Part shown: one piece after another, positions 1 through 64,000 of the stretch
How the letters are laid out: every line of letters starts with the position of its first letter
How positions within the stretch are numbered: the stretch's first letter is position 1
Assembly: GCA_022340565.1 (NCBI GenBank)
Contig: JAJDNR010000018.1
Location: 43,800-107,799, forward strand
Source: Desulfofustis sp.
GTDB taxonomy: Bacteria > Desulfobacterota > Desulfobulbia > Desulfobulbales > Desulfocapsaceae
Length of the DNA: 64,000 nucleotides
Direction of reading: 5' to 3'
Position numbers and translations under genes: made by a program
The notes under the pieces: model-generated
What the model was told of the DNA's origin: nothing
The model's database searches: none
Seen by the model: only the letters and a program-made list of their open reading frames with translations

Positions 1-1376
1 TTGATCACGTTGCCGACCACCTCGAGGTGTACCTGGCTCATGCCGGAAACGAGGGTTTCGCCGGTCTGCTGCTGGCGTGACATTTTCAGACTCAGATCTT
101 CGTCAAGCATCCGGCTGATCGACGAAAACAGCTTTTCCTCATCACCTTTTTTGGCTGACACCGCATAGGTGATCACCGGCGATAACGGTTCCGGAGCATC
201 GAGCACGAGCGGGGCGGCCTGGGTACACAGGGTGTCGCCGGTAACCGTCTCCTTCAGTTTGGAAACGGCGACGATCATGCCCGGGCCGGCGCTGTCTACC
301 TGACGCTGATCCCTGCCCTCGATGAGAAACAGACTGCCGAACCGTTCGCTGGTCTTCTTATTGGCGTTGTAGAACGATTCACCGGTCAGCGTTCCGGAGA
401 ATACGCGAAAAATGGTCAGTCGCCCGGCATAGGGATCGGCCATCGTCTTGAAGACGAAGCCGGTAAACGGGGCGTCTGCCTTTGGCACGCAGTCCACTTC
501 GCCTCCGTTGGCCGGATTCACCCCCTTGCGCGGCGGCAGGTCGGAAGGCGCCGGTAGATAGGTGTTCAGCGCATCGAGAATGGCGGCGGTTCCCATGTTC
601 GCGGTGGCACAGCTGACGCCTACCGGAGCTACCTCCCCGCTGAGTACCGCTTTCTTCAGGCCGGCTTTCAACTCCTCTTCACTCAGTTCACCTTCCTCAA
701 GAAACTTGTCGATAAGCTCCTCATCGGTCTCCGCCACACTCTCCATCAGCGCTTCACGATAAACTGCCGCGTCGTCTGCCAGGTCTGCGGGCATATCGAT
801 CTCTTTCAGACCGCCCTTGTTGCCGTCGAAGCTGAACGCCTTGTTGGAGACGAGATCGACAATGCCGCTGAAATTTGCTTCCTGGCCGATGGGCAGGTGA
901 ATGATGACGGGATTGATCGGCAGGGTTGCCTTGATCTGATCAAAGGTCCTGAAGAAATCGGCACGCTCGCGATCCATCTTGGAGACGACGATCATCGCCG
1001 GAGTCTTTCTGGAGGCGACAAGATCAGCGAACTTATGGGTCTGCCCCTTTACCCCGAGCACTGCACCAATGACGAATACAGCGGCATCGCAGACATTGGC
1101 CGCGAAAATCGTTTCGTTGAAAAAGGAATCATCGCCCGGCGTGTCGATCAGATAAACATTATGCTTTTTCCAGCTATAGTTATTAAATGACGAATTAATG
1201 GATATTTTCCTTTTTATCTCCTCTTCGTCATAATCCATTGAAGCATTGCCGTCATCTACCTTTCCGAGCCGATTTATTTTTCCCGCCGTATAGAGCATGG
1301 CCTCGACGAGAGAGGTCTTACCGCTGTTGCCGTGTCCGATGACTGCGATGTTTCTGACCAGAGCTGTGTCCTGCAT
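1..1376 (-). CDS. Elongation factor G-like GTPase (EF-G2/FusA-like), 3' end truncated by the window edge
   Basis: Reverse-strand translation from CAT at 1374-1376 gives MQDTALVRNIAVIGHGNSGKTSLVEAMLYTAGKINRLGKV...YLIDTPGDDSFFNE..., a P-loop plus DTPG G2/G3 motifs; the frame stays open to position 1. Confidence 0.88.
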   Translation of the reverse strand, partial: MQDTALVRNIAVIGHGNSGKTSLVEAMLYTAGKINRLGKVDDGNASMDYDEEEIKRKISINSSFNNYSWKKHNVYLIDTPGDDSFFNETIFAANVCDAAVFVIGAVLGVKGQTHKFADLVASRKTPAMIVVSKMDRERADFFRTFDQIKATLPINPVIIHLPIGQEANFSGIVDLVSNKAFSFDGNKGGLKEIDMPADLADDAAVYREALMESVAETDEELIDKFLEEGELSEEELKAGLKKAVLSGEVAPVGVSCATANMGTAAILDALNTYLPAPSDLPPRKGVNPANGGEVDCVPKADAPFTGFVFKTMADPYAGRLTIFRVFSGTLTGESFYNANKKTSERFGSLFLIEGRDQRQVDSAGPGMIVAVSKLKETVTGDTLCTQAAPLVLDAPEPLSPVITYAVSAKKGDEEKLFSSISRMLDEDLSLKMSRQQQTGETLVSGMSQVHLEVVGNVI

Positions 1377-1648
1377 CTGTTTCTCCTCGAATTCAAAAGT
1401 AAATCTGCGATTCAATCCCGGTGTTACTCAATTGAACAGGCCTTCGACAATTTGACCACACCATATATTCAATTCATCACTCAGAAAGTCAAGAAACATC
1501 GACCTTCAACCTGTTTTTAAGGCGGCGGATCGTCAATACCCATTTCATTTGATGATAGGAATCAGGTAAGATGGTAGAGTCGCGCCTGTGGTGCGAATTC
1601 CTGCTTTGACGAACAACTCGTTCCCGGAACACATGACCCCCAACAGAC

Positions 1649-3244
1649 GTGGACGCAAAACCAGATAAATCTACTGCCGGTCTTGCCAGATCTGCCGCCA
1701 CCGTATCGATTGCAGTCATGTTCAGCAGGCTGCTCGGGCTGATACGCGAGCAGGTCTTTGCCGCGTTGTTCGGCGCCGGCTATGCATACGACGCATTCGT
1801 GGTCGCCTTTCGCATCCCCAACCTGCTTCGCGATCTGTTCGGGGAGGGAGCTCTATCGGCGGCCTTCGTGTCGGTCTTCTCCGACTATAACGCCAATCGA
1901 ACCAGCGAGGAGACCTGGCGGCTGGCATCAAATGTCCTCTGCTTCATGACCGTGGTGGTATCGCTGATCGCCCTGTTCGGTATCCTCTGTGCCGACTGGA
2001 TCGTTGCTCTCCTGGCTCCGGATTTCAATCTGGTAAAAGGCAAGGCCGAGTTGACCGCCACCATGACCATGATCATGATGCCGTTTCTGCTGTTCATTTC
2101 CCTTGCGGCCGTGGTGATGGGTATCCTCAACACCAAGAATCGCTTTTTCATCCCGTCGCTTGCATCAAGCTTTTTCAACCTTGGATCGATCATCGGCGGC
2201 ACGTCGCTTGCCTTTTTTCTGCCCCGTTACGGGTACCCAGCCATCGTCGGAATGGCGTTCGGCACCCTCATCGGCGGTTTCCTGCAGCTGGCGGTGCAGC
2301 TTCCCTCGCTAAAGGCGATAGGCTTCCGCTTCGTACCGATCCTCAACCTCAACGATCCCGGCCTGGTCCGCGTGCTGAAGCTGATGGTTCCGGCTACCAT
2401 AGGGCTGTCGGCAACCCAGATCAACATCTTCATCAATACCAACTTCGCCGCTTCATGCAGTGAAGGATCGGTTTCCTGGCTCAATTATGCGTTCAGGCTC
2501 GTACAGCTGCCGATCGGCCTGTTCGGGGTCGCGATATCCATCGCCGCCCTGCCCCTTCTGGCCCGTCAGGCATCGCAAAAAAAGTTTGAGGACATGCGCC
2601 GTACCTTTGTCTCTTCCCTGACCATGGTCTTCGGCCTCACCATCCCGGCAACGCTCGGATTGGTCCTGCTCGCCGAACCGATTATCAAGGTCATTTTCGA
2701 GCACGGCGCCTTCCTCGCCTCTGATACCCATGCCACTGCGGTCGCGCTGTCTCTTTATGGTATCGGCCTGTTTGCCTACGCCGCCAACAAGGTCATCGTG
2801 CCGGTCTACTACGCGATCGATGCTCCGCGGTTTCCGGTTATCGCGAGCTTCATGGCAATCGGCTTCAACGTGCTGATCATCATGCAGACTATCGACCGGT
2901 TCCAGCACCGCGCCATCGCCCTCTCCACCTCCCTGGTGATGATCATCAACTTTACGTTCCTGGTGACGGTGCTCTATAACAAAATCGGCGGTTTTTCGGT
3001 GAGCCGGCTCAGTGCCGGAATCGTCAAAGTGGGTTCGGCCGCCGCCCTCATGAGTGCCGTTCTTCTGGGTTTGAAAGCGGCATTTAGCGGCTGGTTCGAT
3101 CAATCTCTGCAGTATCAGTGCGCGGCCCTGTTGGTTATTATCTCTGCGTCGGCCGGAGTCTACACCGTCGCTCTCCATCTCTTGGGGCTGAAGGAACTTA
3201 CCGATGTGACCACGAGAATACGGGACCGCTTCACCCGCCGATGA
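1649..3244 (+). CDS. murJ: Lipid II flippase MurJ (MviN family)
   Basis: 531 aa from a GTG start; ATVSIAVMFSRLLGLIREQVFAALFGAG and many TM segments typical of MurJ. Confidence 0.93.
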   Translation: MDAKPDKSTAGLARSAATVSIAVMFSRLLGLIREQVFAALFGAGYAYDAFVVAFRIPNLLRDLFGEGALSAAFVSVFSDYNANRTSEETWRLASNVLCFMTVVVSLIALFGILCADWIVALLAPDFNLVKGKAELTATMTMIMMPFLLFISLAAVVMGILNTKNRFFIPSLASSFFNLGSIIGGTSLAFFLPRYGYPAIVGMAFGTLIGGFLQLAVQLPSLKAIGFRFVPILNLNDPGLVRVLKLMVPATIGLSATQINIFINTNFAASCSEGSVSWLNYAFRLVQLPIGLFGVAISIAALPLLARQASQKKFEDMRRTFVSSLTMVFGLTIPATLGLVLLAEPIIKVIFEHGAFLASDTHATAVALSLYGIGLFAYAANKVIVPVYYAIDAPRFPVIASFMAIGFNVLIIMQTIDRFQHRAIALSTSLVMIINFTFLVTVLYNKIGGFSVSRLSAGIVKVGSAAALMSAVLLGLKAAFSGWFDQSLQYQCAALLVIISASAGVYTVALHLLGLKELTDVTTRIRDRFTRR

Positions 3245-3301
3245 GCTGAGATTTGCCAGAAACCATGCCACTGGCTTCGACGGCGGCCCGGTCCGCCATA
3301 T

Positions 3302-3345
3302 AAAAAAAGGCACCGGTCCCTGATGCAGGACTGGTGCCTTTTCTT
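3302..3345. terminator. Bidirectional intrinsic terminator between convergent murJ and a lipoprotein gene
   Basis: AAAAAAAGGCACCGGTCC ctgatgca GGACTGGTGCCTTTTCTT inverted repeat with A/T tracts on both sides. Confidence 0.8.
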
Positions 3346-3364
3346 GCAAATGTCCGGATCTAAT

Positions 3365-3856
3365 TTACTTGTTGACCGGCTCACCGAAGGGGTTCAACGA
3401 ACTACTCGCGGCTACGTCGACGGTTATATACAACTCTAGATAGGTCTTGCCGAGTTTCCCCCCGAATCCCTCTTCAAGCACTACCATGCAGGTCTTGTTG
3501 GGCTTGGTGAACGCGAGCAGAACGTTGTCGTAGGAGGCCTCTCCGACATGCCGCCACTGGTTGTTCTTCATCGTGGTGATGATATAGTCGCGCAGCGAGG
3601 TTATCTCGATCGAACCGGAAAAACTGAGCATGCCTCCACGAAACGACTCGGTGGTGATCGACATGGATTTTTTCGTATCCATCTTCATTTCCGGCGGGAT
3701 CTCGATGTCGTCGTAATTGGCAACCGAAGTTGGCAGCGGGCCGGCACCGATACCCGCATCGACCGGTGAATTCTTTGAAGAACAACCTGCTGCCATCAAC
3801 AGGCAGGCTACCGCACATACATAGACAGAAAATCTTCTCACCATCGGATTGGCCAT
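3365..3856 (-). CDS. Putative lipoprotein of unknown function
   Basis: Signal peptide with lipobox (LLMAAGCSS); conserved-looking body DDIEIPPEMKMDTKKSMSI... Confidence 0.75.
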   Translation of the reverse strand: MANPMVRRFSVYVCAVACLLMAAGCSSKNSPVDAGIGAGPLPTSVANYDDIEIPPEMKMDTKKSMSITTESFRGGMLSFSGSIEITSLRDYIITTMKNNQWRHVGEASYDNVLLAFTKPNKTCMVVLEEGFGGKLGKTYLELYITVDVAASSSLNPFGEPVNK

Positions 3857-4038
3857 GTCATTCCTCCTCAAAGATCTTAGGACTCCAACGCAATTGATAT
3901 AACTATTTTAAATTCCCGAACAAAATATAACGGATAAATAATGTACTATATTATTGTCGATCAGACAAGAAACACTGTATGTATTATCCAAACAGTTCGG
4001 AGATTCAACCCGCTTCCATAATCAAGCCGTACGCTCCA

Positions 4039-4250
4039 TGGATGAAACAAAAATCAAGATACGCGACTATCCGATCAAACTCGGCCAGTTTCTGAAGCTT
4101 GCCGAAGTAGTCCAGGACGGAATCGAAGCTAAATTCATGATCATCAACGAAGAGGTCACGGTCAACGGCGTCATCGAGAACCGGCGGGGCCGAAAACTCC
4201 ATCTGAATGACAGGGTTGAAGCCGGCGGAATTACCTTCGTCCTCGCGTAA
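4039..4250 (+). CDS. S4-domain RNA-binding protein (YbcJ-like)
   Basis: IKLGQFLKLAEVVQDGIEAKFMIINEEVTVNGVIENRRGRKL matches S4 domain. Start chosen at the internal ATG of the 3954-4250 ORF. Confidence 0.75.
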
Positions 4251-4260
4251 TCCTGGCCAT

Positions 4261-5499
4261 CTAGCCGGAAGGCATTCGAAGATCCACCATATGCACCGGT
4301 ATCGCTTTCTGGAAGCCTTTCAAGGTGAGGTGCCGGGACAGTTGGATGCGCACTGCTTTTTCGACGCTGCGCTTCACCTCGTCGGTTAGCAGCAGCGTAT
4401 TGCCGGTCGCATGAGATGCCAGGCGATGGGCGACGTTCACGGCGGTGCCGACGACCGTGTAGTCGAACCGCTCCTGAGACCCGACATTACCGATGAACAG
4501 CTCTCCGCTGCTGACCCCGATGCCGAGCGCCACCTCATGGAAACAGTCATGTTCCCTGCAGTAGTCCCTCACCATCTCCTGAAAGCGGCGGATAATTCGT
4601 ATCGACGTTTCCACCGCGGCAGCCGCGGGCCGATGGTGATCGACCGGAGCACCGAAGATGACCAGAACCCCGTCACCCATGAACTTGTTGAGGGTACCCC
4701 CGCTCTGATACACCTCCTCGGTGAACAGAGAGAAAAACTCGTTCAAGAACAGTCGCAGGTTTTTGAGATCGAGCTGTTGCACGAGCAGGGTGAAATTCCG
4801 CAGATCGGCAAACATAACCGTCAGGTCTCTGATAGCGCCGATTTGCCGGAGATCATGCTGCTGATCAACAAGGACTCTGGCAACATCGGGGGAAACATAC
4901 TGCTCGAGCAGGGTCCTCATGCGCACGGCATCAAACCGCTGCCGGTTGAGACGGGCATTCTCGATCGCCATCACCGTCAATTGCGAGAGGATCGACACCA
5001 GTTCGATATCCGCTTCGCTGTACGTAACCTCCTCGTCGGTCTGGCTGATGTTGATGACGCCGATCACCCCGTCCCGGCTTACCATTGGAAAGCAGATGGA
5101 AGAAGCGATTTCCTGGCGCGTGAGCAGCGGCGCGAACTCGGATCGGCTCTGGGTGGTGCGATTGAGAACGATCGGCCGATTATTGGCGAAGACCCACCCG
5201 GCTATCCGCTCGCCCGGTCTGAGTCGGGACGCCTCCAGCTGTTCGCTGGTCAGCCCTCTCGACGCGACGATTTCAAGAAACCCTGAAGTTTTCTCCAGCA
5301 TCATGATGGAGATCGTATATGGACGAAACTCCCGCTCGATTACATCGAGCAGCCGTTCATACAGCTCGATTTCACTATCTGCGTTGAGAAATCTGCTGCC
5401 GAGCTGATAGATCGGCAGCAGCGCTTCCAGCCTGGCGTTTTCGAAATCTTCACGAGCCGATGAACCGAGCCGCTTCTGTAAAATATCTTTCACTTTCAT
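4261..5499 (-). CDS. GAF domain-containing adenylate/guanylate cyclase
   Basis: N-terminal GAF-like segment; C-terminal class III cyclase motifs LTVMFADLRNFT, NKFMGDGVLVIFGAP, ALGIGVSSGELFIGNVGSQERFDYTVVG. Confidence 0.9.
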   Translation of the reverse strand: MKVKDILQKRLGSSAREDFENARLEALLPIYQLGSRFLNADSEIELYERLLDVIEREFRPYTISIMMLEKTSGFLEIVASRGLTSEQLEASRLRPGERIAGWVFANNRPIVLNRTTQSRSEFAPLLTRQEIASSICFPMVSRDGVIGVINISQTDEEVTYSEADIELVSILSQLTVMAIENARLNRQRFDAVRMRTLLEQYVSPDVARVLVDQQHDLRQIGAIRDLTVMFADLRNFTLLVQQLDLKNLRLFLNEFFSLFTEEVYQSGGTLNKFMGDGVLVIFGAPVDHHRPAAAAVETSIRIIRRFQEMVRDYCREHDCFHEVALGIGVSSGELFIGNVGSQERFDYTVVGTAVNVAHRLASHATGNTLLLTDEVKRSVEKAVRIQLSRHLTLKGFQKAIPVHMVDLRMPSG

Positions 5500-5611
5500 A
5501 TCATCAGGTTATATTCTGTTAAGGATTTAAGCAACGACTATCAGCAGGGGCGGCTCTTATACACTATCGGGTCGTTATGCATGACGTCCCTAACGAACTG
5601 CCTCGAAAACC

Positions 5612-6955
5612 TTGAAACAAGGCGATATGGCCCGTCTCCCTGAAACCAGAGCCACGCCCCTGGCGGAGCGGATGCGCCCGCAGCGGATCGAGGACTTTTT
5701 CGGCCAGCAGAAACTGCTCGGCGAAGGCAGGCTCCTGCAGCGGCTCATCTCAGCACAGACCATCCCTTCGCTGATTCTCTGGGGACCCCCTGGAACCGGC
5801 AAGACAAGTCTTGCCAGAATCATCTCCGCGACCACCGACTCTGATTTTATCTTCTTTTCCGCCGTGCTTTCAGGAGTCAAGGAGGTGCGCAAGATCGTCG
5901 ATGCGGCCGGGCAGCGGCTGCGGGAAGATCAGGTACGGACGATCTTATTCGTCGATGAAATTCACCGCTTCAACAAAAGCCAGCAGGACGGCTTTCTTCC
6001 CCATGTCGAAAGCGGACTGTTGACCCTCATCGGAGCCACCACCGAGAATCCTTCGTTTCAGGTCATCGCGCCGCTGCTTTCCAGATGCCGGGTACTGGTG
6101 CTCGAACCACTGTCCCAATCGGATCTATCCCGGATCCTGCTCCGGGCCCTGCGCGACCGGGAGCACGGCCTCGGGCAGGATGGCCTCGACATCGACGGGC
6201 AGGCCCTTGAACTCATCGTCGCAGCCGCGGACGGAGACGCCCGCCGGGGGCTGAACATTCTCGAGACCGCCGCCGCGCTCGCCGTCGACCGGCATACCGA
6301 TCGAGACCAGCCGGCCGCTATTTCCCTCGCCGATGTCACCGAGGCCTCCCAGCACAAGACGCTTCGCTACGACAAGAGCGGCGAGGAGCATTACAACCTC
6401 ATCTCGGCGCTGCACAAGAGCCTCCGGGATTCCGATCCGGACGGGGGACTCTATTGGTTGTATCGGATGATCGAGGCCGGGGAAGATCCCCTTTACATCG
6501 CCAGACGGCTTATCAGGTTCGCATCCGAGGATGTCGGGATCGCCGATCCCCAGGCGCTGGTGCAGGCCATTGCCGGACGCCAGACCTACCAGATGCTGGG
6601 CAGCCCTGAAGGCGAGCTGGCACTCGCCCAGGTGGTCGTCTATCTGGCGACGGCACCTAAAAGCAACAGCATCTACAGCGCCTCGAAAACCGCTCGCGGC
6701 CTGATCGCCAGAACCGGGTCGCTGCCGGTTCCCATGCATATCCGCAACGCCCCGACCGGTCTGATGAAAAACCTCGGCTACTCCAAAGGATATCAATATG
6801 CCCATGATTCCAAGGATGGACTGGTTGACCAGGATCACCTGCCGGAAGAACTCAAGGGCACCACCTTTTACCAGCCCACTAATCGCGGCTACGAAGCCGT
6901 TGTAAAAGAGAGGCTGGAAAAATGGCGGCAGATTCTCAAGAAGAAAAGCTCATGA
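5612..6955 (+). CDS. rarA: Replication-associated recombination protein A (AAA+ ATPase)
   Basis: [49 protein letters not shown]. Alternative ATG start at 5627. Confidence 0.93.
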
Positions 6956-8076
6956 TCTCACTCAAGACACCGATTATCATAGCTGTTTTGCTGATACTTG
7001 CACCCCGCGGGTTGCTCGGGCAAGATCCGGTCGATGCGCACGAATTGGTCGTGATTTTCTCCAACAACATCCATGGTGAACTGGCTCCCTGCGGTTGAGG
7101 TTCAAACCGTCTGGGCGGTCTGTCCAGAAAGAGTGCCAAGGCGGCCGACATCGCCCGCAACAGTGCGCACCGTCCCCTACTGGTTGACAGCGGCAACCTG
7201 CTTTTCAAAAGGGCTTCCGGCATAGAGACCGAATCCGCCGACACGATAACTGCGGAAGCTCTCGCGTCAGCCTACACGGCTATGCGCTTCGATGGGGTCG
7301 GTATTGGTTCTTTCGATCTGGCCGCAGGAATCAACCTGCTCATGGCAACCAGGGATCGCGGCCTGCCGTGGATATCAGCCAACATCTACGACCGCACGGG
7401 CGTCCGGATCTTCCCGCCGTATCGGATAGTTGAGTATGGAGATCTCGAGGCGGCAATCGTTGCCGTCACCGATCCTCTCATTTCGTCGGAAGCGGTTGAA
7501 ATCAGGGATGCGGAACGTGAATTGTCTCAGCTTCTCCCGTCGCTTGGCCATGTCGATATCATTATCCTGCTCTCGAGCCTGCCCTTTCAGCAGACCGTAG
7601 AACTGGCTGAACGCCACGGCCAGATAGATCTCGCGATAACCGCGGATCGCCATAAAAAGAACCTTCAACCGGTGCACGCCGGCAGCGCGCTCGTCTTCCA
7701 GACGGCTGCACGGGGGCAATATATGGGAATGTTCGAAGCAAAATGGCGCAATCGTCCCTGGATGGAAGACAAATCTACTGAAATCGAGACACTCAAAGGG
7801 CAGCTTGCATCGCTATCGAGGCAGATTGCCCGATTAGCCGCGCTGCCGCCTGACACTGGAGCCGAGAAGGCGGGCTCTCTGCAAGCGCGGAAGCGGCAGC
7901 TGCTCAACCGTATCGACGAGTTGGAAAACAGCGTTGTTTCGCATTCTGACGAATATCTCAGCACCTATCGATGCACCTTCATCCCGCTATCCGCATCGGT
8001 GAGGAAGGATCCAGCCATCGAACAGGTGATACGCAAGGCTGACAAGCGGATCAGGGAACTCCGGCAACCCAGATAA
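6952..8076 (+). CDS. UshA-like (5'-nucleotidase/metallophosphatase-like) exported selenoprotein; Sec at TGA 7096-7098 (codon 49)
   Basis: ATG 6952 overlaps the rarA stop (ATGA). The frame reads [48 protein letters not shown]-[TGA]-GSNRLGGLSRKSAKAADIARNS... and is in frame with the 7282-8076 ORF. SECIS-like hairpin at 7111-7127. Confidence 0.85.
7111..7127 (+). promoter_or_regulatory. Candidate bacterial SECIS element for the UshA-like protein
   Basis: CUGGGC-GGUCU-GUCCAG: 6-bp stem (one G-U pair), GGUCU loop; the loop GG is 18 nt downstream of UGA 7096-7098. Confidence 0.8.
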
Positions 8077-8108
8077 AAAAGGCCCGGTTCTCGAGGAACC
8101 GGGCCTTT
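8075..8108. terminator. Bidirectional intrinsic terminator
   Basis: AAAAAA GGCCCGGTTC tcgag GAACCGGGCC TTT between convergent genes. Confidence 0.8.
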
Positions 8109-8138
8109 GGCGACACATTGAACGGATCCAGACCGCGA

Positions 8139-9068
8139 TCAGCAGCCGAATACCTTCTGAAGATTTGGTATGGTCTGCTTTTTGCGGCTCATCATGCCGT
8201 CGATCCACATCGATGAGTTTGCCAGCTTGCCGCCGAAAGCCTTCTCGATCAGTGCCGGATCATCGGAAAGCACAACCAGATCGGTTCCTTCCTTTACGAC
8301 ATCGGTGAGCATCAACAGGACACTGTGGCGCCCTTCGGCCTTGACCGCTTCCATCGCCTTCTTCAATTCTTCGCGCACGTCGGCGACCTGATCGATGGTG
8401 GCAAGCTCGAGCTGGCCGACACCGACCTTTTTGCCTTTCATATCGAAATCCTTGTAGTCCCTGAACAGCAGATCCTTGGCAGGAACTCCGGCGACAGCCG
8501 ATTTTGCTTTCAGCATGTCCATGAACAGTGCGTCGGTATCCTGGACACCGGCAATAACCTTGAGCTCTGCGACGGCGGCTTTGTCATCGTCGGTGCAGGT
8601 GGGCGACTTGAAATTCACGGTATCGCTCAAGATGGCGCACAGCATGCCGCCGGCCACGTCCTTGGCAATTTCTACTCCGGCATCCTTGTACATCTTGTTC
8701 AGAACCGTCCCGGTGCAGCCGACAGGCTCGGCGCGGAACAGAATCGGGTTGTTGGTGGTGATATCGCCGATTTTATGATGATCAACGATTGCGACAACTT
8801 CTCCATCCCCAAGATTTGCAGGACCCTGGGCGATGTCGCTGAAATCGACCAGTGCCAGTTTCTTTCCAGCAGCATCGGAAATGAATTCAGGTGCGGCCAG
8901 ACCAAAGCGCTCGATCACCAGCTTGGACTCGGGATTGAGTCCGTCGGCTTTACACTGCATACAGGCTTTGGCCTCGGTGCCCTGGGCATTGAGCAAAGCT
9001 GCATAGGCAATTGCGGACGTTACTGAATCGGTATCCGGGCTTGAGTGGCCAACTACACATACAGTCAT
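8139..9068 (-). CDS. ppaC: Manganese-dependent inorganic pyrophosphatase
   Basis: VVGHSSPDTDSVTSAIAYA, VDFSD, VAIVDHHKIGD: DHH-family type II pyrophosphatase motifs. Confidence 0.93.
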   Translation of the reverse strand: MTVCVVGHSSPDTDSVTSAIAYAALLNAQGTEAKACMQCKADGLNPESKLVIERFGLAAPEFISDAAGKKLALVDFSDIAQGPANLGDGEVVAIVDHHKIGDITTNNPILFRAEPVGCTGTVLNKMYKDAGVEIAKDVAGGMLCAILSDTVNFKSPTCTDDDKAAVAELKVIAGVQDTDALFMDMLKAKSAVAGVPAKDLLFRDYKDFDMKGKKVGVGQLELATIDQVADVREELKKAMEAVKAEGRHSVLLMLTDVVKEGTDLVVLSDDPALIEKAFGGKLANSSMWIDGMMSRKKQTIPNLQKVFGC

Positions 9069-9385
9069 CGTAATTCCTCCAGTAAAAAGTGTTAGTCTGT
9101 TATCTCCAAATTCATGCCGTATCGGCCATATCGTGCGTCAAAAACAGTCGCTAAAAATAGTGTTTTCGTCGGTTCGCGTCAAGTATAAAAGGCGCAGTTC
9201 GAGCGGATATTGCAGCCTCTGGCCGGTGTTAGAAATTTTCAGATAAGGTCCCGAAAACGTACCTGTTTTATGCACGCTTGAAGATCATATTTCCCTCGTG
9301 ACTTATGTTCGGCGAAACGTTATACTGCTCTTTGATTCCAACTCCTTATAGGCGGCGTACTGCTGCGGCCCGTGATTGATATACA

Positions 9386-10366
9386 ATGAAAAATTACCAG
9401 CCTGAACAATCCATACCGGTGAATGGACCCGGCGGATTCATTTCTTATATCATTATTGCCCTCCTGGTGGTCATTATCCTGATCCTGCTGGGGATTTTCT
9501 TCTTCGCCCCGGAGACGGCAACCAGGTTCGGCCGCTCTTTCTCTGGATCGTCGGTCGAGCTTGGTCAGAACGGCGGATCCGGTGCCGGAAATCAGGCCGA
9601 TTCAGCGGATCAGTCGATCGAGCTTTCCCAGACGGACCTAGCTGGCTCGGGCGCATCCCGGGAGCACACTGGCGCCGGCGGCACCGGCGAAGGCGATTTG
9701 GAAGGAGCCGAATCGGCTTCTGGTTCCGTTAGACTTGGAAATGAAACCAGCGAGGAACTGGCCGACAATATCGACGATTTTTTTGCAACGCTGGACAGCA
9801 GGGATTATATCAAGGATTTTCAACTTGACGCCCCCAGCGATGTCTATTTTCCGAAACTGATACAAAACCTCACCGACAACCCGCCAGTCGTCAGCGGCGA
9901 AACCGATGACCTCTTTACCATTCTGCAGAACACCGCGCATTTCTTCAGAATCATAGGGAAAAAGAACATTCTTTTGCTGAAGGGCATTCTTGACCGGGAA
10001 CGGGACACCTTCGAAGAGACGCTCGCCGATTTTTACCGGCTCACCGATGACCCGGAAAGTCTCAAGGAACATTTCAACCTCACCATCGGCGAGGATGAAC
10101 TCTATGCCTACGCCGGCTTCTTTCTCAATACCATGGGAGGACGGCTGTATCTGTTCCGCCGCGATTCGATGTCGCGAATGGTTGTCAGCTTTTACGCAAT
10201 CCAGATCATTGACAAGGCCAACAGAGAAGGCCGCAACAAATACGGCATAGCTATCAAGGATGCCATCGACAATCTGATCATTGAGATCGAATCGAGCCGC
10301 ATCAAATTGAAGATGCGCGACTACTATCTCGATCAGTTGTATGACCTGAAGGTCAGGTATCAATAG
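9386..10366 (+). CDS. Single-pass membrane protein of unknown function
   Basis: 326 aa, one N-terminal TM helix (FISYIIIALLVVIILILLGIFFF), Gly/Ser/Glu-rich linker, then an acidic soluble domain. Confidence 0.7.
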   Translation: MKNYQPEQSIPVNGPGGFISYIIIALLVVIILILLGIFFFAPETATRFGRSFSGSSVELGQNGGSGAGNQADSADQSIELSQTDLAGSGASREHTGAGGTGEGDLEGAESASGSVRLGNETSEELADNIDDFFATLDSRDYIKDFQLDAPSDVYFPKLIQNLTDNPPVVSGETDDLFTILQNTAHFFRIIGKKNILLLKGILDRERDTFEETLADFYRLTDDPESLKEHFNLTIGEDELYAYAGFFLNTMGGRLYLFRRDSMSRMVVSFYAIQIIDKANREGRNKYGIAIKDAIDNLIIEIESSRIKLKMRDYYLDQLYDLKVRYQ

Positions 10367-10485
10367 CCTGCTCAGCCTGACTAGCCCGATTTCCGTGGTT
10401 GCATCACAGCGGCGACAGGAACGGCGGGCCGACTTGTTTCGGGTCATGACAGCGTGATTCGATCAAACCCTCAACCCGGTGTGCC

Positions 10486-11793
10486 ATGGCCGACACGAAT
10501 TTCTGTCATTCTCTGTTTTCATGCATCCAAGCCAGTCCAACACCGTTTCATGCAGCAGATTTCCTCAGTCGTCAGCTGCAGGAAACCGGTTTCGTTCTGC
10601 TCGAGGAAAACCGGCCCTGGCACCTCGAAGGTGGCGGCAGATACCTGGTCATCAGAAGCGGATCGGTGATCGCCTTCACCATCGGTGAGACTTTTGACAG
10701 CGACCAAGGATTCAGGATCATCGGCGCTCATACCGATAGTCCCTGCCTGCAGATCAAACCGCATCCGATGGACGGGAGGCAGCCTTACTTCCAATTTGGG
10801 GTAGAAAAATACGGCGGGGCAATCCTGTCCACCTGGCTGGACCGCGAACTCTCCCTTGCCGGTCGAGTGACCGGCCTCACCGCTAACGGTGAAATCGTGA
10901 CCTGCCTGGTCGATTTTCAGAAACCGCTGCTGACCATTCCAAGCCTCGCCATCCACCTCGACAGAGAAGCAAACGACGGCCGTGCGATAAACGCGCAAAC
11001 CGATCTCTGCCCGGTCCTGTCACAAACGATCGCCGATGCCGATGACTGGAATATGGAACTCGTCGAACAGATCAGAAAACAATACCATGAACACCCGATC
11101 CGCTCGATTCTCGGGCGCGACCTGTTCTGCTACGACTGCAGTCCTCCCCGTTTTTTGGGAATCCATGACGATTTCATATCCGCACCTCGGCTTGACAATC
11201 TGTTGAGCTGTTTCGTCGGAATGACCGCCATCCGTCGATGCCGGTCGATCGCAAACTGCATGTTCATATTCACCAATCATGAGGAGATCGGTTCGATGAG
11301 CAGCGCTGGAGCATTGAGCAACTTCGCCTCCGCCACCTTATCGAGAATAGTTGATGACAGCGAGCGCCGCGCGATCTGCCTGAGCCGGTCATTTTTCCTG
11401 TCGCTCGACAATGCCCACGCGACCCACCCCAATTTCCAGGCGAAAAGCGACTCGGATCATGAGATCATCCTCAACAAGGGGCCGGTAATCAAACATAACA
11501 GCTCCCGCCGTTACTGCTCCCACGGTCAGAGCAGCGCGTTGTTCCGGCTGCTGTGCTCCGAAGTCGGAGTCGAAACGCAGGATTTCGTGATGCGCAGCGA
11601 CCTGGCATGCGGCTCGACGATCGGTCCCCTCACCACGGCCTCACTGGGCATCGACGGCATCGATGTGGGGGCCGCGACCTGGGCGATGCACTCGATACGG
11701 GAGGTAACCGGATCGCGTGATCCGGAATTGCTTTGCCATGTAGCTGAACATTTTTTTGATCGTGAGACATTTCCCGTTATATCAAAATGTTAA
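10486..11793 (+). CDS. apeB: M18 family aminopeptidase
   Basis: RIIGAHTDSPCLQIKP, ISAPRLDNLLSC, FTNHEEIGSMSSAGA, SLDNAHATHPN: M18 motifs. Confidence 0.92.
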   Translation: MADTNFCHSLFSCIQASPTPFHAADFLSRQLQETGFVLLEENRPWHLEGGGRYLVIRSGSVIAFTIGETFDSDQGFRIIGAHTDSPCLQIKPHPMDGRQPYFQFGVEKYGGAILSTWLDRELSLAGRVTGLTANGEIVTCLVDFQKPLLTIPSLAIHLDREANDGRAINAQTDLCPVLSQTIADADDWNMELVEQIRKQYHEHPIRSILGRDLFCYDCSPPRFLGIHDDFISAPRLDNLLSCFVGMTAIRRCRSIANCMFIFTNHEEIGSMSSAGALSNFASATLSRIVDDSERRAICLSRSFFLSLDNAHATHPNFQAKSDSDHEIILNKGPVIKHNSSRRYCSHGQSSALFRLLCSEVGVETQDFVMRSDLACGSTIGPLTTASLGIDGIDVGAATWAMHSIREVTGSRDPELLCHVAEHFFDRETFPVISKC

Positions 11794-12037
11794 TGTTATA
11801 AGTACGACAATGTGGCAATTGACTTTCGGCCGCTCTTGCGGTAGCACATATAGCTGGCAACATAACCACGGATTCTTAAGAATATTCACCGTCTATGCAA
11901 AATTTTGAAAGTTCGGCCTTACGACGCTTCGACGATTTCAAAATCAGCCATGCCGCACTCCGGCTTCTTATCGATCGTGTCGAAGTTGTTTTCCGATCTG
12001 TTTCACTCACCCATCAATTCTGACTGAAGGAGGAACC

Positions 12038-13381
12038 ATGAAAAGGGCGTTTATCGCTGGTATCGCCGCTTTTGCCGGTGCCGCGCTGATGGCGTTCAAC
12101 GCTTACAGCGAAGGCGGGCCGAAGCCGGAACCGTTACCAAAGGCAAAAACCATTGCAGAACTGGCCGAACGCTATGATTCGGAGCGGTGCGCAGAGTGTC
12201 ATGAGGATATTTACGACGAATGGCAATATTCACTCCACTCCCATTCGATCCTCGGATCTCCCCGAACGGCTCCTACCATTATCACCGCCATTGAAAACGG
12301 GATAAAACTCTTCCCCTACTCCGGGGTGAAAAACGACGAGGATCTCACTGTCGAACACCTGATGATCTGCGCCAAATGCCATCTGCCTCAACTCGACGAA
12401 GCGACCGACGACGTTGCCCGCGAGATAGTCGCGACCATCAAGGGCTGGCAGCAGGCCTACCGGGATGGCGACACAGACAAGGCCGAGAAACTCGAGGAGA
12501 CCATTGCGAGCCTGAACATCGGCTGTACCGTCTGTCATCAGAAAGTTGCAATCATACACAAATGGGCGGATGGATATCCGCAGTACGATACCGTTTACGG
12601 TTCCTCGGAGGGTGACCATGAGGACGAGGAGCTCGTCAAAATGGCGGAAGCCCCGGCAATCGGCGAATCGATTTTCTGCGGCCAGTGTCATGGACTCGGT
12701 CCGAACTTCGAACTCGATCATCCGTCTCAGTGCGCAACCCTTTACGGCAGCTACCTCTTTGCCTACGTCGCGCACGGCGGCAGTGAGACCTGCCAGGAAT
12801 GCCACATGGAGAAATCGGGGCTCGGCCATGACATGCAGTCCTACAAGGACGAAGCGATGATCGACATGGCCCTCGATGTCAAAGTCGAAGGCAGATCCAT
12901 ATTCTGGCGCAAGAACAAGGCTGAAGGCGTCGTTCCGATCGGCATCATCGATGTATCCATGTACAACAAGGCGGGACATGTCATCCCGGACGGCTGACCG
13001 ACTCCGAACCGGCTGGTCCTGGATGTGACCGCGACAACCAAGGATGATGAAGTAGTATTCAACGAACAACGTATCTACATGCCGTTCCCGGGAAGATTAG
13101 GCAGAGGCAAGGAGATGGGCAGAGGGCCGTATGAAAAGAGCGGTCTGCTCAGGGAAACGAGCCTTGCTCCCGGCAAGACAACCCATGAAACATTCGAAAT
13201 CACCTATCCTTTCGAGGATAAGGAAAAAGATGGTAAGACCAGACGAGAGCTTATCGAGGACGAATTGACCGTCACCGTGACCCTGTGGTACGTGCCGTTT
13301 GGTGAATTCGATGGAAACGAAGTGGCCTTTTTCGAAACAGAAAAAGACATTAACCTGAAAACGGAGTGGGTCTGGAGATAG
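12038..13381 (+). CDS. Pentaheme c-type cytochrome selenoprotein (ExtKL-like); Sec at TGA 12995-12997
   Basis: Signal peptide; five CXXCH motifs (CAECH, CAKCH, CTVCH, CGQCH, CQECH). Frame reads ...VSMYNKAGHVIPDG-[TGA]-PTPNRLVLDVTATTKDDEVVFNEQRIYMPFPG...KTEWVWR*, in frame with the separately listed 13025-13381 ORF. Confidence 0.85.
13009..13022 (+). promoter_or_regulatory. Candidate bacterial SECIS element for the pentaheme cytochrome
   Basis: CCGG-CUGGUC-CUGG: 4-bp stem (one G-U pair), loop containing GGUC; the loop GG starts 17 nt after the UGA. Weakest of the three hairpins. Confidence 0.6.
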
Positions 13382-13771
13382 AGGTCTCCCGACCATCCCT
13401 ACCCCTGGCAAAGCCCATGCGCTCGTCGAGTGCATGGGCTTTGCGCCATTCGTGCGCTACTGATGCGCTATCAAGAATCGAAATTTTCATTGTAATTTTC
13501 TGAAAAAGATTTACTTTATTTAATTGTTTAATTATTTAATTTATTGTCAAACCTAAGGCTACCTTGAAAAATTAGGGTTTTGGTTCAAAATCAAGGCACG
13601 CAAGGAAATTTTACCGGAGGCATATAGTTCATATGTCGAGGATTAAATTTCCATGCGTAACGCAGAGCTTGGGACAAGAAACAATTTTTCAAGCTAACCT
13701 TACGGTATTCCGCCTTAAACCTGCAGCACATGTTTTTCGTATCAATTCAACATCGACACAGGAGGATTCTT

Positions 13772-15100
13772 ATGAAATTGAAAGGTATCGTTAATCTTTT
13801 GCCTTTTGCCCTGATGCTGGCACTGCTGGCCGCCGGCTGTGCACAGCAGGCCGACTCGACTGCCAAGGCCCCCGCTCAGCAGACAGCGCAGCAAGCCGAT
13901 CCTAACGTTTATACAGGACCGATCGGCGGCAAATCGAACAAGGCCAAGACCATTTCCATGACCGTCGGCAAAGGCGACGACGCCAAGGACGTGATGCTTC
14001 GCTTCGATGACAACACCGAGGGACTCGAGTATGCGAAGAAAGGCGAAGCGGCTATCATCAAGTGGGAACAGCGCGGTGACGACAAATACGCCACGATAAT
14101 CAAGCCCAAACTCGCCAAATTGCCCGAAGGCGTAACCGAAATCAAGGCCGATGAGCTTTATAAAATGCTATCTGATCATGTACCGATGTTTCTCGCCGAT
14201 GCCCGCCCCGAGATGCGCTACGACCAGGGTCATCTGCCATCGGCCGTTTCCATCCCGGTGCCGCTGCTCAAAGAGAAGAAAGCCAAGGTCCTGCCTAAGG
14301 ACAAAAACCAGCTGATCATTTTCTACTGCGGAGGGTACACCTGAGGCATGTCGACTGAAAACGCCGGTCTGGCGAGACAGCTTGGCTATACCAACGTTCG
14401 CGCATTCCTGGGTGGCGAGCCCGCCTGGAGCGAAGCCGGATATCCGGTGTACGCATCCAACGACTTTGTTGTGAAAGGCAATATCGTGCTGCTTGACCTG
14501 CGCTCAGGAGATGCTCCGGTGCAGGGAAGAATTCCGCGGTCGGTCAATATCAAGTACGAAGACCTTGAAAGCCGCATGGATGACATCCCCCGCAATGCGC
14601 CGGTGGTCCTCTATGCCGACAACCTCGATGACGTCACTGACGCTTATGAGGACATGAAGGATGCAGGCTTCAATACCGTTGCGATGGTAAAAGGCAATTT
14701 TCAGGGCTGGGTCGCCTCCGGCGGCGCGGTTGAATCGGGACCGATTTTCTCCAATGAAATAAAGTGGGTGCGAAAGCTCGGCAAGGGCGAGGTATCGGTC
14801 GATGAATTTAGAAAAGCGGTCAAGGGCGAACTTCCCGACACCTTCGTAATCGATGCCCGTACTCCCGATGAAATCAAGGAACTGGGAATATTCACGAACA
14901 CCGTTAACATCCCTCTCGACGAGATTCCCAAACGAATGAACGAGATTCCCAAAGACAAGCGGGTTTTCGTTCACTGCTCGACCGGCGCACGGGCTGATCT
15001 CGCCTATCGAGAATTGATCAAGAATGGGTACGACGTTAAATTCCTGCTGCTCAACATCAGCGATCCGGAATGTGACTGCCCGATTATCATACCGGAGTAA
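13772..15100 (+). CDS. Triple-rhodanese-domain lipoprotein, selenoprotein (ExtH-like); Sec at TGA 14342-14344
   Basis: Lipobox LLAAGC; frame reads ...KDKNQLIIFYCGGYT-[TGA]-GMSTENAGLARQLGYTNVRAFLGGEPAWSEAGYPVYA..., joining the 13730-14344 and 14348-15100 ORFs in one frame. The first rhodanese domain is split by the TGA. Confidence 0.87.
14362..14374 (+). promoter_or_regulatory. Candidate bacterial SECIS element for the rhodanese lipoprotein
   Basis: CGCC-GGUCU-GGCG perfect stem, GGUCU loop, 21 nt downstream of UGA; possible outer CUG/CAG stem at 14355-14357/14378-14380. Confidence 0.8.
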
Positions 15101-15122
15101 TCTCCGACAATCACGCCTGCAG

Positions 15123-15162
15123 AAAGGGAACGGCCGGACCCCTCCGGCTGTTCCCTTTTTTT
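15123..15162 (+). terminator. Intrinsic terminator
   Basis: AAAGGGAACGGCCGGA cccc TCCGGCTGTTCCC TTTTTTT. Confidence 0.85.
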
Positions 15163-15223
15163 ATGTTCCCGTGTACAGTGTCGATTCGGCATGTTGTATA
15201 CCAATCTCAAACAGCAATGAATC

Positions 15224-16906
15224 ATGGGCAGCGAAGACCAGAAAATCATCTATTCGATGATCAAAGTCAGCAAGGCTTACAACAACCGTCCGGTTCTGAA
15301 AAACATCTCCCTCTCCTATTTTTACGGGGCCAAGATCGGCGTTCTCGGTCTGAACGGATCCGGAAAATCCTCCCTGTTGAGAATCCTTGCCGGCATCGAC
15401 AGCCAATTCGATGGCAGGACGGTGCTCTCACCGGGTCACACCATCGACTATCTCGAACAGGAGCCGGTGCTCGATCCGGATAAGACGGTCCGGGAAGTCG
15501 TCATGGAAGGGGTGCGCAAGACTCTGGATCTGCTCGAAGAGTTCAACCGCATCAACGAGCAGTTCGCGGAACCCATGGACGACGATCAGATGCAGGCGTT
15601 GATCGACAAACAGGCGGAAGTCCAGGAAAAGCTCGATGCGATGTCGGCCTGGGACATCGACAGCCGGCTGGATATGGCCATGGACGCGCTGCGCTGCCCT
15701 CCATCGAATACCAGGTGCGGGGCGCTGTCCGGCGGCGAGAAGCGGCGGGTGGCATTATGCCGTATTCTGCTGAGGAAACCTGACATCCTGCTGCTCGACG
15801 AACCGACCAACCATCTCGACGCCGAAACCGTGGCGTGGCTTGAACGTCATCTCCAGGAGTACAGCGGAACGGTGATCGCGGTGACCCACGATCGCTATTT
15901 TCTTGACAACGTTGCCGGCTGGATCCTCGAGTTGGACCGGGGAGCCGGTATCCCGTGGAAAGGCAACTATTCATCGTGGCTGGAGCAGAAACAGAAACGG
16001 CTTGCCGCAGAGGAAAAACAGGAAAGCGAACGGCAGAAGACCCTGCAGCGCGAACTCGAGTGGATCCACATGTCGCCCAAAGGCAGGCGCTCGAAATCCA
16101 AGGCCCGCATCAATTCCTATCAGGAATTGCTCAGTTCCGGCACTGCCGAAGCGGTTAAAGACCTCCAGATCTACATACCCCCCGGCCCTCGGCTCGGGAA
16201 AAAGGTTATCGAGGCTTCGGGGCTGAAGAAATGTTTCGGCGAGCGGGTAGTGTTCGAAGGTATGGATTTCATGCTGCCGGCCGGTGGAATCGTCGGAGTG
16301 ATCGGCCCGAACGGGGCAGGTAAAACGACGCTGTTTAATCTTATTACCGGAAAAATTTCAGCTGACGAGGGAACCCTGGAGCTTGGTGAAACCGTCAAAC
16401 TGGCCTATGTCGATCAAAGCCGTGAGTCTCTGGATCCAAACCAGACGATTTTCGAGGCGATATCGGAAGGCCGGGACACCATCTGGCTTGGCACGAAAGA
16501 GATGAACAGCAGAGCCTATGTAGCACGCTTCAATTTCTCCGGCTCCGACCAGCAGCAGAAAATTTCGCAGATCTCAGGCGGCCAGAGAAACCGGGTGCAT
16601 CTCGCCAGGATGCTCAAGGACGGCGGCAACGTGCTGCTTCTCGACGAACCCACCAACGATCTTGACGTAAACACGCTTAGAGCGCTGGAAGAGGCTCTGG
16701 AAAACTTCCTGGGATGTGCGGTTGTAATCAGTCACGACCGGTGGTTTCTTGACCGGATCGCCACCCATATTCTCGCTTTTGAAGGGGATTCGCAGGTGGT
16801 CTGGTTTGAAGGCAATTATTCGGACTACGAAAAGGACCGCAAACGCCGGCTGGGAACCGAAGCGGATCATCCGCACCGTATCAAGTATCGGCAGCTGACG
16901 CGCTAG
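15224..16906 (+). CDS. ettA: ABC-F family energy-dependent translational throttle protein EttA
   Basis: Two ABC domains (GLNGSGKSSLLRILAG, LSGGEKRRVALCRILL, GPNGAGKTTLFNLITG, ISGGQRNRVHLARML) with linker; MGSEDQKIIYSMIKVSK N-terminus. Confidence 0.93.
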   Translation: MGSEDQKIIYSMIKVSKAYNNRPVLKNISLSYFYGAKIGVLGLNGSGKSSLLRILAGIDSQFDGRTVLSPGHTIDYLEQEPVLDPDKTVREVVMEGVRKTLDLLEEFNRINEQFAEPMDDDQMQALIDKQAEVQEKLDAMSAWDIDSRLDMAMDALRCPPSNTRCGALSGGEKRRVALCRILLRKPDILLLDEPTNHLDAETVAWLERHLQEYSGTVIAVTHDRYFLDNVAGWILELDRGAGIPWKGNYSSWLEQKQKRLAAEEKQESERQKTLQRELEWIHMSPKGRRSKSKARINSYQELLSSGTAEAVKDLQIYIPPGPRLGKKVIEASGLKKCFGERVVFEGMDFMLPAGGIVGVIGPNGAGKTTLFNLITGKISADEGTLELGETVKLAYVDQSRESLDPNQTIFEAISEGRDTIWLGTKEMNSRAYVARFNFSGSDQQQKISQISGGQRNRVHLARMLKDGGNVLLLDEPTNDLDVNTLRALEEALENFLGCAVVISHDRWFLDRIATHILAFEGDSQVVWFEGNYSDYEKDRKRRLGTEADHPHRIKYRQLTR

Positions 16907-17553
16907 GGACTGTGTGCGGCTGCCTTTTGTATTGCTGCAAACGGAATTACCCCTTCCCGGATGCTGACCAGTCTGCCCCGACTGCATCCGACGATCGATG
17001 AACCGGGACTGGGCTCAAGCTTTCCCCCGTCGACAACGATGTCGATACGGTTATCGAAATAGTCGACCACTTCCTCCGCCGACCGTGCGGAGTGATGACC
17101 GCTGATGTTTGCACTCGTCGCCGTTATGACGCTGCCGGCGCAACGGCAGATTTCCGTGGCAATCTCGTTCGAAGAAATCCTGATTCCCACCGTCCGGGTT
17201 CCCGCGGTAAGCTGTTCGGGCAGATTGGAGAGAGCAGGAAACAGCAGGGTCAGCGGTCCCGGCCAGAACTGCTCGATGAGCTCTGCGTAGGTATCCGGGA
17301 TCTCAGCCGCCAGGCGCGGCAGCGCTGATACACTGGGGATCAGGACGAGTAGCGGCTTAGACAACGGCCTTTGCTTCAAGGTAAACAATCTTTTCAGGGC
17401 GCGCTCGTTGAATGCGTCGACCGCCAGTCCGTAAGATGTCTCCGTGGGAATTGCGGCGATGCCGCCTGCGACGATTACGGCAGCAGTCCTGCTGCCGTAA
17501 TCGTACTGGTCCGGGGTGATGCGTTCAGGAAGAGATTTTCCTGGCCTTGTCAT
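16903..17553 (-). CDS. L-threonylcarbamoyladenylate synthase (Sua5/YrdC/TsaC family)
   Basis: GGIAAIPTETSYGLAVDAFNERALKRLFTLKQRPLSKPLLVLI. Probable start at 17553 overlaps the 3' end of purDE. Confidence 0.88.
   Translation of the reverse strand: MTRPGKSLPERITPDQYDYGSRTAAVIVAGGIAAIPTETSYGLAVDAFNERALKRLFTLKQRPLSKPLLVLIPSVSALPRLAAEIPDTYAELIEQFWPGPLTLLFPALSNLPEQLTAGTRTVGIRISSNEIATEICRCAGSVITATSANISGHHSARSAEEVVDYFDNRIDIVVDGGKLEPSPGSSIVGCSRGRLVSIREGVIPFAAIQKAAAHSP
17471..17504. repeat. Perfect 16-bp inverted repeat with 2-nt centre (34 bp)
   Basis: ACGATTACGGCAGCAG TC CTGCTGCCGTAATCGT, just downstream of the purDE stop and inside the sua5 5' coding region. Confidence 0.95.
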
Positions 17554-19300
17554 TGACTTCCTGGACCATTTTCTCTCGGAAGGCAACCAGCCGCTCCGCC
17601 AGTTCCCGGTCTTCGAGGGCCAGGATCCTGCATGCAAGCACCGCCGCATTCTTGGCACCCGCCTTGCCGATTCCCATCGTCGCCACCGGTATCCCCGGAG
17701 GCATCTGAACCGTGGCGAGCAGGGCATCCATCCCTCCGAGGGGTGACGCATCAAGCGGCACGCCGATAACCGGTAGGTCGGTGTGCGACGCAATAACGCC
17801 GGCTAGATGGGCCGCCATGCCGGCTCCGGCGATGATGATCTTGACACCGCGAGCCGATGCACTCCGCGTATATTCCATGACCCGATCTGGGGTGCGATGA
17901 GCTGACGCCACCGTCATCTCGCAGGGAATCCCCATATCCTTGAGAAAATCCGCCGCCGCACCCATCACTGGCAGGTCGGAATCGCTTCCCATCAGGATTC
18001 CCACCTTCACCCGAGCCTGCGCCTGGTCTTTGCGAGTAAGCGCTTTGGCTCCGATATCGGTACGATAGAAACTACCGGTCCAGCTGATTTCCCTGACCCC
18101 TTTGTAGGCCCGCTTGATCGCCGTCTGGAGGTCCTTGCCGACGGCAGTTATGCCGAGCACCCTTCCGCCGGCGGTCACCAGCCGATTGTTGACCATTGCG
18201 GTACCGGCATGAAATACCTCCACTCCGGGAACGGCCGCGGCTTTGGCAATTCCCCTGATCTGCTTGCCGGTTTCGTATGAGCCGGGGTACCCGCCCGACG
18301 ACATCACCACGCAGACGGTCGGCCGCGGGTCGATCCTCAGGTCGATGGTGTCCAGAGTTCCGTCAATGCAGGCATTGAAAATCTCTACGATATCGCTTTT
18401 AACCCTCATCAACAGCGGCTGCGCCTCGGGATCTCCGAACCGGCAGTTGAACTCCAGAACGTTTATGTCGTTTCCGCTTATCATCAGACCCGCGTAGAGC
18501 ATTCCGGAATACGGCCTTCCTTCAGCAGCCATCCCCCGAACGGTCTGAAGCATCACCTTTTCCATAACGAATTCGGCAATTTCCGGGGTCACTACCGGCG
18601 CCGGCGAATAGGCTCCCATGCCGCCGGTGTTGGGACCCTCGTCGTTGTCGAATATCGGCTTGTGATCCTGCGAAGTCGGCAGTGGAAAAACCGTCTTGCC
18701 GTCGGTGAATGCGATAAAGGATGCTTCCTCCCCTCTCAGACACTCTTCCACGACGATTTTGTCACCGGCATCGCCGAAGACCTTTTCCTGCATGATCCTG
18801 TCCACGGCCAGTTTCGCCTCGTCAACCGTCCCCGCGACAATCACCCCTTTGCCGGCGGCCAGCCCGTCGGCCTTCACGACGATCGGTGCGCCGCATTTTT
18901 CAATGTATTTCTTGGCCTTTCGGGCATCGCTGAAGACCTTGAACTTTGCCGACGGTATGCCGTATTTTTTCAGAAACTCCTTGGTGAAGACCTTGCTTCC
19001 CTCGAGTATCGCGGCCTTCTTGGTTGGCCCGAAGATGCGCAGCCCTTTCTTCTGAAAGAGGTCGACGATGCCTTCGACCAGAGACGCCTCGGGGCCGACC
19101 ACCGTCAGATCGATTTCCTCCTTGACTGCAAATTCGGCAAGAGCTTTCACGTCGGTTGCGGAAATATCTACGCACTCGGCGGCTTTTTTGATGCCGGCGT
19201 TGCCGGGAGCACAATAGATCTTGTCGACGTTTTTGTTCTGACTGATCTTCCAGACCAGTGCATGCTCACGTCCCCCTGAACCAACCACCAATACGTTCAT
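17525..19300 (-). CDS. purD-purE: Phosphoribosylamine-glycine ligase (PurD) fused to N5-carboxyaminoimidazole ribonucleotide mutase (PurE)
   Basis: N-term MNVLVVGSGGREHALVWKI...KADGLAAGKGV...(PurD); C-term VKVGILMGSDSDLPVMGAAADFLKDMGIPCEMTVASAHRTPDRV (PurE) in one 591-aa frame. Confidence 0.95.
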   Translation of the reverse strand: MNVLVVGSGGREHALVWKISQNKNVDKIYCAPGNAGIKKAAECVDISATDVKALAEFAVKEEIDLTVVGPEASLVEGIVDLFQKKGLRIFGPTKKAAILEGSKVFTKEFLKKYGIPSAKFKVFSDARKAKKYIEKCGAPIVVKADGLAAGKGVIVAGTVDEAKLAVDRIMQEKVFGDAGDKIVVEECLRGEEASFIAFTDGKTVFPLPTSQDHKPIFDNDEGPNTGGMGAYSPAPVVTPEIAEFVMEKVMLQTVRGMAAEGRPYSGMLYAGLMISGNDINVLEFNCRFGDPEAQPLLMRVKSDIVEIFNACIDGTLDTIDLRIDPRPTVCVVMSSGGYPGSYETGKQIRGIAKAAAVPGVEVFHAGTAMVNNRLVTAGGRVLGITAVGKDLQTAIKRAYKGVREISWTGSFYRTDIGAKALTRKDQAQARVKVGILMGSDSDLPVMGAAADFLKDMGIPCEMTVASAHRTPDRVMEYTRSASARGVKIIIAGAGMAAHLAGVIASHTDLPVIGVPLDASPLGGMDALLATVQMPPGIPVATMGIGKAGAKNAAVLACRILALEDRELAERLVAFREKMVQEVNDKARKISS

Positions 19301-19494
19301 GATGTCTCCTCTCGTTTGCTAGGACAAATGTCGTGATCTCTAGAGCTGCCACCCCGGAATGAACCTCCAGGGCGGCAGAATCACAGGCTGTTCGTCCAGT
19401 CTAATAATTTTTGCTCATTTCGTCAGTCTAAAAGAGTGGGACAAGGCCAATAATTCCCGATTACTCGTTGACAAAGCGTACCACAATGAGTAGA

Positions 19495-19512
19495 TGAATG
19501 AATAGTCATTCA
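19495..19512. promoter_or_regulatory. FadR(YsiA)-type operator upstream of a TetR regulator
   Basis: TGAATGAATAGTCATTCA, perfect palindromic half-sites, 29 nt before the ATG at 19542; matches the recalled B. subtilis FadR consensus TGAATGAMTANTCATTCA. Confidence 0.75.
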
Positions 19513-19541
19513 TATGCTCATTTTCAGGTATACTCTCAAAT

Positions 19542-20129
19542 ATGAAAACGGTTGACAAGCACAGCAAAATCATTGTTGCCGCCACCAAGGTTTTCGCCAA
19601 GAAAGGGTTCTTCAACGCCCGCATTTCAGATATCGCGAAGGAAGCGAAAGTTGCCGACGGCACCATCTATCTCTACTTCAACAATAAGTTCGATATTCTG
19701 ATCTCGGTGCTCGAGGAAGAAATCGGAAAAATTATCGAGCAGATCGAAAAGGCGATCGAGCAGGAGACCGATGCCGAAAAGATGCTGATGATATTCATCG
19801 AAAAACATCTGACGGCCATGAAACAGAACAAGAACCTTGCCGAAGTGATCCATATCGAACTCAGGCAGAGCGACCGGCTTGTCAAGGAGTACCGCAACAC
19901 CACCTTCAAGGCCTATATCGACCTGATTTCCGACATTATCGAGAAGGGACAGGATCAGGGCATCTATCGTAAGGATATTATGCCGGGAATTGCCAAGCGC
20001 GCGTTCTTCGGGGCCCTGGACGAAGTGTCGAGGGTGTGGACCACTCCCTATAGTTCTCAGTATACGCTCGAAGAAACCATCGAACAGATCATCGCGCTCT
20101 TCGTCGTCGGCATGTGTGTCCGCTGCTGA
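19542..20129 (+). CDS. TetR family regulator, FadR(YsiA)-like
   Basis: HSKIIVAATKVFAKKGFFNARISDIAKEAKVADGTIYLYFNNKFDILISVLEEE, a TetR HTH resembling YsiA/FadR. Confidence 0.88.
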   Translation: MKTVDKHSKIIVAATKVFAKKGFFNARISDIAKEAKVADGTIYLYFNNKFDILISVLEEEIGKIIEQIEKAIEQETDAEKMLMIFIEKHLTAMKQNKNLAEVIHIELRQSDRLVKEYRNTTFKAYIDLISDIIEKGQDQGIYRKDIMPGIAKRAFFGALDEVSRVWTTPYSSQYTLEETIEQIIALFVVGMCVRC

Positions 20130-20191
20130 CCATCTTACGCCTGCTTGGTTGTCGATCAGACCAGCACGCAGCGGGCTGATTTCAGCAGTTA

Positions 20192-20677
20192 TCAGGCGAT
20201 GTCTGAAGCGGAGATGTCCATTACCTCGAATTCTCTTTTCCCACCCGGCGTCTGAGCCAGAACCTCATCCCCGACCTCTTTGCCGATCAGGCTCCTGCCA
20301 AGCGGCGACAACACCGAGATCGAGCCTTTTTTTACGTCGGCCTCCTCGGGACCAAGCAGTTGATATCTGATTTTTTCGTCGGTATCGAGGTCGAGAAGAC
20401 TTACAACGGTACCGAATACAACCCGGTTATCGGCCACTTGGGTGCAGTCGATGACTTCGGCCCTGCTCAGTTTGTCCTTGAGTTCGAGAATACGCCCCTC
20501 GAGATGGCCCTGCCGCTCCTTGGCCGCATGGTACTCCGCGTTTTCTTTCAGATCACCGTGTCCGCGGGCGGTCTCAATGGCCTTCATGACATCTATCCTG
20601 TCCTTCCGTTCCAGCCGGGCCAGTTCATCCCGCAGCCTCTGATAGCCTGTTTTGGACATTGGAATACGTGTTACCAT
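20192..20677 (-). CDS. greA: Transcription elongation factor GreA
   Basis: RIPMSKTGYQRLRDELARLE...ARGHGDLKENAEYHAAKERQGHLEGRI; C-terminal SPLGRSLIGKEVGDEV. Confidence 0.93.
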   Translation of the reverse strand: MVTRIPMSKTGYQRLRDELARLERKDRIDVMKAIETARGHGDLKENAEYHAAKERQGHLEGRILELKDKLSRAEVIDCTQVADNRVVFGTVVSLLDLDTDEKIRYQLLGPEEADVKKGSISVLSPLGRSLIGKEVGDEVLAQTPGGKREFEVMDISASDIA

Positions 20678-20751
20678 TTAATTACTCCCGAAAAAAAAAG
20701 CCTGCAGCAGCTTCGCAACTGTCATGCAGGTGAATTGTTCTTGAATTGTTG

Positions 20752-23700
20752 CTACCAACGGTAAACGAAGGACACCATCCCTGTAAACAAGTCGTAGTTG
20801 TCAGACAAAACCGTTGAGACTGAACCTTTTACTAGAAATGAAGGTGATAATTCAAGCAAAATATCCATATCAACCTCATGTATCAGCGAATCGCCCTTTT
20901 CGTAGCCAAGGCCGTATCTCGCACTGAAGGATCCAGTCCCGCTCTGCAGCCGGCCAGTGGGCCACAATTCCATTTTGTAGGTGGCAGAGATCAGATGCTG
21001 CCAATAGTCCCCGGGGCTCCAGTACGGCAGCCGGAGGTTCTCAGCAGTGTCATCAACCGTCTCATTGGTCAGGTCGTTCTGCAGATTAAGGTAACTGTAG
21101 GTTATGTCTACGGCGCTGCGGTCCCCGAACCAGCGGTATGAACTCCACAGATAATATTGGGTGCCCTCGTTGTCGTCACTGTATCGATAAAAATCGATGT
21201 CGAACCCGAAAAACATGCCGAACAGATAATCGAGCGAAAAGCCGATTCTTGCATCCCGCAGGCTGATGCTTTCAAGCAGCGATTCGATGGTGTCGTCGAC
21301 CGGTTCCTGTTTTACACCGGCAAAAAACTCCACGCGCCGCTCGAGTGTTCCTTTTAAGGCCAGATCGTAAAGCAGAAAGGTATCGCCGTCCTCGGCAAAA
21401 TCCTCCATTCCCAGTTTTGCGTATGCCTCAAAGTTGTCGCTGAACTGAACCGAGTAGTTGGACAGAATTGTCATGCTGCTGGCGAGATCCGATCCTCCGC
21501 TGTTACCATATTCACTGAGGCCGACAACAACCCCCACATCCTGGTACAACGTTGGCTTAATCTGTAGCCCCAAGCCACTGTAAAATTCGGTAATATCTAT
21601 GGCCCCGTCCCAGCCCTTCTCTTCAAGATACGATGACTCCAGGAACATGAACGGCTGTCTTCTCCTGATATTTTTTTCCGTTATCCGGGACAAATCGGGA
21701 CTGGTGATATTCGTTTCTTTGATTTTTTCAACCAGTACGGTTTCTTCCTGGTACCTGCCGAGTCTGTCATAAACGGTGGCAAGATCCTGGTAACTGTGTT
21801 CGGTTACCGCCGCCTCTTCCTGAAACAGTTTACGGTAGTCGATCTCCGCCTGGTAGAACTCTCTGGCCTTGAGAGACGACTTGGCGGTCATTTCCTTGTT
21901 TATTATTTTGCCCCAGCGGTACGAATCGTAGTATCTGCTCCCGATTCGGACGATCTCCTCGCCGAGGTGGCCGGCAACGAACTCGTCGGACATGATGAAA
22001 TCAATCACCTCCGCTTGTTCGAACGTCGCTCTGTTTCCCAGAACCTGCTGGACGGATGCTCGCTGCTCCCCGGGTATCTTATCGAGCTGCTGTCTCATCG
22101 AATCAAGATCCCGCTTCATCTCCGTATCCAGCAGCCCGTAGACATCAAGAGATTCCTCCCATCGGTCCTGCGACCATAAGGATCGTGCCCACATCAGCTT
22201 GATTTCCGGATAATCGAGCAGTTCTTGGGTGGGCAGAACTGCACTTTTCCTCCCGGATTCGTCGACCACGACGTCGAATTCATCAAAGATAGACCGAGGA
22301 GCATCGAGGAGATTTTCAACCAGGAACTGCTGCTCCCTGAAAAAGGTCTCGGCAGGGAACTGTTGCCTCAGATCTGTGTAGACTGCAGCTGCCTGGTTGT
22401 AGTCGAGCCGCATCAGGTATAGATCGGCGAGCAGATATCTGGTCAGAACAGATTCAGGCAGTTCCGCGGCAACATCGGTGAGTACCGCTTCCGCGTCGGC
22501 AGATCTTCCCATCCGCAGCAACTGCTCTCCGACTGCAATACGGATGGATAATGGGATGTCCTCGAGCGGCATGTCCGACCACGGCATTTTCTTAGCTGAT
22601 CGTTCCTTGCGGGCAATGGTCAGCATTGCCGCTACCCTGTTCACTCCTTTGAATTTCTGCCGGTAGCGGTTAATCAACCGTATGCATTCATCGAAACGCT
22701 TGGTCTGAAGATAATGCTCCGCCGCGAACAACAGCACTTCGACATCTTCAGCAATGATTCGATTGATCTTCATCCGGGCGTCGAGGAATACGAGAGCCCG
22801 CTGATATACATCCACCTTCGTCAATGCCCGGTCGATCATCAGTTCCTGATAAAACTGTAGGGATTTTTGGGCAGCGCTCAGCTCCAGGCCCAGCCGTTCA
22901 ATCATGCCGTGCCAGAATCGTGCCGAGGAGACGTCTTGTTTATGCAGAAAGAAATCTGCCAGCAACAATATCCCGTCCGCGCTTTCAGGGTGAGAGGAAG
23001 CGAAGATCCTGCAGTCCTGCTCCGCCTTGTAGGGACGGTTCTGATCGAGATCGAGCAGTGCCAGGTCTCTCGTCAGAATCATCTGTTTATCAGGCTCGAT
23101 GTTCCCCGGGCCAAACCCATCCATGAAGGTTTCTGCTGATCGGGACAGGCCGTTTTTTGATAATTGGACCGCATACTCAAAGTCCGGATCGGTCATGTTC
23201 TGCGGTGCTGATGCACGGCTTGCTTGATAGAGTTCCTCGAGCTCTTCGACGAGTCCCAACGCTCCCGCCAGCTGCAGTGCCAGCAGCCGTATATTTTTGT
23301 CGGCAGGCCTGAGTTGCAGATATGCTGTATAACTCTTCAGCCGTCCCAGATCATCTCCTGCAGATGATTGGCATTGCGCCTGCAGCAGCTGAATTTCGGC
23401 CGGGTGGCCAGCGGTTCCCTGCACCCGATCCAGGAAATCACCGCATTCATCGATGCGTCCCGTCTTCCTGAACAGATAGACCAGCTGTTTCACGACATCG
23501 ATATCTGCCGGTTCGTGCGCATTGATAATTTTGAGAATTTCTATCAGTTGCCTTTCCTTTTCCGGCCCCATCTGCCTCAGCATGTCGGCCATTGCCCGGT
23601 AGATGCCGATTCGCCCGGGCGTCACCTCGGCAAGGTCGCGCCACAACATCCATACTCCGTTATTCTCGACGATGGAGAGCAGGTCGTTGGCCATAATCAT

Positions 23701-24708
23701 CTGCAGCCCGGCAATCTCCTCGGAAACATCGACACCCTCAGGATACTCTTGCTGATATTGTTCGAAATAATAAAGGGCTCGGTCCGAGCGGCCGAGTTCG
23801 TACAGATAGGTACGGGCTACCGCCAGCAGATATCGCTGGCGGTCGATATCGTGCTCCATCAAATACAGCAGATGAAGCAAAGCATCTTCATAACGTTTTT
23901 CCGCCCGGTAATAATCTGCCAGTTTGATGCGAAATTCCCGGTAGTCCGGATGATTTTTAAGATAGGCCTCCCACTGTTCGGCGGCCGCCTCGAGGTCTTT
24001 GGAATTTTCAAATGAGAATGCGGCCTCTGCAAGTACATCGTCTTGCACCTGAAACCGTTTGATCAGTTCCCGAAAATAATAGGATGCCTTGTCAAAGTTT
24101 TTCTGCTCTGCATAAAAGCGGGCCAGGTCCAGCAACATGTCAGAGCTGACGACACCGCGCTGGTATAACTGCTCCATCAACGGGACAGCGATGGAATGCT
24201 TCCCCTGCGCCTTCAACGATCCGACCATACCGATCAGCGCCAGTTCAGAGCTGGGGCCGGAGGGATCGAGAGCCAGGGCCTGGCCGAAATAGGTGGCGGC
24301 GAGGCCCGCTTTGCGATTCTGGAGCGCCGCCTCTCCCGCACTCACCAGATAGTCGAGTTTATCAGGCGATGCCTCGAGCAGACTTTCAAGGATGACCAGC
24401 GCCTTGTCGAACTGTTTCTGCTTCAGATAGAGCCTGCTCAGCTCCCACTTGACCTCTTCGATATGCGGTTTGAGCGCCAGCACCTTGAGATACCACGTTA
24501 TCGCAGCGTCGGTTTCCTGTCTAGCGGCAAGAATTCGCGCCTCGTCCCAGAGCGTTTTCCATTCGGGGATCTGCTGTTCCTTGGTTACCACCGTGATGTT
24601 TTTTTCAGGCGTCAAAGGCCCTGCATTGACTAACAGCGCACCGGCGGCGCACAGAACGGCAAGAATGATTGATGGGACGGTGCGGCGGGATTTGAGATAC
24701 CGGATCAC
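20752..24708 (-). CDS. Large TPR protein with predicted C-terminal outer-membrane beta-barrel
   Basis: 1318 aa; N-terminal TM/signal, many TPR-like helical pairs, C-terminal ~350 aa of alternating aromatic/hydrophobic strands ending ...TGMVSFVYRW. Confidence 0.75.
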   Translation of the reverse strand: MIRYLKSRRTVPSIILAVLCAAGALLVNAGPLTPEKNITVVTKEQQIPEWKTLWDEARILAARQETDAAITWYLKVLALKPHIEEVKWELSRLYLKQKQFDKALVILESLLEASPDKLDYLVSAGEAALQNRKAGLAATYFGQALALDPSGPSSELALIGMVGSLKAQGKHSIAVPLMEQLYQRGVVSSDMLLDLARFYAEQKNFDKASYYFRELIKRFQVQDDVLAEAAFSFENSKDLEAAAEQWEAYLKNHPDYREFRIKLADYYRAEKRYEDALLHLLYLMEHDIDRQRYLLAVARTYLYELGRSDRALYYFEQYQQEYPEGVDVSEEIAGLQMIMANDLLSIVENNGVWMLWRDLAEVTPGRIGIYRAMADMLRQMGPEKERQLIEILKIINAHEPADIDVVKQLVYLFRKTGRIDECGDFLDRVQGTAGHPAEIQLLQAQCQSSAGDDLGRLKSYTAYLQLRPADKNIRLLALQLAGALGLVEELEELYQASRASAPQNMTDPDFEYAVQLSKNGLSRSAETFMDGFGPGNIEPDKQMILTRDLALLDLDQNRPYKAEQDCRIFASSHPESADGILLLADFFLHKQDVSSARFWHGMIERLGLELSAAQKSLQFYQELMIDRALTKVDVYQRALVFLDARMKINRIIAEDVEVLLFAAEHYLQTKRFDECIRLINRYRQKFKGVNRVAAMLTIARKERSAKKMPWSDMPLEDIPLSIRIAVGEQLLRMGRSADAEAVLTDVAAELPESVLTRYLLADLYLMRLDYNQAAAVYTDLRQQFPAETFFREQQFLVENLLDAPRSIFDEFDVVVDESGRKSAVLPTQELLDYPEIKLMWARSLWSQDRWEESLDVYGLLDTEMKRDLDSMRQQLDKIPGEQRASVQQVLGNRATFEQAEVIDFIMSDEFVAGHLGEEIVRIGSRYYDSYRWGKIINKEMTAKSSLKAREFYQAEIDYRKLFQEEAAVTEHSYQDLATVYDRLGRYQEETVLVEKIKETNITSPDLSRITEKNIRRRQPFMFLESSYLEEKGWDGAIDITEFYSGLGLQIKPTLYQDVGVVVGLSEYGNSGGSDLASSMTILSNYSVQFSDNFEAYAKLGMEDFAEDGDTFLLYDLALKGTLERRVEFFAGVKQEPVDDTIESLLESISLRDARIGFSLDYLFGMFFGFDIDFYRYSDDNEGTQYYLWSSYRWFGDRSAVDITYSYLNLQNDLTNETVDDTAENLRLPYWSPGDYWQHLISATYKMELWPTGRLQSGTGSFSARYGLGYEKGDSLIHEVDMDILLELSPSFLVKGSVSTVLSDNYDLFTGMVSFVYRW

Positions 24709-24866
24709 CGAACCGACCGGCAGGAACCGCCGTCCTCAACTGCATAGAGATTGATCAGATCCATCTTTTCCAGAGGAGGCAAGCCCTCCCGTGCCAAATC
24801 CTGGGACGGGACTGCAGAAACGTTCCCGGTTCCAGACAGCTTCAGTTCAATGCCAACCTAACCTGT

Positions 24867-26048
24867 CTATCTATAAAAGTCCGCGACCGATTTTACAACA
24901 TATTCCTGCATTTGCGGTGTCAACCCCGGGTAGATGGGCAGTGCCAGGGATTCGGAGGCGGCCTTTTCGGTATTGGGCATCGGCGGCGGCGTGAATCGTC
25001 TGGTGAGGCATTCCTGCTGATGAAGGCCAAGCGGATAATAGATTTCGGTTGCGACGTTTTTCTTCTGCAGCCATTCCCTCAAACGATCCCGTCTATCCGC
25101 CCGGATGACGTACTGATTGTAAATATGGAAGTTTTTCAGGTCGGCGCCAGCTCCGCTTCCCTCACGGTAAACGGAAACCGGTGTGGTTACGGGCAGCTCT
25201 GAACGGGCAGCCTGGTCTTTGAAAAGCTGGTTATAGCGCTCGGCATTCTCTCGTCTCTGGCGATGCCATTTCTCCAGATGCTTCAGCTTGATCCGCAGGA
25301 CCCCCGCCTGGATCGGGTCAAGCCGGAAGTTTCCGCCCACCATGGAGTGATAATATTTGGGTTCACCTCCGTGGTTACGCAGCAGCTTCAGGTTATGAGC
25401 GAAGGATGCATCCCGGCAGACGACCATTCCGCCATCCCCGACGGCTCCGAGATTCTTACTGGGGAAAAACGAAAAACATCCGCACAACCCCATCGACCCC
25501 GCCTTCATCCAGGTGACCCCCGCGGCTCCCGCGAACGGGTATTCGGTGCCGATTGCCTGAGCGGCATCTTCGATGACCGGCACCTCGTGAGCCGCCGTGA
25601 TTTCAAGAATCCTGGCCATATCAGCGGCCTGCCCGTAGAGATGGACCGGAATCACCGCCTTGATGCGTTTTTCCGTATCCGCAGCCAGAATTTCCGCCAC
25701 CCGATCAGGATCGATATTGAAGGAGACCGGATCGATATCGGCGAACACCGGCATCGCACCGAGTCTCAGGATCACGCCCATCGTCGCGAAAAATGAATAA
25801 GGCGTTGTCAGCACAAGATCCCCTGCCCCGACATCAAGCGCCATAAGCGACACCAGCAGCGCATCGGTGCCGCTCGATACCCCGACGCCGTAGTCCACCC
25901 CGCAATAATCTGCGATTTCTTTCTCGAGTTCGTCGACCTCCGGGCCCTGGATATAGCGGGTGGAGTCGATGATCCGGGTAACGGCGTCGATGATTTCCTG
26001 TCTTTGCTCATCGAGCGTAGGCGCAAGATCAAGCAGCGGTACGTTCAT
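24867..26048 (-). CDS. DegT/DnrJ/EryC1/StrS family aminotransferase
   Basis: YGVGVSSGTDALLVSLMALDVGAGDLVLTTPYSFFATMGVILRLGAMPVFADIDP; FFPSKNLGAVGDGGMVV (PLP lysine). Confidence 0.92.
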   Translation of the reverse strand: MNVPLLDLAPTLDEQRQEIIDAVTRIIDSTRYIQGPEVDELEKEIADYCGVDYGVGVSSGTDALLVSLMALDVGAGDLVLTTPYSFFATMGVILRLGAMPVFADIDPVSFNIDPDRVAEILAADTEKRIKAVIPVHLYGQAADMARILEITAAHEVPVIEDAAQAIGTEYPFAGAAGVTWMKAGSMGLCGCFSFFPSKNLGAVGDGGMVVCRDASFAHNLKLLRNHGGEPKYYHSMVGGNFRLDPIQAGVLRIKLKHLEKWHRQRRENAERYNQLFKDQAARSELPVTTPVSVYREGSGAGADLKNFHIYNQYVIRADRRDRLREWLQKKNVATEIYYPLGLHQQECLTRRFTPPPMPNTEKAASESLALPIYPGLTPQMQEYVVKSVADFYR

Positions 26049-26097
26049 GGTTCACGGTAGGGTGTGGAAATTAGTGTGGAGCAGTGATGGGTACAGC

Positions 26098-27072
26098 TCA
26101 GTCGGAAGCGTTGACGATGATCTTCTCACCATCGAAGAAATCAACGATGTCCGGCATCTCCGATTCCAGGTATTTTTTCATCTTGGCCAGCAGATTGACT
26201 TCGATCTGGCGTACCCGTTCCCTGGAAATGTCGAATTGATCGGCGATATTCTGCAAGGTCATCGGCTCATCGGTCAAGAGCCGGTCCTCGAGGATCATCC
26301 GCTCCTTGTCGTTCAGATTATCCTTGAGTTTCTCGAGCAGTTCGGCGAGCCGGAGTTTCATCTCCTTACCGGCAATTTTCGATTCGATACTCGGATCGTC
26401 GCTCGGGATGAAGCTCTTCTGCTCGTCGTCGGAATCATTTTTTACCGGGCTCTCGAGGGATACATCCCAGCTGTCCATGCGCTGACTCATCTCGACGACT
26501 TCTTTTTCCTTCACATTGAGCCGTTCAGCAAGCAGCTTCGGTTCCGGGTTGAACCCCTGCGCTTCGAGCAGTTTCTTCTCCTTGTTGAGGCTGAAAAAGA
26601 GCTTTCTCTGGGCCTGGGTCGTGCCGATTTTGACCAGGCGCCAGTTGTCCATGATGAATTTCAGCACATAGGCCCTGATCCAGTAGGCGGCATAGTATGA
26701 GAACTTAACCCCCCGGTACGGATCGAATTTCTTTGTTGCCTGAACCAGCCCGACGTTGCCTTCCTGGATCAGGTCCATAAAGTTCTGCATCCAGTATTTC
26801 TGGAAATCCATCGCCACTTTCACGACCAGCCGAAGATTGGAGGACACCAGGCGATATGCTGCGTTAGGGTCGCCGGTTTCCCGGAATTGAATGGCCAGTT
26901 CTTCGGTCTCTTCCCTGGACAGCAGTTCGTACTGACTGATCTCCTGCAAGTATCGGTGCAGTGCTGGATTACTGAGAACCGGGAGATTTTCGTCATCTGA
27001 GACTGATACCAGAGGGTTCTGGTGCGGTTCGATATCGAGCTCCAGTTCAGTTGAATTATTGTCGTCGCTCAT
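26098..27072 (-). CDS. rpoH: RNA polymerase sigma-32 factor RpoH-like
   Basis: ENLPVLSNPALHRYLQEISQYELLSREEE..., SYYAAYWIRAYVLKFIMDNWRLVKIGTTQAQRKLFFSL (RpoH box region), sigma4 HTH. Confidence 0.9.
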   Translation of the reverse strand: MSDDNNSTELELDIEPHQNPLVSVSDDENLPVLSNPALHRYLQEISQYELLSREETEELAIQFRETGDPNAAYRLVSSNLRLVVKVAMDFQKYWMQNFMDLIQEGNVGLVQATKKFDPYRGVKFSYYAAYWIRAYVLKFIMDNWRLVKIGTTQAQRKLFFSLNKEKKLLEAQGFNPEPKLLAERLNVKEKEVVEMSQRMDSWDVSLESPVKNDSDDEQKSFIPSDDPSIESKIAGKEMKLRLAELLEKLKDNLNDKERMILEDRLLTDEPMTLQNIADQFDISRERVRQIEVNLLAKMKKYLESEMPDIVDFFDGEKIIVNASD

Positions 27073-27330
27073 CTATAGTTGACTCCAAGGCGCGCTTGGT
27101 ACGAGGTTGAACAGGTCAAATGAGTCAGAATACTACCTTATAGGGAAGAAAGTGCAATTAATATGTGCTTTCCAGGCACATTATAGGAGCTTATCACCAG
27201 CTTATATTGTACCATACCCGGTCCCACATGAATATTTTATTTTCTAAATTGCAGATTCTGTGATACAAAAACGTTCCTCTTCAGGACCCATTAATCGGCC
27301 TCTCGGGTGACATTTATATTGTTTTAAACC

Positions 27331-29127
27331 ATGGATCATATACGCAACTTCAGCATCATCGCCCATATCGATCACGGAAAATCAACCCTTGCCGACCGGA
27401 TGATCCAGATGTGCGGTCTGATTTCCGACCGGGAATTCAAGGATCAGCTTCTCGATACGATGGATATCGAGCGGGAGCGTGGAATCACCATCAAAAGCCA
27501 GACGATCTGTCTTCCCTACACCGCAAAAGACGGCAAGACATACGCGCTCAACCTTGTCGATACACCTGGCCATGTAGATTTCAGCTACGAAGTATCGCGG
27601 GCCCTGGCCTCATGCGAAGGCGCCCTGCTCATCGTCGACGCCGCCCAGGGTGTCGAAGCGCAAACCCTGGCCAACTTATACCTGGCTATGGAAAACGATT
27701 TGGAAATCATTCCGGTCATCAACAAGATCGACCTGCCGTCGGCGGAGCCTGAAGCGGTCAGCCTCCAGATCGAAGAAGACCTCGGCCTTGACAGCAGCAT
27801 GATCCAGCTCTGTTCCGCCAAGTCCGGCCAGGGTGTCGATAACATCTTCGAGGCAATCATCAACTACCTGCCCCCCCCCGAGGGAGACCCGGCCAAGCCG
27901 CTGCAGATCTTGATTTTCGACGCCAATTACGATCCGTATCGTGGAACCATTGTCTCCTGCCGGGTCATCAACGGCAGCGTGCGTCCCGGAGACCTGATCA
28001 TGTTCATGTCCACCGGAGCCAGGCACCGGGTCGAGGAAGTGGGTATTTTCCGAATCAAGAAACAGCCCTGCGCGCATCTTCAGGCAGGAGAAGTCGGTTA
28101 TATCCTGGCGGGAATAAAATCGGTGTCGGACGCCCGCCCCGGCGACACCATTACCCATATCGACTCCCCCTGCTCGGCGGCGCTTCCGGGATTCAAGGAG
28201 ATCCTGCCGGTGGTCTTTTCATCGCTCTACCCGATTGCCTCAGATGATTACGAGGATCTCGCGGCAGCTCTGGATAAGCTTCAGCTCAACGACGCCGCAC
28301 TGTCCTTTCAAAAAGATTCTTCAGCGGCGCTCGGCTTCGGATTTCGCTGCGGCTTTCTCGGCCTTCTGCATCTTGAAGTCGTTCAGGAACGGCTTGAACG
28401 GGAATTTGACATCTCTCTGATCCTGACCGTACCATCGGTGCGCTATCGGTTCATACTCAGCGACAGAAGCGAACTGATGGTGGACAATCCGGCGCATTTT
28501 CCGGACCCTTCGAAAATTACCGCCATCGAAGAACCGTATATCCGGGCGTCGATTCTGATACCAGAGCGATACATGGGCGTGGTAATGACCCTGTGCATGG
28601 AACGCAGGGGCGAACATACCAAATACCACTATCCTGCCCCGGGGAGGATCGAGTTCACCTGCGAACTTCCCCTTGCCGAGGCCATTTACGATTTCTACGA
28701 CCGCCTGAAGTCGATTACCCAGGGGTACGGATCATTCGACTACGAACTGCTCGATTACCGTGCCAGCGACCTGGTAAAACTCGACATTCTGGTAAACGGC
28801 GAGGTGGTCGATGCCCTGTCCCAGCTCGTACATCGGTCCAATGCGCGTCCGCGAGGCTTGAGCGCCTGTGAACGTCTGAAGGATGAGATTCCCCGGCAGA
28901 TGTTCAAGATCGCCATCCAGGCCGCGATCGGCAACACCATCATCGCCAGGACCACCATCTCGGCACTGCGCAAGGATGTGACGGCAAAATGTTATGGGGG
29001 GGATATCACCCGCAAGCGGAAACTGCTTGAAAAACAGAAGGCCGGCAAAAAACGCATGAAGACCGTGGGCAATGTAGACATTCCCCAGAGCGCGTTCCTC
29101 GCCGTTCTGAAACGTGACGCGGAATAG
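27331..29127 (+). CDS. lepA: Elongation factor 4 (LepA)
   Basis: [26 protein letters not shown]...; C-terminal [23 protein letters not shown]. Confidence 0.97.
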
Positions 29128-29181
29128 AAGCTGAGCAGCTGAGCGGGCGCCTGTTTACGGGTGCCCGGCAGAACTCGATTC

Positions 29182-29460
29182 TCAGTTGTCGACCTGACTG
29201 GTCGGCTGGATCGATGGAACGGGCAGGAAAATACCTTTGCTGTTCATGATCTGTTCCATTTCGGTAATGCTCAGAGCCGACATCTTCTGTCTGGACAGAA
29301 AGACGATACAGTCCTCACAGATATTGAACGCCCGCCTATCCACCTCACCGAAGATCTCCCAGCAGTCCTGGGATGGATTTTCTTTGGCCGGGCATTTCTT
29401 GTCTTCGGCACACCCCATGATTACCCAGCATGGCAGCTCGGAAAAAGGGCTCATAGTTGT
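29182..29460 (-). CDS. Small Cys-rich two-CW-type protein
   Basis: MSPFSELPCWVIMGCAEDKKCPAKENPSQDCWEIFGEVDRRAFNICEDCIVFLSRQ. Start approximate (internal Met of the 29182-29592 ORF). Confidence 0.6.
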   Translation of the reverse strand, partial: TTMSPFSELPCWVIMGCAEDKKCPAKENPSQDCWEIFGEVDRRAFNICEDCIVFLSRQKMSALSITEMEQIMNSKGIFLPVPSIQPTSQVDN

Positions 29461-29627
29461 ATTCTCCTGTAATGAGTGATCACGAACACCCGGCGATTGT
29501 AATGTATCCAACGGTCGCTGGCAATAAATTTTTACCACCGCACCGCTCCGTGGCCGGCAGGAGATCAGTAGTCGATTGGGATAGTGAGACAAAAATAGCT
29601 GGTTGAAGGGTTTGCGTCGCTGCCTGT

Positions 29628-30224
29628 TCAGGCTTCGATGAGGATGGTCTGCAGTCTTTCGATCAGGGCATCCCGTCCCTGCCTGTTCACCGAAGAAAAT
29701 ACGATTCTGTCATCGGCGCTGATACCGTGGCCGGAGTCGAGCTGGCGGGCTTGTTTACTTCTGCTGTTGCCCGACAGCTTATCCGCCTTGGTGTAGACCG
29801 CCAGCGTCCGTATCTGTTTCTGCCTCAACCACATGAGCAGATCGCGATCCCGGCGCTTGGCCTCGTGGCGAAGATCCATGATCACGACCACGCAACGGAG
29901 CTGTTTCCTGGATTCCAGGTAGTTCGTGATCAGCTTCCCCCAGTGCTCCTGCGTCTGTTTGGACACTTTGGCATAGCCATAGCCGGGCAGATCGACGAAA
30001 TTGCAGACCCCGGGAAGATGAAAATAATTCAATCCCTGTGTCTTACCCGGACGTGAACTGACCTTTACGAAGTTTTTACGATCAAACAGCGCGTTGAGCA
30101 GGCTCGACTTGCCCACATTTGAACGTCCGGCAAAGGCGATCTCGGGAAGATCGCTTTGCGGCAGTTGCCTGAGGCTGTGCACACTGAGCAGAAACTGGAT
30201 CTCGCCGAAATTCATCACGAACAA
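29628..30224 (-). CDS. engB: Ribosome biogenesis GTP-binding protein YihA/YsxC/EngB
   Basis: EIAFAGRSNVGKSSLLNALFDRKNFVKVSSRPGKTQGLNYF, LPGYGYAKVS. Confidence 0.95.
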   Translation of the reverse strand: MFVMNFGEIQFLLSVHSLRQLPQSDLPEIAFAGRSNVGKSSLLNALFDRKNFVKVSSRPGKTQGLNYFHLPGVCNFVDLPGYGYAKVSKQTQEHWGKLITNYLESRKQLRCVVVIMDLRHEAKRRDRDLLMWLRQKQIRTLAVYTKADKLSGNSRSKQARQLDSGHGISADDRIVFSSVNRQGRDALIERLQTILIEA

Positions 30225-30231
30225 TCTCGTT

Positions 30232-31104
30232 TCAGACGACTTTGTTGAGCGGATATTCGATGATTCCCTGGGCTCCTCTTTCGAGCAACTGCGGCAGCAG
30301 GTCCCTGACGATATCCTTGGAAACCACCGTCTCCACCGAAAACCAGCTCGACTGGTAGAGGTTGGCTATGGTAGGGGCGTTGAGACTCGGCAGAATCTCC
30401 ACGAGCCGATCAAGATCCTTGCTTTCGACGTTCATTTTGAGGCCGACAATACGATCCGCATTCAAGGCACCCTGAAGGAGCAGCGAGATGTTCTCGATCT
30501 TCTTCCGCTTCCACGGGTTATTCCAGGAATCCTTATTGGCGATCAGCTGGGTGTTCGACTCCATCAGTTCATGGATAATGCGCAGTCCGTGCGCCCTGAT
30601 GGTGCTCTCCGTTTCGGTGACCTCAACCACCGCGTCGGCTAGACCGGAAACCACTTTGGCCTCGGTAGCTCCCCAGGAAAACTCGATGTCGACATCGATG
30701 TTGCGCTCATCGAAAAATCTCCTGGTCACATTGACCAGTTCAGTGGCCACTTTTTTGCCCTGCAGGTCTGCGATGGTTCGTATGTTCGAATCGCCATCTA
30801 CGGCGATCACCCAGCGGGTTGGCTTTCTGCTGATCTTCGAATAGATCAGATCAGCGACGATGATCGCATCGGAATCGTTTTCCAGCGTCCAGTCCTTGCC
30901 GGTTATGCCCGCATCGAGCATTCCGCTTTCGATATAGCGTGACATTTCCTGGGGACGGCATATCGAACAATCCAGCTCGGGATCGTCGATTTTCGGGAAA
31001 TAGTTTCTGGCCGCCGGTTTTATCAGCCAGCCCCCTTTTTCAAACAGATCGATGGTGGCCTTTTCGAGGCTTCCCTTCGGTAATCCCAGTTTCAGTTTGT
31101 CCAT
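30232..31104 (-). CDS. hisG: ATP phosphoribosyltransferase (long form HisG)
   Basis: MDKLKLGLPKGSLEKATIDLFEKGGW...GMLDAGITGKDWTLE; C-terminal regulatory domain present. Confidence 0.93.
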   Translation of the reverse strand: MDKLKLGLPKGSLEKATIDLFEKGGWLIKPAARNYFPKIDDPELDCSICRPQEMSRYIESGMLDAGITGKDWTLENDSDAIIVADLIYSKISRKPTRWVIAVDGDSNIRTIADLQGKKVATELVNVTRRFFDERNIDVDIEFSWGATEAKVVSGLADAVVEVTETESTIRAHGLRIIHELMESNTQLIANKDSWNNPWKRKKIENISLLLQGALNADRIVGLKMNVESKDLDRLVEILPSLNAPTIANLYQSSWFSVETVVSKDIVRDLLPQLLERGAQGIIEYPLNKVV

Positions 31105-31141
31105 TGCAACACCAGTTCCGGCCACGACTTCATGGTGGCTT

Positions 31142-31519
31142 TTATTTATAAACGTTTTCGGGCTCGAACACCTTCTCTGCGACGATCTCTTCTCCGTGAT
31201 CGCTGATCCTCGTATAAAAGCAGGTGGAATACCCGGTGTGACAGGCAGCTCCACCCAGCTGATCGACTTTGTAGATCACGCAATCGCGGTCGCAGTCGAC
31301 AAGAATCTCTTTGATGATCTGAACATGCCCGGAACGCTCTCCTTTGAGCCACAGCCCGGCCCTCGACCTGCTCCAGTAATGCGCTTTTCCGGTTTCAAGT
31401 GTCTTGTCAAAGGCCTCCCGGTTGATATAGGCGAGCATCAGCACGTCGCCGCTCCGAAAATCCTGGGCGATGGCTGGTATCAGGCCGTCAGCCGATTTAG
31501 TGAAATCGATCTCGATCAT
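31142..31519 (-). CDS. hisI: Phosphoribosyl-AMP cyclohydrolase
   Basis: [40 protein letters not shown]...DCDRDC...[11 protein letters not shown]. Confidence 0.95.
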
Positions 31520-31741
31520 CTGCACAATCCTGGCTGCGCTAAGTCTGGAGTGCCGGCCGCACCCGCAGTGTTCAGCGCCATGTTTTATGTAAGGGGCCAA
31601 CTTTATGAAGCGGAGCGCCGTTTGTCAAGAATCGATACACGGGAAGTCATTTGACACGCGCGTTTCAACTATCTATTATGGGGTCTCTGTGCTTGTTTGA
31701 AAAACCGCATGCAACATTGATTTGAGAATCACAGGTAATGT

Positions 31742-32182
31742 ATGAGCCACGTAAAGGAAAATGACCGGGTAACCATCAGCTTTATCGGCAAACTCGACAA
31801 TGGTGCCGTATTCAAGCACATATCGCCGTTGGATCCGATGACCGTTCAGCTTGGCGACAGCGAACTGCCCCCCACGGTGGAGATGGGGATTGTCGGCATG
31901 CAGCAGGGGGAAACGAAAAAGATTCGGGTTTCTCCGGATGAAGGGTTTGGTCCCCGGATGAAGCAGTTGCTGATCGAGGTCCCGAGAAAGAACTTCGGTG
32001 ACCGAATCGACCCCAAACCCGGCATGATTCTGTCACAGGCCGTCGAACGTGACGGAGTCGAGCACAAGGTTCCGGCGACAGTGATGGAACTGAAGGACGA
32101 CCTGGTCGTGCTCGACTACAATCACCCCCTGGCAGGTCATCACCTGACTTACGAGCTGACCGTTATCAGAATCAATACATGA
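31742..32182 (+). CDS. FKBP-type peptidyl-prolyl cis-trans isomerase (SlyD-like)
   Basis: VTISFIGKLDNGAVF...GMQQGETKKIRVSPDEGFG...LDYNHPLAGHHLTYELTVI. Confidence 0.92.
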   Translation: MSHVKENDRVTISFIGKLDNGAVFKHISPLDPMTVQLGDSELPPTVEMGIVGMQQGETKKIRVSPDEGFGPRMKQLLIEVPRKNFGDRIDPKPGMILSQAVERDGVEHKVPATVMELKDDLVVLDYNHPLAGHHLTYELTVIRINT

Positions 32183-32298
32183 GTGCGCTCGCAGGGTACC
32201 GGCCTGGCAGCGCCCCCTTGCCCGAGCATTCACGGTCAAGCTCTGCTTCTGCCTCCCCTCTCCTTGAAAGCCGCTTGGCCCACTGCCGATAAAAATGG

Positions 32299-33519
32299 CT
32301 ACGGCGATACCATCGAGGGATTATATCCAACCGCTCCAGTGAAGTCTGCTTCATCGAGCTGCGCTTCCTTGAAATTGGCGCCCCGCAGATCGGCTCCGCT
32401 GAAATCCGCTTTATAGAGATCGGCTTCCTTCAGATCGGCGTCTCTGAGATTCGCACCTTTAAAGGAGACTCCTTTCAGGTTCGCTTGCGTTAAATTGGCA
32501 TCTTCAAGAATCGCTCCGCTCAGGTCGGACCGCTCGAGGTCGAACCTGCGCAGGTTTTTTCCGCGAAGATCGACCCCCTGAAGATCGCACGCAAAACAGC
32601 GTTTCTCGTCGAACATCTTATCTACCAGATCGTTCGCAGCCGCATTGACGGCCACAGCAGCTTCCTCGGCAGCCGCCATATCCGCCGTTACCATTTCGTT
32701 GACGATAGCATTTTCAGGCGGGGCGGGTTGGCTGGTTTTGGTCTCGGTCACAACCGCAACCACGGGGTCCGGTTCTGCCCCGCCCTTTTTTTCTTCAGTC
32801 GGAACTGACACCGGTTCTGAATCTTGGCCTCCTTTTCCGGTATCCGCTTGAGCAACCGGCAAGGAATCACCGTCATTTTTTTGATCCTGGTCTTCCACCG
32901 ATATCCGGTGCATCGGAGTGACGTTTTTGACCGGCGGAGCCTGTTGGGTCGGTTTCACCTCCTGCTCGGATGTGTCCGGCTGGTCAGCTTCGAAGGCTAC
33001 CTTCTTGTGGTCCATAACCTCCTTTGGGTTGGCCTGATCAGATACGTCCGTGGTTTCGGTGACTTCCACTTTCAGATCAGCAGGCTCGACCTTTGATTCG
33101 ATCAGCGAACCGTCCATCAGACTTCCTTCAAGATACGCTCCGTCTAGCACCGCGCCCCGCAAATCCGCCCCCCTCAGATCCGCTCCCGCAAGATCTGCTC
33201 CTCCGAACTTTGCACCGCGAAGATTCGCACCGCTCAGGTTTGCTCCGGATAGGTCGGCCAGAAGAAATGATGCCCCGCTCAGATCGGCATCCGACAGATC
33301 TGCCCCGGACAGCTGCATCCGGTTCAGGTCGGCTCCCTGTAAATCGCATCCGGGGCAGTTGTTGGTCTGCATGAGCGTATCGATATTCTGCACGACCTGG
33401 GTTGCGACCTCTTTGCCATGACCGGTTGAAACACCGGTCATGATCAGCATGAAACTTATGCCAATCAGGTGAAACGTTGTATTACGGGCCATTCTTCGAC
33501 TCCAATTTCGCTCGTTCAT
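32299..33519 (-). CDS. Exported pentapeptide-repeat protein with two repeat blocks
   Basis: A(D/N)LXX repeats in N- and C-terminal thirds, each block preceded by a CxxC (NNCPGCDLQGADL; KRCFACDLQGVDL); linker is low-complexity. Confidence 0.88.
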   Translation of the reverse strand: MNERNWSRRMARNTTFHLIGISFMLIMTGVSTGHGKEVATQVVQNIDTLMQTNNCPGCDLQGADLNRMQLSGADLSDADLSGASFLLADLSGANLSGANLRGAKFGGADLAGADLRGADLRGAVLDGAYLEGSLMDGSLIESKVEPADLKVEVTETTDVSDQANPKEVMDHKKVAFEADQPDTSEQEVKPTQQAPPVKNVTPMHRISVEDQDQKNDGDSLPVAQADTGKGGQDSEPVSVPTEEKKGGAEPDPVVAVVTETKTSQPAPPENAIVNEMVTADMAAAEEAAVAVNAAANDLVDKMFDEKRCFACDLQGVDLRGKNLRRFDLERSDLSGAILEDANLTQANLKGVSFKGANLRDADLKEADLYKADFSGADLRGANFKEAQLDEADFTGAVGYNPSMVSP

Positions 33520-33590
33520 AGTGATTGATCATCCACCGCTGCGCGGATCGATGATTGTTCCCGTGTGCTGTGTCATTGAAAAAATATAAT

Positions 33591-34151
33591 TCACCGACGC
33601 CTGCTTTTCCATTTCCACGGCTCGACCGGATCCTTCCATTTCCACAGTCCAAGATGGTTCTTTCTTGCCTCCCTTTCAAGTTTTTTCCATCGTTCGCATT
33701 CCGATTCCTTGCAATAATAGATGTGCACCCAGGCACTGCCCGACGCTACCATGGTCTCATTGATATTGTTTCCATCGCATTCCAGCATCACCACAAGCCG
33801 CCCATACCGATCCCTGTCCTTGATGACGATTTCCGCCGGCCTGCCGGATGTCAACTCCTTGAGCCGTTCTTTGGCTGAGGCGGAACCCGGCTGATCATAT
33901 TCCGGCGCATCGATCCCCCACAGCCTGATTTCTAGATAGTTCTCCTGATTGAGCACCACCAGTGAATCGCCGTCGATAATTCGATGAATGGTCACCGAGA
34001 CACGCGCATTACCACCATTACCACCATATGGCCGGCGAGTTCCGGCATGCCCGCCGGCGGCCGCAGCGATCATACAGACAGCCAAGCACAGGGCCAGCCC
34101 ACCGTGCCGGAATCGAGGCAGGTGTTTCATTACGCGCTTATTCAACGGCAC
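33591..34151 (-). CDS. Thermonuclease (SNase-like) family exported protein
   Basis: IIDGDSLVV...IRLWGIDAPEYDQP...DRYGRLVVML...EREARKNHLGLWK. Confidence 0.9.
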   Translation of the reverse strand: MPLNKRVMKHLPRFRHGGLALCLAVCMIAAAAGGHAGTRRPYGGNGGNARVSVTIHRIIDGDSLVVLNQENYLEIRLWGIDAPEYDQPGSASAKERLKELTSGRPAEIVIKDRDRYGRLVVMLECDGNNINETMVASGSAWVHIYYCKESECERWKKLEREARKNHLGLWKWKDPVEPWKWKSRRR

Positions 34152-34430
34152 GATAAGTCGGGTCCATGCTTTACGTCCCCCTTGATCCTGAGCGTGAGAT
34201 TACCTATGATGCAGCAACGCATTATTATGTCATATTTTTGTTTTTCAAAGAAATCGATGTCTTATTAATCAACTTATCGAGCTCAAAAAGCGCCTAATTT
34301 GCGTGACAATAGCTCGTTTTAACTTGTTTATCTCAATCTTCCCATGATATAGTGACAGGCAGTTCACAATGTGTCTGAATTTTGACAGTAGATCTCTAAT
34401 CCATCATGCGACCTATCTTGAGGTAACTTC

Positions 34431-35927
34431 ATGAGCGATTCCCTGTACATCCTGCACGCCTTATCGGACGATACCGATGCTCATGAACTGACCGCTCCGA
34501 TTGCGGCCAGATTCGCTTCGGTCGTGCAGGATCTGGCACACAGTGACGATCTCATATCCGAGCTGAAAAAGAAACCGTATTCGATACTCTTTCTCGATTG
34601 TGGTTTCCCCGCCTCATACACGACCACCCAGCTTCTGCAGCAGATTAAGCGGGAATTCACCGATCTGATCACCATCCTGATTACCGATCAAAACGAAATC
34701 CACCCTCTTCTCCCTCTCCAGGAGAACGCAGCGCTCTTTTTCATCGCCAAGCCGATAGACGCCGCAGAAGTGACGTTCTGCGTGAACCATTGCAAGACCC
34801 TGTATGAATACCGCACCAGACAGGTGCGGCGCAACAACCGCAGGCAGCAAGCTACCGTCCCCGGTTTCATCGGCAACAGCCGGATCATGAAGGATCTCTT
34901 CGATGTCATCGAACGGGTCGCGGAGGACGATTTTGCAACGGTGCTGGTCAGAGGGGAATCGGGAACCGGAAAGGAGCTTGTGGCAAACGCGATTCATGCG
35001 CGGAGCAGCCGCAGCAGACATAACTTCGTTCCCGTGAACTGTGCCGCCATTCCCGATGAACTGCTCGAAAGCGAGTTGTTCGGACACCTGAAAGGTTCCT
35101 TTACCGGAGCTGCTCAGAATAAAACCGGCCGAATCCACTATGCCGACAACGGGACACTGTTTCTCGATGAAATCGGTGACATGAAGCCGAATCTCCAGGC
35201 CAAGCTGCTGCGGGTGATTCAGGAGCGGGAATTCGAACCGGTGGGCTCGCTCAAGGCGATTCCGGTCAACACGAGAATCGTCGCCGCTACCCACTGCAAT
35301 CTCGAAAACCTGGTCAGCGAAGGCCGGTTCAGAGAGGATCTCTACTACCGTCTCAGCGTCATCCCCCTGGAAGTGCCGCCGCTTCGGGAGCGGCCCGAGG
35401 ACATCCCGCTGTTGCTCGACGAATTCATCGATCGATATACCTCGAGGCGCGGCCGCGATAAAATCGCCTTTATGCCGGAAACCGTCGAATTGCTGAAGTC
35501 CTTTACCTGGCGTGGCAATGTTCGCGAACTCGAGAATCTTGTTCAGCACATGTCGATTCTCTACAGCGGCAAACGCATCTACCCGCATCACCTGCCGCCG
35601 AAATTCACCGAGCAGCAGGGGCTGGACCGCACCGCTTCATATCAGCCGCGTGCCGATTCCGTTCCTCCTATCTCCGAGAACGACATCAGCAGAGAGCGGG
35701 CAGCACTGTTCGGGACGTCCGCCCCGCCGACACCTGAGATCAACTTCGATAACGGTCCGATCAATTTCAATGAACTGATCAACGAATTCGAAACCGACCT
35801 GATCATCAAGGCAATGCGGTTCACTTCCGGAAATAAAAAAGAGGCGTCCCGCATGCTGTGCCTCAAGCGAACGACACTACTCGAGAAAATCAAGAAGAAG
35901 GAGATAGAAGGTCACTGGGAGCGATGA
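34431..35927 (+). CDS. Sigma-54-dependent Fis-family response regulator
   Basis: AAA+ motifs GESGTGKELVANAIH, ESELFGHLKGSFTGA (GAFTGA-like), C-terminal Fis HTH NKKEASRMLCLKRTTLLEKIKK. Confidence 0.92.
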   Translation: MSDSLYILHALSDDTDAHELTAPIAARFASVVQDLAHSDDLISELKKKPYSILFLDCGFPASYTTTQLLQQIKREFTDLITILITDQNEIHPLLPLQENAALFFIAKPIDAAEVTFCVNHCKTLYEYRTRQVRRNNRRQQATVPGFIGNSRIMKDLFDVIERVAEDDFATVLVRGESGTGKELVANAIHARSSRSRHNFVPVNCAAIPDELLESELFGHLKGSFTGAAQNKTGRIHYADNGTLFLDEIGDMKPNLQAKLLRVIQEREFEPVGSLKAIPVNTRIVAATHCNLENLVSEGRFREDLYYRLSVIPLEVPPLRERPEDIPLLLDEFIDRYTSRRGRDKIAFMPETVELLKSFTWRGNVRELENLVQHMSILYSGKRIYPHHLPPKFTEQQGLDRTASYQPRADSVPPISENDISRERAALFGTSAPPTPEINFDNGPINFNELINEFETDLIIKAMRFTSGNKKEASRMLCLKRTTLLEKIKKKEIEGHWER

Positions 35928-37674
35928 TTTCATCCCCTGCTGTTGCTTCTGGTGTCGATCCCCCCAGCCCCTTCAGCTTATCCCTCAATTCATCTCCGGT
36001 AACCGGCGCCAGCAGGATATCGGATGCTCCATATCGGAGCGCCTTGATAATCTGAGACTGGGTCCACTGGGAAGCGACAGCAACCAGCGGTTTTTCTGAG
36101 AGTGAATTGATTTTTATCAGGGCAGACAAGGCGATCTCGTCAGCGCTGTCCATCACCAGAATCACACATGAATGCTCGCCGTCAAGTTTGTCCTGCAGGA
36201 TCTCGGACGATGATTCAATCTGTTCATATTCGAGTATTTCCTGATCGAGCGCGTCACGCACCCCCTTGAGGCCATGCTCAGATGCGTTGACCAGCAGTAT
36301 TCTGCCGCCCGTGTGAGCGCCCGTATTGACCACTGAATCGGATCTGGCGGAAGGACCGGCCCCGCTGGGTCGCCGAGATGGTTCGCGGCTGGGCATCCCC
36401 ATCCGCTCAAGATCCTGGGTCGCCAGTTCAAGCTGCTCCGCCAGCAATGACGGAAAAAGAACGTGAAGACAGCCGCCAGGCCAGGATTCTCCGGCCAGGT
36501 TCATGGTGATCATCACATACGATCGGTCTTCAAGCATTTGAGTGAGTGCGGGTCTGCCGGCCCCCGGGTCCACCAGCACCGACCGCTGCCTGTCCACCCA
36601 CAACGCAGCCGAGGTGGTCTCGGTCAGCCATTCCGCGCCGATGTTGAGGACAATCGAGCATAATTCGTGAAACCCGTCCTCATAGTTCGAATCGAACCTG
36701 TCCTCATGGCCGGGCGTATCGCCCGGTTCTCCACTTCTCCCAATCAGGGCGCCGATTCGCATCGCATCCTGCGAAAATCCTACGACAGCGATGGTGCCGC
36801 TGATCAGGCCCTCGAGCCGGTATGCGGTGACGAGCAGAGTTCTCCCGGCCGAGCGGATCCATATCTGCTCTTCATCTACCGATTGTCTCGGCACCCCGGC
36901 GAGTTTGACTTGAATACCGAACATAGCGGTCAGATCCCTGTCCACTTCGGTTACCCACCGCTGCATGAGCCCTTCGAAGGATGCGGATTCGAGCATCGTG
37001 CCGAGATCCGCCAGCGGATTCTCGACTGCCTTTGGTCTCTGCTGCGGGTGCCCGGTGTGCGGACGAATTTCGGCAGATTCCCGAGCACCCGAAGAACCTG
37101 CTTGCTTGAGCTGAGAACCGCTGACCACCAGAAATGCCGGAAGCAGCAGCAGAATATCCTCCTGTTGCACTCCGGCAAGCGAAAGTCCCGCCCTCACCAG
37201 AAAGTAGTGCTGTTCAGAATGCAGTTGTTCGAGCAGCATTCCCCCGTCTCTTGTGGAGAATATTTCCTGTTTACCGCAGGTAACCGCTGCACAACGGCGT
37301 GTATGATGCTGCAGCCCCTGCAGGAAGGTGCCGATGAAACATTTTACCACTTCGTCAAAGGCATAACGGTATTCCTGTTCATAGGCTTCACTGCCAATGC
37401 TGCGGTTCAGATCTTCCCTGGATGCCATAAGCAACTTGCCGGCCAGCCGTATCGCGTTTTTCCTGGAAACCGCAAAGACTCCCTTTCCGCCACCCCCCTC
37501 GAAGTCCAAGGTGACAATAACGTGCCCGCTTTCGAGCAGTTCACAAAAATCCGCAACTCTGGCCAGGGTCCCGGAACGCAGTGACAGGCTTGTTGCAGCG
37601 CCGATACGTCGGGTCAGTTCCTGTTCGGACAGGCTCAAGGCACGTTCACAAATCTTTTCAATGGTGCTCGACAT
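35890..37674 (-). CDS. Multidomain CheC/CheX-like protein with C-terminal receiver-like domain
   Basis: 594 aa; two CheX-like segments (AFDEVVKCFIGTFLQGL; GFHELCSIVLNIGAEWLTE) and C-terminal GGRILLVNASEHGLKGVRDAL...ALRYGASDILLAPVTGDELRDKL. Confidence 0.6.
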   Translation of the reverse strand: MSSTIEKICERALSLSEQELTRRIGAATSLSLRSGTLARVADFCELLESGHVIVTLDFEGGGGKGVFAVSRKNAIRLAGKLLMASREDLNRSIGSEAYEQEYRYAFDEVVKCFIGTFLQGLQHHTRRCAAVTCGKQEIFSTRDGGMLLEQLHSEQHYFLVRAGLSLAGVQQEDILLLLPAFLVVSGSQLKQAGSSGARESAEIRPHTGHPQQRPKAVENPLADLGTMLESASFEGLMQRWVTEVDRDLTAMFGIQVKLAGVPRQSVDEEQIWIRSAGRTLLVTAYRLEGLISGTIAVVGFSQDAMRIGALIGRSGEPGDTPGHEDRFDSNYEDGFHELCSIVLNIGAEWLTETTSAALWVDRQRSVLVDPGAGRPALTQMLEDRSYVMITMNLAGESWPGGCLHVLFPSLLAEQLELATQDLERMGMPSREPSRRPSGAGPSARSDSVVNTGAHTGGRILLVNASEHGLKGVRDALDQEILEYEQIESSSEILQDKLDGEHSCVILVMDSADEIALSALIKINSLSEKPLVAVASQWTQSQIIKALRYGASDILLAPVTGDELRDKLKGLGGSTPEATAGDEIIAPSDLLSPSS

Positions 37675-37974
37675 CGCTGTTAATCGGCCTGTCTTCCGGT
37701 TTCGCCGAACTGCCGCTCCCCGGTCTCTCTGCCGTCAAAAGTTTTCAGTTCCGGTGGAGAGTGTATCGGTAGCGGTGGTAATAGCAGGCAATCATCTTCT
37801 CCAGTCCGGTCCACGGCTGTCACCTTTTTGACAATTCTATAATGATACTTGTTAAATACAACATCTATATTATTGGTTTTTCATTTATTTTTTTTACTTT
37901 ATAATGGAACGGATATTGCAAAATCGGTTGTTTATACAGGGTATTATCCCGATAATATCGATATTTTGACGAAC

Positions 37975-40374
37975 ATGGCCAAACGTCTCCTGATCTTACT
38001 GGTTACCATTCTTTTGTGCTCCACCCAGATCCATGCACAATCCGTGCTGAACCGACTATCTCGCATTGACCTCGACAATCGTATCCAAATTTATGCCTAT
38101 TTCAAAGATCGTCCGGAATTCGCTGAGAGGCTTTCCAACAAGCGGTTCGATATCTTTCTGGCGGGTACCGTTCCTGCCTCGGGACTATCGGCCCTTGCCA
38201 GCGATGGGATTATCGTGAAAAGCCTGATCAGCCGGCAGTCGCAGGGAACTAATCTGACCCTGTTTTTTCGATATATCCCTCAGAACGTTGAGGTAACCGC
38301 GGGCGACGCGAACACGCTGGTGATCGATATCATCCCCGGCAACCGTTTCACCATGGCTTATGGGGAACTGACCAGAGAATTGGGCCCCATGCTCGTGGTA
38401 CGGGAATCGAGACCGTATCCGGTAAACCCGCTCGATCGCTCCGAGTACAGCAACGACTGGAAATCCATGTTCTCGTCGCGCCTCTCCCCCATTGCGCTTG
38501 ATCCGCCCCTGTCCGTCCTCATCCCTCCGTTTCCCTGGATCGATCTGGTTGAAGACAGTACCGCGGCCAAGACCGGCTACCCATCAGCTCTCATCGAAAC
38601 CATCCAGGGCCAGGACCTGCTCACCTCACTGACCCGCATCCAGAACCAACTGAAAGGAGGCTCCGAGAATTCACGAACAAAGTATCTGGCCCTGCTTCAT
38701 GCGGAAATCCTGTTCAGACTCGGCAATGTCGACACCGCCTCCGAGCAATTAAACCTGATCAGCAAGGCATATGGGAGTGAGCCATTCGGCCTTGTGTCCC
38801 GGTACCTGGGTTTTCTGATCGAAGCCAACAAGGGAAATTATTACCTGGCCCGGGCTGGAATGAATCAGCTGTCGCCACGGACGACCAACCTCTATCGCCT
38901 CAATCCGTATCTGCAACTGTCGCAATTGGAGACCGATCTGGCCCTCCACCGGACCGATGAAGCGGCCAGCCGGCTGGCAACGATTCGTGCTTCTCAAGAG
39001 ATCATCGAACAGAGGCTGCTCATTCGATCCGCAGACATCTTCCGTGCTCAGAATCTCTATACAGAGGCGTCGCAGCGATACCGGGAAGCCCAGCAGAACC
39101 CTGAATTATACCGGTTGCCTTATGCACTGTACGGTTATTGCCTGACGCTGTCCGAGCGTCAACTCTACGATCAAAGCTCACGCTGCTTCGAGGATCTTTC
39201 GGTACTTCTGCAGGATCATGAGCAAATCGGCGCGGCCCTTTATAAAGCTGCGTCTGAAGCCGACAAGCAGGGGGCATTCAGCCGGATGGATTCGCTTCTT
39301 GATCAAATTGTCGCAAACGTCCCTGAAACCAAGGCAGCGCATCGTGCCGAAATGGCCAAGATCGATGCGTGCGTCGATGACAGTTCAGCCTGTTACGAAG
39401 ATGCAATCACCGAGTACGGCCATCTGGCCCTGACTGCCGGCAACCGTGACCTGCGCTGCGAGGCCTGGCTCAAGAAGGCGGTGCTGCTTCATCTCAGCGG
39501 AGACAACGAACGATGTTCAGAGGAACTCATGAATCTGCTGCGCACGATTCAGGCCAGCGGCCTGCGCGTACATGCAGAGGCACTGCTCGTCCAGATCCTG
39601 CCCCAGCTCATTGACAACAGGCTGAGCCGGGGGGCTGATGCACAAGCAGTCATGCTGGCCCGGCAGGCGAGATCCTATTTTGAGAACAGATGGCTCGACT
39701 TCTCCTTACTGTACCGTCTCCTCCCCGCCCTCGAGCGGCTGGGTCTGTACCGGGAAACCATCCACATGCTTCTTTTTCTTCGAGACCAATACGACGGCGC
39801 AGACCAGCAGGAAATGCTGATGTCCCTGACCAGAGTGGCGCACCTTCTCGGAGATGTCCACCTGGTGGAGGATTTCTCGAGCCAGTATTTCTACCGTTAT
39901 CCTGGCGGGAGTTTTACCGACGATATCCGCTACTTCCGCATCGACTCGATATTTGGTTCCGGGAGGATCGACGAGGCCAGAAGGCTGCTGCCATCGCCGC
40001 TTCCCGAACGGACCGATTATAGATTTCTCGCGGCATCGATTTTTTTCCAAGAGGATGAATTTTCCCGGACCGTCGATATTCTCAAGCCAATGCATAAAGG
40101 ATTGTTTCCCGACAACCAGCTTTTCATGCTTGCAGAAAGTCTTTATCAGACAGGCAGAGTCGAGGAGGCTTCAAACTATTTCCGGCTTGTCGAGGACTCC
40201 CCTGAATACGGTGACCTTGCTTTTTATCGGATCATCTCGATTAAACGGAACGGCACGCCGGCCGAATCCTTTATCGATCAGTTGAGCCACCTTTCCGTGT
40301 CGTCCCGGGACCCGCAGTGGCAACGATTCGCTGCACAGCAGATTCGCTACGAAAAGTTGAAGGAAATGATGTAA
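37975..40374 (+). CDS. Exported TPR-rich protein adjacent to fliF, possibly flagellum-associated
   Basis: Signal peptide MAKRLLILLVTILLCSTQIHAQS and TPR-like repeats; followed by fliF. Confidence 0.75.
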   Translation: MAKRLLILLVTILLCSTQIHAQSVLNRLSRIDLDNRIQIYAYFKDRPEFAERLSNKRFDIFLAGTVPASGLSALASDGIIVKSLISRQSQGTNLTLFFRYIPQNVEVTAGDANTLVIDIIPGNRFTMAYGELTRELGPMLVVRESRPYPVNPLDRSEYSNDWKSMFSSRLSPIALDPPLSVLIPPFPWIDLVEDSTAAKTGYPSALIETIQGQDLLTSLTRIQNQLKGGSENSRTKYLALLHAEILFRLGNVDTASEQLNLISKAYGSEPFGLVSRYLGFLIEANKGNYYLARAGMNQLSPRTTNLYRLNPYLQLSQLETDLALHRTDEAASRLATIRASQEIIEQRLLIRSADIFRAQNLYTEASQRYREAQQNPELYRLPYALYGYCLTLSERQLYDQSSRCFEDLSVLLQDHEQIGAALYKAASEADKQGAFSRMDSLLDQIVANVPETKAAHRAEMAKIDACVDDSSACYEDAITEYGHLALTAGNRDLRCEAWLKKAVLLHLSGDNERCSEELMNLLRTIQASGLRVHAEALLVQILPQLIDNRLSRGADAQAVMLARQARSYFENRWLDFSLLYRLLPALERLGLYRETIHMLLFLRDQYDGADQQEMLMSLTRVAHLLGDVHLVEDFSSQYFYRYPGGSFTDDIRYFRIDSIFGSGRIDEARRLLPSPLPERTDYRFLAASIFFQEDEFSRTVDILKPMHKGLFPDNQLFMLAESLYQTGRVEEASNYFRLVEDSPEYGDLAFYRIISIKRNGTPAESFIDQLSHLSVSSRDPQWQRFAAQQIRYEKLKEMM

Positions 40375-40404
40375 GGTACGTTAAACGCCAGAGACTGTGA
40401 GTAT

Positions 40405-41895
40405 TTGAAAGTGACGAGCACCGAACCTACCAGACCCCATCCCGGGCGCAGCTTTGACAACCCGCTGCATGCGCTGTCCGGGAAAAAACGCATTGCCCTG
40501 ACAGTGCTCGCGGTTCTTGTCATCGTCGTGACGGTAACCCTTATCCACCTCATCCGTATCTCGGGATACCGGCTGCTGTACGCGAATCTCTCAGCAGACG
40601 ACGCGGTGCACGTCACTTCTTGGTTGAATATCCATGATATCGGTTTCAGGACAAAAAATTTCGGCCGGGACATCTATGTTGCCGGAGATCGCGTCTATCA
40701 GACGAGGTTTGATCTCTCCCGTGAGTTGCCTGCCGGTACCTCAGGTTCCCTGCGCCCCACACCATCCTCTTCGGCGCTCGATGAACAGGAATTGGCCCGG
40801 ACCATCGCGTCGCTCGACGGTGTCGAGTACGCCAGGGTGAGGATTTCACGCGGAGAAACGGCTGGTTTCGAAACATCAGAACCGCACGCATCAATCCTGA
40901 TCCAAAGTCCGCCCGACTCGGCATTATCCCGGGACGATCTGGAGTCGATCACCAGCCTGGCATCCCAGGTTATCCCCGACCTTCATCCCGAGCATGTCGA
41001 TATCTACGACGCATCCGGTAGAAACCTCTTTTCGGGAAAGCGCGAAGCAGAGGTATCGAACGTCCCGTCACCGCTGCTCCTCTATCAGCAGTCTCTAGAG
41101 CGCCGTCTCGAACAGCGTGCCGGGGAGACGGTCGATGCGCTTATCGGCTCCGGGCGGGCCATGATACGGGTTACCGTGACCCTGGACAATTCGCGGTCGG
41201 AATCGACTTCGGAACAATTCGATCCCGATCGCACCGCCGTCAAAAAAGAGCTCACGGAATATGCCCCTGGAAGCCGTTACACACCAGCAGAACAGACCGA
41301 TCAGATTCAATTCCTTCCGCCTGTTCCCACCACTGCCTCGATCGATTATGAACTGAACAGAACGGTCAAGAAGACGGTTAAGCCAGCCGGGGCCATCGAG
41401 CGCATATCGGTTTCCATCCTATTAGCCGGGAAACCGCCGGAACACCAAGACGATCAGGTCTCGTCCAGCGCCACCAGTGAAGAAGAACTGCTCGCACTCG
41501 AGTCTGCGGTATCCAATGTATTGTCGCTTCGACCTGAGCGGGGCGACTCCGTAACCATAATTCCGATCCCTGATCGCGCTGATAAACATGATTTCATCGA
41601 CTCCGAGCCGGTTCGGGACATCCCCTATCATCTGATCCTTCCAGTTTTCAAAATGGTCATGACTATCGTCGGTTTTGGTCTTCTCTACCTGCTGATCGTC
41701 AGGCCGCTTCTCGACATCCTCTCCCAAAAAGAGGTCGCCGCAAAAGAGACCATGCACACGCTTGGTCCTGAACGCTCAGAAGATGAAGAGAAGCCGCAAA
41801 CCGATGAAGATCCGACTGCAGCGCTGAAAGACGAAATTCTCCGAAATCCGTCGGCTACCGTGCATATTATCAAAAACTGGCTGCAGGAAACCTGA
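40405..41895 (+). CDS. fliF: Flagellar M-ring protein FliF
   Basis: GYRLLYANLSADDAVHVTSWLNIHDIGFR, ELARTIASLDGVEYARVRIS; two TM segments; TTG or GTG (40411) start. Confidence 0.9.
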   Translation: MKVTSTEPTRPHPGRSFDNPLHALSGKKRIALTVLAVLVIVVTVTLIHLIRISGYRLLYANLSADDAVHVTSWLNIHDIGFRTKNFGRDIYVAGDRVYQTRFDLSRELPAGTSGSLRPTPSSSALDEQELARTIASLDGVEYARVRISRGETAGFETSEPHASILIQSPPDSALSRDDLESITSLASQVIPDLHPEHVDIYDASGRNLFSGKREAEVSNVPSPLLLYQQSLERRLEQRAGETVDALIGSGRAMIRVTVTLDNSRSESTSEQFDPDRTAVKKELTEYAPGSRYTPAEQTDQIQFLPPVPTTASIDYELNRTVKKTVKPAGAIERISVSILLAGKPPEHQDDQVSSSATSEEELLALESAVSNVLSLRPERGDSVTIIPIPDRADKHDFIDSEPVRDIPYHLILPVFKMVMTIVGFGLLYLLIVRPLLDILSQKEVAAKETMHTLGPERSEDEEKPQTDEDPTAALKDEILRNPSATVHIIKNWLQET

Positions 41896-41898
41896 CCC

Positions 41899-42885
41899 AT
41901 GGCGTCGAACGTTCTCACCGGTCTGGAAAAATCTGCGATTCTGCTCATGTGCCTCGGCGAGCAGGCTGCCGCGCAGGTGTTTAACGAGCTGACAGACACC
42001 CAAGTCCAAGCGATCAGTGCCACCATGTCAACCATCGATCATATCCCGGCCCGCCTCAAACGTCGGATTCTCGAGCAGTACCGTGACGCTCGGCTCCAGT
42101 TGGCCGGCGACTTTTTCAATGGCGGCGAGTTCGCCAGAAACTCGATAAACGCCACTAATTCCGGGGAACGCACTCAAGCCCTGCTGCAGCGTCACCTCAG
42201 CGACACCGAGTCGAAACCGTTTTCGATGGTCGCTGAGATAAAGCCGCAACTCGCAGCCGCCATCCTGGAAAAAGAACATCCACAAATCATCGCCTTGATC
42301 GTTTCAGCCCAGAGCGGTGAGCACGGCGCCGCCATAGTATCGTGCCTTCCTGAAACGATGCAGGCAGATATCGTCCAGCGCATTGCCAGACTTGATCACG
42401 TGGCCGAAGAGATAATTGACAGTCTCGAAAACAGCCTGATTAGCGAAATCGGCCCCAACCTTCCCCATAAACAGAAGCAGATCGACGGATTCGGCCGGGC
42501 AGTGGATGTGCTTCGAAACATGAGTACCCCCCTGCACAATACCATTCTCGATACCCTGGAGCAGATCGATGATTCCTTGGCCGACAAAATGCGCAGGCAG
42601 ATATTCACGTTCGAAAACCTGATCGATCTCGATGACCGGTCTCTGCAGATGATCCTGCGCGAAATAAGCAACGAGTCCCTCGCCATCGCACTGCAGAACT
42701 GCTCAAACGAACTGAAAAACCGCATATTCGGCAACATGTCGCCACGAGCGGTGGCGATGGTTCGCGACGATATCGAATCGTTCGGAAAAATCCGCGCATC
42801 GGAAGTGAGAGCCATGCAGCAATCCATCGTAAAAACCGCACTGCGGCTCGAAGAAACCGGTGCCTTCAAGGCCGATCCATTATGA
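41899..42885 (+). CDS. fliG: Flagellar motor switch protein FliG
   Basis: LTGLEKSAILLMCLGEQAAAQVF; KEHPQIIALIVSAQ; FTFENLIDLDDRSLQMILREI. Confidence 0.95.
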   Translation: MASNVLTGLEKSAILLMCLGEQAAAQVFNELTDTQVQAISATMSTIDHIPARLKRRILEQYRDARLQLAGDFFNGGEFARNSINATNSGERTQALLQRHLSDTESKPFSMVAEIKPQLAAAILEKEHPQIIALIVSAQSGEHGAAIVSCLPETMQADIVQRIARLDHVAEEIIDSLENSLISEIGPNLPHKQKQIDGFGRAVDVLRNMSTPLHNTILDTLEQIDDSLADKMRRQIFTFENLIDLDDRSLQMILREISNESLAIALQNCSNELKNRIFGNMSPRAVAMVRDDIESFGKIRASEVRAMQQSIVKTALRLEETGAFKADPL

Positions 42886-43442
42886 TATCTGCAGTCCATG
42901 CCACCTGCTGTCACCGCCTCTCAACCGTGCTCGGCGTGATGATCACCGTCCACCTGCTCATGAATTCCCCGCCTTTCGTAGCAGCGCAGGCGCAGGATGC
43001 GGCAGAGCAGGAAGAAACTTTTGCAAATGTAGAAGAGCGTCGGCTGCAGGTGAGAATCATCGAAGCATATGATCAGATCGATCGGGACAAAAAGGCGCTG
43101 CTGCTCAAAGAGAAAGAACTGCAGAGGCTCAGGGAGGAGATAGACCTGAAGCTCGAAGAACTGGACAGAAAACTCGCACAACTCGCCAGGGAAAAAGCGA
43201 CTCTGAGCGAGATGCGGATAGGCGAAAGCGACGCAGCCGAAGACCCGCTTGCCGGTCTCAGCAGCATTTATGAAAACATGGATCCGGTTAAAGCAGCCCT
43301 TGCTCTCGCGGATCTCGAGCCTGAAACAGCGGCCGCTATCCTCGCCGGAATGAGGAGCAGGTCGGCAGCCAAAATTCTCGATATTCTCAACAGCCGCAAG
43401 GCTTCGGAACTCACTGAAATACTGTCTACCCTGCCCCGCTGA
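42882..43442 (+). CDS. MotE-like flagellar protein (MgtE_N-type domain)
   Basis: Coiled-coil followed by LSSIYENMDPVKAALALADLEPETAAAILAGMRSRSAAKILDIL. Confidence 0.8.
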   Translation: MISAVHATCCHRLSTVLGVMITVHLLMNSPPFVAAQAQDAAEQEETFANVEERRLQVRIIEAYDQIDRDKKALLLKEKELQRLREEIDLKLEELDRKLAQLAREKATLSEMRIGESDAAEDPLAGLSSIYENMDPVKAALALADLEPETAAAILAGMRSRSAAKILDILNSRKASELTEILSTLPR

Positions 43443-43639
43443 TCGAGGCCTTCCCCCCTGCCGGCAACCGGAAATCTTCCGACCACAATTGCCAGAGGAT
43501 ACCGATTTGTTTTGTGGCCTGAAGGAGACGGCCGGGTTTTATTTTCAATGAAACTGTGATACAAATCGTTGAGCGTCAATGGACAGCGCTGATTTCAGAC
43601 GCACTTTCCGAGAACCCTGCACTGTTTAGGAGATCGTAC

Positions 43640-44407
43640 GTGGACCTTTCGACGATAATCGGGATAATCGCCGCATTCGGCTTGATGCTGATGGCCATTC
43701 TCTACGGAAGTCCGTTGACGATCTTCTTCAATATCCCGGCGCTGCTGATCGTCCTCGGCGGGACCACCGGAGTGGCGTTCATTCACTACCCGTTTGCCGA
43801 CCTGCGCGAAGCATTCAAAGTGGCCCGCAAGGCAGTATTCCACAGAGACAAACCGATAAACGAATATATCCAGCAGTTGATGAACTTTGCCAACAAGGCG
43901 AGGAAAGAGGGAATTCTCGGACTGCAGGGGGAACTGGATCGGATCGATGACCAGTTTCTCAAAAGAAGCGTGCAGATGGCCGTTGACGGCCAGGAACCTG
44001 ATACGCTCAAGGATATGCTCAATACCGAAATCGATTATATCATCAAACGCCATAGCAAAGGTGCCAATATTTTCGTGTCTATCGGGACCTATGCGCCGGC
44101 CATGGGCATGGTCGGAACCTTGATCGGTCTCGTCCAGATGCTTCAGAATCTCAATGATCCTTCGAGAATCGGCCCGGCCATGGCGGTGGCCCTGCTGACA
44201 ACGTTTTACGGCGCGGTCATCGCCAATGTCGTCTGCCTGCCGGTTGCCGGTAAACTGCGCAACCGTTCGGAAACCGAAATACTTGAAAAATCGCTGATCA
44301 TCGAGGGAATGCGGTCGATCCTGTCCGGGGAAAATCCGCGCCTTATCGAACAGAAACTCCACGCCTACATCTCGCCTAAGCTGCGGGCTACCATGTTTGA
44401 ACAGTGA
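43640..44407 (+). CDS. motA: Flagellar stator protein MotA/PomA
   Basis: VDLSTIIGIIAAFGLML..., TYAPAMGMVGTLIGLVQMLQNL, MAVALLTTFYGAVIANVVCLP. GTG start. Confidence 0.95.
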   Translation: MDLSTIIGIIAAFGLMLMAILYGSPLTIFFNIPALLIVLGGTTGVAFIHYPFADLREAFKVARKAVFHRDKPINEYIQQLMNFANKARKEGILGLQGELDRIDDQFLKRSVQMAVDGQEPDTLKDMLNTEIDYIIKRHSKGANIFVSIGTYAPAMGMVGTLIGLVQMLQNLNDPSRIGPAMAVALLTTFYGAVIANVVCLPVAGKLRNRSETEILEKSLIIEGMRSILSGENPRLIEQKLHAYISPKLRATMFEQ

Positions 44408-44425
44408 TCGGAGCCTGATCATACG

Positions 44426-45202
44426 ATGGGCCACAAATACCCCAAAAATAGCCACCATCCGGATCCGAACCGATCAACGCGCTTTCCACCCTGGCTGATC
44501 ACCTATTCGGATCTGATCACCCTGCTCCTGACCTTCTTCGTCCTGCTGATGTCCATGGCCGATCTAGACCCGGTTCGATTCGATGCGGCCTCCCAATCCC
44601 TGAAAGGCGCGTTCGGCTTCCTCCCCCGTCAGAACGATTCACCACTCCATCCTCCGATTCCCCGCACCCCGCCGATCTTCCAGAACGGCTCATGGCAACA
44701 GCGTATCATCAATGCACTGCAGAAACGGCTCAGTCACGACCTTGACCCCCTCGTCCAGGGACGGCAGGTGCAGCTGATCAGAACCGATTCCGATACCATC
44801 ATGGTGCGCATTCATGAGTCATTACTGTTCTCTCCCGGGAGTTCCCGGCTCAATGACGGCTCCGGGCCGCTGCTCGAGGCGATCGCCGAAGGCATCGGCA
44901 ATCATCCGATCGAACTGATCGCCGTAGGCCACAGTGATGCGTCCGAAACTGGCGACGTCGCTGAAAGGAACTGGGAATTGTCAACAGCGCGGGCGGTGAG
45001 TGTGCTTCGTTATTTCATTGAAAAAAAGCTGCTCAGTCCGGACCGGCTGTCGGCGGCAGGGTACGGTGACACCCATCCGCTTAGCGGCGAAGCTGGACTG
45101 TCCGACGGGATGCTCAATCGTCGAGTCGACATAATTCTCCGGGCACGGGTGCCATCAGGCACAGGTTCTGCATCAGGAAACAGGAGCGAAATACCGCTGT
45201 AG
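44426..45202 (+). CDS. motB: Flagellar stator protein MotB
   Basis: PPWLITYSDLITLLLTFFVLLMSMA (plug/TM Asp) plus OmpA-like peptidoglycan-binding domain. Confidence 0.95.
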   Translation: MGHKYPKNSHHPDPNRSTRFPPWLITYSDLITLLLTFFVLLMSMADLDPVRFDAASQSLKGAFGFLPRQNDSPLHPPIPRTPPIFQNGSWQQRIINALQKRLSHDLDPLVQGRQVQLIRTDSDTIMVRIHESLLFSPGSSRLNDGSGPLLEAIAEGIGNHPIELIAVGHSDASETGDVAERNWELSTARAVSVLRYFIEKKLLSPDRLSAAGYGDTHPLSGEAGLSDGMLNRRVDIILRARVPSGTGSASGNRSEIPL

Positions 45203-45242
45203 GGTATTTTGACACCTGTACACCCTCACCGCGGCAAGCTAA

Positions 45243-45746
45243 ATGTTTGAAAATAAAGAACATAACGGATCCGGACAGGCTCGGTCGGGCAGCTACCGGA
45301 CCATCGTCTTTTTGACACTGCTGATCCTGGTACTGGGGGTAATCGCATACCTTGGCGCACAATTCTGGCTCACTCAACCCCGGCCCATGACCGTCCCCCG
45401 TGGCGAGGGGGCCGTCTCCGCCCGGAGCGGACAGCAAAAAGATATGGGGCCGACCGTCGACCTCAGCGAATTTCTGGTCAACATCATCAGCGAGGACAAC
45501 AGCCATTATCTGCGGGCTTCGATGACAATTGAGCTTTCCAACGCAGCCGCTCAGGAAGAACTGATCAGGAGGATGCCTCAGGTGCGCGATGCAATCCTGC
45601 TGCTGATCAGCAACAAAACCTTTGAAGAGCTGTATGACCTGCAAGGCAAGATGCAGCTCAAGGCGGAAATAAGACTTGCTGTCGATGACCTTATATCGGC
45701 AGGAGAAGTGACATCGGTCTATCTGACCGATTTTATCGTTCAATAA
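45243..45746 (+). CDS. fliL: Flagellar basal body-associated protein FliL
   Basis: TM segment then DLSEFLVNIISEDNSHYLRASMTIELSN...RMPQVRDAILLLISNKTFEEL. Confidence 0.92.
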   Translation: MFENKEHNGSGQARSGSYRTIVFLTLLILVLGVIAYLGAQFWLTQPRPMTVPRGEGAVSARSGQQKDMGPTVDLSEFLVNIISEDNSHYLRASMTIELSNAAAQEELIRRMPQVRDAILLLISNKTFEELYDLQGKMQLKAEIRLAVDDLISAGEVTSVYLTDFIVQ

Positions 45747-45762
45747 CCAGCGGCGGACTTCC

Positions 45763-46749
45763 GTGGAACCCATCCTCTCCAAACAGGAAATTGCGGATCT
45801 GCTCAGCACCCTGCAGCACCGCTCACCCGGCGCCGCTTCCGGTGCCAGGATAAGCTTTGAAGCGGACGCCTCTGCCTACTCCGAAATCGATCTGTTCGAA
45901 CTCCACTCGAGCCGTTACGAACCTGAGAAAATTCCCAATTTCGATATCATTCTGGAGCTGTTCGGCGAGTATTACAGCGGAACCCTGACTCGATTTCTGC
46001 CGTGCAGCATCGAGGTTACACCGACCGGCATCGAATACCAGCGTTTCAACACCTACCTCGTGCTTGAATCCCATCCCGCGGCAATCGGACTGATCAAGAC
46101 CGAGCCGCTGAAATATGGCGGGCTTGTCACCTTCAGCCCGCAGCTGGCATTTACCCTGCTCGAATTGATGCTTGGCGGTGTGCCCGACCCCGATGTCCAA
46201 CAGCCCGACCGCAGTGCCACGAGAATAGAGCTGTCGGTTCTGCAGGCTCTGATGGAACGGGCATGCAGCGCCCTGCAGCAGGCCCTTGCCCCGGTTGTTC
46301 AGATTGGAGCCGAACTCGTTAAAATGGCCCATGACCGCAGGCTGGTTTCATTGGTCAACGCCGATGCTGAACTCGTCGTCTGCACCCTTCATGTGCACGC
46401 TGACCAGATGTCCGGTAGCATGCAGCTGGTTTTTCCGACTCGCTCATTTACACCCTACCGCGAAGCGTTTGAGAATCTTCTCCACATGGACGATTTCGAT
46501 GCAGGCGGATGGTTCCAACCGCTTTCTGCCGCCATCGATGCCCTGCCGTGCACGGTGATGGCCGAAACCGCCGCCATAGACATGACGATCCGGGACCTTA
46601 TCGACCTCAAGACCGGTGATGTGCTGATGCTTCCATGCAAACCGGGGGCACGGATACGGCTGTTGGTGGAAGGAAAACAGAAATTTTCAGGGTATCAGAA
46701 TATTCATAACCGAAAACGATATATTCACATAACCAAAAGCATCGGATAA
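45763..46749 (+). CDS. fliM: Flagellar motor switch protein FliM
   Basis: EPILSKQEIADLLSTL N-terminal motif; LTRFLPCSIEV; C-terminal SpoA domain. Confidence 0.93.
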   Translation: MEPILSKQEIADLLSTLQHRSPGAASGARISFEADASAYSEIDLFELHSSRYEPEKIPNFDIILELFGEYYSGTLTRFLPCSIEVTPTGIEYQRFNTYLVLESHPAAIGLIKTEPLKYGGLVTFSPQLAFTLLELMLGGVPDPDVQQPDRSATRIELSVLQALMERACSALQQALAPVVQIGAELVKMAHDRRLVSLVNADAELVVCTLHVHADQMSGSMQLVFPTRSFTPYREAFENLLHMDDFDAGGWFQPLSAAIDALPCTVMAETAAIDMTIRDLIDLKTGDVLMLPCKPGARIRLLVEGKQKFSGYQNIHNRKRYIHITKSIG

Positions 46750-46767
46750 CTCTAAAGAGACGGAGAC

Positions 46768-47160
46768 ATGGAATCGGTCAACGGCAACCAAACAAATCCC
46801 CGCCCTGCCCCCGAGGAGATAAAGGATCTTCTCGAAGATGAACTCGATGCGGCCGATCTTTTTGGTCCGCTTACCGCGCCGGTGGAGGACAGGCCGCCCC
46901 GCGGGCTTGAATTCCTCTACGACGTTCCGCTGCAGGTATCGGTAGAGGTCGGAAGGTGCCGGATATTGCTGCGCGATCTCCTGAAAATGGGAGCGGGTCA
47001 GGTCATCGAACTCGACAAGATGGTGGATGACCCGCTCGAGCTTTATGTGAACTCACGCCTGATCGCCCGTGGTAAGCCGGTAAAGGTCGGGGAGAAATTC
47101 GGCATCAAGCTCACCGAGGTGATCAGTGCCAGTGACCGCATCGAAAAACTTGGTAGATAG
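46768..47160 (+). CDS. fliN: Flagellar motor switch protein FliN
   Basis: LEFLYDVPLQVSVEVGRCRILLRDLLKMGAGQVIELDKMVDDPLELYVN. Confidence 0.95.
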   Translation: MESVNGNQTNPRPAPEEIKDLLEDELDAADLFGPLTAPVEDRPPRGLEFLYDVPLQVSVEVGRCRILLRDLLKMGAGQVIELDKMVDDPLELYVNSRLIARGKPVKVGEKFGIKLTEVISASDRIEKLGR

Positions 47161-47291
47161 GCGGCGCCTTCTGGCGCTGTAACCGTGTCCAATGTTGATG
47201 GAGCAGAATCGCTGAATTCTCATAATCGGCAACCCCCGGCACAGCGATTTACAGACAGATCATCAATACCCCGTAAGGAACCGTTGAGAAC

Positions 47292-48095
47292 ATGACCAAA
47301 GTCGTATCGATAACCAGCGGCAAGGGCGGTGTCGGCAAGACCGCCGTGGTCGCGAATATTGCCAGTTGCCTTGCCCGGGCGGGAAAGAAGATTCTGGTTC
47401 TGGATGCCGACCTCGGGCTGGCCAATATCGACGTTGTGCTTGGTCTCAATCCTCCTTACAATCTCAACCATTTTTTCTCCGGCGAGAAAGATCTGAGATC
47501 AATCATGGTCGAGGGCCCTCACGGGATGCGGATACTGCCGGCGGGGTCGGGCCTGCAATCATTCATTCAACTCAACGCCGACCAGAAACTCAGGCTCCTG
47601 GACGGACTCGAAGCGCTCGACGACAATTTCGATTTCGTGTTCATCGATACCGAGGCGGGCATATCGGAAAACGTCACCTACTTCAATACCGCAGCACACG
47701 ATATCATTCTGGTGACAACCCCGGATCCCACCGCCATCACCGACGCCTATGCACTTATGAAACTGCTGTCGACCAGGTACCACGAAAAACGCTTCTTTCT
47801 CGTCGTCAACATGGTCGAGGATGAAACCGAGGCGCTTGACGTGTACCGCAAGCTGACGGTAGTCGCAAACCGCTATCTCGACATTTCCATAGAGTATTTC
47901 GGATCCATACCGCATGACCGGCAAATGGCCGATTCCATCCGTAAACAGAAGGCCATCGTCGACCTCAACTCCAGTTCGGCGACCGCCCGGAGCTTCATGT
48001 CACTGGCCCGGCGCATTGAAGCGATGGCGGTCTCTCGCACCCCCAAGGGATCCGTTCAATTTTTCTGGAAACGGCTCCTGCAGCCGACCACCTGA
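47292..48095 (+). CDS. flhG: MinD/ParA-type ATPase FlhG
   Basis: VVSITSGKGGVGKTAVVANIASCLARAGKKILVLDADLGLANIDVVLGL. Confidence 0.9.
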   Translation: MTKVVSITSGKGGVGKTAVVANIASCLARAGKKILVLDADLGLANIDVVLGLNPPYNLNHFFSGEKDLRSIMVEGPHGMRILPAGSGLQSFIQLNADQKLRLLDGLEALDDNFDFVFIDTEAGISENVTYFNTAAHDIILVTTPDPTAITDAYALMKLLSTRYHEKRFFLVVNMVEDETEALDVYRKLTVVANRYLDISIEYFGSIPHDRQMADSIRKQKAIVDLNSSSATARSFMSLARRIEAMAVSRTPKGSVQFFWKRLLQPTT

Positions 48096-48212
48096 ACACA
48101 AACCGCCGGCCCTTGTAGTAACATACAAGTTTAATGTTATCAGCAGGTTATTTTCGTCGTCCTTGACCAGACCGGCTTGAAATAGCGGTGCAATCGTGAT
48201 ACCATCAGAAGA

Positions 48213-48950
48213 TTGAATTTCCAAACATCAGATCCCGCATTATCCCGAGGAGGAGGTGCAGACCAGATGATATCCGCCATGCCAGTATTGAGCAACATTC
48301 CGGATAACAAACCGGTTCGAATTTACCTGCCGATCCTCAATCGTCAGCAGCGATACCGCACTCAGGCGCTGTATAAATCCCTCGGAAGCGCGGATTTCGA
48401 ACTGCTGTTTCTGCCGGGCACGCTTCCCCTCAGCCAACTCGACCTCTCTGAAAAATGCCTGGTCAACGTCGATTTCGGTGGACCCAATATCTCAATGCAG
48501 GCGGTTATTTCATCGAGTTCCGAGCAGGTATTGAGAATGAACGCCGAGAATTTGATCAGCCATGACCAGATGCGCGAATTCTTCAGGGTAGATGCGGTCA
48601 CGGAGATTATCTCAAGATCCTTTCAACCCGATTTTTTCAGCAGCGACGGCCATGCCTGGTCTCTGCGCGGAAAAACCATCGACATTAGCGGCAACGGTAT
48701 TCTCGCTGTCTTTTCCGAAAAGCCACCGGAGGAGGAGCCGATACGGCTCGAATTGACCCTGCCGACCACGGCTTCGAACATCGTCCATCTCCTCGCTCGA
48801 CCAATCAGAACCTGCCGGCTCGAGGAAAATTGCTGGGAAGTAGCCTTTCATTTCATGAACATTTGTGATGAAGATCAGGACAGGATCATCGGCTGCTGTT
48901 TCGAAATCCAGCGACGCTTTCTGAGGCTCACCGTCACCCTCAAACACTAA
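48213..48950 (+). CDS. PilZ domain protein (YcgR-like)
   Basis: N-terminal flagellar-brake-like part; C-terminal IDISGNGILAVFSEKPPEEEPIRLELTLP. Confidence 0.7.
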   Translation: MNFQTSDPALSRGGGADQMISAMPVLSNIPDNKPVRIYLPILNRQQRYRTQALYKSLGSADFELLFLPGTLPLSQLDLSEKCLVNVDFGGPNISMQAVISSSSEQVLRMNAENLISHDQMREFFRVDAVTEIISRSFQPDFFSSDGHAWSLRGKTIDISGNGILAVFSEKPPEEEPIRLELTLPTTASNIVHLLARPIRTCRLEENCWEVAFHFMNICDEDQDRIIGCCFEIQRRFLRLTVTLKH

Positions 48951-49034
48951 GGGGGTCGTACCGATTCATCAGATGAGGTACCGGTACAGTCTGCAACCGG
49001 CCATTCACCGACTGGTGCGAGGTTTTCACTGGCA

Positions 49035-49556
49035 GTGAATATGGTACCGCCGATCATACCCTTGAGAAACAATTGTCTCCCCGCAATCACTGCTGCTCTG
49101 ATGATCGTGGCATTACTCAATCTCGCCTGCACCTCCGATAAAGCGCCCGAAGTAATCGGACTCGAGTTCGTTCAGCGGGCCGAGTCGCTGATAGAGGAGG
49201 GCTCCATCAGAGGGCTGAATGACCTGGTGTCATCCGATTATCATGATTCTGACAATCGTGACCGGCGGGATATCCTGGGAATCGCCTCCGCGTATCTGAT
49301 CGCTACCGGCTCACTCCATCTTTTCACCGATCTGAAATCCGCGCAATTTGCCGGAGGCGGCCGGCTCCAATGCACGCTACTCGTCGCCTTTGCCGCCGTT
49401 CCGGTCGAAGACCGGAACCTGCTTCCTGGAATCAACGCGGATTTATACTGGTTCGATATCGAACTGATCGAGGAACAGAGAACCTGGAAGGTCGTCAGCG
49501 CTGCCTGGGAGCAGGCCATGCTCGATGATTTCTTCGGAGACCGACGCACGCGCTGA
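49035..49556 (+). CDS. Putative lipoprotein of unknown function
   Basis: Signal/lipobox-like LLNLACTS; NTF2-like-looking body. Confidence 0.6.
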   Translation: MNMVPPIIPLRNNCLPAITAALMIVALLNLACTSDKAPEVIGLEFVQRAESLIEEGSIRGLNDLVSSDYHDSDNRDRRDILGIASAYLIATGSLHLFTDLKSAQFAGGGRLQCTLLVAFAAVPVEDRNLLPGINADLYWFDIELIEEQRTWKVVSAAWEQAMLDDFFGDRRTR

Positions 49557-49817
49557 TCACAGGCTCTTGCCCCCGGTTCTCAACTCTTCGTCGTATGCCT
49601 TCTTCCCCGACGAGACACCCGAAAACATCGACTGTTCAAGATACATCATCACGTAGAAGACCCCTACCAGAAGCGCCATAAAGGCTACCACTCTGAAAAG
49701 CTCTCGGGGCTTCTTGAGGGCGGCAACAACAACGATCACGGCGAGGACCGCCGCGGCGATCCAGTTGCTTGTAAAAAAGGTGACTACCGTGATCAGAAAC
49801 TGTTCTATGGCCTGCAT
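49557..49817 (-). CDS. Small two-TM membrane protein
   Basis: FLITVVTFFTSNWIAAAVLAVIVVVAALKKPRELFRVVAFMALLVGVFYVMMYL. Confidence 0.6.
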   Translation of the reverse strand: MQAIEQFLITVVTFFTSNWIAAAVLAVIVVVAALKKPRELFRVVAFMALLVGVFYVMMYLEQSMFSGVSSGKKAYDEELRTGGKSL

Positions 49818-50211
49818 GGAACGGTCCTCGTGTGAATTTGGCGCTCTGTTATTTCGTATTGGATTGTATCAAAGAAACAGGTTCGATCAAAATGATTTGG
49901 CAAGGATCGCCTTCCAGCCTACCCATGAATCGATGGTAACCGGTAAAATCATATCTTGGTTAGACATCCTAACATGCCGGGATTTTTTCCATTTCGAAAT
50001 TACCTCGATTTCCGTTATTTTTTTCTTCTTGACTAACCTGCAATGGCCTTTATAGTAAACCCTAACCACAGCGTGAGGCGCTACTGGAAATTTTATTTTT
50101 TTATTAAATTACGGACGGTTAGCCATCACCAATGGGCTAAGTTTCAGTCATCATTGGGGATCTGTATCGTCCACACAGCAGAGGTATCTTTCGCCTTAGA
50201 AAGAGACGACC

Positions 50212-50577
50212 ATGACACTGCTCGAGGGGTTGCTTTGGCTTACGCTCAATGTCTATCATGAAGCCAGATCCGAACCACGGATCGGACAGGTTGCCGTTGC
50301 CCTCGTTACCTTGAACAGGGCAACCGAAAGACATCTCCCGATCAAGGACATCATTACTCAGCCGTATCAGTTCAGCTGGACGTTGCAGAAAGATTCATAT
50401 CTACCTGACGACCCGGATGCCTTTTTCGAATGCCTCCATTCGGTGTATGTTGCCCTTCAGGTCCCCGACTTCACCGAGGGGGCGACCCACTACCATCTCG
50501 ATTCCGTAACTCCCCGCTGGACATCGGAGTTCACCTACATTGCCCAGTACGGATCGCACAAGTTCTACAGGGAATAA
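50212..50577 (+). CDS. SleB/CwlJ-family cell wall hydrolase
   Basis: LTLNVYHEARSEPRIGQVAVALVTLNRA... typical Hydrolase_2 domain. Confidence 0.85.
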   Translation: MTLLEGLLWLTLNVYHEARSEPRIGQVAVALVTLNRATERHLPIKDIITQPYQFSWTLQKDSYLPDDPDAFFECLHSVYVALQVPDFTEGATHYHLDSVTPRWTSEFTYIAQYGSHKFYRE

Positions 50578-50612
50578 AAAAAACCGGGCCATCGTATCCG
50601 ATGCCCGGTTCC
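50576..50612. terminator. Intrinsic terminator
   Basis: AAAAAAA AACCGGGCCATCG tatc CGATGCCCGGTT between convergent genes. Confidence 0.75.
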
Positions 50613-50639
50613 CAGCCTGTCTGCTGTTTACACGGGGGG

Positions 50640-51839
50640 TCAGACCTGCGAAGCTTTTTCCAGGGCAGCCTCCATGTCCTTGAGTTTTGTTTCCGACATC
50701 CTGATCGAGATCGGATAGACCAGGGTCCGGTCGAGCAGCGATGCCGATTGCGGAAGATCCTGCGGATCATAGACGAATCGCCGTTTTCCGCCCGCTGCAA
50801 ATGGCCAGCCGTTATTCACCAGGGTCCTTTCTCCGAGCAGATGTTCCCATCTGCGGTAAAAGTGCCAGGTGTTTTCAGCCCAGCAGATCGCCGCCGCACC
50901 ATGCTCCTGCAGCACCGTTCCGACCTTTTTACGGTGGTTGGCGTCGGAAAGCGTGAAGGCGAGAAAGGTCGCGCTGTCACCGTGCGGGTCGATCTGCTCC
51001 CGGAACGTAACCCCAGGAATCTTGGCCACCGCCTCTTTTAACCTGTTTTTATTTTTTCTCTGGGCCGCCAGCATCGAATCGAGTTTGGCGAGCTGGGCAA
51101 TGCCTATTGCCCCCTGAAGTTCCATCATGCGGTAATTGAAGCCGTAAAATGACCGTCCTTCGCCTCCGCGTCCGCCGGGGTTGATGACATGGTCATGGCC
51201 ATGATCATGATACTCCATCATCTTCCTGTGAAGCTCGGGATCGTTGGTCACCACCATGCCGCCTTCCCCGGTAGTTATCGTCTTGACCGGATCGAACGAG
51301 AAGGTTCCGCAGGTACCGAACGTGCCGAGATGCTGCCCTCGGATGCGGGCCCCAACCGACTGGGCGGTGTCCTCGAGAACCGGAATGTCTCTGGCGTCCG
51401 CTATTGCTTTAATTTGCTGTATCCGTGCGGCAGACCCGCACATATGAACGGGAATAATGCAGGCCGTCTGGTCGGTAATCTTGTTCTTGAGATCGTCAGG
51501 ATCCATGTTCAGGGTCGTATCGATCTCGGTGAATACGGGGATTGCCCCGACCTCGAGAATCGCCTCCCAGGTTGCAACGAAGGTAAATCCCTGGGTAATG
51601 ACCTCGTCGCCTGGTCCGACGCCGAGAGCGGTCAGTGCCACCTTCAGCGCCGCACTCCCCGACGTCACCGCCTGGGCATGGCCGGCCCCGGTATAAGCCG
51701 CAAATTTTTCTTCAAATTCCCTGACCTTGTAGATTCCCCGCCGCTGTTCCGTGAATTCGTATCGAAACAGTACGCCGGTATCGAGTACGTCAGCAATTTG
51801 CCGCTTTTCTTCTTCACCGAATATTTCAAATCCTGGCAT
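50640..51839 (-). CDS. DegT/DnrJ/EryC1/StrS aminotransferase resembling 8-amino-3,8-dideoxy-manno-octulosonate transaminase (KdnA)
   Basis: MPGFEIFGEEEKRQIADVLDTGVLFRYEF..., SFDPVKTITTGEGGMVVTND, YHDHGHDH. Confidence 0.85.
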   Translation of the reverse strand: MPGFEIFGEEEKRQIADVLDTGVLFRYEFTEQRRGIYKVREFEEKFAAYTGAGHAQAVTSGSAALKVALTALGVGPGDEVITQGFTFVATWEAILEVGAIPVFTEIDTTLNMDPDDLKNKITDQTACIIPVHMCGSAARIQQIKAIADARDIPVLEDTAQSVGARIRGQHLGTFGTCGTFSFDPVKTITTGEGGMVVTNDPELHRKMMEYHDHGHDHVINPGGRGGEGRSFYGFNYRMMELQGAIGIAQLAKLDSMLAAQRKNKNRLKEAVAKIPGVTFREQIDPHGDSATFLAFTLSDANHRKKVGTVLQEHGAAAICWAENTWHFYRRWEHLLGERTLVNNGWPFAAGGKRRFVYDPQDLPQSASLLDRTLVYPISIRMSETKLKDMEAALEKASQV

Positions 51840-51943
51840 CCCGCTCCTCCCCGTCTCCCTCATCTCAGGACGACGATCATCGTGCAAATTCCGCTGTGTG
51901 AATGTGTTTTACCGGTAAGGTCTGCTTGCCGGCCCGCTCAATT

Positions 51944-52795
51944 CTACCCATATAGGGCCAGGTTGTCGATAAGTCTTATGCGCCCGCTCACCTTGATCGC
52001 ACCGAACACCCGGCAGCGGTCGGTCACCGTATGCTGCGGCTGCAGCGTCCGCTCATCGGCGATCGACAGGTAGTCAACAGTACATGCTGGACTCCTTTCA
52101 ATCAGCGCTCGGCCGCTCGTAAGCAGAGCGGAGCTGTCCCGGTAGCGTTTGCAGACGGCTTCATCGCGAATCGTCTTCAGGGCCCGGTACAGGACCACAG
52201 CTTCTTCCCGCTCCGATGCGGACAGATAGGCATTTCTCGAACTCATCGCGAGCCCGTCGCGCTCGCGCACGATCCCCACGCCGACGACCTTGATGTTGAA
52301 ATTCAGATCATTGACCAACCGCATGATTACCGTCAACTGCTGAAAATCCTTTTCGCCGAAGAACGCGTAATCGGGGCCGGTGATATTGAACAGTTTGGTC
52401 ACAACCGTTGTGACCCCGGTAAAATGGTCCGGACGGTCCACGCCGCACAAACCCTCGGTCAGCTCGCTTACCGTCACGATGGTACGGTGGGCGGCTCCAT
52501 ACATTGCGCCCGCCTCGGGGCAAAACACCATATCGACGCCGGCAGCCCGCGCCTTGTCGCAATCACCTTCGAAATCCCGGGGATACAGATCAAGGTCCTC
52601 GTCAGCGCCGAACTGGGTCGGGTTGACGAACAACGACACCACGGTCCGATCGGCGGTCTGCCGGCACTGATTCATCAAGGCCAGGTGACCTGCATGGAAA
52701 TACCCCATGGTCGGAACCAGACCGATCGTCTCCCCGCTCGTTCGCCATCGATCAATGAGCGATCTGGTCTTTGCTATCGACGGTTCGACAATCAC
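51944..52795 (-). CDS. panC: Pantoate-beta-alanine ligase
   Basis: IGLVPTMGYFHAGHLALMNQCR, VSLFVNPTQFGADEDLDLYPRD, YAFFGEKDFQQL. Confidence 0.96.
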   Translation of the reverse strand: MIVEPSIAKTRSLIDRWRTSGETIGLVPTMGYFHAGHLALMNQCRQTADRTVVSLFVNPTQFGADEDLDLYPRDFEGDCDKARAAGVDMVFCPEAGAMYGAAHRTIVTVSELTEGLCGVDRPDHFTGVTTVVTKLFNITGPDYAFFGEKDFQQLTVIMRLVNDLNFNIKVVGVGIVRERDGLAMSSRNAYLSASEREEAVVLYRALKTIRDEAVCKRYRDSSALLTSGRALIERSPACTVDYLSIADERTLQPQHTVTDRCRVFGAIKVSGRIRLIDNLALYG

Positions 52796-53481
52796 TGTGC
52801 TGCTTTGATGCTGGCTATCTTTTCCTCCACCAGTCGTTTCTGCAGGACTGGTGCAGTATCTATTTCCGTGAGATAGCGTTCATATACCTCGAGCGCTTTG
52901 GCGGTCTCCCCCTCCAGTTCATGGATGCGTCCCAGGCCCAGAAACCCGATATCTTCGTATCCTTGGATCTCCATCAGCTTCTGATATTCGCCACTGCTTT
53001 CGTCGAAGTTCCCCGATGCCTCCGCGGTCTGGGCGATACCGACCATGACCAGGGGCTGCAGAATCGAAGATGTGGAGATTTCATCGCGAACATCTTTATA
53101 GGTGCGGTTGGCATCTTCCATCCTGCCTGTTTTCGAGAGTTCCTGCGCGGTGTTGATCCTGGCCCAGAGCGCGGCATCGGTTCCCGGATAGGATCTTTCC
53201 ACTTCATTGAGCTGGTCGATCATCTGCTGGCCTTCAAGCTCCAGAGCCGCAGCGAGAGCCTCTGTGCTTTTCTCTATCCGGTTATCCCGATACGACCCGT
53301 ATAAAGACCACACCACCACTGCAGCGATGAGCACGCCGATCACGATCTGAACAGCCCGCTTATGCTCCCTGACCAATTTCACCACCGCCGGCGGCAGGTT
53401 CAACTGCTCGAGCAGCCCTTCCAGATTGTTCTTGTCCCGCTCATCTACCCATTCCTTGTCGAAGATATTTTCCTTTGCCAT
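52792..53481 (-). CDS. TPR-like membrane-anchored protein (YfgM-like)
   Basis: TM segment AVQIVIGVLIAAVVVWSLYGSY followed by TPR-like repeats; overlaps panC start. Confidence 0.7.
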   Translation of the reverse strand: MAKENIFDKEWVDERDKNNLEGLLEQLNLPPAVVKLVREHKRAVQIVIGVLIAAVVVWSLYGSYRDNRIEKSTEALAAALELEGQQMIDQLNEVERSYPGTDAALWARINTAQELSKTGRMEDANRTYKDVRDEISTSSILQPLVMVGIAQTAEASGNFDESSGEYQKLMEIQGYEDIGFLGLGRIHELEGETAKALEVYERYLTEIDTAPVLQKRLVEEKIASIKAAQ

Positions 53482-53598
53482 ATCGCTTCTCCTGAAGATT
53501 GCCCCTGCATTTTTATTGTTTTTGATTTCAGCGAGTCATATATAGTACAAAAGCACTGAGGTGTCCATTCGTAAACCTTTCACCCTGACCATTTCGAC

Positions 53599-54963
53599 GT
53601 GTATCCTCCAACAGATTTTACGCTCAGACCGATCAAAAGCGTCACCGAGATCAACGCCGAGATCCGTGAACGAATCGAGACTGATTTCAGGTTCGTGCGT
53701 ATCCGCGGCCAAATATCCAATGTAAAAAGGCCCTTCTCGGGCCACTCCTATTTCATCCTCAAGGACGAACGGTCGCAGCTGCAGGCGGTGCTGTTCAAGA
53801 ATCAACAGCGCTGGCTGGCGCAGGAACTCCGTGACGGCCTGGAGGTGGTCTGCGATGGCCGCATCAGCGTCTATGAGCCGCGCGGTCAGTATCAGCTGAT
53901 CGTCGACACTGTTGACTTCGACGGTACCGGGCATCTGCAGATCCTTTTCGAGCAGCTCAAACAGCGGCTCAGATCAGAGGGACTATTCGATTCGGCCGGC
54001 AAATTGCCGGTACCGGACACCATTCGTAAAATCGCCGTCATCACCTCACCCACTGGAGCGGCCATACACGACTTCCTGTCCATCTGCAGGAAACGAAACA
54101 GCCAGACACTGATACAGATTCTCCCGGTGCGTGTACAGGGCAAAGAGGCAGCCCAGGAAATCTGTAAGGCAATCGACTCGGCCCATGCGCTGCATCCCGA
54201 CGTCATCGTGCTGTGCCGCGGCGGCGGCTCGATCGAGGATCTCTGGTGCTTCAATGACGAGGAGCTGGCGCGGACCATTCACCGAGCAACGATTCCGATC
54301 GTGACCGGAATCGGTCATGAAACAGATTTTACGATCGCCGACTTTTGCGCGGATTTGAGGTGCCCGACACCGACAGGAGCGGCCGAACTGGTTATCGCAG
54401 ACCCGCTGATCCGTATCGATCGCCTCGAACATCTGCGGGCGCGCTTGATTCTGTCGATCCACCGCAGACTGGAAGCATGCCGGATCAGGCTCGACTCGTC
54501 GTCACGTCTGCTGTCCACCTTCGACGATGCCTTCAGCAGCCAGACCTTTAAGATCGATTACCTGAGTTCTCGCCTCAACCGTGCCGTGGCGACGATGCTC
54601 GACAAAGAGGCCGGCCGTTTTGACGACATTCAAGCCCGGATACGGCGGGCATCGCCGGCTCATAGGATCGGAAGCCATCAGGCCAGGCTCGATTATCTCT
54701 CGGAGCGGCTGGTCTCGCGCTGCCGACAGCTGCTGGAATCCAAGCAGAACCGGTTCCTTCGCCTGGCTGCCATACTTGAAACTTTGAGCCCGCTCAAAAC
54801 CCTGGCCCGCGGTTACAGCATCGTCTCAGTGAGCGGCCATTCAGCACATCGGAAGACCGTTGTTACCGGCGCTGATCAGGTCCGCATCGACGACTCGGTC
54901 GATATTCGACTTTACCGCGGAGAACTGCAATGCAGGGTGATTGGCAAACGGGATGGCGAGTGA
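53599..54963 (+). CDS. xseA: Exodeoxyribonuclease VII large subunit
   Basis: SVTEINAEIRERIETDFRFVRIRGQISNVKRPFSGHSYFILKDERSQLQAVLFK; RGGGSIEDLWCFNDEELARTI. Confidence 0.96.
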   Translation: MYPPTDFTLRPIKSVTEINAEIRERIETDFRFVRIRGQISNVKRPFSGHSYFILKDERSQLQAVLFKNQQRWLAQELRDGLEVVCDGRISVYEPRGQYQLIVDTVDFDGTGHLQILFEQLKQRLRSEGLFDSAGKLPVPDTIRKIAVITSPTGAAIHDFLSICRKRNSQTLIQILPVRVQGKEAAQEICKAIDSAHALHPDVIVLCRGGGSIEDLWCFNDEELARTIHRATIPIVTGIGHETDFTIADFCADLRCPTPTGAAELVIADPLIRIDRLEHLRARLILSIHRRLEACRIRLDSSSRLLSTFDDAFSSQTFKIDYLSSRLNRAVATMLDKEAGRFDDIQARIRRASPAHRIGSHQARLDYLSERLVSRCRQLLESKQNRFLRLAAILETLSPLKTLARGYSIVSVSGHSAHRKTVVTGADQVRIDDSVDIRLYRGELQCRVIGKRDGE

Positions 54964-55171
54964 AGCGTTCGGCAATGCCCATCGATACAACGACCGGCGG
55001 CCACTGCCGAACTTTTGGGAAACAGGGTCAGCCCGACGTTCATGGAAAACGAACGTATGGGTAAAAAATAAACAGCAAAATCAACTTCCCAGGGAGAACT
55101 CAAGCCCTGTCACTGAGACCGTTTGTGCCTTATGCAATCAAGGCTGAAAGGCAAAATTTCCACCCTGCGGG

Positions 55172-55271
55172 CGAGTCGATACGGCCTGCGATCCCGCGTC
55201 GCTTGTGGGGAAGGCATAGTACCGCTATAGCCTTCCCCACGTCTTCTTGACTCGCAGGCCGTCTCAACTCG
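55172..55271. repeat. ~100-bp multi-segment inverted repeat between convergent xseA and ndk
   Basis: CGAGT cgat ACGGCCTGCGA ... GTGGGGAAGGC ... GCCTTCCCCAC ... TCGCAGGCCGT ctca ACTCG: nested complementary arms 55172-55176/55267-55271, 55181-55191/55252-55262, 55205-55215/55230-55240. Confidence 0.9.
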
Positions 55272-55284
55272 TAAAATATCCGGT

Positions 55285-55698
55285 CTAGAGCAGTTCCAGA
55301 CCCGAAAAGAAATAGGAGATCTCGAACGCGGCAGTTTCGGGGGCATCCGAACCATGGGTCGCATTTTCCCCAACAAAGGTGCCGAATTCCCTTCTCAATG
55401 TACCTTCAGCGGCCTTGGCCGGATCGGTCGCCCCCATCAGGTCGCGCCATTTCTTGATGGCGCCGTCCGCCTCCAGAACCATGACGATACAGGGACCGCT
55501 GCTCATGAAGTCGGTTAGTTCACCGAAAAACGGCCGTTCCCGGTGGACGTAATAAAAACCCTCGGCCTCTTTCTTGCCGAGATAGAGCTTTTTCAGCCCG
55601 ATGACCTTGAATCCCTCCTCGTAAATGCGCGCCAGAATCCTGCCGGCATTTCCGGCAGCGAAGGCGTCCGGTTTAATGATTGCAAATGTTCTTTCCAT
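55285..55698 (-). CDS. ndk: Nucleoside diphosphate kinase
   Basis: [54 protein letters not shown]. Confidence 0.97.
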
Positions 55699-55784
55699 GT
55701 CGATACCCATGTGATGAATTTAACGATAACAAGCGGCCGCCGTCATGAATCTGCGGCGTGTGCTTTTGTCAGCAGCGGTTCAGG

Positions 55785-56447
55785 CTATTGATTCTCGGTG
55801 TCCGGAGTTCGGGCGAGTCTCAGCAGGGCATTGACGATCGCCACGGCGACCGGCGTCCCTCCCTTGCGCCCCCTGTTGGTAATATACGGGTACGGCTTTT
55901 TAAGCAGCAGCTCCTTTGATTCCTCCGCATTCACAAAACCGACTGGAACCCCGACCACCAGCCGGGGTTTGAGCAGACCCGCCTCGATCATCTCCATCGC
56001 CGCCACCAGCGCAGTCGGTGCATTGCCGACGGCAATGATGCCGACGTCGGCTGACACGAGCTTTTCCAAGGCAGTCTCACTCCTGGTTTTACCCAGGGAC
56101 CGTGCCCGTTCCCCGATTCCCGGGTCATTGATATGACAACGCACTGTGCCACCGAAGGATTGGAGCAGCCGCCGACTGACTCCCGAAGCCCCCATGGTCA
56201 CGTCCATGGCGATATCGCAGCCGCTTCTGATCGCTTCCAGGCCGGCATCGATGCAACCGGCACTGAAAACGAGACTGCTGGCGAAACTGAAATCCCCGGT
56301 GGCATGGATGACCCGTTGGATGATCTTGAATTCGCCGAAATTGAACTCCTTCAAATCCCTGGAAGTGCGCTCCTCGAATTCCTCTTCGATGATTGCAAAA
56401 CTCAGCTTCTCGATTTCTGCAGGTGCTATCTTCTTAAGCGTTGTCAT
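55785..56447 (-). CDS. cbiC: Precorrin-8X/cobalt-precorrin-8 methylmutase
   Basis: VIHATGDFSFASSLVFS...GNAPTALVAAMEMIEAGLLKPRLVVGVPVGFVNAEESKE...TNRGRKGGTPVAVAIVNALL. Confidence 0.93.
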   Translation of the reverse strand: MTTLKKIAPAEIEKLSFAIIEEEFEERTSRDLKEFNFGEFKIIQRVIHATGDFSFASSLVFSAGCIDAGLEAIRSGCDIAMDVTMGASGVSRRLLQSFGGTVRCHINDPGIGERARSLGKTRSETALEKLVSADVGIIAVGNAPTALVAAMEMIEAGLLKPRLVVGVPVGFVNAEESKELLLKKPYPYITNRGRKGGTPVAVAIVNALLRLARTPDTENQ

Positions 56448-57846
56448 CGCTTTCTCTACGGGTTCCAACCAATGTTCGGTACAGGTGCGATAGTGCCGAT
56501 GGAGTCCCACCGAAATGCAGGTGAATATAGCTACCGACGGCCGAGCCGACACTATAGCCTTCAAGAGCATTATTATCAAGGCGGTAAAGCGTTGTGACCC
56601 CGTCCGGCAGCGACCCGTTCGGGTCGATTTCGATATCCGAATAATGGAACTCGTGCCCGTGCAGGATGTCCCCCCGATCGCCCAGCAGACACCCTTCCAG
56701 AAGCTGAACGCGCCGGTATCCAAGACGGCGCAGCCGTCTGTTCAGCGCCGAGTCGAACGGAAACACACCGGCCATCGGAAAACACCCGCCCTCCATGTCG
56801 GTGAGCGTCCTGCACAGGTACATGAAACCGCCGCACTCTCCGTAAAGGGGCCGACCGTCTGCGTGGAAAGCCCTGATCTGATCACGTATCCTGTGGTTGG
56901 CACTCAGCCGCGCCGCATGATTCTCCGGATATCCGCCACCGAAATAAAGCATTTCCAGCAGTGGCGGAAGTTCTTCATCGCGGATCGGGCTGAACGGCAC
57001 GAGTTCAAACCCGCAGGATTCAAGCAGCTCGAAATTCTGCCGGTAATAGAAACAGAACGCCTCGTCCATGGCAACGCCGATCCGTGCCTTCGCTTCTGAT
57101 CGCCGCGCCACTGACGGTCGCAGTGCTGCGGCAGCGGGGCGCTCGCTCGGCGGGGAAATAGATGAAACCGCGGTGTTCAGCATCCGGTCGAGATCGAGAT
57201 TTGTCTCGATCGAGTCGGTGAGCCGCCCCAGGCTATAGTCGTCGAGGGGCTTTTCGTTCCCCATGTGCAGCCCGAGATGGCGCTCAGGAATAACAAAGGC
57301 GTCGTCTCTGGGCATAAACCCCAGATAATCGATCCGGCAGTGATCTCGAACCGCGGTCTCGATCAGGTCCCGGTGGCGAGCGGAACCGATCCGGTTGAAA
57401 ATCGCCCCGCAGACTCTGAGTTCGGGATCAAAATCGACAAACCCCTTGAGCACCGCGGCGCTGCTCTCCGCACAGGAGGCTGCATCGATAACCAGAAAAA
57501 CCGGTACACCGAGCAATTTCGCCAGGGCCGCACTGCTCGCTTCGGCTCCGTCGAACAGCCCCATGACCCCTTCCACAACGGCAACGTCGCAGGTGCGGCA
57601 GGTGCGTGCAAAGGTGTCCCTGCAGCACTGGCCTCCCATCATCCTGATATCGAGGTTGTATGAAACCGTCGAGGTGACCGTCTCGTGCAGCGTTGGGTCG
57701 ATGAAATCGGGGCCGCACTTGAAACACTGGACGTTCATGCCTCTGCGGACCAAGGCCGCGAGGATGCCGACGGTCAGCGTCGTCTTGCCGCCGCCGCTTC
57801 TGGTTGCGCCGATCATGAACGCCGGTTTACCAATCATGACAGCCAC
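56434..57846 (-). CDS. cbiA: Cobyrinate a,c-diamide synthase
   Basis: FMIGATRSGGGKTTLTVGILAAL; YFGGGYPENHAARL; YGECGGFMYL. Confidence 0.94.
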   Translation of the reverse strand: MAVMIGKPAFMIGATRSGGGKTTLTVGILAALVRRGMNVQCFKCGPDFIDPTLHETVTSTVSYNLDIRMMGGQCCRDTFARTCRTCDVAVVEGVMGLFDGAEASSAALAKLLGVPVFLVIDAASCAESSAAVLKGFVDFDPELRVCGAIFNRIGSARHRDLIETAVRDHCRIDYLGFMPRDDAFVIPERHLGLHMGNEKPLDDYSLGRLTDSIETNLDLDRMLNTAVSSISPPSERPAAAALRPSVARRSEAKARIGVAMDEAFCFYYRQNFELLESCGFELVPFSPIRDEELPPLLEMLYFGGGYPENHAARLSANHRIRDQIRAFHADGRPLYGECGGFMYLCRTLTDMEGGCFPMAGVFPFDSALNRRLRRLGYRRVQLLEGCLLGDRGDILHGHEFHYSDIEIDPNGSLPDGVTTLYRLDNNALEGYSVGSAVGSYIHLHFGGTPSALSHLYRTLVGTRRESDDNA

Positions 57847-58850
57847 CCGCTGACGACCCAGTGCAGACCGAAAACGCTCAGATAAAACAGTACAGCCGAC
57901 ACCATGACCAGACGGTTGGTCCGCGGTATGTCGTCCGGTGCCGCCTGTCGCAAGCCGTCACCGAGATACGGTTTCACCGTGGGTTCTCCGAAATAGGACG
58001 ATGGCCCCCCCAGTCTTACCCCGAGCGCTCCCGCCACCGCAGCCTCGGTGTGAGCGCTGTTGGGGCTGGTGCTCTTCAGGCGGTCCTGGAAAAAGACTCG
58101 CGCCGCTTGACGGCTTTCATAACCGGGAAGCAGCGCCGCGGCGATAACGCACAGGCCGCTCAACCGTGCCGGCAGGAAATTGCACACATCATCGATCCTG
58201 GCGGCACAGCTGCCGAACTGGATGTATCGCTCATTCCGGTAACCGTACATGGAGTCCATCGTATTGACCGCCTTATAGGCGATGTAGCCAAACGCGGCGC
58301 TGATGATTCCTTCCACCCCGAGGAACGGAGCCGCCAGGGCGGCGATCATGGCCCAGAACAACGGGGCGGTGATGCCGTCGACCAGGTTCTCCGACACGGA
58401 TTCCATGCAGGCCCTGGTTATCTCCGCCTCATCGAGATGTGCGGTGTCTCTGCCCACCATCATGGCAACCGAGCGGCGGGCTTCATTGATATCCCCCCGC
58501 CGAAGATCGCTCCGCACTTTGGCGCTGTGTTTTACCAGGTCCCCTGCGGCAGTGCAGAAAAAACAGACGATCAGAGCACCGGCAACCGACAGGTGCAGGG
58601 AAACCATGCCCAGCAGTTCGAGAACCAGCCATACCGACAGCAGTGACAGGCTGATCACGCCGGCCCAGGCGAAGCATCCCTGCAGACGGGCCGGCTGAGC
58701 CTTCAGCACGGTTCGTGCAAGCGATTCGAAACGGCTGCAGAGAGACCCGATAAACCTGACCGGATGGGGAAACCAGCGCGGATCTCCGACCACCAGATCC
58801 AGCCCGAGAATGGCCAGCAGCTGTGCATACAGAGTGAATTCAGCGCTCAA
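57834..58850 (-). CDS. cbiB: Adenosylcobinamide-phosphate synthase
   Basis: LDLVVGDPRWFPHPVRFIGSL; SVSENLVDGITAPLFWAMI. Confidence 0.93.
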   Translation of the reverse strand: MSAEFTLYAQLLAILGLDLVVGDPRWFPHPVRFIGSLCSRFESLARTVLKAQPARLQGCFAWAGVISLSLLSVWLVLELLGMVSLHLSVAGALIVCFFCTAAGDLVKHSAKVRSDLRRGDINEARRSVAMMVGRDTAHLDEAEITRACMESVSENLVDGITAPLFWAMIAALAAPFLGVEGIISAAFGYIAYKAVNTMDSMYGYRNERYIQFGSCAARIDDVCNFLPARLSGLCVIAAALLPGYESRQAARVFFQDRLKSTSPNSAHTEAAVAGALGVRLGGPSSYFGEPTVKPYLGDGLRQAAPDDIPRTNRLVMVSAVLFYLSVFGLHWVVSGWLS

Positions 58851-61431
58851 GGTTCAACAGCCGGTAAATTCGCCCAATATCGACGCGCGACCGCACCAGA
58901 TCGGCGAGTTCGTCGAGGCTTCTATCCACGTTATAGGTTGTTCCTGATTCACCCAGGGGTGCAAGGCCCTTTGTGCGCCGCAGCCCGTCGACGAACCAGC
59001 GCCTAAAGGTATCTTCGTCGAAAATTCCGTGCAGATAGGCACCCCACACCGATCCATCGTCGTTTCTGCAACCGCAGGTCTCCCCGCCTTCAAACTCCAG
59101 TACCGGAGTCAGGCTGCCAACGGTCTTGCCATGGTGGATCTCGTACCCGACGATTTGCCGCCCTGATTCGATATGGGTTCCCCGCCGCTTGATCAAGGTC
59201 TTGTCTCGGGCCATGACGGTGTCCACCGCCAGCAGGCCGAGACCGCGGATCGAGCCGTCGCTGGTCTCGATCCGATATGGATCGGCTATGAGCTTGCCGA
59301 GCATCTGATATCCCCCGCAGATGCCGACTATCGTTCCCCCGGCTCGGTAATAGTCGATAATGGCCCGATCACAGCCGCGGTCGGAAAGGAAGCGGAGATC
59401 GCCTGCGACGTTTTTGGATCCGGGAATGATAACGCAGTCCGGCCGGCCGAACAGGCTTGGGTCGGACACGAACCTGATGTTGACATCCGGTTCGAAATAG
59501 AGCGGATCGATATCGGTAAAATTGGCGATGTGCGGGATATCGACCACGACGATTTCCACCTGGTCGGCGCCGGTGCCGCGATCCCGGTAAAAACCTTCGC
59601 GCAGGGACACCGAATCTTCCTGCGGTATTGACATGTCGGATATATAGGGCACCACGCCGAGCACATCCCGGCCGGTGTGTTCCCTGATAAATCGGTGCGC
59701 ATCGGCGAGCAATGACTCGTCCCCCCTGAACTTGTTGACGATAAAACCGGCGATCAGTTCCCGTTCCCACTCCTCGAGCACGTCCATGATACCGGCAAAA
59801 GCAGCATAGACGCCCCCTCGGTCGATGTCTCCGACAAGCAGCACCGGGGCACCGGCATAGCGGGCCATTTTCATGTTGACGATGTCGTGGGACTTGAGGT
59901 TCACCTCTCCGGGCGACCCGGCTCCTTCCATCACAATGACCTCGTAGGCGTCGCGCAATTCGTCGAAACTTGCCACAACCGCTTTCCACGCTTCATCCTT
60001 GAATGCGTGGTACTGGCGTACGTCCATGTTGCGCACCGGCCTGCCGTTGACGATCACCTGGCTGCCGGTGTCGCTGTTCGGCTTGAGCAGAATCGGATTC
60101 ATTCTCCAGTCCGGCTCGAGTTTCGCGGCCTGGGCCTGGACAACCTGGGCCCGCCCCATTTCTCCCCCGTCTACGGTTACATGGGAGTTAAGGGACATGT
60201 TCTGGGCCTTGAACGGGCAGACCTTGTACCCGTCCTGATAGAGTATTCTGCACAGCGCCGCACTTAAAATTGATTTTCCGGCATTGGACGAGGTCCCCTG
60301 GAACATGATCGCAGCAGCCCGTTTTTTCTGCCTTTGAGAACGGTTCGCGGGCCCCCCGATCACCTTTCGAAGGGCCTCGACGAGCCGCCGGTTTTCGGTC
60401 TCGGTCCTTACCGCCACCCGCACATATGCATCTCCGAGGCCTCGGTAATTGCCGCACCTTCTGATAATGATCCCTTCCTGAAGAAGCTCTTGATAGAGCC
60501 ATTGCCCGGATAAGCCGCCACTCAGTCTGAGGAGCAGGTAATTGGCATGGGAATCCAGCGCCTCGATCCCTTCAAATCCGCCAAGCGCACCCCGCAACTG
60601 CTCGCGCAGCATGGCGCAGAGCGATTTCGTGTCGGCCGCATATGCTTGGTCGTTTACGGCCCTGGCGGCGATGATCTGGGCGAGCGTGTTCACCGACCAT
60701 TGCGGCAGCAGCTCGCGAATTTTCAGGCAATACGGTTCGGGAAAGATTCCGAAGCCGACCCTGAGGCCTGGAATGGAGAAGAATTTGGTCAGCGAGTTAA
60801 GGGTAATGATGTTTGCGAGCGTTCCGCCAACCGTGGTGAATGGTTCGATGAAATCATGGAATGCCTCGTCGATGACAAAGAGCGTATCGGGATGCTTTTG
60901 CGCCAGATCCATGATCGCTTGATCTTCCAGGAATGCGCCGGATGGATTGACTGGGTTGCCGAATACAACCAGATCGTTTCCTTGAATCTTCGCGGCAATC
61001 TGACCTGGCGAAACCCGGTAGCCGTCTGCTGCCGTATCGATGAATTCGACTTCAATCGAGTTTTTTTCCAGTACATCGATGTAGTCGATATAACAGGGCA
61101 CCGGAAGCAATGCCCGCCGAACCGACACGATCCGGGGAACCAGGTGCAGCAGTTCGGTGGAGCCATTGCCCGGCACGATCAGTTCTCTGTCCACACGATA
61201 GCGATTCGAAACAGCGCGCACGAGTTCGGTGCAGTCCGGATCGGGGTAGTGGCCAAGCAGTTGAAGATGGCAATTGATCGCCGATCTCAGCCAGGCTGGA
61301 GGACCGAGCGGATTGAGATTGGCGCTGAAATCGAGCATCGGCTGGTCACGCTCCTGGTTGCGATGTCTGTGAATATTCCCGCCATGCTCGTGTCTGCCGA
61401 TCGGCAGGTCTGCTCCGTTCAATACCGCCAT
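58840..61431 (-). CDS. Fusion of threonine-phosphate decarboxylase (CobD-type aminotransferase) and cobyric acid synthase (CobQ/CbiP)
   Basis: N-term LDFSANLNPLGPPAWLRSAI...PGNGSTELLHLVPR; C-term AAIMFQGTSSNAGKSILSAALCRILYQDGYKVCPFKAQNMSLNSHVT in one 863-aa frame. Confidence 0.93.
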   Translation of the reverse strand: MAVLNGADLPIGRHEHGGNIHRHRNQERDQPMLDFSANLNPLGPPAWLRSAINCHLQLLGHYPDPDCTELVRAVSNRYRVDRELIVPGNGSTELLHLVPRIVSVRRALLPVPCYIDYIDVLEKNSIEVEFIDTAADGYRVSPGQIAAKIQGNDLVVFGNPVNPSGAFLEDQAIMDLAQKHPDTLFVIDEAFHDFIEPFTTVGGTLANIITLNSLTKFFSIPGLRVGFGIFPEPYCLKIRELLPQWSVNTLAQIIAARAVNDQAYAADTKSLCAMLREQLRGALGGFEGIEALDSHANYLLLRLSGGLSGQWLYQELLQEGIIIRRCGNYRGLGDAYVRVAVRTETENRRLVEALRKVIGGPANRSQRQKKRAAAIMFQGTSSNAGKSILSAALCRILYQDGYKVCPFKAQNMSLNSHVTVDGGEMGRAQVVQAQAAKLEPDWRMNPILLKPNSDTGSQVIVNGRPVRNMDVRQYHAFKDEAWKAVVASFDELRDAYEVIVMEGAGSPGEVNLKSHDIVNMKMARYAGAPVLLVGDIDRGGVYAAFAGIMDVLEEWERELIAGFIVNKFRGDESLLADAHRFIREHTGRDVLGVVPYISDMSIPQEDSVSLREGFYRDRGTGADQVEIVVVDIPHIANFTDIDPLYFEPDVNIRFVSDPSLFGRPDCVIIPGSKNVAGDLRFLSDRGCDRAIIDYYRAGGTIVGICGGYQMLGKLIADPYRIETSDGSIRGLGLLAVDTVMARDKTLIKRRGTHIESGRQIVGYEIHHGKTVGSLTPVLEFEGGETCGCRNDDGSVWGAYLHGIFDEDTFRRWFVDGLRRTKGLAPLGESGTTYNVDRSLDELADLVRSRVDIGRIYRLLNLER

Positions 61432-61459
61432 GTTCTGTCCTGCGCCTTCACCGTTGCTA

Positions 61460-62233
61460 TCAAAATGACACGACCGCTCCCGTCAGGATCGCCGTTTCCA
61501 TCAGTTCGCAGGCAGCGCCGAGCGTATCGCCGGTATACCCGCCGATTTTCCTCATGCACCACCAGCACAACAGCCCGATGGTCAGCACAAACCCGATAAT
61601 CATCGCCAGCATTCGTTCCGGGGTGAGAAGCGTCATTGCCGCCAGAAGGATGACGGCCGAAATGATCGAAACGGATCTGGCCGAGCCTCCGTCGAAAAAC
61701 AGATTGCCCATGCCGCCTTCTCCGCGTGCATAAGGGAGCAGGCACATCATCAGAACGGCGGCGGTCCGCCCGGCTGCGCAAGCGACTACGATAACCGGCA
61801 CAAACCCGTTTGCCGGCAGCGATAGAATCGCTGCGGTTTTAAAGAGCAGCAGCGAGATCACGGCTGCCGCTCCCATGACTCCGATCCTGCTGTCCTTCAT
61901 GATGGCGAGCGTGCGCTCCCGGTCACGGCAGCTCATGAACCCGTCGATGGTATCGGCAAGACCGTCGAGATGCAGAAAACCGGAAATGAGCGAAAGCCAG
62001 ATCGCGCCCCCCACCCCAACCAGCATCGGCGGAGCAAAGCGCAGGCAAAGCAGGGCACATCCGCCGATCAAGACCCCGCTGACAAGACCGACGATGGTGA
62101 AATAGTAGGCTGATCCGGCAAAATAGCGCTTTTCGTCCGGGACCCGGGTAAGGCCCGGCAGGATAGTCAGGAACCTCAAGGCTGCAGAAAAGCAGCGCAG
62201 CGGACTGAAAATCGCCGTTTGCAGGCCTCTCAT
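61460..62233 (-). CDS. cobS: Adenosylcobinamide-GDP ribazoletransferase (cobalamin synthase)
   Basis: AALRFLTILPGLT...SLISGFLHLDGLADTIDGFMSCRDRERTLAIMKDSRIGVMG. Confidence 0.93.
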   Translation of the reverse strand: MRGLQTAIFSPLRCFSAALRFLTILPGLTRVPDEKRYFAGSAYYFTIVGLVSGVLIGGCALLCLRFAPPMLVGVGGAIWLSLISGFLHLDGLADTIDGFMSCRDRERTLAIMKDSRIGVMGAAAVISLLLFKTAAILSLPANGFVPVIVVACAAGRTAAVLMMCLLPYARGEGGMGNLFFDGGSARSVSIISAVILLAAMTLLTPERMLAMIIGFVLTIGLLCWWCMRKIGGYTGDTLGAACELMETAILTGAVVSF

Positions 62234-62261
62234 GTCAGAATCGTCTCCTTATGCCAATCAT

Positions 62262-63329
62262 CTATTTGTCCGCCCCGGCAACGGCTGCCTCCGCGAAGGT
62301 GGCAACCTCCGTCAGGACAAGTTTTGCCGCTTCCACCACATTCATCGCCAGGGCCGCACCGGTGCCTTCACCGAGTCTGAAATTGAGATCGAGCAGCGGC
62401 CTCGTACAACCCAGAAATTCCTGCATGTGAATGTGACCGGGCTCGACTGAGCGGTGCGCGCAGATGATATAATCCCTCACGAAGGGTTCTATGGTATGGG
62501 CGATCAAGGCCGCGGCGGTGGAAATGAATCCATCCACGACAACCGGTTTTCTTTTTGCGGCTGCCCCGAGGATCAGCCCGGCGATTCCTCCGATTTCATA
62601 ACCTCCGACCTTGGCTAAGATGTCGAGGCCGTTTCGGGGATCAGGTTTGTTGATCTGGAGGATTTTTTCGATGATCGCAATCTTGTTCTTCAGCTGCTCG
62701 TCATCGAGTCCGGTGCCTCGGCCGGTCAGCAGCGCGATCGGCTTGCCGGTGACAACTGCGGCGATGGCCGTGCTCGGCGTGGTGTTGCCGATGCCCATCT
62801 CCCCGGTCCCGAAGAGATCGTATGAGGAGCTCAGCTGTTCGGCTATGTCGATCCCGTGTTCCACGGCCTTGCGGGCATTGGCGATGCTCATCGCCGGACC
62901 GGCGGCAATATTGCTGGTCCCATATGAAATCTTCCTGTTCAGAAAGAACCTGTTTTCCCCGAGATCATCGAAATCATGATTTACGCCGAGATCCGCCACG
63001 AACACGTCAGCGCCGACCTGCCTGGCCAGCGCGCTGATGCCGGCGCCACCCGCCAGTATGTTGTATACCATCTGCGGGGTCACCTCCGGCGGAAACTTGC
63101 TGACGCCCTCCGCAACAACACCGTGGTCACCGGCCATGGTGACGATCGCCTTGCGGCCGACAGGAGGATCCAGGCTCCTGGTCATGCCGGCGAGATCAAT
63201 GCCGAGATCCATCAGGTCTCCGAGCGCCCAATGGGGCATCGTCAGCTGGTCGAGACGTGCTTTGGCACGATCACGGTAGTCGCTGTCCTGGGGAAATATC
63301 TCGCTGCAGGTTCTTTCCAACACCTTCAT
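62262..63329 (-). CDS. cobT: Nicotinate-nucleotide-dimethylbenzimidazole phosphoribosyltransferase
   Basis: AIVTMAGDHGVVAEGVSKFPPEVTPQMVYNILAGGAGISALARQVGADVFVADLGV; GEMGIGNTTPSTAI. Confidence 0.96.
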   Translation of the reverse strand: MKVLERTCSEIFPQDSDYRDRAKARLDQLTMPHWALGDLMDLGIDLAGMTRSLDPPVGRKAIVTMAGDHGVVAEGVSKFPPEVTPQMVYNILAGGAGISALARQVGADVFVADLGVNHDFDDLGENRFFLNRKISYGTSNIAAGPAMSIANARKAVEHGIDIAEQLSSSYDLFGTGEMGIGNTTPSTAIAAVVTGKPIALLTGRGTGLDDEQLKNKIAIIEKILQINKPDPRNGLDILAKVGGYEIGGIAGLILGAAAKRKPVVVDGFISTAAALIAHTIEPFVRDYIICAHRSVEPGHIHMQEFLGCTRPLLDLNFRLGEGTGAALAMNVVEAAKLVLTEVATFAEAAVAGADK

Positions 63330-63877
63330 TGTCTCTTCCTTTCTTGCTTTATGTGAAGCGGCAGCCCGCAACTCACCAGCACCACTTCGGTTGCGGCGGC
63401 GGCGACCATTTTATTGCACACTCCCACGAGATCCCGATATCTTCTCGCCAACTCGTTGTCGGGCACAATCCCCATTCCCACTTCGTTGCTGACAACAACC
63501 ACCGTCCCCTTCATCGCCCCGGCGCAGGCCATGACAGCACCCATCTCAACGGCAATTTCATCTTCCCCGCACACCGCGCCCCGTCGGTCATATTCGGCCA
63601 TGATATTGCTGACCCAGAGCGTCAGACAATCCACCAGGTATACCGCAAAGTCATGCCGTTCGATCACCGCCGCCACGTCGAGCGGCTCCTCGATTGTGGT
63701 CCATACTGCAGCGTCTCTCTGCTGACGGTGTTTACGGACCCGCTCCGCCATTTCCCGATCGCGCACCTCGCAGGTGGCGACGAAACAACGAGGCCCAGGT
63801 ATCTGCTCGGCCCGCTTCATCGCGTAATCGCTTTTCCCGCTTCTGGCTCCGCCGGTCACCAGGACAATGTCCGCCAT
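63326..63877 (-). CDS. cobU: Bifunctional adenosylcobinamide kinase/guanylyltransferase
   Basis: MADIVLVTGGARSGKSDYAMKRAEQ; YLVDCLTLWVSNIM; VVSNEVGMGIVPDNELARRYRDLVG. Confidence 0.95.
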   Translation of the reverse strand: MADIVLVTGGARSGKSDYAMKRAEQIPGPRCFVATCEVRDREMAERVRKHRQQRDAAVWTTIEEPLDVAAVIERHDFAVYLVDCLTLWVSNIMAEYDRRGAVCGEDEIAVEMGAVMACAGAMKGTVVVVSNEVGMGIVPDNELARRYRDLVGVCNKMVAAAATEVVLVSCGLPLHIKQERKRQ

Positions 63878-63884
63878 AGGAAGC

Positions 63885-64000
63885 CTACCCCCTGCAGTTG
63901 AAATATTCCAGACAGGGCTGCCCGTCCCGGATGGTAATTCTGGAAACGCCCCCTTCCGCGATGTTGAATCCAAACGGGCAGTCGGCATCAAGCCCCAGCA
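63885..64000 (-). CDS. Partial C-terminus of a probable histidine phosphatase (alpha-ribazole phosphatase, CobC-like)
   Basis: Reverse frame reads LGLDADCPFGFNIAEGGVSRITIRDGQPCLEYFNCRG*; operon context. Confidence 0.5.
   Translation of the reverse strand, partial: LGLDADCPFGFNIAEGGVSRITIRDGQPCLEYFNCRG

Follow-up and report, generated by a model that had tools for sequence, protein, structure and literature searches.

Does the TGA codon at positions 12995-12997 end a pentaheme cytochrome gene of the sulfate-reducing bacterium Desulfofustis sp., or is it read as selenocysteine (Sec), such that the heme domain and the sequence downstream form a single protein? We address this question in a window of 64,000 nucleotides, by which we mean the whole stretch of DNA that was analysed, from a draft genome (a MAG, G000) of 3.32 Mb in 225 contigs with a completeness of 94.24%. 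The comparison of sequences and a structural model lead us to hold, with high confidence, that the UGA is decoded as selenocysteine via a SECIS element, to give one ExtKL protein composed of a five-heme domain and a beta-sandwich. The features of the locus are the following.

12018 to 12037, forward strand: leader upstream of the extKL ATG, GAAGGAGGAACC, which by its sequence is ribosome-binding-site-like.
12038 to 13381, forward strand: full read-through coding sequence of extKL, 447 amino acids, with putative Sec320; signal peptide, pentaheme domain and C-terminal beta-sandwich.
12995 to 12997, forward strand: UGA (putative Sec) codon in the context GHVIPDG-U-PTPNR; TGA in the close homologs, TGT in four distant copies, aligned with U325 of MccSep.
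13015 to 13030, forward strand: SECIS-type hairpin of extKL, stem GGUCC / G(U)GACC, loop UGGAU; covarying, lost in Cys copies, and low in synonymous entropy.

The original prediction described an open reading frame, 12038-12997, that ends at a TGA while the frame itself stays open, and these coordinates hold: the frame opens at ATG 12038, meets TGA at 12995-12997, continues as PTPNRLVLDVTATTK... and closes at TAG 13379-13381. The single UGA of the read-through is codon 320, and all five CXXCH motifs lie N-terminal of it, as had also been predicted. The in-frame open reading frame 13025-13381 that had been noted 3' of the UGA is likewise present, and it has a GTG start. The five CXXCH motifs are invariant among 28 homologs. 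Judged by ExtKL, the nearest named relatives of the host are Desulfofustis, at 79-84% identity.

One line of evidence that the two parts belong together is family membership. The read-through product matches the NCBIfam model NF040886, "multiheme c-type cytochrome (seleno)protein ExtKL", with 575.8 bits (E=4e-173; curated equivalog cut-off, 250 bits), and the match extends over residues 17-441, that is, across the UGA. The closest PDB sequences are those of the "multiheme cytochrome c selenoprotein" MccSep, which align over 405 residues (34-438) with 505 bits. Three of these entries are wild type (9WT8, 9WTA, 9WTB), and two carry the U325A sequence (9WT9, 9WTC). Opposite residue 320 of our protein stands a non-standard residue in wild-type MccSep, U325, which the PDB entry labels as selenocysteine, and an alanine in the mutant. 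Thus the Sec positions of the two proteins align, although their sequences differ.

This family has a history. The Geobacter pair GSU2937 and GSU2936 was put forward in 2007 as a UGA-containing cytochrome (PMC1914089); the Geobacter selenoprotein ExtKL was treated in papers of 2018 (PMC5877670; PMC6148476), and ExtKL is included in a catalogue of 2026 (PMC13188914). The G. sulfurreducens gene and the NF040886 family share with the gene studied here the five CXXCH motifs, the in-frame UGA at GHxIPDG-U-P, the C-terminal domain and an end-to-end profile match. The gene is therefore a further member of the established ExtKL/MccSep family, for which structures are already known. The resemblance to a merged extK/extL family, pointed out in the original prediction, is borne out by these matches, and so is its warning that an annotation as two genes would break the link between the heme domain and the C-terminal domain, since both the single family model and the solved chain span the UGA.

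The behaviour of this codon among homologs points in the same direction. Exactly one in-frame TGA is found in each of the 26 copies that score above the NF040886 cut-off among 58 relatives, and TGA occupies the Sec column in 41 of 41 aligned close homologs; that is, the family does not end at VIPDG but runs on past it. Across 395 sampled genomes of the phylum, a few ExtKL copies lack the UGA. In these the Sec column holds cysteine (TGT in the four distant copies), or isoleucine or valine in two divergent ones, and never tryptophan. Tandem ExtKL paralogs without Sec occur at two loci: at one (L181, G083:C12:94000-100500) isoleucine stands at the Sec column in one copy and cysteine in the next, and at the other (L185, G256:C132) one copy has valine there.

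The synonymous sites and the rate of amino acid replacement provide two further measures. The synonymous entropy of extKL reaches its minimum in codons +4 to +12, counted from the UGA, which rank first among 223 windows. When the gene is compared with those of its congeners, dN is 0.09-0.12 after the UGA and 0.09-0.12 before it, many of the dS values being saturated or undefined; judged from these sequences, purifying selection is equally strong on both sides.

The original prediction also placed a hairpin with a GGUC-containing loop 17 nt downstream of the UGA. The hairpin and its distance stand: a stem of 5 bp with a bulged U begins 17 nt 3' of the UGA. The position of GGUC does not; these letters (13015-13018) belong to the 5' arm (13015-13019), and the loop is UGGAU (13020-13024), followed by the 3' arm (13025-13030) and lying 22 nt from the UGA. 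In 30 distinct sequences, a set that we selected ourselves and that omits the Desulfuromonadales type and six GGCAC/GUG-A-CC copies in another register, 98% of the cells are paired, three pairs are changed on both sides, and 0-1 of 500 shuffles score as high, which answers the call in the original prediction for a covariation analysis near the UGA. The six GGCAC/GUG-A-CC copies do not form two of the pairs in the fixed structure, yet they fold into an equivalent hairpin, and when three of them are added, 87.8% of the cells are paired and 1-5 of 500 shuffles do as well for most measures. The Desulfuromonadales-type genes have a hairpin of their own, ACCGAC-UGGUUCU-GUCGGU. Cys copies of extKL form just one to three of the five pairs. 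Folding of the single sequence is not significant (z of -0.5 to -0.9), and Rfam scans of the window and the hairpin region give no relevant match; the evidence for this hairpin is comparative, drawn from aligned sequences. A CCGG/CUGG hairpin with a GGUC loop, the structure nearest to that originally described, was considered and rejected, as it has no two-sided pair changes and its pairing does not exceed that of shuffles.

We conclude that the TGA of extKL very probably encodes selenocysteine, as originally predicted, because family membership, the alignment with MccSep, the exchange of Sec for Cys, the constraint on synonymous sites and the covariation of the hairpin all support it.

An AlphaFold2 model of ExtKL built with 28 homologs (mean pLDDT 77, pTM 0.73) shows what termination would cost the protein. 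The predicted C-terminal beta-sandwich has strands before the UGA (279-293 and 297-310) and after it (from 325-333 to 429-439). Since the strands sit on both sides, a stop at the UGA would cut through a domain. Among PDB folds, the model best matches that of cytochrome c552 from Thermochromatium tepidum (5ZE8; E 6e-13, 18% identity), which is pentaheme like ExtKL and aligns along nearly the whole chain, in agreement with the relation of ExtKL to c552 described for cable bacteria (PMC11976967). MccSep is absent among the fold matches listed, though it was found by the sequence search.

A second UGA-containing gene, which lies beyond the coordinates of the original prediction, follows extKL on the same strand.

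13772 to 15100, forward strand: coding sequence of a rhodanese lipoprotein, 442 amino acids, with putative Sec191 in YCGGYT-U-GMS.
14342 to 14344, forward strand: UGA (putative Sec) codon of the rhodanese gene; TGA in most homologs, TGC or TGT in four.
14362 to 14374, forward strand: SECIS-type hairpin of the rhodanese gene, CGCC-GGUCU-GGCG, 21 nt from UGA to loop.

The protein has three Pfam rhodanese stretches and a lipoprotein-like N-terminus. Its hairpin hardly varies among UGA copies and is disrupted in Cys copies, and the synonymous variation of the gene is lowest at codons +6 to +13 (rank 1 of 266). Its U-G-M-S, in the active-site loop of a rhodanese, is shared with form 1 (UxxS) of the rhodanese-like selenoproteins (PMC13188914), a match by motif only. 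The extKL and rhodanese matches are separated by 412 bp; the two genes are neighbours in this genus, in D. glycolicus (G025) and in two further genomes (G009, G006), more loosely linked in G015, and separate in others. Just 3' of extKL, at 13405-13443, there is a long inverted repeat, CAAAGCCCATGC...GCATGGGCTTTG, without a T-run, which may be a terminator or a processing hairpin between the two UGA genes. Of the other in-frame TGA pairs in the window, the conspicuous one, at 41893, was rejected as ordinary adjacent genes.

Bacterial SECIS elements have a published consensus (PMC13188914): an apical loop of 3-9 nt with a G within its first two positions, an upper stem of 4-16 bp, a distance of 16-37 nt from UGA to loop, and a minimum free energy of at most -7.5 kcal/mol. 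Both hairpins fit this geometry (for ExtKL, UGGAU, 5 bp and 22 nt; for the rhodanese, GGUCU, 4 bp and 21 nt). As for energy, the ExtKL hairpin alone folds at -7.4 kcal/mol, and the 25-nt rhodanese hairpin stretch alone adopts another fold, at -6.3 kcal/mol.

It is important to ask whether the host can decode Sec at all. In its MAG none of selA, selB, tRNA-Sec and selD is found above its cut-off. It is conceivable, therefore, that the lineage has recently lost Sec decoding, in which case the UGA would now stop translation, leaving a pentaheme protein of 319 amino acids, and the sequence downstream would be a fresh relic. All four genes are missing at the high completeness given above, and selD, which itself contains a UGA in the congeners, is present in 4 of 4 of them. 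The other genes are patchier there: selA occurs in three of the four, tRNA-Sec in two, and selB in one, as a partial match. Congener MAGs that are 85-92% complete also lack one or more of selA, selB and selC. Since the congeners jointly supply all four genes, assembly gaps are likelier than loss of the sel genes. Assemblies tend to drop selA in particular, and its position is a likely cause: in G018 (L135, G018:C1:1004000-1022000) selA directly adjoins an rRNA operon, with a stretch of 5,000 N between them, and roughly a dozen relatives have the start of selA at 200-700 bp from the end of a contig. Moreover, a relic is hard to reconcile with hairpins that are intact in both UGA genes and with a dN that is the same after the UGA as before it. 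We consider such a loss improbable.

Some observations on the machinery in other genomes bear mention. Archaeal-type Sec synthesis (SepSecS) in place of selA was considered and rejected, there being no match in 13 genomes. In three relatives with near-complete genomes of one or two contigs (G009, G016, G026), tRNA-Sec, selB, selD and UGA genes are present, and neither selA nor SepSecS was found. Several genomes have second matches of 89-99 nt above the tRNA-Sec gathering score (G008:C158, G024:C55, G036:C6, G029:C12 and others), either in addition to the main tRNA-Sec or in its place; they might be additional selC-like genes or unusual tRNA-Ser.

The remaining readings fare worse still. If the UGA were a true stop and 13025-13381 an independent gene, the split would be the one expected from standard gene callers, and a GTG start is indeed available at 13025; but this GTG lies within the hairpin with no ribosome-binding-site-like sequence seen ahead of it, the Cys copies have no stop at the Sec column, the predicted beta-sandwich would be severed, and the family model and the MccSep chain continue across the codon, so that we regard this reading as highly implausible. 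Equally implausible is that the UGA is read as another residue, such as tryptophan, or by unspecific read-through, as the missing Sec genes of the host MAG might suggest, given that the codon is replaced mostly by Cys and never by Trp, that the hairpin is tied to the UGA, and that selenocysteine is the residue named in MccSep.

Under the preferred reading, selenocysteine insertion, the UGA would be decoded with the SECIS hairpin, SelB and tRNA-Sec. In the product, the N-terminal domain would carry the five hemes and an Ig-like beta-sandwich would follow it in the same chain; Sec320 is predicted to lie in the GHxIPDG-U-P turn between the second and third strands of the sandwich. Electrons may then travel along the heme chain towards, or away from, a redox site of which Sec320 is a part. 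From what is known of the family, we infer that ExtKL serves in the periplasm, either as a redox enzyme or as an electron carrier, and that Sec belongs to its redox site. In line with the proposal made for Geobacter ExtKL, it would probably reduce a small oxidant of the periplasm, for example selenite or some other chalcogen species. Preliminary data link Geobacter extKL to selenite reduction (PMC5877670), and Fe(III) reduction there is little affected when extHIJKL is deleted (PMC6148476). A chalcogen substrate is our best guess, in part because a Sec-rhodanese adjoins extKL.

In this organism ExtKL would act without an outer-membrane ext conduit encoded alongside. Throughout the 64-kb window extKL is the sole open reading frame with at least two CXXCH motifs. 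Its surroundings, to about 14 kb, form a conserved gene run common to the congeners and, by reading of their sequences, appear to be mostly housekeeping genes. Desulfuromonadales extKL loci, in contrast, include a TetR-type regulator, a rhodanese, a porin and cytochromes of 12, 9 and 4 hemes, and in Geobacter-type loci extKL is accompanied by a rhodanese, the porin ExtI and the ExtM-S genes, multiheme cytochromes among them. At the present locus only a different Sec-rhodanese is adjacent, and no ExtI porin, ExtJ or further multiheme cytochrome of the Geobacter extHIJKL(MNOPQS) cluster stands beside extKL. Orthology of the neighbouring rhodanese to that of a Desulfuromonadales-type ext cluster was considered and found unsupported (BLASTP E 0.087). 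Since the neighbours differ, the conduit hypothesis is inapplicable to this locus. One might speculate that in this group ExtKL and the adjacent Sec-rhodanese lipoprotein form a periplasmic unit of two selenoproteins that is independent of outer-membrane conduits: the rhodanese would bind or carry the chalcogen, be it polysulfide or selenium, and the cytochrome would reduce or oxidise it; we put this forward tentatively, as a possibility rather than an expectation.

The ExtKL family being established, the finding is a useful annotation and not a surprise. Under standard annotation, each of the two neighbouring genes would be cut in two at its Sec codon. For the family, covariation together with loss in Cys paralogs makes this a clean comparative case for the SECIS element of ExtKL. 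For the organism, the tandem of ExtKL and Sec-rhodanese, with no conduit genes beside it, points to a function different from extracellular electron transfer, and since the cultured Desulfofustis glycolicus carries the same pair, that function is testable there.
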